A stretch of DNA of 49,951 nt from Candidatus Methanofastidiosia archaeon (lineage in GTDB: Archaea > Methanobacteriota_B > Thermococci > Methanofastidiosales > Methanofastidiosaceae): assembly GCA_012799835.1 (NCBI GenBank), contig JAAZKM010000052.1, positions 1-49,951 of the forward strand, read 5' to 3'. Shown piece by piece: positions 1 through 49,951 of the stretch. The translations under genes and the position numbers were made by a program. Below the pieces are notes generated by a model that saw only the letters and a program-made list of their open reading frames with translations, did no database searches and had not been told where the DNA came from. How positions within the stretch are numbered: the first letter of the stretch is position 1; the number at the start of each line of letters is the position of its first letter.

Positions 1-819
1 AATAAAGCCATAAGAGTTGGAAAACTTGTAAGAACTAGTACAGATATATCTAAAGGCGGAGTTTCAATTGGAAGTGCTGCAGTCAAGCTAGCAGAAAAAA
101 TATTCGGTTCTTTAGTAGATAAAAAAATATTGATTGTTGGAGCTGGGGAGATGAGCTGCCTTATTGCAAAATCATTATCCTCAAAGGGTGTTGAAGGTAT
201 TTATGTTTCAAATAGAAATTATGAGACCGCAAAAAATATAGCGAATACTATTGGAGGTCAGGCATTAAAATTTGATTATTTGATGGACCATATCAAAGTT
301 TCGGATTTAGTAATTACTGCAACTTCCGCCCCTCACACCATTATTCACACTAAAGATATTAAAGAAATAATCAAGGAACGAAAAAAGGACTTAGTTATTA
401 TTGATATCGCGATACCAAAAGATGTAGATCAATCAGTAGGGGATATTGATGGAGTATACCTTTACAACATCGATTCTCTTTCAGAAATAGCAAAAGAAAA
501 CATGGAACTAAGGAGAGAGGAATCGGAAAAGGCTTCAATAATAGTTGAAGAAGAGATAAAAAAACTTGAGAATAATCTTAGGGGAATGTATGTAGAGCCC
601 TATATTGCCGACGTGTGGTTAAAAGCAGAAAATATTCGAAAGACGGAGCTTGATAGAGCTTTAAAAATGCTTAATCTAGATAATGAAAAAGAAATAATGA
701 TTATAGATGATTTAACAAGAGCAATTGTTTCTAAAGTCCTTCATAAACCAGTCAAAGATTTAAGAGAAAAAGTTTACAATAACTTGGAGGCGGTAGAATA
801 TATCCAGAAGTCAGATTGA
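1..819 (+). CDS. hemA: Glutamyl-tRNA reductase, 3' part (5' end outside window)
   Basis: Reduces glutamyl-tRNA(Glu) to glutamate-1-semialdehyde with NADPH, the first committed step of the C5 route to tetrapyrroles. The frame is open from base 1, so the N-terminal catalytic domain lies off the window. Visible are the family segment [12 protein letters not shown], then [11 protein letters not shown], the NADPH-binding VGAGEMS at about 124-150, and the helical dimerisation domain in the last third. The TTG near 130 is internal, not a start. The TGA stop at 817-819 overlaps the TTG start of hemB by four bases (TTGA), so the two are probably translationally coupled. In this neighbourhood the pathway feeds the F430 operon starting at 4155. 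Confidence 0.95.
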
Positions 820-1754
820 GAAGATTAAGAAAAAATGAGAAACTTAGGGAATTGCTTAGAGAACATAATGTAACTTCAAAAGATTTGATATATCCTATTT
901 TTGTTCATGAAAAAAATAAAGTAGAAGAAATACAATCTATGCCTGGTCAATTTAGGTATCCTATTCCTGAACTAGTGGAGATAGCTAAAAAAGCAGAAGA
1001 TCTTGGAATACCTGGCATCTTACTATTTGGCATGCCAGAAAAAAAAGATGAAGTAGGTAGCGAAGCATATAACGAAAATGGAGTTGTACAAAAAGCAATA
1101 AGAACTATAAAAGAGAATACTAATCTTTTAGTAATTACGGATATCTGTCTTTGTCAGTATACTTCACACGGGCATTGTGGAGTAATTTGCGATGGTATTG
1201 TCAAAAATGAGGATACATTGAAATTATTGTCGAAAATTGCACTTTCTCACGCAAAAGCAGGTGCGGATGTAGTTGCTCCTTCAGATATGATGGATGGCAG
1301 GGTAAGTGCTATCAGGAGTGAATTAGATAAGAACTCTTTTGAAGATATCCTAATTATGTCTTATGCTGCAAAGTTCTTATCTTCCTTTTATGGACCGTTT
1401 AGAGAAGCTGCACATTCTGCCCCCACATTTGGAGATAGAAGGACTTATCAAATGAATCCTGCAAATGCACTAGAAGCTTTGAGAGAAGTTCAGCTTGATA
1501 TACAAGAAGGCGCAGATATAGTTATGGTGAAACCTGCTCTAGCTTATCTTGATGTTATATTTAGGGTAAAAGAAAAATTTGAAATGCCTACTGCAGCGTA
1601 TAACGTTAGTGGAGAATATTCAATGGTGAAAGCTGCATCCAAAATGGGTTGGATAGACGAAAAAAAAGTAATTGATGAATTACTTTTAGCTATAAAACGT
1701 GCGGGAGCAGATTTTATTATATCCTATTTTGCATTGGACTACGCATCATTATGA
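816..1754 (+). CDS. hemB: Delta-aminolevulinic acid dehydratase (porphobilinogen synthase)
   Basis: Condenses two 5-aminolevulinate molecules into porphobilinogen in the cytoplasm. The 312 residues match the usual family length. A cysteine-rich metal site is visible at about residues 111-121 ([11 protein letters not shown]), which indicates the zinc-dependent type. The two Schiff-base lysines lie in SYAAKFLSS (about 186) and [10 protein letters not shown] (about 239), with the conserved [10 protein letters not shown] segment between the zinc site and the first lysine. The TTG start is chosen because the family begins RRLRxNxxLRxLxRE and this codon overlaps the hemA stop. The TGA stop overlaps the ATG of the next gene (ATGA), so all three genes look like one operon. 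Confidence 0.97.
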
Positions 1755-2407
1755 ATAGCTTTGAAATTTATACTATTTTGAAAGATCATTTTGGGGGAGT
1801 TGGCAGTTGGTGGCCTAAGGATAGTCCCTTTGAAGTGGTGATTGGAGCAATATTAACTCAGCAATCAACATGGACCAATGTGGAAAAAGCAATAAAAAAT
1901 CTCAAAGAAGAAAAAATTTTAACCCCAAGAGATATATCATACGTGCCTCTAAATAAATTAAAGTATTTGATCAAACCAAGTGGATTCTTTAATCAAAAAG
2001 CAGAAAGATTAAAAGGAATATCCGAATATTTATTAAGAAATTATAATGGCGATATAAGTTTACTATTATCTAAAGATAAAGTGGAACTTAGAGAAGAGCT
2101 TTTAAAATTAAAAGGTGTAGGAAAAGAAACTGCAGATAGCATTATTCTTTATGCTGCAGAGAAAAATGAATTTGTCGTTGATGCTTATACCAAAAGATTA
2201 TACTCTAGATTAGGAAACGTTGAAGAGAAAATTGAATATGATGATTTGAAAAAGTATATTACAACAGAAATTCCTGAAGAATTAACAATATATCAAGAAT
2301 TTCATGGGCTTATAGTTTTATTAGGAAAAAATCTATGTAAAAAAAAGAATCCAAAGTGTATAAATTGTCCGTTGGCCTCAAAATGCAGTTTCAACTTAAA
2401 ATTATGA
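1751..2407 (+). CDS. HhH-GPD DNA glycosylase, MagIII/endonuclease III-like
   Basis: Probable base-excision-repair glycosylase of the endonuclease III superfamily. The helix-hairpin-helix [10 protein letters not shown] lies at about residues 120-129, the catalytic aspartate at about 144 in FVVDAYT, and a C-terminal iron-sulfur cluster motif C196-x6-C203-x2-C206-x5-C212 closes the protein. Endonuclease III has a catalytic lysine in its hairpin (GVGRKTAN); here that place holds Glu126, so a lyase activity is unlikely. The segment [11 protein letters not shown] and the form of the hairpin resemble 3-methyladenine glycosylase III (MagIII), which suggests removal of alkylated bases. The ATG overlaps the hemB stop. 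Its place in a haem operon looks like co-transcription rather than shared function. It converges on the TPR gene with a four-base gap. Confidence 0.85.
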
Positions 2408-2411
2408 TTAG

Positions 2412-3572
2412 CTATTTTTTAAAAAATTTTTTATATATACTTTTTGCACTTTCAGAAAATCTTTTTGCTTCATCTACCCTTCCAATTGAATCGTACATCT
2501 CAGCTAAATTTAATAATGCTAATGCAACATCTGGACTTGAAGTGCCAAATGTTTTTTCCAATACTAAAAGTCCCTTTATAAAATAAAGTTCCGCTTCTTT
2601 GTATCTTTCCCTTGCCCTATATAAACCAGCAACATTATTCAAATAGGTTACTAAGGACGGATGCATTTTTCCTAAAGTATTTTCAGATATTTCAATAGCC
2701 GCTTTGAAGTACTGTTCTGCATCTTCATATTGCCCCATTCCTTCTTTAACCAATGCAATATTATTATATGTCATTGCATTATAGTGATGATTTTGACCAT
2801 ATACCTTCTCATCGATTTTAAGTACTTCTCTATAAAGTTTTTCAGCTTCAACATAACTTCCTTTAAGATAATAAATTCCCGCTATATTGTTTATTGCTGT
2901 GGCAATGTCTGGATGATCTGGGCCATAAGTTGTTTTCCATATTTCAAAAGATTTTTTATACAACTTTAATGCTTCATCATATTGGCCTTTAATTTTAATT
3001 ACTTCTGCAAGATTGTTAAAAGTTGATCCAATGTCTGATCTTTTATTATTTTTTGTTTTTTCAAATATCTTAATAGCTTTCTTATAAAGAGATTCTGATT
3101 CTTCGTACTTCTTCTCTAAGCGATAAAGATCAGCTAAATTATTATAACTTCTAGCAATTTCAACATGATTTTCTCCAAAGAATTTTCGCTTAATCTCTAA
3201 AGACTTTTCGTACAATGATTCAGCTTCCTTATATTTGCCCCTAGATACGTAAATACCTGCAAGATTATTCAAAGAGGTAGCAATGTTTGAATTATCTGAG
3301 TCAAATTGATTTTTCCATATTTTTAATGATTCAATTAACAGGCATTCTGCCTCTTCAAATTTTCCTTGAGCGTCATATATCAATGAAAGATTGTTCATTG
3401 AAATAGCAATTTTATTGCTATCCTCACCATATACTTTTTTTGCAATGTTAATTGAAAGTTTTGCAAGCTCCAATGCCTCATTGTACTTACCTTCATTATA
3501 ACATATGATTGCTTTATGTGTGGCGTTATCCCAGAGTGCATCAAAAGAACCATATTGATTTTTGGAAATCAC
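2412..3572 (-). CDS. Tetratricopeptide repeat protein (about nine TPRs)
   Basis: A cytoplasmic scaffold-type protein made almost wholly of tetratricopeptide repeats of the 42-residue, kinesin-light-chain-like class. I count about nine repeats, each with a NNLAxxYxxxGKYxEAExLY pattern followed by xxKxxG. No signal peptide, membrane segment or catalytic domain is visible. The GTG start at 3572 is preceded by a good ribosome site (GAGGT, 6-7 nt before). It ends with TAG, one of only two TAG stops among the genes here. The gene follows the receiver-domain gene (3600-3950) by 27 bases on the same strand, so the two probably form an operon and may act together, for example with the TPR protein as the receiver's binding partner. 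That partnership is inference. Confidence 0.88.
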   Translation of the reverse strand: MISKNQYGSFDALWDNATHKAIICYNEGKYNEALELAKLSINIAKKVYGEDSNKIAISMNNLSLIYDAQGKFEEAECLLIESLKIWKNQFDSDNSNIATSLNNLAGIYVSRGKYKEAESLYEKSLEIKRKFFGENHVEIARSYNNLADLYRLEKKYEESESLYKKAIKIFEKTKNNKRSDIGSTFNNLAEVIKIKGQYDEALKLYKKSFEIWKTTYGPDHPDIATAINNIAGIYYLKGSYVEAEKLYREVLKIDEKVYGQNHHYNAMTYNNIALVKEGMGQYEDAEQYFKAAIEISENTLGKMHPSLVTYLNNVAGLYRARERYKEAELYFIKGLLVLEKTFGTSSPDVALALLNLAEMYDSIGRVDEAKRFSESAKSIYKKFFKK

Positions 3573-3599
3573 TTAATTACCTCAATTATACAAATAAAT

Positions 3600-3950
3600 T
3601 CAACATGATTTATATTTTTCTATTGTATCTTTTAATTCATCAAATCTAATGGGTTTTCTTAAAACCTCTTTTGCTCCGGCTTCTAAAGCCTTAGAACCAA
3701 TAGTGGAGCCATATGCTGTTATAGCAATAATCTTTGCTTTAGGGTCAAATTGTAAAATCTCTTTAATTGCATCAATACCACTTTTATTTGGGAGCTTTAG
3801 ATCCATAAGAACTACATCTGGATTATATTCCTTATAAAATGAAACTGCCGTTTCTCCATCTGAAGCTGTGAGCAGTGTGTCCTCTTGCAAAAACTCTTGA
3901 TAGAAATCGGATAAATCCTTATAATCCTCAACTATTAAGATTTTAGGCAT
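3600..3950 (-). CDS. Stand-alone response regulator receiver domain (CheY-like)
   Basis: A single receiver domain of 116 residues with no output domain. The acidic pair is at 8-9 (VED), the phosphoacceptor is Asp50 in VVLMDLKLP, Thr78 lies in AITAYG, and the conserved lysine is about 99 in LRKPI, so it should be phosphorylatable. No histidine kinase is encoded in the window. The - strand start is ATG at 3950 with a weak GTGAT ribosome site, and a TATA-like TTTTTATATAG lies about 50 bases upstream. The TPR gene follows closely. The gene is divergent from the F430 operon, and the intergenic region of about 200 bases is shared. Confidence 0.92.
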   Translation of the reverse strand: MPKILIVEDYKDLSDFYQEFLQEDTLLTASDGETAVSFYKEYNPDVVLMDLKLPNKSGIDAIKEILQFDPKAKIIAITAYGSTIGSKALEAGAKEVLRKPIRFDELKDTIEKYKSC

Positions 3951-4077
3951 AAAATCACGTTATTATCAAAATTCCAATTATGTTTTTGTTTTCTATATAA
4001 AAATCTTATTGCAAAAAACGATAGTTTTTTAATTGATCTTTAACTACTCGAATTGAAAATTATCATTCAACAAAACC

Positions 4078-4085
4078 TTTAAAAG
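4078..4085 (+). promoter_or_regulatory. TATA element of the cfb operon promoter
   Basis: TTTAAAAG, preceded by the A/C-rich AAAACC that could act as a BRE, lies 77 bases before the cfbA start. An archaeal TATA box here would place transcription initiation near 4103-4110, on the first of two direct repeats. Assigned by pattern only. Confidence 0.5.
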
Positions 4086-4098
4086 CTACTAAAACTAG

Positions 4099-4131
4099 AT
4101 TAAGTAACACATATAATCAATTAAGTAACAC
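4099..4131 (+). promoter_or_regulatory. Direct-repeat operator candidate upstream of cfbA
   Basis: The 12-mer ATTAAGTAACAC occurs exactly twice, at 4099-4110 and 4120-4131. The spacing is 21 bases, two helical turns, so both copies face the same side of the DNA. They lie at and just after the expected transcription start and before the ribosome site (TGAGGTGTAA) of cfbA. This is the usual geometry for repression by a dimeric regulator. The regulator is unknown; nickel or tetrapyrrole status would be a natural signal for F430 genes, but that is inference. Confidence 0.5.
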
Positions 4132-4154
4132 GACATATATTTGAGGTGTAATAA

Positions 4155-4538
4155 ATGAAAGGTGCAATATTAGTTGGACATGGAAGTAGGCTAAGTTATA
4201 ACAAGGAGCTTCTAATAAAACTTTCAGAAATTTTTAAAGAATATTTCGATGGAAAAATAATTGAAATTGGATTCATGGAAATGAATACCCCTAAAATAAT
4301 GGATGCTGTAAGGAGTGCAGTTAAGAGGGGTGCTGATGAACTTTACATAGTTCCAGTATTCCTTGCTAAGGGCGTCCATACAACAGAAGATATCCCCAAT
4401 GAAGTTGGTGGATTCCAAAACGGCAAAAGTACTATTGATGTAGATGGAAAGAAAGTTAAATTAGTATACTGTGAACCGATTGGTCCTGATAGGAGAATAG
4501 CTGAAATACTTTGGGACAGAGTGCAGGAAAAATACTAA
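4155..4538 (+). CDS. cfbA: Sirohydrochlorin nickelochelatase CfbA
   Basis: Inserts Ni(II) into sirohydrochlorin, the first dedicated step of coenzyme F430 synthesis. The 127 residues match the short homodimeric CbiX-type chelatases of archaea. The metal-handling histidines are His9 (VGHGSR) and His75 (AKGVHTTEDIP). The ATG follows a strong ribosome site, GAGGTG, at about 4142-4147. Alone it could be a cobalt chelatase, but the four following cfb genes make the nickel role very likely. Its stop TAA shares a base with the ATG of cfbE (TAATG), which marks the start of a tightly coupled operon. Confidence 0.96.
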   Translation: MKGAILVGHGSRLSYNKELLIKLSEIFKEYFDGKIIEIGFMEMNTPKIMDAVRSAVKRGADELYIVPVFLAKGVHTTEDIPNEVGGFQNGKSTIDVDGKKVKLVYCEPIGPDRRIAEILWDRVQEKY

Positions 4539-5812
4539 TGAACAAATACATTGTGCTTGATATAAATCATGGGGGAAACTATCTAGCTACAATTTTAAAG
4601 AATTCTGGTCACGAAGTACTTGTCTATGACATATATAAGAAAGGGGGAGAAATTAGACGGGAACTGGAAAATAACAATATTAAAGTATTTGATTCTTTAG
4701 ATGGGGTAGACTATACAGAATACATAGTAACATACCCCATACACTGCCCAGATTTTTTTCTTTCTTCTTTTTCTAAAAATGAGAAACTAACTCACCATGA
4801 ATTAATTAAATATCACTTTAAAAATAGAAAAAATGTTATTGAAATAACGGGATCAAAAGGGAAAACTACCACTGCGCATTTATTGGCATTTCTTCTATCA
4901 TTTGAAGAGGACATATTGTTAAACTCCTCAGCAGGATTTGAAAAGTTTCAAAAAGGTATCCCAGATAAAATTTTCTCAAATAATTCCATATCTGCCGGGT
5001 ACACAGCGAAACTATTATCTGAATATTATAATGAGCACTTGATTCTAGAGGAAAGTTTAGGTGTGTGTGGTATATCCGATATATCTATTTTAACAAGTAC
5101 ATGCCCTATTTACCCAATTAAAGGAGGGAAATCCACATCTCTTGAAGCTAAAAAGCAGCTTTTTGAATTATCAGATAGGGCAATAATAATTGATTCAAAA
5201 GATAAAATTGCAAACGAACTCGCAAACAATTATAACAAAGAAACATTCCGAATTTGGGAGGATATTAAAATCGATTTGCCAGACCATTTAGAAATCGGAA
5301 ATGATATTAATTCTACTATTTATTCTGAAAACTTAGAGATTAAATCAAAACTACATGGAAGCTATATAGCAGTAGGTTATTTGAATCCCATTTTATTTAG
5401 TATTATGGCATTAAAAATACTCAATAAAATTTCGCTAATTAAATCTAATTATCTTAATGATTTTAAAGGGGTCCACAATAGATTATCTGTTATAAAAGAA
5501 ACTAATCACACAAAAATTATTGATAAATCTGGAGGTTTTTCTGAAGATAGTTTGCGATACACTTTATCTCTTTTAAAGAAGAATTATGATATGTTCTATA
5601 AGAACATTAATTTAATTATTGATCTAACTAATACATCTCATTGCCAAAGAATAGATATATATTCTTTAGACAAGGTAGTCGGAGAATTTAGTAACGTTAT
5701 TGATAATGCATTTTTAATAGGTGATTATGATTTTGAAACCTTTAAATACCTAAGAAACAGTGCTGAACTTAATATACATAATGGGGATCTTTTAATAGAG
5801 TGTGGTAAGTGA
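4538..5812 (+). CDS. cfbE: Coenzyme F430 synthetase CfbE (Mur-ligase-like)
   Basis: Mur ligase family enzyme that carries out the last F430 step, ATP-dependent ring closure of 15,17(3)-seco-F430-17(3)-acid to F430. The nucleotide-binding loop is GSKGKTTT at about residues 105-112, followed by the central Mur ligase domain (about 100-300) and a C-terminal domain with HNRLSVI. The frame is open further upstream to 4511, but ATG 4538 is chosen because it overlaps the cfbA stop and follows GCAGGAAA. The resulting 424 residues fit the family. Here cfbE comes second although its reaction is last, so gene order does not follow pathway order. Confidence 0.93.
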   Translation: MNKYIVLDINHGGNYLATILKNSGHEVLVYDIYKKGGEIRRELENNNIKVFDSLDGVDYTEYIVTYPIHCPDFFLSSFSKNEKLTHHELIKYHFKNRKNVIEITGSKGKTTTAHLLAFLLSFEEDILLNSSAGFEKFQKGIPDKIFSNNSISAGYTAKLLSEYYNEHLILEESLGVCGISDISILTSTCPIYPIKGGKSTSLEAKKQLFELSDRAIIIDSKDKIANELANNYNKETFRIWEDIKIDLPDHLEIGNDINSTIYSENLEIKSKLHGSYIAVGYLNPILFSIMALKILNKISLIKSNYLNDFKGVHNRLSVIKETNHTKIIDKSGGFSEDSLRYTLSLLKKNYDMFYKNINLIIDLTNTSHCQRIDIYSLDKVVGEFSNVIDNAFLIGDYDFETFKYLRNSAELNIHNGDLLIECGK

Positions 5813-5816
5813 TAGT

Positions 5817-6890
5817 ATGAATATTTTAACTCCTAGGCCTAATCCGATTGTTGCAGCTTTGTATACTTTAAGGGATCTTGATGTTGATGTCGCAGTATTG
5901 CATGGCCCCTCAGGCTGTGGATTTCGAGCTGCAAGACTACTTGAAGAAGATGGAATGAAAGTGGTTACAACCTCAATGTCTGAAGAAGATTTAATTTTTG
6001 GTGCAAGTGATAAACTAATTGAAGTGTTAAAAGAAGTTGATGATCTCTTTTCACCTAATCTGATAGGTGTAGTTGGATCATGTGTTAGCATGATAATTGG
6101 TGAAAATGTTAAAAAAGCTATAATCGATTCAGGATTAAGTGATAAAGCTTTTTTTATAGAAATTCATGGCTGTATGGGGGCAAATACGAGAGGTGCAATA
6201 GAGACCTTAAAAGCTGCAAGAGATTTTGGCCTAATAGATGAAAGGGAGTTCAAAAGACAGGAAAAGATGCTCCTTCTTGCTACAGAAGTTGAGTTAAATA
6301 GGGGTATGGCAAAATTAAAATATACAAGACCTTCGAGAGGGGCAGATCTCAAAACTGTTGCAGAATATATCATTAATCAACTTAAAGAAAATAAAAAAAT
6401 TGCCGTCATTTTAAACGCAAAAAAAGAAACTGCATATCTTTTTGCGGACATACCTCTAGCAATAAATCTCGCTTCTAAAAAATATGGGGGTTCAGTTATT
6501 AACATAGCTAATCTTTCTACAGACATTGGATTGTCACGAATCAGGAGATATGCAAAAGACATTATCAATGATTTTGAATCTAATGGAATTTCAATCGATT
6601 ATATTTCAGGCGGAGTTGACGAATATCCAATATCAGGAAAAAAAGCAATAGAATATCTAGAAAATAAAGAATTCGATCTCCTTGTTGCAGTAGGGATACC
6701 CCAAGCATTGCCAACTATAAAAAAAGACTCCATTGCAGTAACAAATGGTCCAAGGGAAGTCCATCCTTTAGAAGATGCTGGATATAAATATGTGACAGTT
6801 GAAATAGCTTCGCACTCGACAGTAATGGGCACAAGAGAAATTGTTCTCAGCGAACTTGGCGAAGTAATAAGAAATATTGCGGGGACTTGA
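5817..6890 (+). CDS. cfbD: Ni-sirohydrochlorin a,c-diamide reductive cyclase subunit CfbD
   Basis: NifD-like catalytic component of the nitrogenase-type reductase that, with CfbC, reduces Ni-sirohydrochlorin a,c-diamide by six electrons and forms the gamma-lactam ring. Cysteines likely to bind the iron-sulfur cluster are at about 34 (GPSGCGF), 89 (GSCVS) and 119 (HGCMGAN). The N-terminus MNILTPRPNPIVAALYTLRD is characteristic, so ATG 5817 is preferred over the GTG at 5802 inside the end of cfbE. The stop TGA at 6888-6890 overlaps the ATG of cfbC (TGATG), as expected for partners made in step. The product is 357 residues. Confidence 0.96.
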   Translation: MNILTPRPNPIVAALYTLRDLDVDVAVLHGPSGCGFRAARLLEEDGMKVVTTSMSEEDLIFGASDKLIEVLKEVDDLFSPNLIGVVGSCVSMIIGENVKKAIIDSGLSDKAFFIEIHGCMGANTRGAIETLKAARDFGLIDEREFKRQEKMLLLATEVELNRGMAKLKYTRPSRGADLKTVAEYIINQLKENKKIAVILNAKKETAYLFADIPLAINLASKKYGGSVINIANLSTDIGLSRIRRYAKDIINDFESNGISIDYISGGVDEYPISGKKAIEYLENKEFDLLVAVGIPQALPTIKKDSIAVTNGPREVHPLEDAGYKYVTVEIASHSTVMGTREIVLSELGEVIRNIAGT

Positions 6891-7681
6891 TGAAACAAAT
6901 TGCCATATATGGAAAAGGTGGGATAGGGAAGTCATCGATATCTTCAAATCTTTCTGTTAATTTGGCTTCAAATGGACTTGAAGTTTTACTTGTTGGATGT
7001 GATCCAAAGAGTGATAGTGCAATTAATCTATTTGGGGGGAGAAGGATAGATACTGTACTAGATCTCTATAAAAAAGGTGTTACAGATCCAGACAAACTTG
7101 TTTTTGAAGGATTTAACGGAGTAAAGGCAGTAGAAGTTGGAGGCCCTGCGGCGGGAGTTGGATGTGCAGGCAGAGGTATATTAGTTGCTTTAAAAACACT
7201 CAACAAAGACTATTATCTTGAGAAAGGATTTGATGTTGTTATTTACGATGTTCCAGGGGATGTTGTTTGTGGAGGATTTGCAGGCCCGGCTAGGGAAGGA
7301 TATGCGGATGAAATATATATAGTTACAAGTGGGGAATATCTTTCAATTTATGCAGCAAACAATATTGTTAAAGGATTATTTAACTTAAATGTAAAGTTAG
7401 GTGGAATAATAGGAAATATGAGAGGTATAACAAACGAAGTGGAGAAGATTGAACTCTATGCTAAAGAGATTGATTCAAGTTTGATAGGTGCAATCGAGAG
7501 AAATCATAAAATACATGAAAGTGAAATTGAAGGCAAAACGGTTCTTGAAAAATATCCAAATGACCCACTTAATCTGAAATTTAAGGACATTGGATCAAAA
7601 ATACTGCAAAATAAAAAGGCTAAAGTTCCGACCCCAACAGTAGATGAGAAAATAAGGTCTATACTTGGAGGGGTTTATTGA
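6890..7681 (+). CDS. cfbC: Ni-sirohydrochlorin a,c-diamide reductive cyclase reductase CfbC
   Basis: NifH-like ATP-dependent electron donor to CfbD, a homodimer with a [4Fe-4S] cluster between subunits. The Walker A loop GKGGIGKS is at residues 8-15. The two cluster cysteines are at about 92 (GVGCAGRG) and 127 (DVVCGGFAGP), spaced as in NifH and BchL. ATG 6890 is used, not the TTG just before it, because it gives the canonical MKQIAIYGKGGIGK start and overlaps the cfbD stop. In isolation it might be called nitrogenase iron protein, but no nifD/nifK are present and the cfb context settles it. The TGA stop overlaps the TTG of cfbB. Confidence 0.96.
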   Translation: MKQIAIYGKGGIGKSSISSNLSVNLASNGLEVLLVGCDPKSDSAINLFGGRRIDTVLDLYKKGVTDPDKLVFEGFNGVKAVEVGGPAAGVGCAGRGILVALKTLNKDYYLEKGFDVVIYDVPGDVVCGGFAGPAREGYADEIYIVTSGEYLSIYAANNIVKGLFNLNVKLGGIIGNMRGITNEVEKIELYAKEIDSSLIGAIERNHKIHESEIEGKTVLEKYPNDPLNLKFKDIGSKILQNKKAKVPTPTVDEKIRSILGGVY

Positions 7682-9036
7682 ATATCCCTAGGGTCGTAAT
7701 TGCTGGAACTGCCTCTGGAGTGGGTAAAACTTCAATTTCTTGCGGGATAATGAAGGCCCTATCTAAAAAGAATAATGTTGCCCCATTTAAAGTCGGCCCT
7801 GACTTTATTGATCCCATTTATCATAGATTTGCAACGAATAACTTCTCAAGAAATTTGGATACTTTTTTTATGGAGAAAGATGCATTAATTGAAAATTTTT
7901 CCAGAGGGGCATCAAAAAAAGATATTGCAATTATAGAAGGGGTCAGGGGCCTCTATGAAGGAATCGACCCTATAGGGGAAATAGGGTCAACTTCACATGT
8001 TTCTAAATTGTTGGATTCCCCAGTTATCCTAGTCATGAATGCCCGTTCATTGACGAAAAGTGCTGCAGCCTATATTAAGGGATTTCAAACTCTAGACCCT
8101 GATGTTAAAATAAGGGGCGTCATTCTAAATCAGGTTAGAGACGATACCCACCTTAAAAAACTACAAAAGGCAATTAAAGCTTTTACCGATATTGAAATTA
8201 TTGGAAGCATTGAAAGAGGCGCAATATCTTTAACCTCAAGAAATCTCGGACTTGCACCTTTAATTGGAAAAGAAGACAGAGAAGAAATAATGAAAGATCT
8301 TGGAGAGCAGATTAATGCTTCCCTTGATATTGATAAAATAAAAGAGATTGCCAAGGAAGCAACAGACTTGGAAAAAAGGGAAGGATTCTTATTTCAAGTT
8401 AATCATGAGCTAAAAAATAATGGCATCACTGTAGGTATCCCTTTTGATAAGGCATTTAGCTTTTACTATAGAGAAAATATCGAGGCTTTGGAAGAAAACG
8501 GTGCAAAAATTATATACTTTAAACCTACTGAAGGTGATGATTTGCCCGAGGCAGACTGTTATTATATTGGCGGGGGTTACCCTGAAATTTACGCAGAAAT
8601 AGTTTCAAATAATATTGATTTTTTAAATAATTTAAAATCTGCTTCTAGAGAGTATAAACCAATATATGGAGAATGTGGCGGTCTAATGGTATTATCTAGG
8701 TATATAGAAGTTGAAAATACGAAATATCCTATGACAGGCATATTTGATGAGGGCACTGCAATGAAAAAAAGTAAGCAAGGTTTAAGCTATGTTATTGCTC
8801 AACCCACAGAGAAACATTTTTTTCTAAAGGATATAGTTAAGGGCCATGAGTTTCATTATTCTAAAATTGAGCCTTCACCTCAAAAAAAAGATTTTGCCTA
8901 CAAGATTCTTAGGGGAAAAGGCATTAGTAACGGGATGGACGGTTTAATAAAAAATAAAACTATTGGGTCTTATCTGCACATACACATTGGTGGGGCACCT
9001 TCTTGGGCATCTTCATTCTTAGAAAATGTATACTAA
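7678..9036 (+). CDS. cfbB: Ni-sirohydrochlorin a,c-diamide synthase CfbB (CobB/CbiA family)
   Basis: Glutamine- and ATP-dependent amidation of the a and c acetate side chains of Ni-sirohydrochlorin. The N-terminal P-loop is GTASGVGKTS (residues 10-19). The C-terminal class-I glutamine amidotransferase domain has its nucleophilic cysteine at about 333 in YGECGGLMVLS and a C-terminal histidine in LHIHIGG. The TTG start overlaps the cfbC stop and has an unusually strong ribosome site, GGAGGGG, at 7667-7673, four bases before it. Cobyrinate a,c-diamide synthase is the sister function; context favours the F430 role. It ends with TAA four bases from the convergent srp54 stop. Confidence 0.94.
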   Translation: MNIPRVVIAGTASGVGKTSISCGIMKALSKKNNVAPFKVGPDFIDPIYHRFATNNFSRNLDTFFMEKDALIENFSRGASKKDIAIIEGVRGLYEGIDPIGEIGSTSHVSKLLDSPVILVMNARSLTKSAAAYIKGFQTLDPDVKIRGVILNQVRDDTHLKKLQKAIKAFTDIEIIGSIERGAISLTSRNLGLAPLIGKEDREEIMKDLGEQINASLDIDKIKEIAKEATDLEKREGFLFQVNHELKNNGITVGIPFDKAFSFYYRENIEALEENGAKIIYFKPTEGDDLPEADCYYIGGGYPEIYAEIVSNNIDFLNNLKSASREYKPIYGECGGLMVLSRYIEVENTKYPMTGIFDEGTAMKKSKQGLSYVIAQPTEKHFFLKDIVKGHEFHYSKIEPSPQKKDFAYKILRGKGISNGMDGLIKNKTIGSYLHIHIGGAPSWASSFLENVY

Positions 9037-9039
9037 TAC

Positions 9040-10395
9040 TTACATTTCAAAGCCAGGGGGCATCATTGGCATTTTACCTTTCATTCCCCTAAGCTGTCTT
9101 TTGTTCATACCCTTTAGGAACTTCTTAATCATTGAATACTGATTTAATAATTCTTTTACTTCGCCCTGATTGGTACCAGAACCCCTTGATATCCTCTTTA
9201 TACGTTCGTGATTAATCAACTTAGGATTCCTTTTTTCCTGCATAGTCATTGAATCCATAATTATTCTAAATTTTGTAAGTTTTTCTTCTCCAACTTCAAC
9301 CATATCTGTTGGTAGATTTGATCCCATTCCTGGTATCATTGACAATACTTGTTTCAATGGTCCCATTTTGCTTACCATCTCCAACTGATTATACATGTCA
9401 TAAAGATCAAATTTACCTGAAAGTATCTTATCTTTGTCTAGTTTAGAAAATTCTTCAGCCTTTGAAGCTTCCTTAACTTTTTCTAATAGAGTTTCAAGAT
9501 CTCCAAGCCCTAATAAACGTGAGACAAATCTTTTTGGATCAAATGGTTCTATAGAATCGATTTTTTCCCCAGTTCCTATAAATTTTATAGGTGCGCCTGT
9601 AGCAGCTGCAGCAGATAGTGCCCCTCCTCCTTTTGCTGAACCATCAAGTTTTGTAACTATAATGGATCCAACTTTAGTTGCGTTTGCAAATCCTTCGGCT
9701 TGAACGAAGGCCTGCTGGCCAATTGTGCCATCAATAACGAGTGTGACTTCATCAGGATTAATAGTACTTGATATTTTTTCCATTTCTTCTATTAATCCCT
9801 TTTCCTCCCTATGTCTTCCTGCAGTGTCAACAAGAATTATATCTGATACCTTTTCTTTAAAGTACTTTACCCCTTCTTTTGCTAGCTTTATGCTATCTTT
9901 CTCATTAGGATCACCAAATACCGGTATGTTATTCTCAGAACAAAATTGTTTCAATTGCTCAAAAGCTCCAGGTCTCCACGTATCTGCCCCAACGACACCT
10001 ACTTTAAATCCTCTTTTTTGATAGAATCTGGCAAGTTTTCCAGTAGTTGTGGTCTTACCACTTCCTTGGATGCCTACCATTAAAATTACTTTTCCTTTTT
10101 TATCGGGAAGATATTCTTTCTTACTGTCAGAGCCCATAAATTTTGAAAGCTCTTCATAAACTATTTTTATAATATGTTCCTTCCTTGATACTCCTTTTGG
10201 TAATTTTTCATCCATTGCCCGCGATTCAATGCTTTTTGACAATTCAAAAACAAGTTTTACATTCACATCAGAGAGCAAAAGTGCTTTTTGAATATCTTTG
10301 ATAAGTTCTTTTATCAGAGATTCGTCAACTACGCCTGCTTTTGTCAATTTTCTCAATGCACCACTCAAAGCACCTGAAAGAGAATCTAAGACCAT
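9040..10395 (-). CDS. srp54: Signal recognition particle 54 kDa protein
   Basis: GTPase of the signal recognition particle; it binds signal sequences and 7S RNA and docks with FtsY for membrane targeting. The N domain is followed by the G domain with P-loop GIQGSGKTTTTGK (about residues 107-119), DTAGRH, and TKLDGSAKGGGA. The M domain ends in the methionine-rich MKGKMPMMPPGFEM. The 451 residues are typical of archaea. The ATG at 10395 has GTGAT four bases upstream. It is convergent with cfbB and is followed on the other side by a regulator-like gene on the same strand, which lies upstream of it in transcription. No SRP RNA gene was found here. Confidence 0.97.
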   Translation of the reverse strand: MVLDSLSGALSGALRKLTKAGVVDESLIKELIKDIQKALLLSDVNVKLVFELSKSIESRAMDEKLPKGVSRKEHIIKIVYEELSKFMGSDSKKEYLPDKKGKVILMVGIQGSGKTTTTGKLARFYQKRGFKVGVVGADTWRPGAFEQLKQFCSENNIPVFGDPNEKDSIKLAKEGVKYFKEKVSDIILVDTAGRHREEKGLIEEMEKISSTINPDEVTLVIDGTIGQQAFVQAEGFANATKVGSIIVTKLDGSAKGGGALSAAAATGAPIKFIGTGEKIDSIEPFDPKRFVSRLLGLGDLETLLEKVKEASKAEEFSKLDKDKILSGKFDLYDMYNQLEMVSKMGPLKQVLSMIPGMGSNLPTDMVEVGEEKLTKFRIIMDSMTMQEKRNPKLINHERIKRISRGSGTNQGEVKELLNQYSMIKKFLKGMNKRQLRGMKGKMPMMPPGFEM

Positions 10396-10434
10396 AAAAT
10401 CACTAACTAAAAAAACTGATTTTCTTATAAAAAA

Positions 10435-11358
10435 CTAATGGTTAATTTTCTTTTTTAAAGTAACCACAAACGTTCTACCAATAGGTTCTCGTCTAATTAC
10501 CTCTTTTTTCTCAAGATTTGTGAGAATTTTAGTAATTTTAGCTTTAGAAAAACCCGTCAGATTAGATAATCTTTTTTGTTTTATTGTTCCACCTTCGTTC
10601 CTTAATATGTTACAAATAATTCTTTCATCTTCCGATAGGAGTGAAGATGGGATTTTTAATTCAGATTCTTTATTCTTGAAAGTTTTATTAAAAATCAGTA
10701 TTCCCGATACTACCAATAATATTGAAAAAATGATGAAGGGAATAAAAATATTAAAATTAAAATCATTATTTTCTACAAGTGAGTTGTATTTTACTCTAAA
10801 CATTGTCGGCGTCTTGGGTGATTTCATTTCCCATAAAACAATGATTCTTTTTCCATCACTTTGTAGATATGTAGGTTCTGGGATAATTGAAGAGATATCT
10901 TCATTATTGATGCCGTGAGCCAGCGGAAGTTTTATTCTGAAAATAAAATTTTTAACATTTGGATAGACTAATTCCCTCATATATATAAAATCTTTTTTCT
11001 TTTTCTCTATAGCTTCTGAGAAAGTATAGTATATTTTTATACTGTTTAATTCATTAGCAGTTAATTTAATTGTTTTTCCCTCAGAAAACTCTATCTTTAT
11101 ATCATTATGCATTAACTCTAGATTTTTGTATATTTGTGGAAGATGAAGATCAAAATCTATTTCTTCTTTGGTAAAGAGAATCATATCAATCGTTTCTTTC
11201 AATGAAAGGTCTTCCATCAATTCAACATCTATTTTTAAGTATGTTATTTCAACTTGTGTATCTGCAAAGACGAAAATGTTGGAAAAAGAGAACATTAAAA
11301 AAAAGAGGATTGATGACATGAAAGAAAATTTACTGAGTACTTTTCTTTGTTTTACCAT
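10435..11358 (-). CDS. Membrane-anchored winged-helix protein with extracytoplasmic domain
   Basis: Predicted order: signal peptide or first membrane helix (about 1-32), an extracytoplasmic beta-rich domain (about 33-190), a membrane helix at about 193-214 (FIPFIIFSILLVVSGILIF), then a cytoplasmic winged helix (about 228-305; IICNILRNEGGTIKQKRLSNLTGFSKAKITKIL is split by helix-turn-helix spacing). This layout is common in archaeal membrane-bound transcription regulators that may sense an outside signal. ATG 11358 is preferred over 11385 because AGGT sits six bases before it. It ends with TAG. Ligand and targets are unknown. The region upstream holds an inverted repeat (11515-11560) that could be its own operator. 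Confidence 0.75.
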   Translation of the reverse strand: MVKQRKVLSKFSFMSSILFFLMFSFSNIFVFADTQVEITYLKIDVELMEDLSLKETIDMILFTKEEIDFDLHLPQIYKNLELMHNDIKIEFSEGKTIKLTANELNSIKIYYTFSEAIEKKKKDFIYMRELVYPNVKNFIFRIKLPLAHGINNEDISSIIPEPTYLQSDGKRIIVLWEMKSPKTPTMFRVKYNSLVENNDFNFNIFIPFIIFSILLVVSGILIFNKTFKNKESELKIPSSLLSEDERIICNILRNEGGTIKQKRLSNLTGFSKAKITKILTNLEKKEVIRREPIGRTFVVTLKKKINH

Positions 11359-11514
11359 ATCATTACCTAGGATAAGACTGAACATTAAATTTAATCGATT
11401 ATCAATTTACAAAAATATATATTTTTTTATATAAAATTATATATAAGGTTTTAGATAAATTCAATCTTAGGATTCAATTAAAAAACTCGACAATTATTTC
11501 ATATCAACGTTTTT

Positions 11515-11560
11515 AGAACCGGCCATATTTATAAATAATTATTTAACAAAGACCGGTTCT
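11515..11560. repeat. Inverted repeat AGAACCGG / CCGGTTCT
   Basis: AGAACCGG at 11515-11522 and its exact reverse complement CCGGTTCT at 11553-11560 flank about 30 AT-rich bases. It lies just after the RAM-domain gene stop and about 155 bases upstream of the membrane-anchored winged-helix gene, both on the - strand. The + strand copy runs into a T-tract (11561-11570), but no + strand gene leads into it. It may be a paired binding site or a long-loop RNA hairpin. Confidence 0.45.
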
Positions 11561-11568
11561 TTATTTTT

Positions 11569-11796
11569 TTATAGAGCAATCATTGTTGAAGTCATTTGAA
11601 CCCCATCAATATTTCTAATTTTTTCAGTAAGGAAAGGGTCAAGATCTTTTAACTGTTCTACGTTAACTTTAACAACAATATCATATTCACCATATACAAT
11701 ATATGCTTCTTCAACTTCTTTCATACTTTTTAAACTCTCTAAAATACTCTTTTCTTTTCCTGCATCCCCTACGATAAGGGCAAAAGCAACAACCAT
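11569..11796 (-). CDS. Stand-alone Lrp/AsnC ligand-binding (RAM) domain protein
   Basis: A 75-residue RAM domain without the helix-turn-helix half of Lrp/AsnC regulators. The beta-alpha-beta-beta-alpha-beta pattern is clear: VVAFALIVGDAGKE, then VEEAYIVYGEYDIVVKV, then the end NIDGVQMTSTMIAL, which is the family signature. Such small proteins form ring-shaped oligomers and bind amino acids or modulate full-length Lrp proteins. ATG 11796 is chosen because GGTGAT lies three bases upstream; the ATG at 11808 would leave that site inside the gene. It is monocistronic as far as can be seen. Confidence 0.88.
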   Translation of the reverse strand: MVVAFALIVGDAGKEKSILESLKSMKEVEEAYIVYGEYDIVVKVNVEQLKDLDPFLTEKIRNIDGVQMTSTMIAL

Positions 11797-11921
11797 TATA
11801 TCACCCATATCAATTATGAATTTTATATATTTAAAACTTCGTATTTTGAAATCCTATAATTCTTTTGTCGCTAATTTATTTAAAACTTCGAATAAATGAT
11901 GTACGAATGCTATCCAAATAA

Positions 11922-11929
11922 TTTTTAAA
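11922..11929 (+). promoter_or_regulatory. TATA element of a leaderless transcript
   Basis: TTTTTAAA about 25 bases before the ATG at 11951, with no ribosome site in between. This is the arrangement expected for a leaderless archaeal mRNA. Confidence 0.5.
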
Positions 11930-11950
11930 CTAAAATCAATCATTTTATTT

Positions 11951-12436
11951 ATGAAAATATTGGCTGCTTGTATACTTTTTCTAATTGTGATTTTTCCAAT
12001 CTCTTGTGAACTTAGCACCCTTATTATCCCGTTAAATGATAGTGACATTCCTAAAGAGATAAAGCCTTTAATTAAAGAAGGTTACAGAATATATTTTCAA
12101 GATTTTGAAGAAAATCTAATTGAATTCATTTGTTACGATGATAGCTCAGCTTCCCTCCTTTTGGAGGAATTCATAAATTCAAGGGGAGGGTACAAACTTC
12201 AAGAGTATAGTCCGTATTCTTACAAGAATATGGGCGGTTATTATTTTACTACTACTTGGGGCACAGGATACATTCTAAAAGACAACAACAGGGTATATGT
12301 TTTTAATTCTCCTTCGAACAATATTAAAAATCTTAATACTTTAATAGAAAATAAGTTTGGAAAGATATACCCGTACCACTTTCTAATTTTACTATTAATC
12401 CCAATAGGAGTAGTTTTCTATATACTGTTTAAATGA
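11951..12436 (+). CDS. Small secreted/membrane-anchored protein of unknown function
   Basis: I do not recognise a family. The 161 residues begin with a signal-peptide-like hydrophobic stretch (KILAACILFLIVIFPISC, about 2-19). A polar domain of about 115 residues follows, with many aromatic and acidic positions. The protein ends with a membrane helix (YHFLILLLIPIGVVFYILF) and very few residues after it. It should therefore sit outside the cell, held by its C-terminus. Start ATG 11951 lacks a ribosome site but has a TATA element about 25 bases upstream, so it looks leaderless. Its end overlaps the convergent gene 12429-13286 by eight bases. Confidence 0.7.
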   Translation: MKILAACILFLIVIFPISCELSTLIIPLNDSDIPKEIKPLIKEGYRIYFQDFEENLIEFICYDDSSASLLLEEFINSRGGYKLQEYSPYSYKNMGGYYFTTTWGTGYILKDNNRVYVFNSPSNNIKNLNTLIENKFGKIYPYHFLILLLIPIGVVFYILFK

Positions 12437-13286
12437 GATCTTCAACTTTTTCTGATATTTCTTTTATCTCTTCAGTTTTCATTCCATAAAGCTTAATTGC
12501 CTCAATTACAAAACCATTTTCTTTTACTCTGTCGTATCTGGGACATTTAGTAAACAATGATTTTCCACTTTTAGGTCGTATTATCCGATTTAAACGTTCA
12601 AGTAATTTATTTGGATTTTCATATTTTACAAAGATAGATAACGATTTGGAGTCTCTATAAGGTATGTTAAGAGAGGATTGGTAAAAAATTTTTACTATGT
12701 CTCTTATTTCATTTAGCTTTGTATTTGAATTTTCAACTTCAGTGTAAAGCTTTTCATAATAGCTTGTAGGTAGGTGAGAAAATGATAGAACTTTTTCAGA
12801 TTCTTTAAGATTTATTTCTGTAGAAATTCCAACAAATCCGCCATACCCACACTCTAGAATTTTTGGACTTCCAGTTGAGCAATATATTATGTCTGCCCAT
12901 CCAAAGTCTTTATCAGGGAATGTTCCAGATATATCTTCAATTGATACAATCCCCATTCTATTTGTTTCTTGACATATTAATTTTGAGGGATTCGATCTCA
13001 TATATCCAGAAAGAGATGTAAATAAAAAAGCATCTATATCTTTATTAAATTTAGGAATTATGATCCCCTTTTCGGTAGGAAATTCGACGTACTTTTTTTT
13101 TAGAAGATTTGGTATTTCAATAAATCCTTTAAAACCACCCTGATCAGGTATTCCAATCTTAGAGAAATTGGAATCAAATAAGATGGAAAAAAGTCCAAAC
13201 GTAGCAGAGTTAACAAAAAATAATCTATAGTCTCGATTAAGAGACTGAGATATTCTTTTCTTTGTAGTTAGAATAATCTCCTCCAT
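12429..13286 (-). CDS. DegT/aminotransferase-like PLP-fold protein, compact
   Basis: The 285 residues look like a shortened fold-type I PLP enzyme. VSIEDISGTFPD resembles the cofactor-binding VIEDAAQA segment of DegT/DnrJ enzymes. Then WADIIYCSTGSPKIL followed by GYGGFVGIS resembles the stretch holding the Schiff-base lysine and the following glycine-rich strand, which would make the lysine of SPKIL the PLP ligand. Family enzymes are about 360-400 residues, so parts of the fold are missing, and activity is uncertain. The start ATG follows GGTGG by eight bases and lies within the last 50 bases of the WYL gene, so it belongs to the ramA operon. The substrate cannot be inferred. Confidence 0.55.
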   Translation of the reverse strand: MEEIILTTKKRISQSLNRDYRLFFVNSATFGLFSILFDSNFSKIGIPDQGGFKGFIEIPNLLKKKYVEFPTEKGIIIPKFNKDIDAFLFTSLSGYMRSNPSKLICQETNRMGIVSIEDISGTFPDKDFGWADIIYCSTGSPKILECGYGGFVGISTEINLKESEKVLSFSHLPTSYYEKLYTEVENSNTKLNEIRDIVKIFYQSSLNIPYRDSKSLSIFVKYENPNKLLERLNRIIRPKSGKSLFTKCPRYDRVKENGFVIEAIKLYGMKTEEIKEISEKVEDLI

Positions 13287-15282
13287 ATTTTTTCCACCAA
13301 TTTTTTACAGTAAAGTTATCGGGTCTTAAAAATTCGTTATTTTCTATCGAAATATCGGAGATGACGTCAATTCTTAGCGCTTTGATACATTTTTCTGCAG
13401 TATCATATCCCACCAGATATCTTTTTTCTGCAACAACGACCCCCAACGGATTAATCCTTGAAGTCCTAGATACTTTGTCGTCAAGATCAAAGTAAGACAA
13501 TAAAACAGATTTTCTTTTTTTCGATGCCTCAAGTAGATCTCTTGTAATATTTGGCCGAATATCTATACTTCTTTCAAATCCTTCTTCTCTAAAGAAATAT
13601 TCTGTATCTTCTTTCTTTAAACCAGTTAGGTATCCTTCTTTAATTGACTTAATTTCAGATTTTAAATCAATATTCTCAGTAGATTTCTCTAGAAACGATT
13701 CTTTCTTTTCATCATAGCCTTCGATATGTATTTGGATAAATATTCCATTCTTTTCTAAGATTTCCCTTATTTTAGGTATATTTTCTTCTTTAATTAAAAT
13801 AATATTTGGTTCAATTGATTGTTCAATATAACTACTTATCCTCTTGTTTATTTCTAAAAATAATGGAACGTCATTCACTACAATAAACGTTCCTTTGAAA
13901 GTCCTAACTTTGCCATATTTAGAAGCCCAGTCCCTCAGTTGGTATATGACATTTTGAGGTATATCGTTTGAGGAGTATTTTTTTAAAAAATAAATTATTT
14001 TATCAAGAGAAAATCCAGATTCAATCCCTTTCATTATAGTTTCCGAGGTTATTTGATACAAACTTACCATATCTGCTTTTTGTATATCCGCAAATCTATT
14101 TAAGTCAAAAAGTGCGATCTTATCAATTTCTTCTGACAGGACGGATATTTCAAAGTTTGGCGTCATAAAAAGAATCTTTTTCGGTTTTACTCCACAGCTC
14201 TTATCAAGATATATTGTGGGTTCTTTAGATGCTTTTCTTTCTGATGTTAAAAGCTCCTTACCGAATTCAGTAAGTGAAAAAGAAATCATCTTCCCCTCAA
14301 TAAATCCTCCGTCCACAATACCAAGCCATAATAAATAGTCAGAAATAACTTTTTCAAAGAATTTATCATCAAAATATATCCAACGATTTTCATCTTTTTC
14401 ATCAAATAACTTATTTTGTAATTTTTTAATGAAGGACTTAATGAAGATATTCTCCCCAACTTCGACCTTTTTTATGGCATCAAGAACGATCCTAATGTTA
14501 AGCTCATTTACCCTGCTTATGAAAATCTCCTTTCTTTTAAATCCTTCAATGCTTTCCAAACCAAAGAATATGTACTTAAAAAACAGTCTAATCAGATCTT
14601 CATCAGTAATTGGCAAAATCTCATTAATTTTATCTGTAAGAATGTATTGGTCGCTTGATATCTTGATTAATCCAAAATCAAGAGCAAGGCTTTCTATGAA
14701 TTGAGATCTGGCTTCGTTTTTAATGTGTAGTTTTTCTATGAATCGCTCTTGATCTTTTTTAGATATCTCTTTTTTTGCAGTAAGTTTTAACTCCTCCTTT
14801 GCAATAAATGATAAAAAAATTATTAAGTCGGATATAAGTAAATTTTTGTCTTTTCTAATGTGTAAATTATCAAAAGAGATATCTTCTGGCACCTTCTTGA
14901 AAATATTGATTAATTTTTCCCTTAAATTTGGATTGACAACATATGTTTTAATTATCCCCTCCACGCCTTCTAAAACCAACAGATCTGTTTCAAGAGTTTT
15001 AATAACTTCTTCAAATGTCCAGAAGCTGTATTTTTCTATAAAAATATTTTGGGCATCCTGCTGCTTTTTAACTCCTCCAGCCATAAGCAAGATGCCTAAA
15101 AATTCTTTTTCCTTGAGCGATAATGAATTAAAAACAGATTCAATAATATTTTCATTTTCCATAGCTATTTTTAGAGAGTCAATGATTTTCTCTCTAGGCG
15201 TCGTAATATCAATTCCCCAAACCTTAAGAGTGTTTTCTATCTGTTTACTAGACAAATCTTTTATTTTTTCCCAATCGTCCAA
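13237..15282 (-). CDS. Helicase-associated (Helicase_C_3-like) and WYL-domain protein
   Basis: About 681 residues. The N-terminal half is helical with repeated winged-helix-like segments. The middle (from about 360) has FMTPNFEISVLSEEID, then LYQITSETIMKGIESG and DIPQNVIYQLRDWASKYG, the pattern of the XPB/Ssl2-like helicase-associated domain. The C-terminal part (SYFDLDDKVSRTSRINPLG, then EKRYLVGYDTAEKCIKALRID) is WYL-like. No ATPase motifs are present. WYL proteins usually regulate transcription in response to a ligand or nucleic acid. I choose the TTG at 15282 because AGGTGAG lies just before it; TTGs at 15297 and 15318 are alternatives. That ribosome site contains the TGA ending the ramA tail frame, so the gene appears coupled to ramA. 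Confidence 0.7.
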   Translation of the reverse strand: MDDWEKIKDLSSKQIENTLKVWGIDITTPREKIIDSLKIAMENENIIESVFNSLSLKEKEFLGILLMAGGVKKQQDAQNIFIEKYSFWTFEEVIKTLETDLLVLEGVEGIIKTYVVNPNLREKLINIFKKVPEDISFDNLHIRKDKNLLISDLIIFLSFIAKEELKLTAKKEISKKDQERFIEKLHIKNEARSQFIESLALDFGLIKISSDQYILTDKINEILPITDEDLIRLFFKYIFFGLESIEGFKRKEIFISRVNELNIRIVLDAIKKVEVGENIFIKSFIKKLQNKLFDEKDENRWIYFDDKFFEKVISDYLLWLGIVDGGFIEGKMISFSLTEFGKELLTSERKASKEPTIYLDKSCGVKPKKILFMTPNFEISVLSEEIDKIALFDLNRFADIQKADMVSLYQITSETIMKGIESGFSLDKIIYFLKKYSSNDIPQNVIYQLRDWASKYGKVRTFKGTFIVVNDVPLFLEINKRISSYIEQSIEPNIILIKEENIPKIREILEKNGIFIQIHIEGYDEKKESFLEKSTENIDLKSEIKSIKEGYLTGLKKEDTEYFFREEGFERSIDIRPNITRDLLEASKKRKSVLLSYFDLDDKVSRTSRINPLGVVVAEKRYLVGYDTAEKCIKALRIDVISDISIENNEFLRPDNFTVKNWWKKYGGDYSNYKEKNISVS

Positions 15283-15286
15283 TAAC

Positions 15287-15487
15287 TCACCTATCAATTG
15301 ATTCTGTAAGCTTATCAAATTTAAATACTTTATATGGGCATGAAGATTGGCATCTTAAACAAGCTTCACCGTTACATCTTTCAGACAATATTCTTATTTT
15401 GAAATTCCCTTCTTTTAATGCTTCTACCTTTAAAGCTCTTTCGGGGCACACCCTTTCACACTTCCCACAACCCTGACAATTTTCAAA
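15287..15487 (-). pseudogene. Ferredoxin-like C-terminal tail of ramA, beyond an in-frame TAA
   Basis: Directly after the ramA TAA (15490-15488), the same frame stays open for 66 codons to TGA 15289-15287. It encodes FENCQGCGKCERVCPERALK, a classic C-x2-C-x2-C-x3-CP cluster motif, then a second set C-x4-C-x2-C-x3-CP (CNGEACLRCQSSCP). RamA proteins carry two [4Fe-4S] clusters in exactly this place, which the corrinoid-reducing electron passes through. This piece has no start codon of its own that would give both motifs, and its stop sits in the ribosome site of the next gene. It is therefore the natural end of ramA, separated by one nonsense codon. Confidence 0.8.
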
Positions 15488-16915
15488 TTATGCAACTAAT
15501 TCAACGCCAATATGATCAATTACCTTTAATTCTTGGCCTATATCTGGGATATCCCTTTTAACAATCTTATTGACCTCCAAATCTCCCTTTACAGAAGGTA
15601 AAGTCTGAATATTTTTTAAGACAAGCATTTCATTGTATTTTTCAAAAGACATTCCTTGCTCCCAATACGCAAGCTCTTGTACATATACGTCAGTAAATAT
15701 TTTTGATGTTGCAAACATAATATGTTTGCTTCTAATCTTATTTGCAAGTTTTTGTAATTCCTCTAATGTATAGTTTTCAACTAGAATATCGTAAGCTAAG
15801 AGTAGTGAAGTATTCCCAACTTGATACACTTTTTGTATTGTGGGTGGAATGAGTCCTATCTTTCTTGACTTTATAGCATCGACATAAGTACCAGATGCCC
15901 CACACATATACATAGTTTTAACGTCTTCTAGATTTATCCCTGCTTCTTGGGCTAGAGTAAGATGACCGGCTCTGATGGCGCCAATTGCCTTTCCAGCTTC
16001 TTTGAGGTCCTCTTCGGTGAAATAAATATTTTCGTCAAGCCGTAATCTTCTAGTTTTTGTATAGATGTAAGGAAGTTCAATTACCCCAGTCTCAAGGCCT
16101 GCATAGATTACAGATACTACCCCGGTACCAGTTATGCCTCTTACTTCAACATTTGATAATCTCTTTCCCCTAAAATCTTCCTTCCATAGATCTAAAACTC
16201 TAACGCTCTGCGGTAGCATATTATCATCAAGTACTAAGGTATGCCATCCAAATTCAAGGACAATGTCAGAAATTGCTCCTGGAGATGCAAGCATTCCACA
16301 AGATATCTCTTGACCTTCAAGTGCGGGCCCTGAAGCAGCCGAGCCAGTAAATATTTTATCCCCTACCTTCAATGCCATTTCTGCATTTGTTCCATAATCT
16401 GTAACCAAGGATATTTCCTTATTATCTAGAAAATTACTTTTCAGCATCATCGCAAGGGCATCTGCACCAATTTCGTGTTTTATTGCAGGAGGGATTAAAA
16501 TATCCGCGTTGATTTCTTTAATTCCTAAATCTTTTGAAGAAATCACCTTAGCATTTCTTGATTGAATTTTTATTTTATTGGCTTCAAGATATTTGGGATC
16601 TGCATAAGCTAAATCTTTGATACTTATACCTTCAAATAATGAGAGTTGAATAGGATTGCCGCAAATGGCAATCCTTTCAATAGTATCACGGTCTATTTTC
16701 ATTTGGTCTAAAATTCTTTCAAATGCATCAACCATTAGCTTATGTGCTATTTCTTCGCCGACCCTGATAGCAAAATTAAGATGATCCATTACATTAGCAC
16801 CAGGCAATGGGTGTCTTAATGTAATTGCAGTTCTCAATACTTTTTTAGTTTTCAAATCGACAAGTTGAACTCTAAATCCACTTGTGCCTATATCAAATGC
16901 AATACCCATTGGCAT
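15488..16915 (-). CDS. ramA: RamA-like corrinoid reductive activase, ASKHA domain (interrupted before Fe-S tail)
   Basis: ATP-dependent reductive activase that returns inactive Co(II) corrinoid methyl-carrier proteins to Co(I) for methylotrophic methanogenesis. The N-terminal ASKHA fold starts MGIAFDIGTSGFRVQLVD; TDYGTNAEMAL, GSAASGPALEG and CGASGTYVDA are further nucleotide and fold motifs (DUF4445-type). The frame stops at TAA after IDHIGVELVA, giving 475 residues; read through, it gives about 542, matching RamA's usual size of about 540. ATG 16915 is preferred to GTG 16924 because AGGTGAG precedes it. If the TAA is real and not suppressed, the product lacks both [4Fe-4S] clusters and would need another electron donor. 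The methyltransferases it would serve are not in the window. Confidence 0.82.
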   Translation of the reverse strand: MPMGIAFDIGTSGFRVQLVDLKTKKVLRTAITLRHPLPGANVMDHLNFAIRVGEEIAHKLMVDAFERILDQMKIDRDTIERIAICGNPIQLSLFEGISIKDLAYADPKYLEANKIKIQSRNAKVISSKDLGIKEINADILIPPAIKHEIGADALAMMLKSNFLDNKEISLVTDYGTNAEMALKVGDKIFTGSAASGPALEGQEISCGMLASPGAISDIVLEFGWHTLVLDDNMLPQSVRVLDLWKEDFRGKRLSNVEVRGITGTGVVSVIYAGLETGVIELPYIYTKTRRLRLDENIYFTEEDLKEAGKAIGAIRAGHLTLAQEAGINLEDVKTMYMCGASGTYVDAIKSRKIGLIPPTIQKVYQVGNTSLLLAYDILVENYTLEELQKLANKIRSKHIMFATSKIFTDVYVQELAYWEQGMSFEKYNEMLVLKNIQTLPSVKGDLEVNKIVKRDIPDIGQELKVIDHIGVELVA

Positions 16916-16943
16916 ATTACTCACCTGAATAATAATAATTCAA

Positions 16944-16959
16944 ATCCTATGAGTAGGAT
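16944..16959. promoter_or_regulatory. Palindrome upstream of ramA
   Basis: ATCCTA-TGAG-TAGGAT, a perfect six-base inverted repeat with a four-base centre, lies 29-44 bases before the ramA start. It is a possible operator for the - strand operon. Confidence 0.35.
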
Positions 16960-17150
16960 ATTCCTTTTTTAATCTTTCGGAATAAATTATACCACAAAAT
17001 CAATTTTAAAAAATATCAATTCTTAAATAATTTATTAAGAGAAAAAAACAATTTTCAAAAAATGATATCTCTATATTTACTTTAGATTAAATATATATGC
17101 ATCCTTTAAATTTATTACTAATAAATAATTATATGGTCAAACATTTAATA

Positions 17151-17168
17151 CCGAAAAATATATAAATA
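17151..17168 (+). promoter_or_regulatory. BRE/TATA promoter of the FAD oxidase-HdrD operon
   Basis: CCGAAAAATATATAAATA is a textbook archaeal BRE plus TATA box. Initiation is expected about 25 bases beyond its centre, near 17188-17192, inside the cluster of repeated boxes. The rest of the 16925-17240 intergenic region is AT-rich with no gene visible. Confidence 0.7.
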
Positions 17169-17169
17169 G

Positions 17170-17221
17170 CCTTATCTGATGACAATCGGATAAGGTTATC
17201 TGATTTTAAACCTTATCTAAT
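17170..17221 (+). promoter_or_regulatory. Cluster of four TTATCTGAT boxes / alternative hairpins
   Basis: TTATCTGAT occurs at 17172-17180 and 17196-17204, TTATCTAAT at 17213-17221, and an inverted copy (TTATCCGAT on the - strand) at 17185-17193. As RNA or DNA these can form two exclusive hairpins. One spans 17170-17195 (11-base stem with one T/G wobble, GACA loop). The other pairs GATAAGGTT (17190-17198) with AACCTTATC (17209-17217). The cluster covers the expected transcription start and ends just before the ribosome site AGGAGG (17228-17233). It looks like a multi-site operator; an RNA switch is less likely because the first stem would lie largely upstream of the transcript start. Confidence 0.65.
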
Positions 17222-17240
17222 TAATCCAGGAGGAATCTTT

Positions 17241-18680
17241 TTGGACAAAAAAGAAAGAATATATAAGACATTAAGCCAAATCGTAGGCGATGAAAAATGG
17301 GTTTCTAACAGTCCCGTTGATTGTTGGGCTTATTCCTACGATATGACATACAAGAGACCACAGATGCCAAATTATGTTGTTCTCCCAAAAACGCCTGAGG
17401 AAATTCAGTCAATTCTCAGACTTGCAAATGCAGAAAAGATGCCAGTTGTACCGTTTACAGCCGGTACAAACATTGGAGGTCTTTGCGTTCCAGAACAAGG
17501 CGGTATCTTGATGGATCTTAAGAGAATGGACGAAATTATCGAAATCAATGAAGAAGTAAGATTTGCTGTTATAGAGCCAGGTGTGAGCCAGGCTCAGTTT
17601 GCACAAGAACTTTTCAAGAGAGGATACAGATTTGGATGGCCAGTAGGTCCACCATCTGCTTCAGTATTAGCATGTGCAATACACCACGGAATTGGTGGAA
17701 TGAGTGGCAGATATGGGCTCAATAGTAACCATATTACCGGTATGGAAGTAGTAAGGCCAACTGGAGAAATATTAATGTGTGGATCTCCTGCAATTAGAAG
17801 AGATTCATGGCAGAGCTGTATGCCCCTTCCAAGATTTGACGGTCTTTTTACAGGCACCCTTGGAACAACAGGCGTTGTAACAAAGCTTGGAGTCTTTATC
17901 CCTCCAGTGCCTGATTATGTACACATAGGGACTTTTGCTGCAGAAAACTTAACTGATATGGAAATGTTCATGAGAACATTCAGTAAATATGAATACGCAG
18001 ACGACCTTACCGCAATCTCATGGTGGCTAAGCCAAGTACCAATTCCCTATCCTTATGTTGAAAAACCAAAAGGTGCTCCGGAATGGACTGGATACTGTAC
18101 CTTATACGCATTTACCGAGAAAGAGTTAGAGAATAAGGTAGATGTTTTCAACAAAGTAATAAAAGACCTAGGTAAAAAAGGCAACACCATTAAAGCTACA
18201 GATGTTCCCGAAGAATCAAAGAAAGGAAGAACTCAATTACCTTCTCAGATAGTAGGCTCAACAAAGAACTACTGTAAGATGGGTGGAGGAGGAATAGCTT
18301 GGCCCGGAACATTTACCCCTTCAAACAGATGGGTAGCTGTTTATAATTTGTGGAAAGAAATTTACACAAAGAAGGCTAAGATTGCATTATCACCATCAAC
18401 AAGAGTTACAATGTACCGTGGATGTCACTATGGTATGTTAAGGCTCATGACACCATTCCCAAGAGACAGACCTGAAGAAGAAGCAAACGCTGCATGGTGT
18501 ATCAGAGAAGCTGCAAAAGTTTTAATTGATGCTGGAGGTATCCCATATAAACCCCCAACAGACTTTGCAAGAGAAATTAACAAGAGAGCAGATCCAGGAT
18601 GGATAGACCTTATCTGTGATATTAAAGACATGCTTGATCCAAACGGAATCATGAATCCAGGTAAATGGGGCGTAAGGTGA
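17241..18680 (+). CDS. FAD-linked oxidase (GlcD/D-lactate dehydrogenase-like)
   Basis: FAD-binding oxidoreductase of the glycolate oxidase/D-lactate dehydrogenase type, 479 residues, probably oxidising a 2-hydroxy acid. The N-terminal PCMH-type FAD domain is clear: VVLPKTPEEIQ, VVPFTAGTNIGGLCVPEQGG, and GWPVGPPSASVLACAIHHGI with GGMSGRYG. The C-terminal cap domain ends with DPNGIMNPGKWG, the usual family ending. No iron-sulfur motif is present in this chain. TTG start, with AGGAGG seven bases upstream, the best ribosome site in the window. The HdrD-like gene follows, its ribosome site overlapping this stop, so the two probably form one enzyme. Base composition is less AT-rich than its neighbours, consistent with high expression. 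The substrate cannot be read from sequence. Confidence 0.85.
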   Translation: MDKKERIYKTLSQIVGDEKWVSNSPVDCWAYSYDMTYKRPQMPNYVVLPKTPEEIQSILRLANAEKMPVVPFTAGTNIGGLCVPEQGGILMDLKRMDEIIEINEEVRFAVIEPGVSQAQFAQELFKRGYRFGWPVGPPSASVLACAIHHGIGGMSGRYGLNSNHITGMEVVRPTGEILMCGSPAIRRDSWQSCMPLPRFDGLFTGTLGTTGVVTKLGVFIPPVPDYVHIGTFAAENLTDMEMFMRTFSKYEYADDLTAISWWLSQVPIPYPYVEKPKGAPEWTGYCTLYAFTEKELENKVDVFNKVIKDLGKKGNTIKATDVPEESKKGRTQLPSQIVGSTKNYCKMGGGGIAWPGTFTPSNRWVAVYNLWKEIYTKKAKIALSPSTRVTMYRGCHYGMLRLMTPFPRDRPEEEANAAWCIREAAKVLIDAGGIPYKPPTDFAREINKRADPGWIDLICDIKDMLDPNGIMNPGKWGVR

Positions 18681-18685
18681 TACAA

Positions 18686-19963
18686 ATGGCAGATAACTTC
18701 AAAGACCTTAAGTGGTATTCTCAGTTTTTTAGAAAATGCTCTAAATGTGGAACATGTAAGTCAGCATATTCTTACGGACCTCCACCAACAAATGCATCAA
18801 TATGTCCACAAGGAGATTACTTTAAACTTGACTCTTACTATGGGTCAAGAGCCAAGTCATTCCTTGGACAAGCAATTTTAGAAAACAGAGTCGATTTAAC
18901 AGATCCAGCTGTACAAGAAGATATGCAAAAAGCAGTTTTCTCATGTACGGTATGTGGTGGATGTCAGACACAATGTCAACTTGACTACAAACCATGGATA
19001 ATTGACTACATTGAAGAGATGAGACACAATTTAGTTAACAGAGGAATTGGTCCAACAAAAGCAGAAAAAATATATCAAGATAAGGTAATAAAGGACCACA
19101 ACCCATATGGAGAAACACACTCTTCAAGATTTAACTGGTTAAAGGATGTAAGAGACTTAAAGACAGACGGTAACACAGTTTACTTCGCAGGATGTACTGC
19201 ATCATATAGAAGAACTGAAATTGCCAAATCAACAGCTAGCGTTTTGACAAAACTTGGTGAAGACTGGGGAGTAATGGGAGAGAACGAATACTGCTGTGGT
19301 TCGCCACTTCTAAGAGCAGGTCTAAGAGAAGAGCCACAGAAACTTGCTGAACACAATGTTGATTACCTAAACGACCATGGATTTAAGACAATTGTTACTG
19401 CTTGTGCCGGATGTTACAAAGTTCTTGCAAAAGAATATGAAAAATGGTGGGGCTTAAAGCTTAAAGCAAAGGTCTTACACACAGCAGAATATCTTGAAGA
19501 AAAAATGAAAAAAGGTGAACTAAAGCTAAGCAATGTACCTGCAACAGTTACATACCATGATCCATGTCACATGGGACGACACATGAATCACTATGAAGTC
19601 GATATGGATGGAAAGAAGCAATGGAAGGGTTCATACATTCAAATCGATAAGCCAGGTCTTTATGAAACACCAAGAAATGTTCTTAAAGCCATACCAGGCA
19701 TACAATTTAAAGAAATGTACAGAAACAGAGACAATTCCTACTGCTGTGGTGCTGGTGGAGGTATCAAAGCTTCTTACCCAGATGTAGCTCTTGAGACTGC
19801 AAAAACTAGAATTAAAGAAGCAGAAGGCCTTGATAGCGTACAGAAAATGGTAACACCATGTCCATTTTGTGTTACAAATCTTGGTGACGCTTCAAGAGCA
19901 CTTGGTTCTAAAGTAGAAGTAGTTGACCTTATCCAATTAGTCGACCAAGCTCTAAAGAAATAA
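18686..19963 (+). CDS. HdrD-like iron-sulfur protein with two CCG domains
   Basis: Heterodisulfide-reductase-D/GlpC-like electron-transfer subunit, about 425 residues. Near the N-terminus are two [4Fe-4S] motifs: KCSKCGTC with a distant ICPQ, and SCTVCGGCQTQC. Two cysteine-rich CCG domains follow: FAGCTASY, YCCGSPLLR and CAGCYKVL in the first, then HDPCHMGRH, YCCGAGGGI and PCPFC in the second. The second is complete and could hold the noncubane cluster used for disulfide chemistry. ATG 18686 is used because GGTGAT (18676-18681) precedes it, overlapping the stop of the FAD subunit. With that subunit it would pass electrons from an organic substrate to a carrier; true HdrD uses CoM-S-S-CoB, but membrane HdrE is not in the window. 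Confidence 0.85.
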   Translation: MADNFKDLKWYSQFFRKCSKCGTCKSAYSYGPPPTNASICPQGDYFKLDSYYGSRAKSFLGQAILENRVDLTDPAVQEDMQKAVFSCTVCGGCQTQCQLDYKPWIIDYIEEMRHNLVNRGIGPTKAEKIYQDKVIKDHNPYGETHSSRFNWLKDVRDLKTDGNTVYFAGCTASYRRTEIAKSTASVLTKLGEDWGVMGENEYCCGSPLLRAGLREEPQKLAEHNVDYLNDHGFKTIVTACAGCYKVLAKEYEKWWGLKLKAKVLHTAEYLEEKMKKGELKLSNVPATVTYHDPCHMGRHMNHYEVDMDGKKQWKGSYIQIDKPGLYETPRNVLKAIPGIQFKEMYRNRDNSYCCGAGGGIKASYPDVALETAKTRIKEAEGLDSVQKMVTPCPFCVTNLGDASRALGSKVEVVDLIQLVDQALKK

Positions 19964-20012
19964 ATTAATAATATTTTATTTTTTATTTAAATTTTTTATT
20001 AGAGGATTTTTT

Positions 20013-20354
20013 ATGAAACCTGAACATTTTGAATTTAAAGCAAATAAGATTGATGTTTTTTCAGACATTTATTCAACTAAATTTTTGGGTAACTATGCGA
20101 ATTTTGAATTAGAATTAAGAGACGAGGGAGGAAATTTGATTAAGGAAGGAGAGCTACATGTACAAGTACTTTCTGAATTATTTGTACCCCTCATAGTAAA
20201 AAGATACAATCCATTTGAAGGCAAGTTATCCTTAACAATAGGCAATGATCACATAGGTTTGTGTGAAGCTTTTTTCTTAATCCGATTTAAATCTGAAAAG
20301 ATAATAGACGTTGGGAAGTCCAAAATGGATATAGACTTTACTGAAGATATTTAA
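20013..20354 (+). CDS. Hypothetical protein, beta-rich, 113 residues
   Basis: No family recognised. A soluble protein with alternating hydrophobic strands (FELELRDEGGNLIKEGELHVQVL, read in pieces, looks like a beta sandwich with a charged turn) and no signal peptide, membrane segment or cysteine pair motif. The ribosome site AGAGGA lies six bases before the ATG. It follows the HdrD-like gene by 49 T-rich bases that may contain a terminator, so co-transcription is uncertain. It faces the trans-sulfuration gene across an A/T hairpin. Confidence 0.6.
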   Translation: MKPEHFEFKANKIDVFSDIYSTKFLGNYANFELELRDEGGNLIKEGELHVQVLSELFVPLIVKRYNPFEGKLSLTIGNDHIGLCEAFFLIRFKSEKIIDVGKSKMDIDFTEDI

Positions 20355-20357
20355 AAG

Positions 20358-20375
20358 AAAAAAATTTATTTTTTT
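20358..20375. terminator. A/T hairpin between convergent genes
   Basis: A7-TTTA-T7 can form a seven-base stem; on either strand it ends in a U-run. It lies between the stops at 20354 and 20378, so it may serve both genes. Archaeal termination mainly needs the T-tract. Confidence 0.4.
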
Positions 20376-20377
20376 AA

Positions 20378-21610
20378 TTAAATTTTGTCTAATGCTGATT
20401 TTAGATCGTTAATAAGATCTTGGTAGTTCTCTATTCCAACAGATAATCTTATCATATTATCCGTTATTTCTGCATCTTTTAAGGTATTTTCATCAACTTC
20501 TGAATGTGTCATTGCTTTTGGATGTTCGATTAAGGATTCTGTGCCTCCAAGGCTAACAGCTAATTTACATAGTTTGATATTGTTCAAAAATTTGAATGCT
20601 TCTTTTTTCCCTCCTTTTATATAGAAAGACATCAATGATCCCGGGCCCTTGCACTGCTTTTTATATATTCTATACTGTTCACTCTTCTTATCGTATAACT
20701 CTGGATAAATTACCCTATCCACCTTAGGGTGCTTTGATAAAAACTCAGCTATTTTTTTTGCATTTTCCATCTGTCTTTGCATTCTGATATGGACAGTTTC
20801 CAAAGATCTTGCCATAAGCCAAGAATCAAATGGATTCCCGTTTGTTCCGATCATTCCTCTAATTCCCTTAATCTTAGAGATGTCTTCCTCTGAACCGAGT
20901 ACAGCTCCGGCTATAACATCGGAATGGCCCCCAATAAACTTAGTTGCAGAATAAAGAACTATATCTACTTTTTGTTCCAAAGGAGATTGGAAGATAGGGC
21001 CCATAAAAGTATTGTCAACAAAAACTTTAGCGTTTATTCCTTCTTTTATTAATTTGTCTCTTATTTTTACTATAGCTCCAAGATCAACCATAACATTATT
21101 GGGATTTGCAGGAGTTTCAATGTATAAAATAACAGATTTCCCTTCCAACTTTCCTTTATACGAATTAATCATTGATTCCATCAATTTTGGTGATTCTGAA
21201 CCTGCATTTACATGTAAGGTAGAAACGCCCATTTTTTCAAAGAATTCTTTAAAAAGAAATTCTGTTCCACCATATAAAGGATTTGTATAAAATATATAAT
21301 CTCCGTTCTTTACAAAAGCTAGCAAAGTTGAAGTAATTGCAGCCATGCCTGAACAAAACACTGCTGCTGACTTAGCACCTTCCAACAATGAAAGTCTTTC
21401 CTCAACAATATCAAAATTTGGATTTGAGAATCTTGAGTATACGAAACCGCCGTCTCCTTTATCAAGTCCTAGTGCAACTCTAATAAAAGATTCTCCTTCT
21501 TCAGCACTTTTGAACTTATAAGTGCTTGTTAAAAATATGGGAGGTTTAACTGCCCCATTATATTTCAACGGGTCATAACCTTTGCTAATAACGATTGTAT
21601 CTTTTTCCAT
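20378..21610 (-). CDS. Cys/Met metabolism PLP enzyme (cystathionine gamma-synthase/lyase family)
   Basis: PLP-dependent trans-sulfuration enzyme, about 410 residues. Family motifs are VKPPIFLTSTYKF near the N-terminus, FVYSRFSNPNFDIVEERLS, CSGMAAI, and the Schiff-base lysine in LYSATKFIGGHSD, with SLGGTESLIEHPKAMTHS near the C-terminus. The segment NPLYGGT has glycine where methionine gamma-lyase carries its catalytic cysteine, so cystathionine synthase/lyase activity is more likely than release of methanethiol, though the family is hard to split by sequence. The second of two ATGs is used, giving seven bases from GAGG in GAGGTGAT. It is divergent from gar1 with a 56-base intergenic region holding a near-symmetric TATA element. 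Confidence 0.85.
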   Translation of the reverse strand: MEKDTIVISKGYDPLKYNGAVKPPIFLTSTYKFKSAEEGESFIRVALGLDKGDGGFVYSRFSNPNFDIVEERLSLLEGAKSAAVFCSGMAAITSTLLAFVKNGDYIFYTNPLYGGTEFLFKEFFEKMGVSTLHVNAGSESPKLMESMINSYKGKLEGKSVILYIETPANPNNVMVDLGAIVKIRDKLIKEGINAKVFVDNTFMGPIFQSPLEQKVDIVLYSATKFIGGHSDVIAGAVLGSEEDISKIKGIRGMIGTNGNPFDSWLMARSLETVHIRMQRQMENAKKIAEFLSKHPKVDRVIYPELYDKKSEQYRIYKKQCKGPGSLMSFYIKGGKKEAFKFLNNIKLCKLAVSLGGTESLIEHPKAMTHSEVDENTLKDAEITDNMIRLSVGIENYQDLINDLKSALDKI

Positions 21611-21634
21611 CATATCACCTCAATATATTCCAAA

Positions 21635-21645
21635 TATTTATAAAG
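21635..21645. promoter_or_regulatory. TATA element between gar1 and the trans-sulfuration gene
   Basis: TATTTATAAAG lies 22-32 bases before the gar1 ATG with no ribosome site between, so gar1 is probably leaderless. Its core TTTATAAA is self-complementary and lies 25-35 bases from the divergent start, so it could in principle serve both directions. Confidence 0.45.
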
Positions 21646-21666
21646 AACATTATAAAAGTATCTTTT

Positions 21667-21894
21667 ATGAAGTCAATCGGAAGGATTCTTCATTCAATTG
21701 GTCCGCTTTTTATCTTAAGATCAAAAAAAGTTAAAATTAGAGATATTGGAGTCGAAGCATACGTTGGCGACAAAAAAGTTGGCAAAATAATAGAGTTATT
21801 CGGTCCGATTGAAAATCCCTATATTAAAATAGTTGCTACAAGAGGGATAAAAAATAGAAATAGTTTTGTTGGAAAGGATGTGTCAATTAGATAA
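21667..21894 (+). CDS. gar1: H/ACA ribonucleoprotein subunit Gar1
   Basis: Small RNA-guided pseudouridylation cofactor that binds Cbf5. The 75 residues show the short archaeal Gar1 barrel: GRILHSIGPLFILRS, then VEAYVGDKKVGKIIELFGPIENPYI and the end FVGKDVSI. GKIIELFGPI is the recognisable core. An upstream open frame reaches 21595, but ATG 21667 fits the family start and the TATA at 21635. Only 15 bases separate it from the secreted TIM-barrel gene, with a ribosome site in between, so the two may be co-transcribed. Confidence 0.9.
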   Translation: MKSIGRILHSIGPLFILRSKKVKIRDIGVEAYVGDKKVGKIIELFGPIENPYIKIVATRGIKNRNSFVGKDVSIR

Positions 21895-21909
21895 TTTTTG
21901 AGGTCTTCC

Positions 21910-23214
21910 ATGAATAATATCTCAAAAACTCTGTTAGTAATATTCTTGCTTGTATCCACATTTTCAAACTTTAGCCCCACCTTGGGGCAGAGTGATGGGT
22001 ATGCAATTGAGATCTTACCTTCATTTTCTATAGCGACGCAAGAAGACATACCACGCATTATAGAGCTTGCATCAAAAAATAATGTTAATACCATCTATTT
22101 GCATGTAAAGAGAGGGACTGGAACAAATCCTTCACCAGGAGTAGTATTTTATAACAGCAAAATAGCACCCACATTCTATAATTTTGACGTACTCTCTGCA
22201 ACGATAGAAGAGGCTCATAAAAAAAGCATTAAAGTTTATGCAATAATTCCAGTATTTTATGATATCATCGCTGCTAATAAAGGCTATGCGTCAGTCGGAC
22301 CACAATCAGAAGGTTGGGTGTGCCCAAGAACAGGCTTTAGTTATGAAAAAAGTATAATTGATGAGATAATAAATGGATACAAAGTAGACGGTATAGTTTT
22401 AGAGTATTTTGGATATGCAAACAATCTGAATTGTCAATGTCCTGATTGTCTTAATGAATTTTCAAAAAGATATGGCGTGTCGGCTACAAGATTAAATTTA
22501 GAAATAGAAAAGCAGAATGATTCTGAGCTATGGATTAAATGGAATGTATTTAGATCGGAAGAACTTACTAGGTATCTAAATAAACTTTCACAAGATATCC
22601 GAACCAATAGAAAAATTAAATTGGGGATTATTATTCCGCCCACTACATATAGAGATTATTTTGAGAATACCGATTTTGGAATTGACGTAAGAAAAATAGG
22701 AAACTATGTAGACTTTATAATATTTAGGCGCCAAGGTTTACCGTTAGAGTATGTTTCAGATGCAACAAATGGCTACAGTCTTCAGTATGACGGAGACATA
22801 TATGTTACTGTTGAGAATAAGGACATAGGCCTTTTAAATTTAGTTTATTCAGGTGCCGATTATACTAAGGGGATTATCTATTTTCAAAGAGAGCCATGGA
22901 CAGCACAGAGTTTTTCAAGAATCAATAAATCAAGGGCGGAATCTACTAACATCTGGGCAGTTCGAGTTGATTCCAGAGAATATTTTAATCTTGATCTTGA
23001 TCAGCTTATTCCCATTTGGAAGAAATGTAATATTAACACAGTGATAATTAGTGCGGGGAGACCATATTGGATTAACTTTAGATGGCCGGGGCATGATAAG
23101 GAATATAGTAACATAGTCCAATTATCAAATGGCGATCCTTTAGAGAAAACGATAGATAAATTGAAACAAGAAGGATTTAAAGTTGTAGTTAGTTTTAGTT
23201 TGAATAGCCCTTAA
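21910..23214 (+). CDS. Secreted glycoside-hydrolase-like TIM-barrel protein, N-terminal part
   Basis: Starts with a signal peptide (MNNISKTLLVIFLLVSTFSN). A TIM barrel of the hypothetical-glycosidase type follows (about 40-330): ITLYLHVKRG-like NTIYLHVKRG, IKVYAIIPVFYD, YKVDGIVLEYFGY, RKIKLGIIIPP and DFIIFRRQG are successive strands. A second barrel begins at about 345 (IWAVRVDSREYF, INTVIISAGRPYW, FKVVVSFSLNSP) and is cut by TAA at 23212-23214. ATG 21910 follows GAGGTC by four bases. The frame continues unchanged past the stop to 24408. The substrate is unknown; possible roles are cell-envelope glycan processing or a non-catalytic surface protein. Confidence 0.75.
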   Translation: MNNISKTLLVIFLLVSTFSNFSPTLGQSDGYAIEILPSFSIATQEDIPRIIELASKNNVNTIYLHVKRGTGTNPSPGVVFYNSKIAPTFYNFDVLSATIEEAHKKSIKVYAIIPVFYDIIAANKGYASVGPQSEGWVCPRTGFSYEKSIIDEIINGYKVDGIVLEYFGYANNLNCQCPDCLNEFSKRYGVSATRLNLEIEKQNDSELWIKWNVFRSEELTRYLNKLSQDIRTNRKIKLGIIIPPTTYRDYFENTDFGIDVRKIGNYVDFIIFRRQGLPLEYVSDATNGYSLQYDGDIYVTVENKDIGLLNLVYSGADYTKGIIYFQREPWTAQSFSRINKSRAESTNIWAVRVDSREYFNLDLDQLIPIWKKCNINTVIISAGRPYWINFRWPGHDKEYSNIVQLSNGDPLEKTIDKLKQEGFKVVVSFSLNSP

Positions 23215-24408
23215 TACATACAGGCTAATCCTAGTTTTGCAGCGCTTGATTATGTATTTTCTAGAAGCACTTCAAAAGTTTCGATGATCGAGATCACTCA
23301 AGGCAATTATGGCAAATACTATATAGATACTGTTGAATACATAATAAAAACCTATGATGTAGATGCTATTCTAGTTACCAATGGGGACTTTTACGAGTAT
23401 AGTTATGATTCTAAATCTGAAGCAGAGTATCTTAAATATATGAACTCCAGGGGAATTCTAATTTATGAATGGCCCAAAAAAAATCTAATCGTTAACATTG
23501 ACGATGGCACAATTACAAATTGGCAAAATCATGAAATGGAAAAATTTTATTCAGCACTCAAGAATAGAATAGTTAATTATGAAGTTGAGTTATGGGTATC
23601 TGCCAAGACCGATGAAAAAGATCCAAATAATTTCTCAAGAAAGTATGGTCAAGATCTTAACATGTTGAGTAACTATGCAACAAGGTGTGTAGTTACAGCT
23701 CCAGTTACAGACGATATAGTTGTAAAAAACAAAAACTTCGCTGACAACTTGCGTGAATTAGGCATATCCTATGTACTAGATGTACCTTTAGTGAAAGGAG
23801 TGAGTGCCCCCCTCACAAATGAAGAATACGAGTCAATTGTTCAAAATTCAATAGACGGGGGAACAAAATATGTAACTTTGTCATCTAACTACTTAATTAA
23901 TGATGAAATGTGGGATTCAATTCTGAAACTATCTCTCTATAAAGAAATAGTTGGGATAGATGATGCTCAATTGACTAATCTTTATAATGAGGGCCATTAT
24001 GATTTCTTAAAAGAAAAAATTCAAGAAATTAAAAAGATTAAGGGAGAAGAAACAACAAACTTAAGGGCTCAGTCAATTGTTAAAATCCGAAATTTGGATA
24101 AATTAATCCAGGATATAGATTCAAAATATACAATGACACAAAATTTGGGGTCAGATAACTCTCTTCTAGCAGAAAAATTACAATTTGGTAAAAGAGAGTA
24201 TAGCCTTTCAAAAAATTCGTTTATAGAAGGAAGATATAGGGAGGCGCTTGACAAATCAGATAATGCAGAAATAGTGTTGGGACAAGTTAATTATGCGCTT
24301 CAAATAGAAATTGATAAAGTTTATTCTTCAAGAATGTTTATTGGATTTACTATAATAATTATATTTGTTATATTCTTATTCCTTATCTACTATTCAAATA
24401 AATACTGA
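23215..24408 (+). CDS. Same TIM-barrel protein, C-terminal part after an in-frame TAA, with membrane anchor
   Basis: In frame with the preceding gene and continuous from the codon after its TAA (YIQANPSFAALDYVFSR). It completes the second barrel (KVSMIEITQGNYG, VDAILVTNGDFYEY, ELWVSAKTD, CVVTAPVTDD, GISYVLDVPLV). A long charged, coiled-coil-like stretch (about 24000-24300) and one membrane helix (MFIGFTIIIIFVIFLFLIYY) with a short tail follow. Joined, the protein has about 832 residues: signal peptide, two barrels, stalk, C-terminal anchor. The first ATG in this part is 23284, inside a barrel, with no ribosome site, so separate expression looks unlikely. Confidence 0.7.
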   Translation, partial: YIQANPSFAALDYVFSRSTSKVSMIEITQGNYGKYYIDTVEYIIKTYDVDAILVTNGDFYEYSYDSKSEAEYLKYMNSRGILIYEWPKKNLIVNIDDGTITNWQNHEMEKFYSALKNRIVNYEVELWVSAKTDEKDPNNFSRKYGQDLNMLSNYATRCVVTAPVTDDIVVKNKNFADNLRELGISYVLDVPLVKGVSAPLTNEEYESIVQNSIDGGTKYVTLSSNYLINDEMWDSILKLSLYKEIVGIDDAQLTNLYNEGHYDFLKEKIQEIKKIKGEETTNLRAQSIVKIRNLDKLIQDIDSKYTMTQNLGSDNSLLAEKLQFGKREYSLSKNSFIEGRYREALDKSDNAEIVLGQVNYALQIEIDKVYSSRMFIGFTIIIIFVIFLFLIYYSNKY

Positions 24409-24473
24409 AGGATAAGTTTAAATATTAATTATTTTTCATTGATATATCTTTAAAAAATTGTTATGTGATTACT

Positions 24474-25757
24474 ATGGTAAAAAATATTTTTTTTGGACTA
24501 TCAGAGAAAAAATACAGGTGGGTTCTTTTATTTACTCTTCTCCTTGTATACTTTTTTGTTTATTTCCATAGGGTATCTTCTGCAGTAATTTCGAAAGACT
24601 TGTTACATGAATTTGGAGTTTCCGCCTTATCTCTTGGCCTCTTATCTTCAATGTATTTTTATTCGTATTCTCTATTTCAAATACCGGTAGGAATATTTTC
24701 GGACACAATCGGTCCAAGAAAAACAATTGCATTTTTAACCATATTTTCAGCTATAGGGTCTTTTTTATTTGGAATGGCATTGAATTTCAATATGGCACTC
24801 TTTGCACGACTCGTCATTGGCATTGGCGTTTCAGGGGTATGGATCCCCGCATTAAAATTGTTTTCTGTCTGGTATTCTAAAAGAGAATATGCTACAATTG
24901 TTGGGATATTGCTTGCAGTTGGTAACTTAGGCGCTGTTTCTGCATCTTATCCTTTAGCTTTAATTGTAAATGATTTTGGGTGGAGATATGCATTTTATAT
25001 CATTGGGATAATTTCGATATTTCTAGCTGTTATATCTTGGATTTTCATAAGAGATTCTCCAGAGGCCTACCTCAATAAAAATAAAGAAGTAGAAGGGCCG
25101 AAATCAATTTCAAAGAAACAATACCTCTCCCGAGAACATATAAAACTAATCTTTAAAAATAAAGATGTATGGATACTCTCTATTTGGTTGTTTGTCGCTT
25201 ATGGGGCTTTGTTAGCATATCAAGGTTTATGGGCATATCCTTACTTTAGAGATGTTTATAATCTATCAAAAGCGACATCCGGATTCATACTAATGTTTGT
25301 TAGTATTGGAATGCTTTTAGGATCACCATCAATCGGATACTTTTCGGATAAAATAATGAAATGTAGAAAAAAAGTTCTTATACTATGGCTCTCTTTATTT
25401 TCATTACCCTGGATTTTGATTTCCTTTTTTACAGCAAGCATAAATATTACTCTTTTGTACATTCTTTCATTTTGGATGGGCTTTTTTGGATGCGGAAATG
25501 TTGTAGTATTTGCCATAATAAAAGAGCAATTTCCTCTTGAAATAACTGGTACAGCCCAGAGCATAGTGAATGTTTTTCCATTTGTTGGCGCAGCTATCTT
25601 TCAGACATTTTTAGGATATATTTTAGATATTGTAGGGGGATTTGAAGGCGTTTATCCAGTTGAAGCTTATAGCTTGGCATTCAAATTTGTCTTTGCATGT
25701 ATAATTATAGTGTACATCATGTCTTTTTTCATTAAAGAAACAATGACACACGAATAA
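24474..25757 (+). CDS. Major facilitator superfamily transporter
   Basis: Twelve-helix MFS permease, about 427 residues. The signature between helices 2 and 3 is present as GIFSDTIGPRKTI, and the equivalent in the second half as GYFSDKIMKCRKKV. YFHRVSSAVISKDL in the first helix region and helix 4 (GIGVSGVWIPALKLFSVWY) resemble anion/organic-phosphate or organic-acid carriers of the GlpT/UhpT side of the family, but the substrate is not assigned. ATG 24474 is preferred over the GTG at 24465, since GTGATT would be its ribosome site. Ends TAA. Confidence 0.85.
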   Translation: MVKNIFFGLSEKKYRWVLLFTLLLVYFFVYFHRVSSAVISKDLLHEFGVSALSLGLLSSMYFYSYSLFQIPVGIFSDTIGPRKTIAFLTIFSAIGSFLFGMALNFNMALFARLVIGIGVSGVWIPALKLFSVWYSKREYATIVGILLAVGNLGAVSASYPLALIVNDFGWRYAFYIIGIISIFLAVISWIFIRDSPEAYLNKNKEVEGPKSISKKQYLSREHIKLIFKNKDVWILSIWLFVAYGALLAYQGLWAYPYFRDVYNLSKATSGFILMFVSIGMLLGSPSIGYFSDKIMKCRKKVLILWLSLFSLPWILISFFTASINITLLYILSFWMGFFGCGNVVVFAIIKEQFPLEITGTAQSIVNVFPFVGAAIFQTFLGYILDIVGGFEGVYPVEAYSLAFKFVFACIIIVYIMSFFIKETMTHE

Positions 25758-25863
25758 ATTACATGAGGCGATAACAAATAATCTTGCTTAAAAAAGGCAT
25801 TAGGATATTTATAATATTTTTTTTAAAAACTTATAAACTGTAATTAACAAATCTAATACTAAC

Positions 25864-27588
25864 ATGAGTGATGAGTTATACCTTAAAATAAAGTTCCCTG
25901 AAGAGCCTGGCGTATATCTTATGAAAGACTCAAAAGGTAACGTCATTTATGTAGGCAAGGCCAAATCTCTAAAAAAAAGATTGGCATCCTATTTTCAAAA
26001 AAACATTCCCGATAGGGTATCGTTTCTCATGAGTCGTGTTGAAGATATAGAGTATATTGCTACTGATACCGAAACAGAGGCACTTTTACTTGAATATAAT
26101 TTCATAAAAAAATTAAAACCACGCTATAACATTCACTTTAGAGATGATAAAGGATACCCTTATATTAAAATAACTAATGAAAGTTTTCCAAGAATTATTA
26201 TCTCAAGAAAGATTGAAGAAGATGGGGCACATTATTTTGGCCCTTATTCGGATGTTGGTGCAGCAAGAAAAATGCTAGCACTTGCTAGAAATATATTCAA
26301 ACTAAGAAGCTGCAAAAAAATGAATAAAATTCCCTGTCTTAACTTTCACATTAATAGGTGTACTGCCCCATGTTCAGATCCAAACTCAAAAGAAGAATAC
26401 AATAAAAGGGTAGATGAACTATTGATGTTCTTTGAAAATAAGGGGGAAGAGCTAATCTCAAGATTAACTATAGAAATGGATGTTTATTCTAAAGATTTAC
26501 AATATGAAAAAGCGTTAATAATAAGGGACAAAATAGATGCAATAAGAAAATCTATGGAACAACAAAAAATCTTCCTAGATACACCAATAAATAAAGATGT
26601 CATAGGTTACTTTGAAAAGGAATCAATATGTATTTGCATTGCCATAGTAAGAAGAGGTGTCTTAACCGGAACAAAAAATTATATTATTGATGAAGCTTTA
26701 TTTGAAAAAGAAGAAATTTTATCTTCTTTTCTGAAACAATATTATAAAAATGGTTTTTTACCTAACAAAATTATCTTGCCTTTTGATATTTCAGATAGGG
26801 AAGAAATTCAAAGATTTTTATCAAAGGAGGGCAATGATTTAACAATTACTCCGGCATTGACTCAACGTGAAAAAGAAGAGGTCCTCCTTTCCACAAAAAA
26901 TGCTGAACTTTTTTTAACATCAAAAGAAAAATTACCCTTAGAGGATCTTATGATTTCTCTTGGGCTCGAAGCTCTTCCTAGGAGAATTGAAGGTTATGAT
27001 ATTTCCAACATAGGCCCTGAAATTAAAGTAGGATCCCAAGTTACTTTCATCGATGGAAAGCCTTCAAAGGAAAATTATAGAATTTATAAAATTACGACAG
27101 TTTTGGGACAGGATGACGTAGCGTCCCTTAAAGAAATGTTGTCTAGAAGATTTAAACATAGAGAAATACTCCCTGACTTGATATTAATTGATGGAGGTAA
27201 GGGACATCTTAATGCAGCATTATCTGTACTGGAATCGATTGGCCTAACTATACCAACCGTTGCTCTTGCAAAACAAGAAGAAGACTTATATTTTAAAGAT
27301 GGTATAAATCCAGAAATGAATTCACATTCTAAAAATTTACTAATTAGGGTGAGAGATGAAGCACACAGATTTGCCATTAAAAGCATGAGAAACATGAAAA
27401 GAAAATCAAGTATGAATTCTCCTTTAGACAGTATACGCGGACTCGGTCCTAAAAGAAAAGCCAAATTGTTCGAAAAGTTTGGAACAATTGAAAAGATTAA
27501 GAAAGCTAAAATTGAAGAGATTGATGAAGTTATAAAAAATATATCTCTTTCTGAAGCAATATTTAATTATGTTAAAACATTAAAATAA
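25864..27588 (+). CDS. uvrC: Excinuclease ABC subunit C
   Basis: Nuclease of bacterial-type nucleotide excision repair; it makes both cuts around a lesion in the UvrB-DNA complex. An N-terminal GIY-YIG domain (PGVYLMKDSKGNVIYVGKAK) is followed by the UVR motif that binds UvrB (LQYEKALIIRDKIDAI), the RNase H-like endonuclease domain (IEGYDISNIG, LILIDGGKGHL) and a C-terminal HhH (LDSIRGLGPKRKAKLFEKFG). The 574 residues are near the usual length. In archaea uvrABC is patchy and of bacterial origin; uvrA and uvrB are not in the window. No ribosome site is seen before the ATG, and a TATA-like TTATAAAC lies about 30 bases upstream. Confidence 0.96.
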   Translation: MSDELYLKIKFPEEPGVYLMKDSKGNVIYVGKAKSLKKRLASYFQKNIPDRVSFLMSRVEDIEYIATDTETEALLLEYNFIKKLKPRYNIHFRDDKGYPYIKITNESFPRIIISRKIEEDGAHYFGPYSDVGAARKMLALARNIFKLRSCKKMNKIPCLNFHINRCTAPCSDPNSKEEYNKRVDELLMFFENKGEELISRLTIEMDVYSKDLQYEKALIIRDKIDAIRKSMEQQKIFLDTPINKDVIGYFEKESICICIAIVRRGVLTGTKNYIIDEALFEKEEILSSFLKQYYKNGFLPNKIILPFDISDREEIQRFLSKEGNDLTITPALTQREKEEVLLSTKNAELFLTSKEKLPLEDLMISLGLEALPRRIEGYDISNIGPEIKVGSQVTFIDGKPSKENYRIYKITTVLGQDDVASLKEMLSRRFKHREILPDLILIDGGKGHLNAALSVLESIGLTIPTVALAKQEEDLYFKDGINPEMNSHSKNLLIRVRDEAHRFAIKSMRNMKRKSSMNSPLDSIRGLGPKRKAKLFEKFGTIEKIKKAKIEEIDEVIKNISLSEAIFNYVKTLK

Positions 27589-27657
27589 GGATATTGGTAG
27601 GCGAAAGTGGAAACCCATAACAATAAACTATATATATGGTATGCTTTAAATACGGGT

Positions 27658-29046
27658 ATGGATTCTAATTTTGCCGACCTATTAAATGCTGCAAAGGACA
27701 AAATATTACATTCTAAAGGCTCTAAAATAAAAATTATTTCTCATATAGATGCAGACGGCATTTCTTCTGCGTCTATTTTATCTCTTGCCTTGGACAGACT
27801 AAATATCAATCACGATGTTCATTTTACTTCTCTTGATGGCATCCCTTCTTCTGATTTAGGTGAACTTACGATATTTCTTGACATGGGGAGTGGACAAATT
27901 GATTATCTTATGTCAAAATATGAAGACAGAGAGATAATTATCTTAGATCACCACCAAGGAGAATACCCCGAATCAAACTTTTTAGAAGTAAATCCAAATA
28001 AATATGGATATAGTGGTTCTGAAGAAGTAAGTGGCTCTGGATTAGCATATCTTTTATCGTTGGAACTTGATTGTAAAAATAAGGATCTATCTTCAATTGC
28101 TCTAGTTGGGGCAGTGGGGGATATGCAAAGTTCGTGGGGAGGATTAAAAGGAATAAATAGGGACATTCTTCTTGATAGCATTGAATCTGGTTTAGTTAAA
28201 GCCCAAGAAGATTTACTTTTATATGGGCGTTCAACAAGACCGATTTATAAGTCATTACAATTTTTCTCTGATCCACCAATCCCAGGGGTCACTGGAAGTG
28301 ATTCCAATGCCATGGCCCTGCTTAATAGCTTGGGTATCCCGTGCTATGAGGGAAATTGGAGAACAGTATCTGATCTGACGTGGGATGAGAAGAGACGACT
28401 AGCAACAGAAATCATAAGAAAAACAATAATGGCTGTACCACAAGAATATGTTTCTTTTATACCTCAGATGATTATGGGGGAATCTTACTCGCTCATAAAC
28501 GAGGAAGAGAGAAGTCCATTAAGAGATGCTTCAGAATTTGCAACATGCCTTAATGCCTGTGGAAAGAACGGTAGGCCGGAAGTTGGTTTTTACGTATGCA
28601 AGGGAAACAGGGGCATATATTATGATATTTTGCTAGGGCTACTTAGAAAACACAGACAGAATATAGCCAGAAGCATGAGTCTAGTTGAGAGTAGGGGAGT
28701 AGTAGTGAAAGAAAAGTTTCAGTATTTTGATGGAAGTGGGATAAACGATACAATTGTAGGGACTGTAGCAAGTTTAGTTCTTGGAAATAGGGATACAGAT
28801 CCTTTTTTACCTATTGTCGCTTTCACGACATTGCCAAATGACCCAAATGTTTATAAAATCTCTGCACGCTGTTCAAGATTGTTGGTGCTTAAAGGCTTAA
28901 ATTTAGGGAAAGAAATAAAGAAAAGTGCAGAATCAGTAGGGGGAAAAGGTGGAGGCCACCCGCCTGCATGCGGGGCTTTTGTGCCAATTGAAAAACTAAC
29001 AGAGTTTTTACACATATTTGAAGAGAATATTGCAAGCTGCATATAA
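27658..29046 (+). CDS. DHH-family RecJ-like phosphoesterase/nuclease
   Basis: Archaeal RecJ-like protein of the DHH superfamily, probably a single-strand exonuclease (the group includes GINS-associated nuclease). Manganese-binding motifs: SHIDADGISSA (about 28-38), FLDMGSG, IILDHHQGE (the DHH), VGAVGDMQ. The C-terminal DHHA1 motif is GGKGGGHPPACGAFVP. ATG 27658 is preferred because a TATA-like ACTATATATATGG lies about 25 bases before it and the family begins close to the first motif. A GTG at 27607, only 18 bases after uvrC, is an alternative that adds 17 residues and would make this the second gene of a uvrC operon. Confidence 0.87.
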   Translation: MDSNFADLLNAAKDKILHSKGSKIKIISHIDADGISSASILSLALDRLNINHDVHFTSLDGIPSSDLGELTIFLDMGSGQIDYLMSKYEDREIIILDHHQGEYPESNFLEVNPNKYGYSGSEEVSGSGLAYLLSLELDCKNKDLSSIALVGAVGDMQSSWGGLKGINRDILLDSIESGLVKAQEDLLLYGRSTRPIYKSLQFFSDPPIPGVTGSDSNAMALLNSLGIPCYEGNWRTVSDLTWDEKRRLATEIIRKTIMAVPQEYVSFIPQMIMGESYSLINEEERSPLRDASEFATCLNACGKNGRPEVGFYVCKGNRGIYYDILLGLLRKHRQNIARSMSLVESRGVVVKEKFQYFDGSGINDTIVGTVASLVLGNRDTDPFLPIVAFTTLPNDPNVYKISARCSRLLVLKGLNLGKEIKKSAESVGGKGGGHPPACGAFVPIEKLTEFLHIFEENIASCI

Positions 29047-29055
29047 GGTGCTTTT

Positions 29056-30843
29056 ATGAATAATTTTTGTGTTTTTAAACATTTTACTATCCCAGAAGAT
29101 CGAGTATTTTTCAATCCTTCTGAAGAGTTCTATATTGACTATTTGAAGCCATATTATGTCATTACTAAAGATGGCCAATATCTTTTTGCATCAACTCAAA
29201 AAGGTAGGATGCCAGACCAAGTTCATTATATGGTTCCTAAAGATTACAAACTTGGGGTGGGCCAAAAAGGATTTGATATTGAAATTGGAAAAGAAATTTA
29301 TAAAATAATAATGGACTATTTGAGAGAGGTACCTCAAGTAATTGTGGCCGATGGAATTCAAGGAGAAAATGGATATGAAGTTGGGATAAGATCAGTTGTA
29401 AGTGTAAAAGATCCCCATAGTGCATATATCTCCTGGATGGGAAAGATGATGGTATTTCCTCCAAAAGATGGAATAAAACCAAGCTGTTACAATTTCATAA
29501 TACCAGAAAAACTCCCTGAAAAATATACTAATCAAATAAAAAATGTATGGGCAGAATATAATGAGAACGAGCCATTATCCCTTTATGATTTTACTGAAAT
29601 AGAAAACGATATCAGGTGTGTTATAAATCTTGGAATTGATTATTTTGGCGGAGCTTTCAAAAAACCTAATTTAACCATGGTTTGGAACAAAGGGGAATCT
29701 GAAAATATGATATCCTTCCACGCAGGTCTTGCTGAAAACTCTGTAATAATAGGTCTTAGTGGCACGGGAAAGACCACATTAACAGTCGGGCCAAATTTAG
29801 AACAAGATGATGCAATCTTAGGGAAAGTAATTGAAAAAAATGGTAAAGTTGTTGATGTAAAACTAGTTGGACTTGAAGCTGCAAGTTTTGCAAAATCCGA
29901 AGGATTATCTGAAAAAAGTCCAGAATATCCGGGTTTAATGAAATCAAGGGAAGGAAACCATGTTGTTTTAGCAATGAATATCGACTGTGAAGGAGTGGAT
30001 TATGTTAAGAAAGAGCTTAGCGGATATCTTGTAGAAATACCTATATCTAGTGGAAACGTAGGATCTTTACAATGTAAAAGCTATGAAAAAAGTGGAACTA
30101 CAAACGGTAGATTCATCTTCCTTTTCAGTGATTTAAATCCACATTGGGGCAAGAAGGATAAATATTTAAGAAACTTCATTTTGAGTTTTAAAAGATATGA
30201 TATTTTTAATCCTATAATTAAAGTTACTAATCCATTGATGGCTGTTGCGTTTGATAGTGCATGTGAAAGTATAATCACTTCAGCTGTGTCAGGTAAAATT
30301 CCTGGTACGAGAGTGAGATCTTATTCTGCTACTGACTTTATGGCAAGAGAACAAGCCGAACAGGCAATATTAAAAAAGAAAGTTTTTGCTGATATGGGCC
30401 TAGGACAAGGCGGGAAACTTAATTTTTTTGTAATTAACACTGGATTTGTTGGGGAATTTGATCTAAATGGCAACTCAATAGGTGGGGAAAAGATAACTGT
30501 TTCTGATTCAAAGACACTGCTTAAACTTTCTACACACGGGCATATTAAAAACTGGATAAAAGATCCTGTCTATGATTACCTGATTCCACTTCCTAAAGAG
30601 CTAAGTGAAGTCCATGGAATGAAAAGCTTTGGAGAAAGATTCAATCCGCTTAACTATTACTCTCCTCATGAGTATTTAGAATTTGTTAAGATAGACATTA
30701 AAGAAAGAAAAGAATTTCTCTTTAAGATATTTGCATCACAGATGAATTACAAAAATCTGGAAGATGTTATCAGTGTTTGGGATGAAATTATACTGCCTTC
30801 TACTAAAGAAATCAAAAAATTTTATGATACATATTATACATGA
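29056..30843 (+). CDS. ATP-type PEP carboxykinase-like protein (DUF4914-like)
   Basis: A 595-residue P-loop protein of the phosphoenolpyruvate carboxykinase fold. The centre aligns by eye with ATP-dependent PckA: YFGGAFKK for the Mn-binding lysine region (YAGEMKK), ISFHAGL for the metal histidine (PMHCSAN), GLSGTGKTTLT (about 233-243) for the kinase-1 loop, and EQDDAILG for the metal aspartate (GDDEHGW). Both termini differ strongly from PckA, and the usual RNxF substrate motif was not found, so it may phosphorylate a different molecule. It resembles what I recall of the DUF4914 family, from memory only. The ribosome site AGGTG is well placed, ten bases after the nuclease stop, so these genes are probably co-transcribed. 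Confidence 0.6.
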   Translation: MNNFCVFKHFTIPEDRVFFNPSEEFYIDYLKPYYVITKDGQYLFASTQKGRMPDQVHYMVPKDYKLGVGQKGFDIEIGKEIYKIIMDYLREVPQVIVADGIQGENGYEVGIRSVVSVKDPHSAYISWMGKMMVFPPKDGIKPSCYNFIIPEKLPEKYTNQIKNVWAEYNENEPLSLYDFTEIENDIRCVINLGIDYFGGAFKKPNLTMVWNKGESENMISFHAGLAENSVIIGLSGTGKTTLTVGPNLEQDDAILGKVIEKNGKVVDVKLVGLEAASFAKSEGLSEKSPEYPGLMKSREGNHVVLAMNIDCEGVDYVKKELSGYLVEIPISSGNVGSLQCKSYEKSGTTNGRFIFLFSDLNPHWGKKDKYLRNFILSFKRYDIFNPIIKVTNPLMAVAFDSACESIITSAVSGKIPGTRVRSYSATDFMAREQAEQAILKKKVFADMGLGQGGKLNFFVINTGFVGEFDLNGNSIGGEKITVSDSKTLLKLSTHGHIKNWIKDPVYDYLIPLPKELSEVHGMKSFGERFNPLNYYSPHEYLEFVKIDIKERKEFLFKIFASQMNYKNLEDVISVWDEIILPSTKEIKKFYDTYYT

Positions 30844-30885
30844 ATACCGAAAAGCTTTAAAATAAATTCATTTATTTTCATGTAG

Positions 30886-30960
30886 CCCGGCGTGGCCTAG
30901 TCTGGTTAGGGCAGTGGACTGTAGATCCACGGACCGCTGGTTCAAATCCGGCCGCCGGGA
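30886..30960 (+). tRNA. tRNA-Tyr (anticodon GTA)
   Basis: Acceptor stem CCCGGCG pairs with CGCCGGG, discriminator A at 30960. The anticodon stem GTGGA/TCCAC encloses CTGTAGA with anticodon GTA at 30921-30923. The T arm is GCTGG-TTCAAAT-CCGGC. The C1-G72 pair is the archaeal and eukaryotic tyrosine identity element. No intron and no encoded CCA. A TATA-like CTTTAAAATA lies about 30 bases upstream. Confidence 0.95.
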
Positions 30961-30993
30961 CTCTTTTTGATATTTTCAACTTGATTTTGAAAC

Positions 30994-31260
30994 ATGAATA
31001 ATTTTACAGTTTTAATTTGAATTTTTGGAATCATTATTTCTATAGTTATTGTCTTATTTTACTTCAATAACTACTTCATGAACGTATTAAAACGTCTCAC
31101 TTCTTTAAGATTAAATAAGGAAAATTACAGTATTTGTTTTAAGGCCGTATCAAATGCCACTTCAAGCACTTATATAACGACAGTTGCTTATTCTGAGAAA
31201 GAGGCATTCAGTACAATATCACTTAAACTTATTGTTTCCCAAACTCTATTTTTTCCCTAA
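30994..31260 (+). pseudogene. Small single-helix membrane ORF with an in-frame TGA
   Basis: From ATG 30994 the frame reads MNNFTVLI, then TGA (31018-31020), then IFGIIISIVIVLFYF, a clear membrane helix. A polar domain of about 65 residues follows (KENYSICFKAVSNATSSTY, then YSEKEAFSTISLKL) to TAA 31260. The TGA falls inside the hydrophobic stretch, where tryptophan (TGG) would fit. An ATG at 31078 would drop the helix. No ribosome site or convincing TATA is seen. It could be a decayed gene, a sequencing error, or no gene. It occupies most of the gap between tRNA-Tyr and the MFS gene; the rest of that gap is AT-rich promoter sequence. Confidence 0.35.
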
Positions 31261-31311
31261 CTTTAGAATTAATGATCTAATTATCTTTATGTCCAATAAC
31301 TAAGATTAGAA

Positions 31312-31324
31312 ATATTTATATTAA
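31312..31324 (+). promoter_or_regulatory. TATA element of the second MFS gene
   Basis: ATATTTATATTAA about 26 bases before ATG 31344, with no ribosome site between: a leaderless-type promoter. Confidence 0.5.
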
Positions 31325-31343
31325 GCCATCATTTATTTAGTAT

Positions 31344-32540
31344 ATGTTTTCTCTAGAGTTACGCTGGAGGATCTTGATTATACTGTCAGTTTCAGCTATC
31401 CTTTCTTTTTCACTATGGTTTAGTGCAAATGCTGTTATACCCCAATTAACGGATTACTTTAGTCTAACAAACTCTGAAAAAAGTTTACTAAGTATTATAG
31501 TCACCATAGGATTTATAGTGGGCGCTCTTACATATGCCATTCTGAATTTACCGGATGTATTTAAAACTAATAATGTATTTGCAGCATCAGCAGCATTCGG
31601 AGGCACTATAAGCTTTATTATAGCATTTTTCACTGAATCTTTTTCCACATTACTCCTACTTAGATTTTTCACTGGATTTTTTTTGGCAGGAGTATATCCT
31701 ACTGGGATGAAGCTAGCATCTTCATGGTTTCAAAAGAAACGTGGATTTGCAGTTGGATGTATGGGTGCATCACTTGCATTAGGTTCTGGAATGCCATATC
31801 TTTTTAATTTAACCGGTATTCCTGAATGGAGAGTTTTAATTAGCTTTTCCGGTATTGCTTCTTTAATTAGCGCAGTATTAGTTTTTGTGTTTGTGAAAGA
31901 AGGGCCCTATACAGCAGGGACAATAAAATTTAAACTAGAAAACCTAAAAGATATATTAAAAAATAAAGAATTAAAATTAGTTAACTATGGATATTTTGGA
32001 CATATGTGGGAACTGTATGCAATGTGGGCATGGATTCCAATATTTTTGAGAGAATCATATATCAAGTCAGGCGTAAATGAAACTTCAACATTATTTTTTT
32101 CCTTTATCACTTTTTTGATATTCTTATTTGGCGCTTTGACAACTTTATTTGGGGGTATTTTTGCAGATAAAATTGGTAAAGCTCAATTTAATATCTTAAT
32201 GCTTTCCATAAGTGGGATATGTTCTTTATTAATAGGTTTTACTTATGGAACTAATAATACTGCAATGATTATCATTGCTTTAGTATGGGGGATGTCTGCA
32301 GTTGCTGATAGCCCTCAATATTCAGGTATGGCTACCGAAGTGGGTGATAAAAAATATATGGGCACTGCAGTAACAATACAGCTTGCCATAGGATTTTTGA
32401 TTTCCATCATTTCTATTAAACTCATTCCACTAGTAGTTGATTTAATTAGTTGGAGGTACGCATTTTCAATTTTATTTCTGGGACCGATACTGGGAATTAT
32501 TTCACTTAGCAAATTTAAATTTCTAAAGAACAACAAATGA
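31344..32540 (+). CDS. Major facilitator superfamily transporter
   Basis: A 398-residue MFS permease with about twelve hydrophobic helices. SLWFSANAVIPQLTDYFSL in helix 1 and its loop, GFFLAGVYPTGMKLASSWF in helix 4, and GGIFADKIGKAQF between helices 8 and 9 are family-typical. The loop between helices 2 and 3 (NLPDVFKTNNVF) is a degenerate form of the usual signature. The first-half pattern is like the nitrate/nitrite and cyanate porters, but the substrate is not assigned. It is not closely similar to the MFS gene at 24474. Start ATG 31344 appears leaderless. Confidence 0.82.
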   Translation: MFSLELRWRILIILSVSAILSFSLWFSANAVIPQLTDYFSLTNSEKSLLSIIVTIGFIVGALTYAILNLPDVFKTNNVFAASAAFGGTISFIIAFFTESFSTLLLLRFFTGFFLAGVYPTGMKLASSWFQKKRGFAVGCMGASLALGSGMPYLFNLTGIPEWRVLISFSGIASLISAVLVFVFVKEGPYTAGTIKFKLENLKDILKNKELKLVNYGYFGHMWELYAMWAWIPIFLRESYIKSGVNETSTLFFSFITFLIFLFGALTTLFGGIFADKIGKAQFNILMLSISGICSLLIGFTYGTNNTAMIIIALVWGMSAVADSPQYSGMATEVGDKKYMGTAVTIQLAIGFLISIISIKLIPLVVDLISWRYAFSILFLGPILGIISLSKFKFLKNNK

Positions 32541-32602
32541 GGCGGATAATAAGGTGTTTTATTTAGAAATACTTTTATAGTGGGCATAGATTATTGTTTA
32601 CA

Positions 32603-33253
32603 ATGGAAGAAATTTTTACAAATGTTTTCATTGAGGGGGACAATCTTTATACAAAAAATCTCATTAGAGGAGAGAGAGTATACGGCGAAAAATTAATTGA
32701 CTTCAAGGGAAAGGAACTAAGAGAATGGAATCCAAGAAGGTCAAAACTCGCTGCTGCTATAATGAAAGGATATAGAAATTTACCTTTTAAAAAAGATTCA
32801 AAAATGCTCTATCTTGGTGCAGCAACTGGAACAACAGTTTCTCATATTTCAGATATTATTGAAAATGGGAAAATATTCTCTATTGAACTGTCTGAAAGAA
32901 ATATGAGGCAATTTCTTAATATAAGCGAAGTTAGAGATAACATATACCCAATTTTAGAAGATGCTTCAAGCCCTCACCTTTATTCAGGTTTAGTGGAACT
33001 AGTTGATTTCATTTACCAAGATGTTGCCCAAAAACATCAACATGAAATATTGATTAAAAATTCAGTTTATCTAAAAAAAGGAGGAATGGCTTTTTATTGT
33101 GTAAAAGCGAGAAGTATCGATTCAAGTAAGGATCCAGAAGAAATATTTAAAGAAGAAATAAAGCAACTAGAAAAAAGATTTAATATTGTTGATACCATTA
33201 ATCTTTCGCCATTTGAAAAAGATCATATTTTAATAATTGCAACTTTAAGGTGA
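32603..33253 (+). CDS. flpA: Fibrillarin-like rRNA/tRNA 2'-O-methyltransferase
   Basis: SAM-dependent methyltransferase of C/D-box ribonucleoproteins, which methylates ribose at guide-selected sites in rRNA and tRNA. EWNPRRSKLAAAI is the fibrillarin signature, followed by the SAM loop YLGAATGTTVSH, FSIELSERNMR, the acidic LEDAS, DFIYQDVAQ, and GGMAFYCVKARSID. The 216 residues fit archaeal fibrillarin. ATG 32603 is used rather than the TTG at 32594, because TTTTATAG lies about 26 bases upstream and no ribosome site is present. Its usual partner Nop5 is not adjacent. It is followed by a small helical protein in the same operon. Confidence 0.95.
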   Translation: MEEIFTNVFIEGDNLYTKNLIRGERVYGEKLIDFKGKELREWNPRRSKLAAAIMKGYRNLPFKKDSKMLYLGAATGTTVSHISDIIENGKIFSIELSERNMRQFLNISEVRDNIYPILEDASSPHLYSGLVELVDFIYQDVAQKHQHEILIKNSVYLKKGGMAFYCVKARSIDSSKDPEEIFKEEIKQLEKRFNIVDTINLSPFEKDHILIIATLR

Positions 33254-33258
33254 TTTAA

Positions 33259-33609
33259 TTGGAAAAAGTAAAACTTAGATTAAAACTGTTAGTCTCTTAT
33301 TTAGATAATGGAGACGTGAAAAAAGCAAAGGAAAATTATCTTCAGATCGCTGAACATCTGGGTGACGCTGAATTTAATAAAGGCTACTCAAAAGCAATAA
33401 ATGGCATTGTGACATCAATAGAGAAAAATGATAGGGATTCTATTATTTATAAAATTGTTTCAAAAGAAATTGACAAAAGAGATCTAAAAAAATTACTACT
33501 TGAATCTACTAAAAAAACATCAGACATCTTTAGGACTGAAGAAGAAAGGGGATTTGAAACTGCTTGGGTGGATGTTCTATCAATTTATGTTGAAAAAGCA
33601 GGAGCTTAA
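33259..33609 (+). CDS. Hypothetical helical protein in the fibrillarin operon
   Basis: No family recognised. The 116 residues are almost entirely helical and charged, with a TPR-like first segment (VSYLDNGDVKKAKENYLQIAEHLG) and no membrane segment or cysteine. The TTG start has AGGTGAT about four bases upstream, and that site overlaps the end of fibrillarin, so the two are probably translated together. This suggests, without proving, a link to RNA modification. Its TAA overlaps the TAA of the convergent regulator. Confidence 0.65.
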   Translation: MEKVKLRLKLLVSYLDNGDVKKAKENYLQIAEHLGDAEFNKGYSKAINGIVTSIEKNDRDSIIYKIVSKEIDKRDLKKLLLESTKKTSDIFRTEEERGFETAWVDVLSIYVEKAGA

Positions 33610-34145
33610 AATTTAATTAAGAGCAGTTTTGCTTTTTCTTCAATATAGTATATCTTTTTTAATAGATTATTCTTTTCCTCTTTATCGTTATCACTTCTGA
33701 AGTTAGTCCTTTCAAGTTCTGTCCTAAGTTTTGATAATTTTAATACTTCTTTAAAGCTGTCTTTTTTATCAAGTTTTTCTGAAAGAAGTCTGTATTCAAT
33801 AGACTGGAGATTATCTTTAAATCTATTTAGTGCAATAGCGTCCTCTCTTTTTCTTTCGTCATAAAAATTTTGTTGGAATGTATCCAAATCAGAATAAATT
33901 TCCTGAAATTTTTCAGATATACCTTTACCCTCTTTTGTTAAACGTATGAACCTTATCCTGCCTTCTTTATAGGATTCCACAAGTCCAAAGCTCTCAAGCT
34001 CCTTTAATATATTAAAAACATGTGGATACATAGAGTCAACTTCTTCAGCTATAACTTTTGGATATCTAGGTTTTTCATCTTCAAGCATGCTAAGTAAAAT
34101 TTCAACAGTTTTTCTATTGAAAAAAAGCTCCTTCAGATCTTCCAT
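33606..34145 (-). CDS. Winged-helix transcriptional regulator with coiled-coil C-terminus
   Basis: The N-terminal winged helix (about 1-80) has TVEILLSMLEDEKPRYPKVI, then MYPHVFNILKELESFGLVES and the wing GRIRFIRLTKEGKGI, like PadR/MarR-type archaeal regulators. The remaining 100 residues are strongly charged helices, probably for dimerisation. No membrane segment. ATG 34145 is taken as start; the TTG at 34154 is possible, with AGGT ten bases before it. It shares four bases with the end of the convergent gene. Targets are unknown. Confidence 0.75.
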   Translation of the reverse strand: MEDLKELFFNRKTVEILLSMLEDEKPRYPKVIAEEVDSMYPHVFNILKELESFGLVESYKEGRIRFIRLTKEGKGISEKFQEIYSDLDTFQQNFYDERKREDAIALNRFKDNLQSIEYRLLSEKLDKKDSFKEVLKLSKLRTELERTNFRSDNDKEEKNNLLKKIYYIEEKAKLLLIKF

Positions 34146-34257
34146 AAAGAACAATAATTCTCTTACCTTAAATTAATTTCCTTTGTTATTTTAAAATAAA
34201 AAGTCATTTGAGTAGCAAGATATTTAAATCCATCCCTAAAAATAGACTACAGATAAG

Positions 34258-34461
34258 ATGAGTCTTATAGATAAAAAAGGACCACATATTTGTATTAATT
34301 GCGACAATCTTATACAAAAAGATGATGAAAAAGAAATAGGTATATGCTCAATTGCAGCTTCGACAAAAACATTTTTTAAAAAATATCGCCAAAAATGTGA
34401 CGAAAGATCAGCACTCACAGGGGAGCTTTGGATATACATTGACGGTGAAGACTGGGGTTAA
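34258..34461 (+). CDS. Small cysteine-containing, probable zinc-binding protein
   Basis: A 67-residue protein with ICINCDNL (CxxC) near the N-terminus and further cysteines in GICSIAA and RQKCDERS, enough for one zinc or iron-sulfur site. No family recognised. A TATA-like TATTTAAATC lies about 30 bases before the ATG, with no ribosome site, so the gene is probably leaderless. The gene stands alone, divergent from the winged-helix regulator, which may control it. Confidence 0.6.
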   Translation: MSLIDKKGPHICINCDNLIQKDDEKEIGICSIAASTKTFFKKYRQKCDERSALTGELWIYIDGEDWG

Positions 34462-34534
34462 TATCGTAAATATTAAAGCCATACCTTAAAACTAAGTTAA
34501 CTCAGAGAATTTAATTTCATTCTAAAGAAAAATT

Positions 34535-34547
34535 TCTATATAAATAG
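34535..34547. promoter_or_regulatory. Orphan TATA-like element in a gene-free stretch
   Basis: TCTATATAAATAG matches an archaeal TATA box, but no gene starts just downstream on either strand. The surrounding 34462-34676 is AT-rich with no ORF I can support. On the + strand a transcript would run toward the tRNA-Gln gene in antisense. Confidence 0.25.
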
Positions 34548-34676
34548 TTCGATAATGTCATAATTAATTTTATTTCCATATTAGAACTATATTGCTATTT
34601 GAATGTTGTTTTATGTTATTTTTAACTGCATTCAACTTAAATTTTAAATCTTAACAATTTCCTCATCACAAAAAAG

Positions 34677-34749
34677 TAGCCGGGGGCGGATTCGAACCAC
34701 CGTTTCAAGGTCCAGAGCCTCGAAGGATTGACCACTACCCCACCCGGCT
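34677..34749 (-). tRNA. tRNA-Gln (anticodon CTG)
   Basis: On the - strand the acceptor stem AGCCGGG pairs with CCCGGCT, with discriminator A at 34677. The anticodon stem CGAGG/CCTTG encloses CTCTGGA with anticodon CTG, read from + strand 34715-34713. The T loop GGTTCGAATCC is standard. No intron and no encoded CCA. It lies 14 bases after the truA stop on the same strand, so it may be processed from the truA transcript. Confidence 0.93.
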
Positions 34750-34763
34750 GTTAGATTCAAAAA

Positions 34764-35552
34764 TTAATCCCGATTAATAAGTTTTTCTGTTTGATTCATA
34801 TATTCCATACTTTCTTTTTCTAAAATACGTCTAGCGGTGAAATCAGTAAAAAGTTCGTTGAATCTTCGTTTTAAGGCCCTTATGACATAATCATCATATA
34901 TCATCTCACTGTTTGTTTCAATATTATAAAGAATAAGGTAATCTGGAGGAAAAGGATTTGAATTTATTTTAGATTCTCCATTTAATGCAGATACAATATC
35001 TTTTTCACTTATATTCCCTTTGGCATAATCTACGACAGATCCCACAATACGTCTAATCATCTGCCATAGAAATCCATTTCCGATAAACTCTAATACGTAG
35101 ACTGACTCTTCTTTTCTGTAACGCGTTTCAATAGTTCTTTTTGTTTCGTTAGTTCCATTATATTTAGAAAACGAAAAGAAGTCATGATTTCCGTTAAAAA
35201 AAGAAAGCCCTTTGGAGATAAGTCCCTCATCATAGTTTTTATCAAATAGATAATATCTATAAGTTTTAGTTAGAGGGAATTTAAGATCGTTATTTGTTTT
35301 TCCATATATCCAAATGTCTTTTAGCAAATGGCTCAATTTTTTTATGTTAATGCTTTCCTGGACTTCGAGTTTTAGTATATTTGAAAGCGCAGATACACCT
35401 TTGTCAGTTCTAGAAATAAATCTATAACTTACTACTTCAATGCCTTCATTTTCAAGAGCTTTTAGTATATCCCCTTCAACAGTCCTAACATCGGGTTGGT
35501 ACTGGGATCCATGAAACTCTTTGCCATTATAAGCAACTTTAAGGTAAACCAT
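34764..35552 (-). CDS. truA: tRNA pseudouridine synthase A
   Basis: Converts uridine to pseudouridine at positions 38-40 of the tRNA anticodon arm. Start MVYLKVAYNGKEFHGSQYQP is the family start. The catalytic aspartate is Asp50 in SRTDKGVSALS. GNGFLWQMIRRIVG, near two thirds of the way, is the second signature. The 262 residues fit archaeal TruA. No ribosome site is seen, and TTTTTATAAAAC lies 20-30 bases upstream, so it may be leaderless. The tRNA-Gln gene follows directly on the same strand. Confidence 0.95.
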   Translation of the reverse strand: MVYLKVAYNGKEFHGSQYQPDVRTVEGDILKALENEGIEVVSYRFISRTDKGVSALSNILKLEVQESINIKKLSHLLKDIWIYGKTNNDLKFPLTKTYRYYLFDKNYDEGLISKGLSFFNGNHDFFSFSKYNGTNETKRTIETRYRKEESVYVLEFIGNGFLWQMIRRIVGSVVDYAKGNISEKDIVSALNGESKINSNPFPPDYLILYNIETNSEMIYDDYVIRALKRRFNELFTDFTARRILEKESMEYMNQTEKLINRD

Positions 35553-35586
35553 TAAATATAAGTTTTATAAAAATTTAAAAGTGTTT

Positions 35587-38193
35587 TTATAGAATTTCAA
35601 CAATAAAGTTTTTGTCTTTTATGACATTTACCTTCTTTCCTTTTTTGAAGAATTCACGTTCAATTCTTTCAATATAGTCTTTGCTGAGATCAAATCCTTC
35701 AACTGTAATTTGTCCCATTTCTTCAAGCTTTGAGAGATTATCCTTTAACAATATCTTTACTTTTTGGACATCCTTTCCGAACTTTGGCCCTATTACATCA
35801 TATCGTGGGATCACATCAAGTATCTTTTCCTCAATATTAGGCTTACCTTCTTTTAGAGATAAGTTAGCGATGTTCATAGAATAAGATATGTCTTCTTTGA
35901 TATCTTCTATATTATTTTCGGTATATACTATAGCGCTGCTTATGGGTGCATTAAGTGGCATTTTAAGCTCTGATTTATATCTCCTTATTGCAACTGTTAT
36001 ATCTTTCAATATTTCTCCATTATTAAATGCCTCTTTGTCGTAGAAACTGAATGAGGGGTATTCTGTCAGATGAATGCTGTTTATTTTTTCTTCATTGAAG
36101 ATTTCATTGTAAATTTCTTCACTAATATGGGGGGCATACGGAGAAATTAATCCTATTAAATTCCTGAGCAGAGTTTTCAGAGTAAATGCTGCTTCATCTT
36201 TTTTAATATTGTTATATAATCTATACTTAACCATCTCAATGTAATTATCTGCGACTTCATGCCAAATAAAGGTCCTTATTTCTTTAAGAACTACGGCAAA
36301 GCTATAATCATCAAGTTCCTTTCTTGCAAGCTTAGTTAGATCAGCTAGCTTAGATAGAATCCATTTGTCAGATGTTTTTAATGAATCAAAGGAAACATTA
36401 CTGGTATTTGCGTCTGCTATGTTCATTTCAATAAATCTTGAAACATTCCACAGTTTAGTTAAAAATCTATTTCCATGTTCTATTTCTTTCCAAGTAAATG
36501 GGAAATCTTCTCCCTTCGAAGCAAGAAGTGCCCACTGCCTTAATGCATCTGCACAATATTTACTAAGAGGCTCATCAGGTTCAATAACATTTCCAAGGGA
36601 CTTGCTCATCTTTCTTCCGTCAGGACCTGCAACCATTCCATGAATTATAGTTTCTTTCCAAGGATTTATTCCAGTGATAAGATTGCATCTGAACAACGTG
36701 TAGAAAAGCCATGTTCTGATTATTTCATAGCCTTGTGGCCTTATAGTTGAAGGGTAAGTCTTATTAAAAAAACTCTCATCAACATTATATTTTGAAATAG
36801 CTAAAGGGGTAGCTGAAGAATCTACCCAACAATCACAAACATCAGATTCCCCTATAAATTGAGTTGAGCCACATTTACATTTTTCTTTTGGCATGTCGAA
36901 TCTCGGGTCAACAGGCAACATATCTTCTTTAGCTGGCATTAGTTCCCCACATTTCTTACATTTCCAGAAAGGGATTGGCGTTCCAAAGACCCTCTGTCTT
37001 GATATAATCCAATCCCAATCCATTGAATCTGTCCAGTCATAGAATCTGTTATACATATATTCTGGATTCCAAGATATATTTTTTCCAATTTCTATGAGAT
37101 GATCCTTATAATCTTTAACATTAATAAAATACTGTTCCATGGGTAAAAGCTCAATTGGGGATTTACAAGAACCTCTTTCTACATGAAGCAGCACCCTATG
37201 CTTAATTTTTTCTTCTTTTATGAGGAGGCCTAGGGAATTAAGCTCGGAAACTATCCTTTTCCTTGCTTCCTTTATCGGAAGATTCACATAATCTTTGCCT
37301 GCATTAAGTTTCCCGTCTTCCGTTATGGAGGTAATAACCTTAAGATCATACTTTTTTTGCCATAGTATGTCCTGTTCATCTCCATAGGTACAGCAATATA
37401 CTATGCCCGTTCCGAAAGACATGTCAACTTCTTCATCAGATAATATTGGCACACTTCTATCAAATATGGGGAGCGTAACATTTTTACCCCTAAATTTTAG
37501 ATATCTGGGGTCTTTTGGATTAAAGAACACCCCAACACAAGAAGGCATTAGCTCAGGCCTAGTTGTAGCTATTTCGACATGTTCGCTTTCGCCTTCCACT
37601 GGGAGTTTAAGGTAGTAAAGTTTTCCTTCCTTTTCTTCATATCCTACTTCGGCCTTAGCTAGAGCCGTCATACACTTTGGACACCAGAGAATTGGATGTT
37701 TTTCTCTGAACAAATAACCCTTATTATAAAAATCAATTAATGTTTTTTGAATAAGTTTAATGTACTCTGGCTGCATTGTAAGGTACATCCTTGACCAATC
37801 TGGAAAATAACCGATGTCAGTCATCTGCTTTCTCATCTTGTCAACACAGTATGCAGTCCATTCTTTACATTTTTTGATAAAAGCCTCTTTGTCATATTTA
37901 GATATTTTGAATTCATGTTCAACTTTCAATTCTGTTGGAAGACCATGACAGTCAAAACCCTGAGGACAATAAACATTAAATCCTCGCATTCTTTTGTACC
38001 TCTGGATAAAATCGATCCATGTGAAATCCATCACATGCCCCATATGAAGTGAACCTGATGTGAATGGCGGAGGTGTATCGAGGATGTATACTTCACCTTC
38101 TTTATCTGGATTGAATTTGAATATCTCCTGTTCAAGCCAATAACTTTGCCACTTCTTTTCAATCTTTTTACCGTCGTAATCTTTATCCAACAT
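35587..38193 (-). CDS. valS: Valyl-tRNA synthetase
   Basis: Class I aminoacyl-tRNA synthetase charging tRNA-Val, 868 residues. The HIGH motif is HMGH at about 51-54, in the valine-type context TPPPFTSGSLHMGH. The editing domain holds ATTRPELMPSCVGV, the zinc-type cysteines are ILWCPKCMTALAKAE and KCKKCGE, and the KMSKS loop is DGRKMSKSLGN (about 527). C-terminal anticodon-binding domain present. LeuS and IleS were considered, but the start and SSATPLAIS segment match archaeal ValS. ATG shares one base with the stop of the upstream hydrolase gene, after GGTGAAATA, so both are in one operon. Confidence 0.95.
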   Translation of the reverse strand: MLDKDYDGKKIEKKWQSYWLEQEIFKFNPDKEGEVYILDTPPPFTSGSLHMGHVMDFTWIDFIQRYKRMRGFNVYCPQGFDCHGLPTELKVEHEFKISKYDKEAFIKKCKEWTAYCVDKMRKQMTDIGYFPDWSRMYLTMQPEYIKLIQKTLIDFYNKGYLFREKHPILWCPKCMTALAKAEVGYEEKEGKLYYLKLPVEGESEHVEIATTRPELMPSCVGVFFNPKDPRYLKFRGKNVTLPIFDRSVPILSDEEVDMSFGTGIVYCCTYGDEQDILWQKKYDLKVITSITEDGKLNAGKDYVNLPIKEARKRIVSELNSLGLLIKEEKIKHRVLLHVERGSCKSPIELLPMEQYFINVKDYKDHLIEIGKNISWNPEYMYNRFYDWTDSMDWDWIISRQRVFGTPIPFWKCKKCGELMPAKEDMLPVDPRFDMPKEKCKCGSTQFIGESDVCDCWVDSSATPLAISKYNVDESFFNKTYPSTIRPQGYEIIRTWLFYTLFRCNLITGINPWKETIIHGMVAGPDGRKMSKSLGNVIEPDEPLSKYCADALRQWALLASKGEDFPFTWKEIEHGNRFLTKLWNVSRFIEMNIADANTSNVSFDSLKTSDKWILSKLADLTKLARKELDDYSFAVVLKEIRTFIWHEVADNYIEMVKYRLYNNIKKDEAAFTLKTLLRNLIGLISPYAPHISEEIYNEIFNEEKINSIHLTEYPSFSFYDKEAFNNGEILKDITVAIRRYKSELKMPLNAPISSAIVYTENNIEDIKEDISYSMNIANLSLKEGKPNIEEKILDVIPRYDVIGPKFGKDVQKVKILLKDNLSKLEEMGQITVEGFDLSKDYIERIEREFFKKGKKVNVIKDKNFIVEIL

Positions 38194-38987
38194 TATTTCA
38201 CCTTCTCTTGGTAGCTAAGTTGTCCATTCATATAAATCTTTAATCCCTCATCAGCAATAAGTGTTTTAATGCCCGTACTTTCTTGTATGTAGCGTCTTTC
38301 TTCGTCAGCGCCTTTAATATGCATCTTGTAGCCAATATGGGTTATGACTGCAACTTCAGGATTTACCCTTTTCACAATATTCTTCGCATCTTCTGTTGAA
38401 AGATGAAATGGTATTTTGTCACCATTTGGTCTTGTGACGTTTAGTATCATTATTCTAGATCCTAAATACTGTTCTTCTATACCCTTGAAATATTCAGTGT
38501 CGGAGGTATAGGAAATAGCACCAGAATCCGTGTAGATTTTGAATCCAATCGCAAATGGATCAGAATGTTTTGTCTTTAAAGCCTGAATCTTCTGCCCCTT
38601 AATGTCAAGACTATCTCCGGCGGAAAGAGACGATACTAATTTTAAATTTTTTCTATAGTAAGGGAATATTATCGAAGCAAACTCACCTCTTCCTTCGATG
38701 ACACTCATGCTTCCAATAACGTATCCATCTTTCTTTAACATCCCTCCAGTCATACTTTCAACCATTATTGGCACATCATTGAAATGATCGGTATGACAGT
38801 GGGAAATAAGAAGGGCATCAGTCTTTCTAGGATCAAGCCCATTTTGAATAGATCTTAGATGAGCACCCGGCCCCGGATCTACATGAATTTTTATTTTATC
38901 TTCTATGTAGAATCCCCCTGTTCCACGTTTTTGAGTAATGGTCATGAACCTTCCTCCACCACTACCCAAAAAAGTCATCTTTACCAT
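38193..38987 (-). CDS. Metallo-beta-lactamase-fold hydrolase
   Basis: A 264-residue MBL-fold enzyme with the metal motif SHCHTDH at about 62-68 and further ligands in SYTSDTEY and ITHIGYKMH. IHVDPGPGAHLRS and the early GSGGGRF are typical of archaeal MBL proteins of the RNase Z/PhnP side of the family. Whether it acts on RNA, a cyclic phosphodiester or another ester cannot be told. ATG follows AGAGGT by five bases. It overlaps the valS start by one base, so co-expression with a tRNA synthetase weakly favours an RNA-related role. Confidence 0.85.
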   Translation of the reverse strand: MVKMTFLGSGGGRFMTITQKRGTGGFYIEDKIKIHVDPGPGAHLRSIQNGLDPRKTDALLISHCHTDHFNDVPIMVESMTGGMLKKDGYVIGSMSVIEGRGEFASIIFPYYRKNLKLVSSLSAGDSLDIKGQKIQALKTKHSDPFAIGFKIYTDSGAISYTSDTEYFKGIEEQYLGSRIMILNVTRPNGDKIPFHLSTEDAKNIVKRVNPEVAVITHIGYKMHIKGADEERRYIQESTGIKTLIADEGLKIYMNGQLSYQEKVK

Positions 38988-39053
38988 AAAAACCTCTAAG
39001 TAACGTTTTTAAGAGTTCAATTTATTGAGTTTATAAAACTAATTAGTGATACT

Positions 39054-39341
39054 ATGTTAGATGCATTAAAGCGAGCTAAAGACGGAACTTTTATTGAAAT
39101 AGAGGTAGTTGCAAACTCAAGCGACTTCAAGATCGAGTATAATAAATGGAGCAAGAGAATTAAGTTAAAAATTACCTCTCCGGCAATAAAAGGCCAGGCA
39201 AATAAGGAAATTCAAACCTATTTTTCTGAGATTTTTGGTTCGGCCACTATTGTAAAAGGCGAGCATAATAAAAAGAAAACGATACTTGTTAATTCTAATT
39301 TTGAAGAAGTTTCAAATAAATTATATAAAATTTTAAATTAA
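39054..39341 (+). CDS. DUF167/YggU family protein
   Basis: A 95-residue protein with the DUF167 pattern: start of strand at IEIEVVANSSDFKIEYN, then LKLKITSPAIKGQANKEIQTYFSE, the most conserved part, and the end ATIVKGEHNKKKTILV. Function unknown; members are small nucleic-acid-binding-like folds found across all domains. No ribosome site before the ATG. It precedes the topoisomerase VI genes by 64 bases. Confidence 0.87.
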   Translation: MLDALKRAKDGTFIEIEVVANSSDFKIEYNKWSKRIKLKITSPAIKGQANKEIQTYFSEIFGSATIVKGEHNKKKTILVNSNFEEVSNKLYKILN

Positions 39342-39405
39342 TCCAAAATTTGCCATAGCAAGACTTATAAAGAATTAAATACTAGTTATCAATAGGTGAA
39401 ATTGG

Positions 39406-41031
39406 ATGTCAGAGACGAAAGTCAAACATGCTGATGAAATATTCAAATCATTTAAAACTCAAAGTGTTTCTGAATTCTTTAAAAAGAATGCAGCAATGCT
39501 AGGTTATACTGGTAAGTTACGTTCATTAACTACTCTTGTCCACGAGGGGGTTACAAATTCGCTTGACGCTTGTGAAGAAGCAAGATTTTTTCCAGATATT
39601 TCAGTATACATTAGTGAGGTAGGGCCTGAACATTATAGAGTAATAATGGAAGATAATGCTTCAGGCATACCATTAGATTACATACCACATGTTTTTGGAA
39701 AGATGCTAGCAGGGAGTAAGGCTCATAGAAATATTCAATCAAGAGGGCAGCAAGGTATAGGTGTTTCTGGGGCAGTCATGTACTCCCAAGTTACAACAGG
39801 GAAACCAACTGAAATTGTAACTTCAACAGGAGACAAGGTAATCAATAAAGTTAATATTAAAATTGATGTTGAAAAAAATACTGGGGAGATTTTATCTCGT
39901 GAAACTTTAAAAAATCCTGATAAATGGAGAGGCACTAGAATAAATCTTGAAGCTAAAAACCTTCAATATAATAGATCAAAATATAGCCCTTATAGTTATC
40001 TTAAAATGACTGCAATTGCAAATCCTCACACAAGAATTCTTTTCGTGGAACCCGATGGAACAAAAATTTTATTTGATAGAAATGTGAGGAATATACCAAA
40101 ACACCCAAAAGAAATGAAGCCTCATCCACATGGAACATCTGCCGATGATATACTTACTATGATAAAAAATTCAAGTGCAACGAGAGTAAGAACCTTTCTA
40201 GTTTCAGAATTTACCAGAGTTTCTGCCAAAAAAGTTGAAGAGATTGAACAGATTTCAAAACTTGATCTAGACATCAATCCAAAGAAAGTAGACTGGGAAT
40301 ATGCTGAAAATTTAGTTAGCGCCATTAAACAGATTTCATTTATGGCACCTCCAACTGAAGGGCTTATCCCAATAGGTGCTGAATCCGTAAAACTTGGGCT
40401 TGAAGGTATACTTGCACCTGAATTTGTGCACACCGTTACTAGAAGCCCACAGACCTACCATGGCGGTATAGCATTTATTGTTGAAGCTGGAATAGCATAT
40501 GGTGGTGGGGCAGGCAATAATGGGCTTGACATTATAAGATATGCAAACAGGACTCCATTGATATTTGATCAAGGGGGTTGTTGTATTACAGAAGCTGCTA
40601 AATCTGTAGATTGGAAAAGATATGGAGTGAAAGATGATAATGCGCCACTTACAATATTCGTTAATCTTGTTTCAACTCACATCCCATATACCTCTGCAGG
40701 GAAACAAGCCATAGCTAATGAAGAAGAGATCTACAATGAGATTAGATTTGCATTGATGGAAGCCGGTAGGTCTCTATCAAGATATCTTTCTGGAAAAAGA
40801 CGTGCGCATGAGAAACTTACTAAGAAAAAGACACTGTTAAGGTATGTAGTAGAAACATCCAATGCCATTGGAAATCTAATTAAATCTGAGGATAAGTCTA
40901 AAATTATAAATGCGCTTACAGATATCGTTGAAAAAAAATACGATTTTGAAGAATCAAATGATGGTGAAGAAGAGGTAACAGCGGCTTTAGAGGAAAATAG
41001 TGAAGAAGAGGTGAGTGAAAATGGAGACTAA
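39406..41031 (+). CDS. top6B: DNA topoisomerase VI subunit B
   Basis: ATPase subunit of the type IIB topoisomerase, which relaxes and decatenates DNA by double-strand passage. GHKL ATP-binding motifs: [17 protein letters not shown] (N box), MEDNASGIP (G1), [20 protein letters not shown] (lid and G2). A transducer domain follows, with SAKKVEEI and the conserved lysine in [12 protein letters not shown]. The tail after about 500 is acidic and glutamate-rich. The 541 residues fit. Start ATG 39406; ends 11 bases inside top6A, so the two subunits are made together. Confidence 0.97.
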
Positions 41032-42106
41032 ATCCCAAAACATTCCATCAATTCTTGGTAAATTCGGTGAAGAGATTTACGAGCAAATAATGAATGGGGA
41101 AAGCCCTTCTATAAAAATACCTCAAAGAGGTAAATCTAATGTATACTTTGATGATGAGGAGAAGGTAATTCAACTTGGAGATAAATTTTCCAAGAGACAT
41201 TTTTTGAATGTTGCTCACACTAAAAAGTTTATGCAAACAGTTCTTGTTGCATCTTATTGTAGAAAACTAGTTGAAGAAAATAGACATGCAGGTATAAGAG
41301 AACTGTATTATGCTCTAAAGCATACCGTTGAAGGTTCAAAAGAAAATACTTTTGACGATCAAGCGGAGTCTAATCCAATCATCGAAGATATTGAAACGAC
41401 ACTCGACATACTTAGAGAAGAATTAAATCTCACAGCAGATAGAAGGGGCTACATATATGGGGATATAGTCTTAAAAGATGGGGAAGATGAGTTTAATGCT
41501 GCAAAACTCGGCAGAGGTGGCTGGGCTGTACCAGGCACTGTCGAAGACATAGAATTTCTAAATGTTAATGCAGAATACATACTGGTAATTGAAACTGCTG
41601 CAATGTGTGATCGTCTCATTGAAGAAAAATTTACTCAAAAAAACAATGCTCTCTTAGTTGCTTGCCAAGGACAGGCTCCAAGAGGCATAAGAAGATTAGT
41701 TAACAGGTTGCACACAGAAAACAAATTACCTGTTTATGTGTTTACAGATGGTGATCCCTACGGTTGGTATATCTACTCTACATTAAAGCAAGGCTCAATG
41801 AATTTAGCCTACCTTTCCAAGAGACTTGGAGTTCCTGATTCTAAATTTATCGGCATGACTATGGATGATATAGATGAGTATGAACTTCAAAAGGTCACAG
41901 AGAAATTAAAAGATGTAGACAAAAAGAGGATAAACGAGATAATGGACTATGAATGGTTTAAACACAAGGACTGGCAAGAGCAGATGAAAAAATGTCTAAA
42001 ATTAGGGGTCAGGATAGAACAACAAGCCCTTGCAAATAAATCTCTAGAATTTGTCGCTAAAGAATACTTACCTCAAAAAATAGAGAATGAAGTATTTTTA
42101 CCTTAA
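41021..42106 (+). CDS. top6A: DNA topoisomerase VI subunit A
   Basis: Spo11-like DNA-cleaving subunit, about 361 residues. The catalytic tyrosine is in the RELYYALKH pair at about 96-97. The Toprim domain has [11 protein letters not shown] (glutamate) and [19 protein letters not shown] (the DxD pair) for magnesium. ATG 41021 is chosen over GTG 41015, with GAGGTG seven bases upstream. The overlap with top6B by 11 bases in a shifted frame is typical of this pair. Followed by an A/T hairpin facing the DUF11 gene. Confidence 0.97.
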
Positions 42107-42109
42107 GTA

Positions 42110-42133
42110 AAATAAAAAAATTATTTTTTATTT
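42110..42133. terminator. Bidirectional A/T hairpin between top6A and the DUF11 gene
   Basis: AAATAAAAAA and TTTTTTATTT form a perfect ten-base stem with an ATTA loop, giving a U-run on either strand. It lies between convergent stops and overlaps the DUF11 stop. Confidence 0.45.
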
Positions 42134-43072
42134 AAAAGATAGAACTTCTATCATTAGTTTTATTGCTTCAGCAATTGCTTCACATTTTTCTTTAGTTAAT
42201 CTTTGTGCAAGGCCGTAATTGCCTTTTGAGAATGCTTCATTAGCTTCTTTACATAGTCTTTCTGATTTTTCTAACAGTGTAAGTGCTTTGATATACCTTG
42301 GATCTCTGTCTAATCCTTTCCTTACTGTTTCTATTTTAAGCTCCTCAATTATGTCTTCAGGCATACAACATGCATTGTCTTCCTCGACATGAGTAATTTG
42401 TTTTGAAATCAATAACTTAGCTTCTCTGATTAGCTCTTGAGTGTAACATAAGTCACACCTCTTCATGTAACTCTTGGTGATTATTCTTAGAGTTTCTTTT
42501 GGATTTATTCCAGGGTGTTTTTGTATTTCAACCTGGTCGTCATTTGATACGGGATCTCCATTTGGAGGCTGCCCTTCAGTTGTGGCATAGTTGATGCTAT
42601 TAATCTCTTGGCCGTTAAACTTAGCTGAAAACTTAATTGTTTTACTTTCCCCAATAGCTAAAGGCCCAATATCGTTCCATTCGATTGTTGTCGTACCATC
42701 TGTATTTACTATGACTGAGTCTGGAATTATGGACGCCAAGTTAGCATATGTCAGCCCTTTAGGTAGTGTATCTGTAACAGTTACCGATTCTAGTATTACT
42801 TCTCCAGTATTTTTTATTATTAATGTGAATTCATTGTTAAATCCATTTTTACCCCAGGGAGGATCAACAGATTTTGTTATATTTATAGCTGGGCCTTTTA
42901 CACCAACAGTAGAAGTGTCCGAATCAGTAACGTCACCTATTTTTGATGTTCCAATTACCTCAGCTCTATTGATGAAAGTTCCAATCCTTCCTGCATCAAC
43001 AGTTGCTTGGAATTCAACTATTTTCGTATCTGTTGGATCCATTGGGCCTATATTGTTCCATGTTAAAACTTG
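42128..43072 (-). CDS. DUF11 surface protein, C-terminal part (separated by a one-base frameshift)
   Basis: Continues the DUF11 repeats of the next entry in another frame. Read from the C5 run at 43076-43072 it gives PQVLTWNNIGPMDPTDTKI, the usual end of a DUF11 unit, then one complete unit (INITKSVDPPWGKNGFNNEF, then SVTVTDTLPKGLTYA). A helical tail of about 120 residues follows, with CDLCYTQELIREAK (CxxC), a CC pair and many charged residues. No membrane helix or sorting motif is visible at the end, so how the protein is held at the cell surface is unclear; the helical tail may do it. The first ATG, at 43042, has no ribosome site. Joined with the N-terminal part, the protein has about 2116 residues. 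Confidence 0.7.
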   Translation of the reverse strand, partial: QVLTWNNIGPMDPTDTKIVEFQATVDAGRIGTFINRAEVIGTSKIGDVTDSDTSTVGVKGPAINITKSVDPPWGKNGFNNEFTLIIKNTGEVILESVTVTDTLPKGLTYANLASIIPDSVIVNTDGTTTIEWNDIGPLAIGESKTIKFSAKFNGQEINSINYATTEGQPPNGDPVSNDDQVEIQKHPGINPKETLRIITKSYMKRCDLCYTQELIREAKLLISKQITHVEEDNACCMPEDIIEELKIETVRKGLDRDPRYIKALTLLEKSERLCKEANEAFSKGNYGLAQRLTKEKCEAIAEAIKLMIEVLSFK

Positions 43073-46000
43073 GGGGATCCAGTTATTGAATCTGGTTCAT
43101 ATGGCAATCCGCCAACAGTACTAGATCCCGGCATGTATGTAAGTCCATCAGGTAAATAGTCATTTAACTTCACAGGATCTAACTTCATAGCCCCGGTATT
43201 TGTGATAGTAAGCCTAAAGTAGACTGTCCCCCCGGGAGATGGAACGTTAATATCAGTATTTAGGGTGACTTTTTGTAAATCTGTCCCCGGGGCTATTACA
43301 TTCCAATCGTCGGAATTTGGACCATATTGTCTTCTCCCTTCATTGCCACTAGGTAGAGACCAATACTCTGTGTTTGTAACTGTGTTTGTGAAGCTTCCCC
43401 CTTGCGGAGGGATTGTGGCATCATATTCTAAAGTAACTGAGTAATTTGGGGGTATTGAGAGATATTCCCACTGAATAATATCTCCAATTACCATAGTATT
43501 ATATGCAGTGGGGAAAGATGTAATTGATCCTCCCACCAATATTAGGCCTGAGGGAATCTTATCTTGGATTACTGCATCATATGCAGAGCTGTTCCCAGTA
43601 TTTCTCACAGTAATTGTGTAGTGCACATTTTCTCCAGGCAGCCCTTCATTTTTGTCACCATGCTTTTCAATAGTTAAAGTAGGTTCAATAATTCTGACAT
43701 CATCTAAATCGCTTATGTTGTACGGAGCTCCATCTTGGATAAAGCTAGTATTAGCATTGTTTACAAGTATAACGTCCCTAACATTATCTGGTAGAATATT
43801 CTTAATCCTTCCTGTAATTTTGATAAGTACATTATTGGGCCCAACAAAGTTCCTGTTAGGCGCCCCCAATGGAGTTCCAAGTTTCCAAGTAAGAACTTGT
43901 CCATTTTGGTTAAATTGTTGTATTGTTCCACCATAAGTATCAGTATATGTATGTGAAATGTATTCAATTCCATCAGGTAAATGATCAACTATTGTTGTAT
44001 TGGTGTAGTTTGATCCGACTCCCGAATATACAACTGCCAAATCAAATACAACTTCTTCACCTATTGTTGCTCTTTTCTTCTCAGATTCTTTAAACAGTCC
44101 TTGAATATTGATTATTCTTGCATCATCAGTTGCACTGCTGTATATACATCCATTGGAACATTCACCTTTTACCTCGACTCCATTTGTACCTGTGCCTGCA
44201 TCACCTTTTAGTTTAGCAGATAAAGTTGCAGACCATGTACCTCCTGATTGTGCGATTGGACCGGGTATATGCCAAGTTATAGTGTTACCTGAAACAATCG
44301 GAGTTTCTCCATTAGTTCCATTTCCTGCAACTATTGGTGTTTCCCAGTCAGCACTTAGTGTGTCAGTAACGATTACGTTGTACGCAGGTGTATTACCTGT
44401 ATTAGTTACTGTAATTGCCCAGCTTCCAATACCCCCAGGTGGAACAGGTTGTAATGCTGGAGTTTTAGAAACAGAAATAATAGGCCTCAATGGAGTTATA
44501 GTTGGACTAGTATTACTTGCATTTAGGTCATTACCGCATTTATTCTGATAATCAATTCTTACATTGTTTGTTCCAGGGGTTACAGTATCACAGCTTAATC
44601 CATCGTTTTTTACTTTAAATTGAATGACAGTATTTGTTCCGCTAGCATTCATATCGCCTAGTGACCATATGGGCTTTGAAAGATCTGCAGGGGGATTCGG
44701 AGTTGGATCTGGACCAGTAATCATTGAATCAAAAATAAATCCTGGCGGTAGATCAGATGTTAAGATTACATTGTATGCAGTTGGATATCCTATATTATTT
44801 CTAACATTAATTGTAATGGTTCCATCGCAAGTAGTAAAGGTACCGATATTTTGGGATATGGAAAAGTTAGGCCTAGTCATTAAAGAACGGCTACTTGACG
44901 GAATGAAATTAAATCTGCAGTATGGATTATCGCAACCATACCTAACATAAGCAATATTAGTGGTGACACCTACACAACCCTCTTCCTTTACAGTTCCCCA
45001 TATATAATAAGTAGCAGCATTGCTACCTGATACATTTGACAATGTGCCGTGCTTCCATGGATCTGCTGATGTTCCGGAACCTGAAGGTGTGGTGCCTGTG
45101 TTTGGATATTGGCTTGTACTTATACCTCCGAAATTCATATTAGAAGGCAAGACATCATAAAATTCAACGTTTGTTGCTGCAGCACTACCGTTATTTGAGA
45201 TAATAAGTCTCCATTCTACAATATCCCCTGGTTCTGCAGAGACGCTGCTGGCAAATAAAGATCCTGTGGTGTGATTTCTTCCATGTTTAGATATTGATAA
45301 CGCCGGAGTTCTACTTATAATTTGGGAAGCTACCTCCGGAGATGATTTAACATCATTACACGGAGATTTATACGTAGCTTGGCTAATAATATTTCCAGAA
45401 GACGGCATGTCACAATTTGAGCGAATTTTAAAAGTTATTGCAATTTCACTTGAAGGGGCTAGGTCTTCCAATCCGGGAATTTGAGCTTTTGTCCATCTGA
45501 GAGGATTATTACTTGGATTTTCTGGATCAGGGCTTGTTCCACTTACATAAGTAATTCCAGTTGGGAGGGAAGCAGTGACATTGACATCATAAACGTGTGT
45601 CAGCTCTGTATTTTTAACAATAACCGTTACCTCTTCTTCGCTACACATACTTATTGATTCAGGCACATTATTGGCTGTAATGGCTTCTGAAGGAGGGATA
45701 CGGACTTCTGAATTGGCCTCCTTAATTTCTTGACAGTCTTCTCCTAGGCATCCTGCACTTGTAGATGCATTGTTTGTTAGATTTGTACATGCGCCGATGT
45801 TTGCAGTTAAAAGAATTTCAGTCCTATCTCCGGCATCAATTTTAGGGATAAACCATGTTGCCCCATTAATCGGATTTCCATTCCTGTCTTGATCAATTTT
45901 GACTTGGGAATATGTTCCAGTGGATGAGTTATACGAAAGTCCAGATCCAAGTTTATCTTCAAGCCAGACATTATAGCTTCCTCCACTGCCTGCATTTGTA

Positions 46001-48477
46001 AGACATAATCTCCAAGTTACTTCATCTGTTGTGGCCCATAACAATTCTGGCACTTTCATTAAGCATAAATTTCCAGATAGAATTAATCTAGGTGTTAAGG
46101 AAGTACTACCTCTACAAATATTGTCGGGCGCGTCATTATTACACTTATCATTCCATACGACGTTTGCAGTCATTTGTCCATTTGAATCACATCTTTTAGT
46201 AACATTTAGATCAATACTTGCCGAAGTATTATTAACAAAAAAGTCCCCATACCTCCATTCATAGCCGTTTGGGCCTGATATTTGATTAGGCGAACCGCCG
46301 TTTATAGTAATGTTATTAACGTGATAATTATTAGTCGGGAAGGATACATTAACATTATATGCACCTCCAATTGAGTTCCTATTGATATTAAGTGTAACTA
46401 TATAGGTTCCGCATCTATCAATTATTGTAGGAAGATTACTTAAGTTAACATTTACCTCAGCACCGTTTACTGTAACAAATACTCCGTTTCTGATCTGCAT
46501 GGAATTATCGTAACAATCCCCAACACCTGAGGATTTGCCAGTATTTAATATTGACCAGTCAAAAAATGTGTAAGAGCTTTCGCATATTGGTTGTGATAGT
46601 TTCTGATTTGATAGGTTATATTCAATAGTGATTTCCTTGTTTCTAACAGTTGTTGTATTTAAATCTAAGGAGCAAGTATTCAATATGAGATTTTGTAAAA
46701 CTGTATCTGAAAAATTAACATCTAGGTATGATGAAACAAGTGGTGTGTAATCAACACTGCAGGATCCAATAGTAATTTTGACAGGACTTACAAGAACTTG
46801 ATTGTTTGTTAACTCTTCTCGGAATTTTAAAGAGGAAATATTCACATCATCCCAGAACTCATCATCTGGGAACTGATAGGTGTTTTTATATTCAATAGGT
46901 GTACACTTCTCAAAATTGTAATTTGAAGAAGCAGTTTTTGTAGAGGTAACTGTTTCTGAGCATTGTAAGTAAGTTGATTGTGAGGATGAAGCTGTTCTAA
47001 CACATCCACAACAGTCTGTAATGGTAGCATTTACAGTGTTAATAGCAGTTGTATAGCAGTAGTTGCAATTGCCATAATCTGGCGATTGAAGAACAACAGT
47101 CGTGTTTAGTCCTGTTGCAGGGTCAACGTCCCATGTTATTTTATTTCCACTAACAGCGCCGCCTCCATCATTAACTATAGAAAATCCAACAGGTATTGTG
47201 TCAACTACCAAAATGTTTGAAGTTGTGCTGCTGTTACAATTAAGTGGTCCAGAGTAAGAAGCCACTATATTGTAAGATATAGTCCCTCCTAAATACATTG
47301 AACCTGGGGCACCTGTCTTGGATACTGAGAGTGAGGGGATACCTGTGACAAAATAATTTCCTATTTTAACAGGAGGTAAAAAATTAGTTCCACAATAAAG
47401 ATAATAAGGTTCAAAGATTACCTCTCCTGAAGGCAGATCGCTACACCAGTTACCTGTTGGGGTGAGGTCGAAAGTTAGATTAGTAGTTCCATTTGGAACA
47501 TTACCTAAAATAAATTTACCTCCACTATAAGACGCGCCAGAAGGAGAAGTTATATTGGTAATCGTCAATGGCCCAAAGTCTGCCGATAAATTAAAGTCGT
47601 AAGCAGTACCGCCAGTATTTGTTATGGGTATGGTGAAATTATTTTCAGTTCCGCAGTAAGTAAGATCAAAGGATGGAAGAGTGTAATCTATTTTTGGGGG
47701 GTTTGGTTGAAAAGCAATACTTGCAATAGTTTCCTGTGTTTCACATTCCCCTCCTCCGTCACATCCCCATGTGACTTTAGCTATGTTAGTTAAATTATTA
47801 CATTTAATAACTTTAGCTTTTAGTTCAATTTTTACCTCATCATTGGGATTCATGAGGGAAAGTGCAGGAATCTCATTGGATGTCCACTTATATGTTCCAG
47901 GCGCGTCTAAAGCGCCTTCAGGTGATGAGGAAATATATTGTAATCCTGACCCAAGAGTGTCTGTGATTATTACATTTTTAATCGGACCAAGACCGCTACT
48001 CTTTATAGTTATGGTCCACGAAACATCTTCTTCTAAAGTTGCATTTTGTGTCGATGGTGTTTTTTCTATTGTAACTGCACCTTTGTACAAAGTTATTGGT
48101 TTTGTAGCAGAAAGTGTATCTTGGGAGTTATTATAATCATAAGTCCCATTAACTGAAATATTTCCACCTTCAACATCACAGAACGTATTAACATGAATTT
48201 TTATCTTGTTTGTAAGCCCTGGCCCTAAAGAAAGGACGTTATAAGTTAAAGGATCTGTAGTGTTAAATCCTACTGGCAAAGTGACTACATAATTAATATT
48301 TGTCACACTTTGATTAACTGAATTATTCCTAATAGTTACATTGTAATCGTAAGGGTAGCACATATAGACTGTTGAGTTTCCATCAATACTAACATCAATA
48401 ATCTGTGCAGAAACGAATAATAAAGCGAAATTCATTAAAATAGCTAAAATAATTAAAGTTATCGATAATCTTCTCAT
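43063..48477 (-). CDS. Giant secreted DUF11-repeat surface protein, N-terminal part
   Basis: About 1804 residues beginning with a signal peptide (LSITLIILAILMNFALLFVSAQ). The rest is a chain of roughly 130-residue immunoglobulin-like DUF11 units. Each has a pattern like ISVSKTPALQPVPPGGIGSW, then NTGNTPAYNVIVTDTLSADW and a closing strand. Many cysteines occur, and many N-x-S/T sites would allow glycosylation. It is probably an adhesin or cell-envelope fibre. ATG 48477 has TTTTTATATAG about 26 bases upstream and no ribosome site, so it looks leaderless. The frame ends TGSPKF-TAA right after a C5 run at 43076-43072; one more C would join it to the next part. Early units are more cysteine-rich and degenerate than the last ones. 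Confidence 0.85.
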   Translation of the reverse strand: MRRLSITLIILAILMNFALLFVSAQIIDVSIDGNSTVYMCYPYDYNVTIRNNSVNQSVTNINYVVTLPVGFNTTDPLTYNVLSLGPGLTNKIKIHVNTFCDVEGGNISVNGTYDYNNSQDTLSATKPITLYKGAVTIEKTPSTQNATLEEDVSWTITIKSSGLGPIKNVIITDTLGSGLQYISSSPEGALDAPGTYKWTSNEIPALSLMNPNDEVKIELKAKVIKCNNLTNIAKVTWGCDGGGECETQETIASIAFQPNPPKIDYTLPSFDLTYCGTENNFTIPITNTGGTAYDFNLSADFGPLTITNITSPSGASYSGGKFILGNVPNGTTNLTFDLTPTGNWCSDLPSGEVIFEPYYLYCGTNFLPPVKIGNYFVTGIPSLSVSKTGAPGSMYLGGTISYNIVASYSGPLNCNSSTTSNILVVDTIPVGFSIVNDGGGAVSGNKITWDVDPATGLNTTVVLQSPDYGNCNYCYTTAINTVNATITDCCGCVRTASSSQSTYLQCSETVTSTKTASSNYNFEKCTPIEYKNTYQFPDDEFWDDVNISSLKFREELTNNQVLVSPVKITIGSCSVDYTPLVSSYLDVNFSDTVLQNLILNTCSLDLNTTTVRNKEITIEYNLSNQKLSQPICESSYTFFDWSILNTGKSSGVGDCYDNSMQIRNGVFVTVNGAEVNVNLSNLPTIIDRCGTYIVTLNINRNSIGGAYNVNVSFPTNNYHVNNITINGGSPNQISGPNGYEWRYGDFFVNNTSASIDLNVTKRCDSNGQMTANVVWNDKCNNDAPDNICRGSTSLTPRLILSGNLCLMKVPELLWATTDEVTWRLCLTNAGSGGSYNVWLEDKLGSGLSYNSSTGTYSQVKIDQDRNGNPINGATWFIPKIDAGDRTEILLTANIGACTNLTNNASTSAGCLGEDCQEIKEANSEVRIPPSEAITANNVPESISMCSEEEVTVIVKNTELTHVYDVNVTASLPTGITYVSGTSPDPENPSNNPLRWTKAQIPGLEDLAPSSEIAITFKIRSNCDMPSSGNIISQATYKSPCNDVKSSPEVASQIISRTPALSISKHGRNHTTGSLFASSVSAEPGDIVEWRLIISNNGSAAATNVEFYDVLPSNMNFGGISTSQYPNTGTTPSGSGTSADPWKHGTLSNVSGSNAATYYIWGTVKEEGCVGVTTNIAYVRYGCDNPYCRFNFIPSSSRSLMTRPNFSISQNIGTFTTCDGTITINVRNNIGYPTAYNVILTSDLPPGFIFDSMITGPDPTPNPPADLSKPIWSLGDMNASGTNTVIQFKVKNDGLSCDTVTPGTNNVRIDYQNKCGNDLNASNTSPTITPLRPIISVSKTPALQPVPPGGIGSWAITVTNTGNTPAYNVIVTDTLSADWETPIVAGNGTNGETPIVSGNTITWHIPGPIAQSGGTWSATLSAKLKGDAGTGTNGVEVKGECSNGCIYSSATDDARIINIQGLFKESEKKRATIGEEVVFDLAVVYSGVGSNYTNTTIVDHLPDGIEYISHTYTDTYGGTIQQFNQNGQVLTWKLGTPLGAPNRNFVGPNNVLIKITGRIKNILPDNVRDVILVNNANTSFIQDGAPYNISDLDDVRIIEPTLTIEKHGDKNEGLPGENVHYTITVRNTGNSSAYDAVIQDKIPSGLILVGGSITSFPTAYNTMVIGDIIQWEYLSIPPNYSVTLEYDATIPPQGGSFTNTVTNTEYWSLPSGNEGRRQYGPNSDDWNVIAPGTDLQKVTLNTDINVPSPGGTVYFRLTITNTGAMKLDPVKLNDYLPDGLTYMPGSSTVGGLPYEPDSITGSPKF

Positions 48478-48572
48478 ATTTTATTTATGTAGTTCCTATA
48501 TAAAAATGTTACTGTTTCTTTAGGGAAATAACCAATTAATTTTAAAAGAAAAAATTATTTTTTAATAATATA

Positions 48573-49951
48573 TTAAATTCCTTCAAATGCCTTGTCAATC
48601 AACTTTTGTTCAGGAGGCTTTGTTAGAAAGCTTACCACTACCATGAGTACTACAGCAATTGGTATAGCAATGAAGAAAGGATCTAACTGAGTTAGTGATG
48701 CCTTTGCATTAAGGAGGCATGATTTGCCAAATATCAGATTGCATATTCTTAAGGGTTCTGATTCAGATACTTTGAAGAAGAGTGTCCATATAAGCCATGA
48801 CAGGAAACCCCCTACCATTGAGGCTATAGCCCCTTCTCTTGTTGATCTTTTCCAAAATAAGGCTCCGGTATATGCGGGCAGAAATACTGCACTGCACATT
48901 CCCATAAATATTGTTGTTCCTCTGGCAATTACTGCTGGTGGAAGTATGTACCCCAATGCAAGGGAAATTAAGACTGTAGCCCCGATGCCTACTTTTGTGG
49001 CTGTTACCGCATTAATCTTTTCTGATGAATTTTTAATCCACACATGGTAGAAATCATGTCCAAAAGAAGTGCCCATTGCATGAAATTGGCCTGAAATAGT
49101 TGACATTGCGGCAGATAAAAGTGTCAACATGAAGAGGATGACAAACCAGCTCGGGAATCTGTAATTGACGTATTCTGGTATTGCTGAATCTGTCCAATAC
49201 ACATATTCAGATGGTCGCCCAATTAATTTTCCATTTTCATCATATTTGAAGTAAAGATCTCTAATCTGCTGATTTGTAAGTGTGGGTTTGTATTCAGCTT
49301 TTATTACTTCCACCCCTTCTTTCTCAAAATATACGTTTGTGAGAGAACCTACAGTAAAAGCCACTCCTGTCATCAAAAGAATGAAAACTCCACCTATCCC
49401 CACAGCTTTAGTTAGGTCACGCTTACTTTTTGCTGTCATGCAACGAACTGCCAATTGTGGTTGAGCAAGTACTCCAACTCCCACTCCAAATATCAGGCCC
49501 ATTAAGACGGCCCAAAATATACCTTGCGTATCATTTAATCCGCTTGCACTTGCTGGTATATTTCCTAAACTCATCACTGGAAAAGTAGTGAATCCTTGAT
49601 GGCCAAATACTGATAACGGTGCCCCTTTATTTGTTAATATGGCGTAAGAGTCAGTAAACTGAAAGTTTTCAAGCGCCTGGTGAGCTTCGGTGACCCCTCC
49701 AAATGCGGCATAAGTTCCAACTAATAGCAATATCATTCCAACAACCATTATGGTTCCTTGGAGGGCATCTGTATAAAGAACGGCAAGCAATCCACCAAAG
49801 AGGACATAAATTGCAACAATACCAGTCATCACAATAAGTGCTAGATTAAAATTTAAATTAAATGTTGATTCTATCATTCTTGCTGCACCTATTATAACAA
49901 CTGATGCGTATATTGGCATGAACACCGTTATTAAAAGTCCAAAAGAACCCT
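48573..49951 (-). CDS. Sodium:solute symporter family protein, truncated by window end
   Basis: Transporter of the SSS family (proline, pantothenate, acetate and related substrates). The open frame runs off the window at 49951, so about the first 100 residues or more are missing; the GTG near 49925 is internal. Visible are several membrane helices, including VAIYVLFGGLLAVLYTDALQ, the family's best known stretch, then VGVLAQPQLAVRCMTAKSKRD and PSWFVILFMLTLLSAAMSTISGQFHAMGTSFGHDF, listed here by position 49100-49020. The loop of about 60 residues around 49330-49150 is long. Ends with TAA. Substrate not assigned. Confidence 0.88.
   Translation of the reverse strand, partial: GSFGLLITVFMPIYASVVIIGAARMIESTFNLNFNLALIVMTGIVAIYVLFGGLLAVLYTDALQGTIMVVGMILLLVGTYAAFGGVTEAHQALENFQFTDSYAILTNKGAPLSVFGHQGFTTFPVMSLGNIPASASGLNDTQGIFWAVLMGLIFGVGVGVLAQPQLAVRCMTAKSKRDLTKAVGIGGVFILLMTGVAFTVGSLTNVYFEKEGVEVIKAEYKPTLTNQQIRDLYFKYDENGKLIGRPSEYVYWTDSAIPEYVNYRFPSWFVILFMLTLLSAAMSTISGQFHAMGTSFGHDFYHVWIKNSSEKINAVTATKVGIGATVLISLALGYILPPAVIARGTTIFMGMCSAVFLPAYTGALFWKRSTREGAIASMVGGFLSWLIWTLFFKVSESEPLRICNLIFGKSCLLNAKASLTQLDPFFIAIPIAVVLMVVVSFLTKPPEQKLIDKAFEGI

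Follow-up and report, generated by a model that had tools for sequence, protein, structure and literature searches.

The TAA codon that splits the corrinoid protein activase gene ramA in the deposited sequence is most probably a consensus error: a G>T change with a guanine-oxidation-like signature in what, judged from sequence comparison, would be an intact and ordinary gene. Four observations support this explanation: the gene is intact in relatives, its tail is under purifying selection, the other clean stops of the assembly belong to the G>T/C>A class, and one of these interrupts the single-copy aIF5B.

Source genome and the window

The window is the whole 49,951-nucleotide stretch of contig JAAZKM010000052.1 that was analysed. 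It comes from a Methanofastidiosum MAG (1.94 Mb, 296 contigs, 93.5% complete, 3.8% contaminated), whose closest relatives are Candidatus Methanofastidiosum MAGs. RamA was searched for with stops read through in ten genomes of the genus, the window's own included, and was present in nine; no ramA was found in the congener G006, which is 68% complete.

Layout and identity of ramA

The original prediction described ramA as split by one in-frame TAA, and the minus-strand frame was confirmed: it starts at GTG 16924 (ATG 16915) and reaches the TAA after 478 codons. Behind the stop, the same frame stays open for 66 codons as predicted. Reading through the TAA from the ATG gives 542 positions, the stop counted, in agreement with the predicted RamA size of about 542 residues. 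The TGA that closes the tail was also found within AGGTGAG, just ahead of an in-frame TTG of the next gene, which codes for a helicase-C/WYL-like protein (Table 1).

Two details were less exact than predicted. The TAA had been placed exactly before the tail; it does stand at the domain border, but at a Glu/Gln position four residues ahead of the first tail cysteine. Both four-cysteine motifs of the tail are present, CQGCGKCERVCP with the spacing C-x2-C-x2-C-x3-C and CNGEACLRCQSSCP with C-x4-C-x2-C-x3-C, but the latter spacing is not textbook and so not "perfect", though all relatives share it with little or no change.

Table 1. Coordinates of ramA, its neighbours and other genes discussed in the text (window positions unless a contig is named).
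Feature	Position	Strand	Basis or remark
ramA body, RACo-type ATPase domains (PF17651 middle, PF14574 C-terminal ASKHA)	15491..16924	-	TIGR04270, 674 bits without tail
In-frame TAA in ramA (GAA>TAA)	15488..15490	-	Clean internal stop; GAA/CAA/CAG in 8/8 congeneric genomes covering the site
66-codon tail, two four-cysteine [4Fe-4S] motifs, normal RamA C-terminus	15290..15487	-	Profile match and congener alignment
Genuine ramA stop, TGA inside AGGTGAG	15287..15289	-	Sequence and congeners
Next gene, helicase-C/WYL-like protein, probable TTG start 15282	13237..15282	-	Reading frame and domain matches
GlcD-like FAD protein and CCG-domain iron-sulfur protein (TfrB/HdrB-like)	17241-19963	+	Divergent from adjoining ramA
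Second window gene, 837 codons	21895-24408	+	Clean internal stop GAA>TAA at 23212..23214; GAA in nearest relative
aIF5B	Contig C191, 5046-6806 (L258)		TCA>TAA at codon 298 of 587, vs nearest relative
307-aa protein	Contig C59, 6033-6953 (L271)		GGA>TGA at codon 127, vs nearest genome
AcsV-like paralogue	Contig C218, 4619-5863
Large repeat-rich surface protein, split	43063-48477 and 42128-43096	-	One-base deletion near 43070, within ~43063-43096
Isomerase-like gene at contig end	Contig C102, 16517-17449 (L165)		TGA vs AGA in relative
Extra HhH-GPD DNA glycosylase	Contig C101, 8429-9049 (L272)		In-frame TAA

The product was compared with TIGR04270 (NCBIfam RamA, methylamine methyltransferase corrinoid protein reductive activase; curated cut-off 500 bits). 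In the profile search the read-through product scored 744 bits over positions 2-532 of 534, and the part up to the TAA alone still exceeded the cut-off. The tail by itself matched the last 56 of these positions (477-532; 5.9e-12). Because the tail matches the end of the model and the read-through product matches nearly all of it, the tail is the true RamA C-terminus and not a chance frame, as the original prediction had held. Both ATPase domains, the RACo middle and the C-terminal ASKHA domain, were found in the product. The two-cluster C-terminal domain is in frame and conserved, but lies 3' of the TAA in the deposited sequence.

Once the stop is read through, the gene has the same full domain order and length as Methanosarcina-type RamA, and the single TAA is the only difference. 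RACo/AcsV-type corrinoid activases (NF040756) have the ASKHA ATPase domains in common with this RamA. RACo and AcsV carry a [2Fe-2S] domain at the N-terminus, in contrast with the dicluster tail at the C-terminus of RamA. RamA is an iron-sulfur protein whose reductive activation of corrinoid proteins precedes methyl transfer (PMC2933860).

Beside ramA in the window stands the GlcD-like and TfrB/HdrB-like gene pair, with its order conserved in the nearest relative. The pair is a possible electron route.

The stop site and the tail in relatives

Among the nine genus genomes with RamA, only the window's copy has a stop codon in the gene. The eight congeners covering the site have GAA (five), CAA (two) or CAG (one); the nearest relative, 95% identical, has GAA, which a single G-to-T change on the coding strand turns into TAA. 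A comparison of this codon in related genomes had been proposed with the original prediction, and it gave a sense codon and an intact tail with both cluster motifs in all eight.

Changes on the window's branch were identified against the nearest relative and polarised by the other congeners. In the tail they comprise seven silent changes and one conservative replacement (E to D), and in the body 68 silent and 15 replacement changes. By this measure the tail has been under constraint as coding sequence, and it was kept until now. Therefore, the stop is either very recent, or spurious, or read through as a rule. Odd residues at invariant sites are not unusually many in the window's ramA (four, compared with 1-19 in congeners), a point against the error explanation.

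We also inspected the tail in 80 RamA-like loci from other genomes. It was full in 76, and none of the 80 ended cleanly at the tail start. Of the four exceptions, L110 is cut by the edge of its contig, in L093 unrelated sequence takes over partway through the tail, L104 lacks one tail cysteine, and L064 has a mid-gene TAG followed by an intact tail. A naturally tailless RamA was thus rejected. The in-frame TAG of L064 (~2886-2888, ...EGQSI*CGML...) is in the RamA of a Methanomassiliicoccaceae MAG (UBA72), and members of that order use pyrrolysine; this TAG could be a Pyl codon, a mutation or an error.

Internal stops elsewhere in the assembly

Internal stops were surveyed against the nearest relative in ~494 kb of the window's genome, about a quarter of it, covering 334 genes and ~98,600 codons. 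Four clean internal stops were found, including that of ramA (Table 1); further flagged stops were set aside because of their position, which was close to a gene start, at the end of a contig or ahead of the start codon. The 837-codon gene in the window had no NCBIfam match. The gene on contig C191 was identified as aIF5B by TIGR00491 (746 bits). It is intact in eight congeners, and no second full copy was found in a search of the genome. Interruption of aIF5B at this codon should be lethal, so the gene in the living cell almost certainly lacks this stop. Since the same kind of stop occurs in other genes, including the essential aIF5B, the ramA stop is most likely a wrong base rather than new biology.

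In the reverse comparison, no comparably clean case was found among the internal stops of the nearest relative. Its stops fell in frames that were short or of low identity, or at points of frame change, and it carries frameshifts of its own.

Other irregularities were observed in the two genomes. The gene of a large repeat-rich surface protein in the window is split at a C run, and the nearest relative is frameshifted elsewhere in the same gene. The TGA in the isomerase-like gene, within AAKIGRTVAEAL, is not a G>T change. The contig with the interrupted extra HhH-GPD glycosylase also has RHS-repeat-like fragments, and the sampled sequence of the nearest relative showed no counterpart of this glycosylase.

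Substitution signature

All four clean stops are G>T/C>A changes. From codon usage and the silent spectrum of the nearest relative, this class is expected to make up ~5% of nonsense changes (p ~1e-5 for four of four); under the branch's own spectrum the expected share is 22% (p 0.002). Similar disruptions, in an essential gene and in a biased substitution class, are what a consensus error in ramA would lead one to expect elsewhere in the assembly.

The bias extends beyond stops. Among 9,615 codons in which changes were polarised by an outgroup, those of the G>T/C>A class numbered 29 of 723 on the branch of the window's genome and 5 of 534 on that of the nearest relative (p 0.0007). Replacement and stop changes together stood against silent changes at 125 vs 598 and 57 vs 477, respectively (p 0.001). 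This branch-wide excess of G>T/C>A and of replacements would be expected of an assembly that contains some wrong bases. DNA shearing can oxidise guanine, and C:G>A:T changes are a documented signature of this (PMC5521083; PMC8748355). The G>T/C>A changes on this branch were 13 silent, 14 replacement and 2 stop, where random errors would give about 1:8:1.4. The silent share is thus above that expectation, and a real mutational shift may account for some of the excess.

Alternative explanations

The main competitor, clearly less probable than a consensus error, is a real and very recent nonsense mutation by which the strain, or the assembled sub-population, lost the Fe-S tail of RamA. The ATPase would then be left unable to pass the electron, and decay would be starting. 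The stop is clean and the remainder of the gene sound, the raised G>T/C>A at silent sites would fit a real mutational shift, and ramA might be dispensable, as it was not found in one incomplete congener. However, the few changes in the tail require any break to be very recent, and a like stop is found in aIF5B, a gene that the cell should be unable to lose. The search for oxidised-guanine repair genes turned up no broken one either, although for AGOG it is uninformative, since it gave no match in any genome and its controls were silent too. A real mutator arising from lost oxidised-guanine repair was considered and rejected: the HhH-GPD glycosylases common to the congeners are intact, and the interrupted one is the extra copy on contig C101.

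Production of RamA in two forms, with and without the Fe-S tail, by read-through of the TAA is very unlikely. Such read-through would account for the in-frame, selected tail and would rescue aIF5B and the TAA-interrupted 837-codon gene as well. A stop that is regularly read through would be expected to be conserved, but this one occurs in no relative. Among the 39 tRNAs found in the 93.5% complete genome, none had a UUA, CUA or UCA anticodon, that is, no suppressor for TAA, TAG or TGA was found. TAA is also the commonest real terminator, closing 202 of the 360 complete genes that are 150 aa or longer. Moreover, the four stops include a TGA, and the residues replaced differ (Glu, Glu, Gly and Ser). 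TAA suppression thus finds no support in the tRNA set, the unconserved stop and the mixture of TAA and TGA.

It is equally improbable that the TAA is real and that a RamA without its Fe-S domain receives electrons from a partner such as the AcsV-like paralogue or the GlcD/HdrD-like pair next to it, or that the TAA is read through at a low level. AcsV-like matches are also found in congeners, in most of the genus, so the paralogue is not a compensation for the loss of RamA here. As suppression is without support, the cluster-free activase with another electron donor that the original prediction had raised is not indicated.

The least credible alternative is that the frame yields two proteins, an activase without clusters and a small ferredoxin with its own start: the stop does stand at the domain border, but no in-frame start lies between it and the first cysteines, the first one available (GTG 15451) falls within cluster 1 and loses three of its four cysteines, no congener has such an arrangement, and none of the 80 related loci inspected ends cleanly ahead of the tail. 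A restart that keeps cluster 1 was rejected for want of a suitable in-frame start.

The original prediction had offered three options, namely two forms by suppression, a recently broken gene or a wrong base. The last is best supported, a recent break keeps some plausibility for ramA alone, and suppression has no support.

Implications

The TAA would be a wrong base in the MAG consensus, G read as T on the coding strand, and would belong to a group of spurious G>T/C>A substitutions by which other genes, too, acquired stops. Its cause would be technical, for example guanine oxidation together with low coverage. In-frame stops in this assembly, above all those of the G>T/C>A class, should not be taken as pseudogenes or recoding without checking the reads. 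If real, the ramA stop would mean a split or cluster-free corrinoid activase, or TAA recoding in an archaeon.

Under a consensus error, the organism would carry an ordinary intact ramA, coding for a RACo-type ATPase that ends in a two-cluster ferredoxin domain. Its product would presumably use ATP and an electron relayed by the clusters to bring methyltransferase corrinoid proteins from Co(II) to Co(I). The substrate served by RamA in Methanofastidiosum may be a methylated compound other than methylamine.
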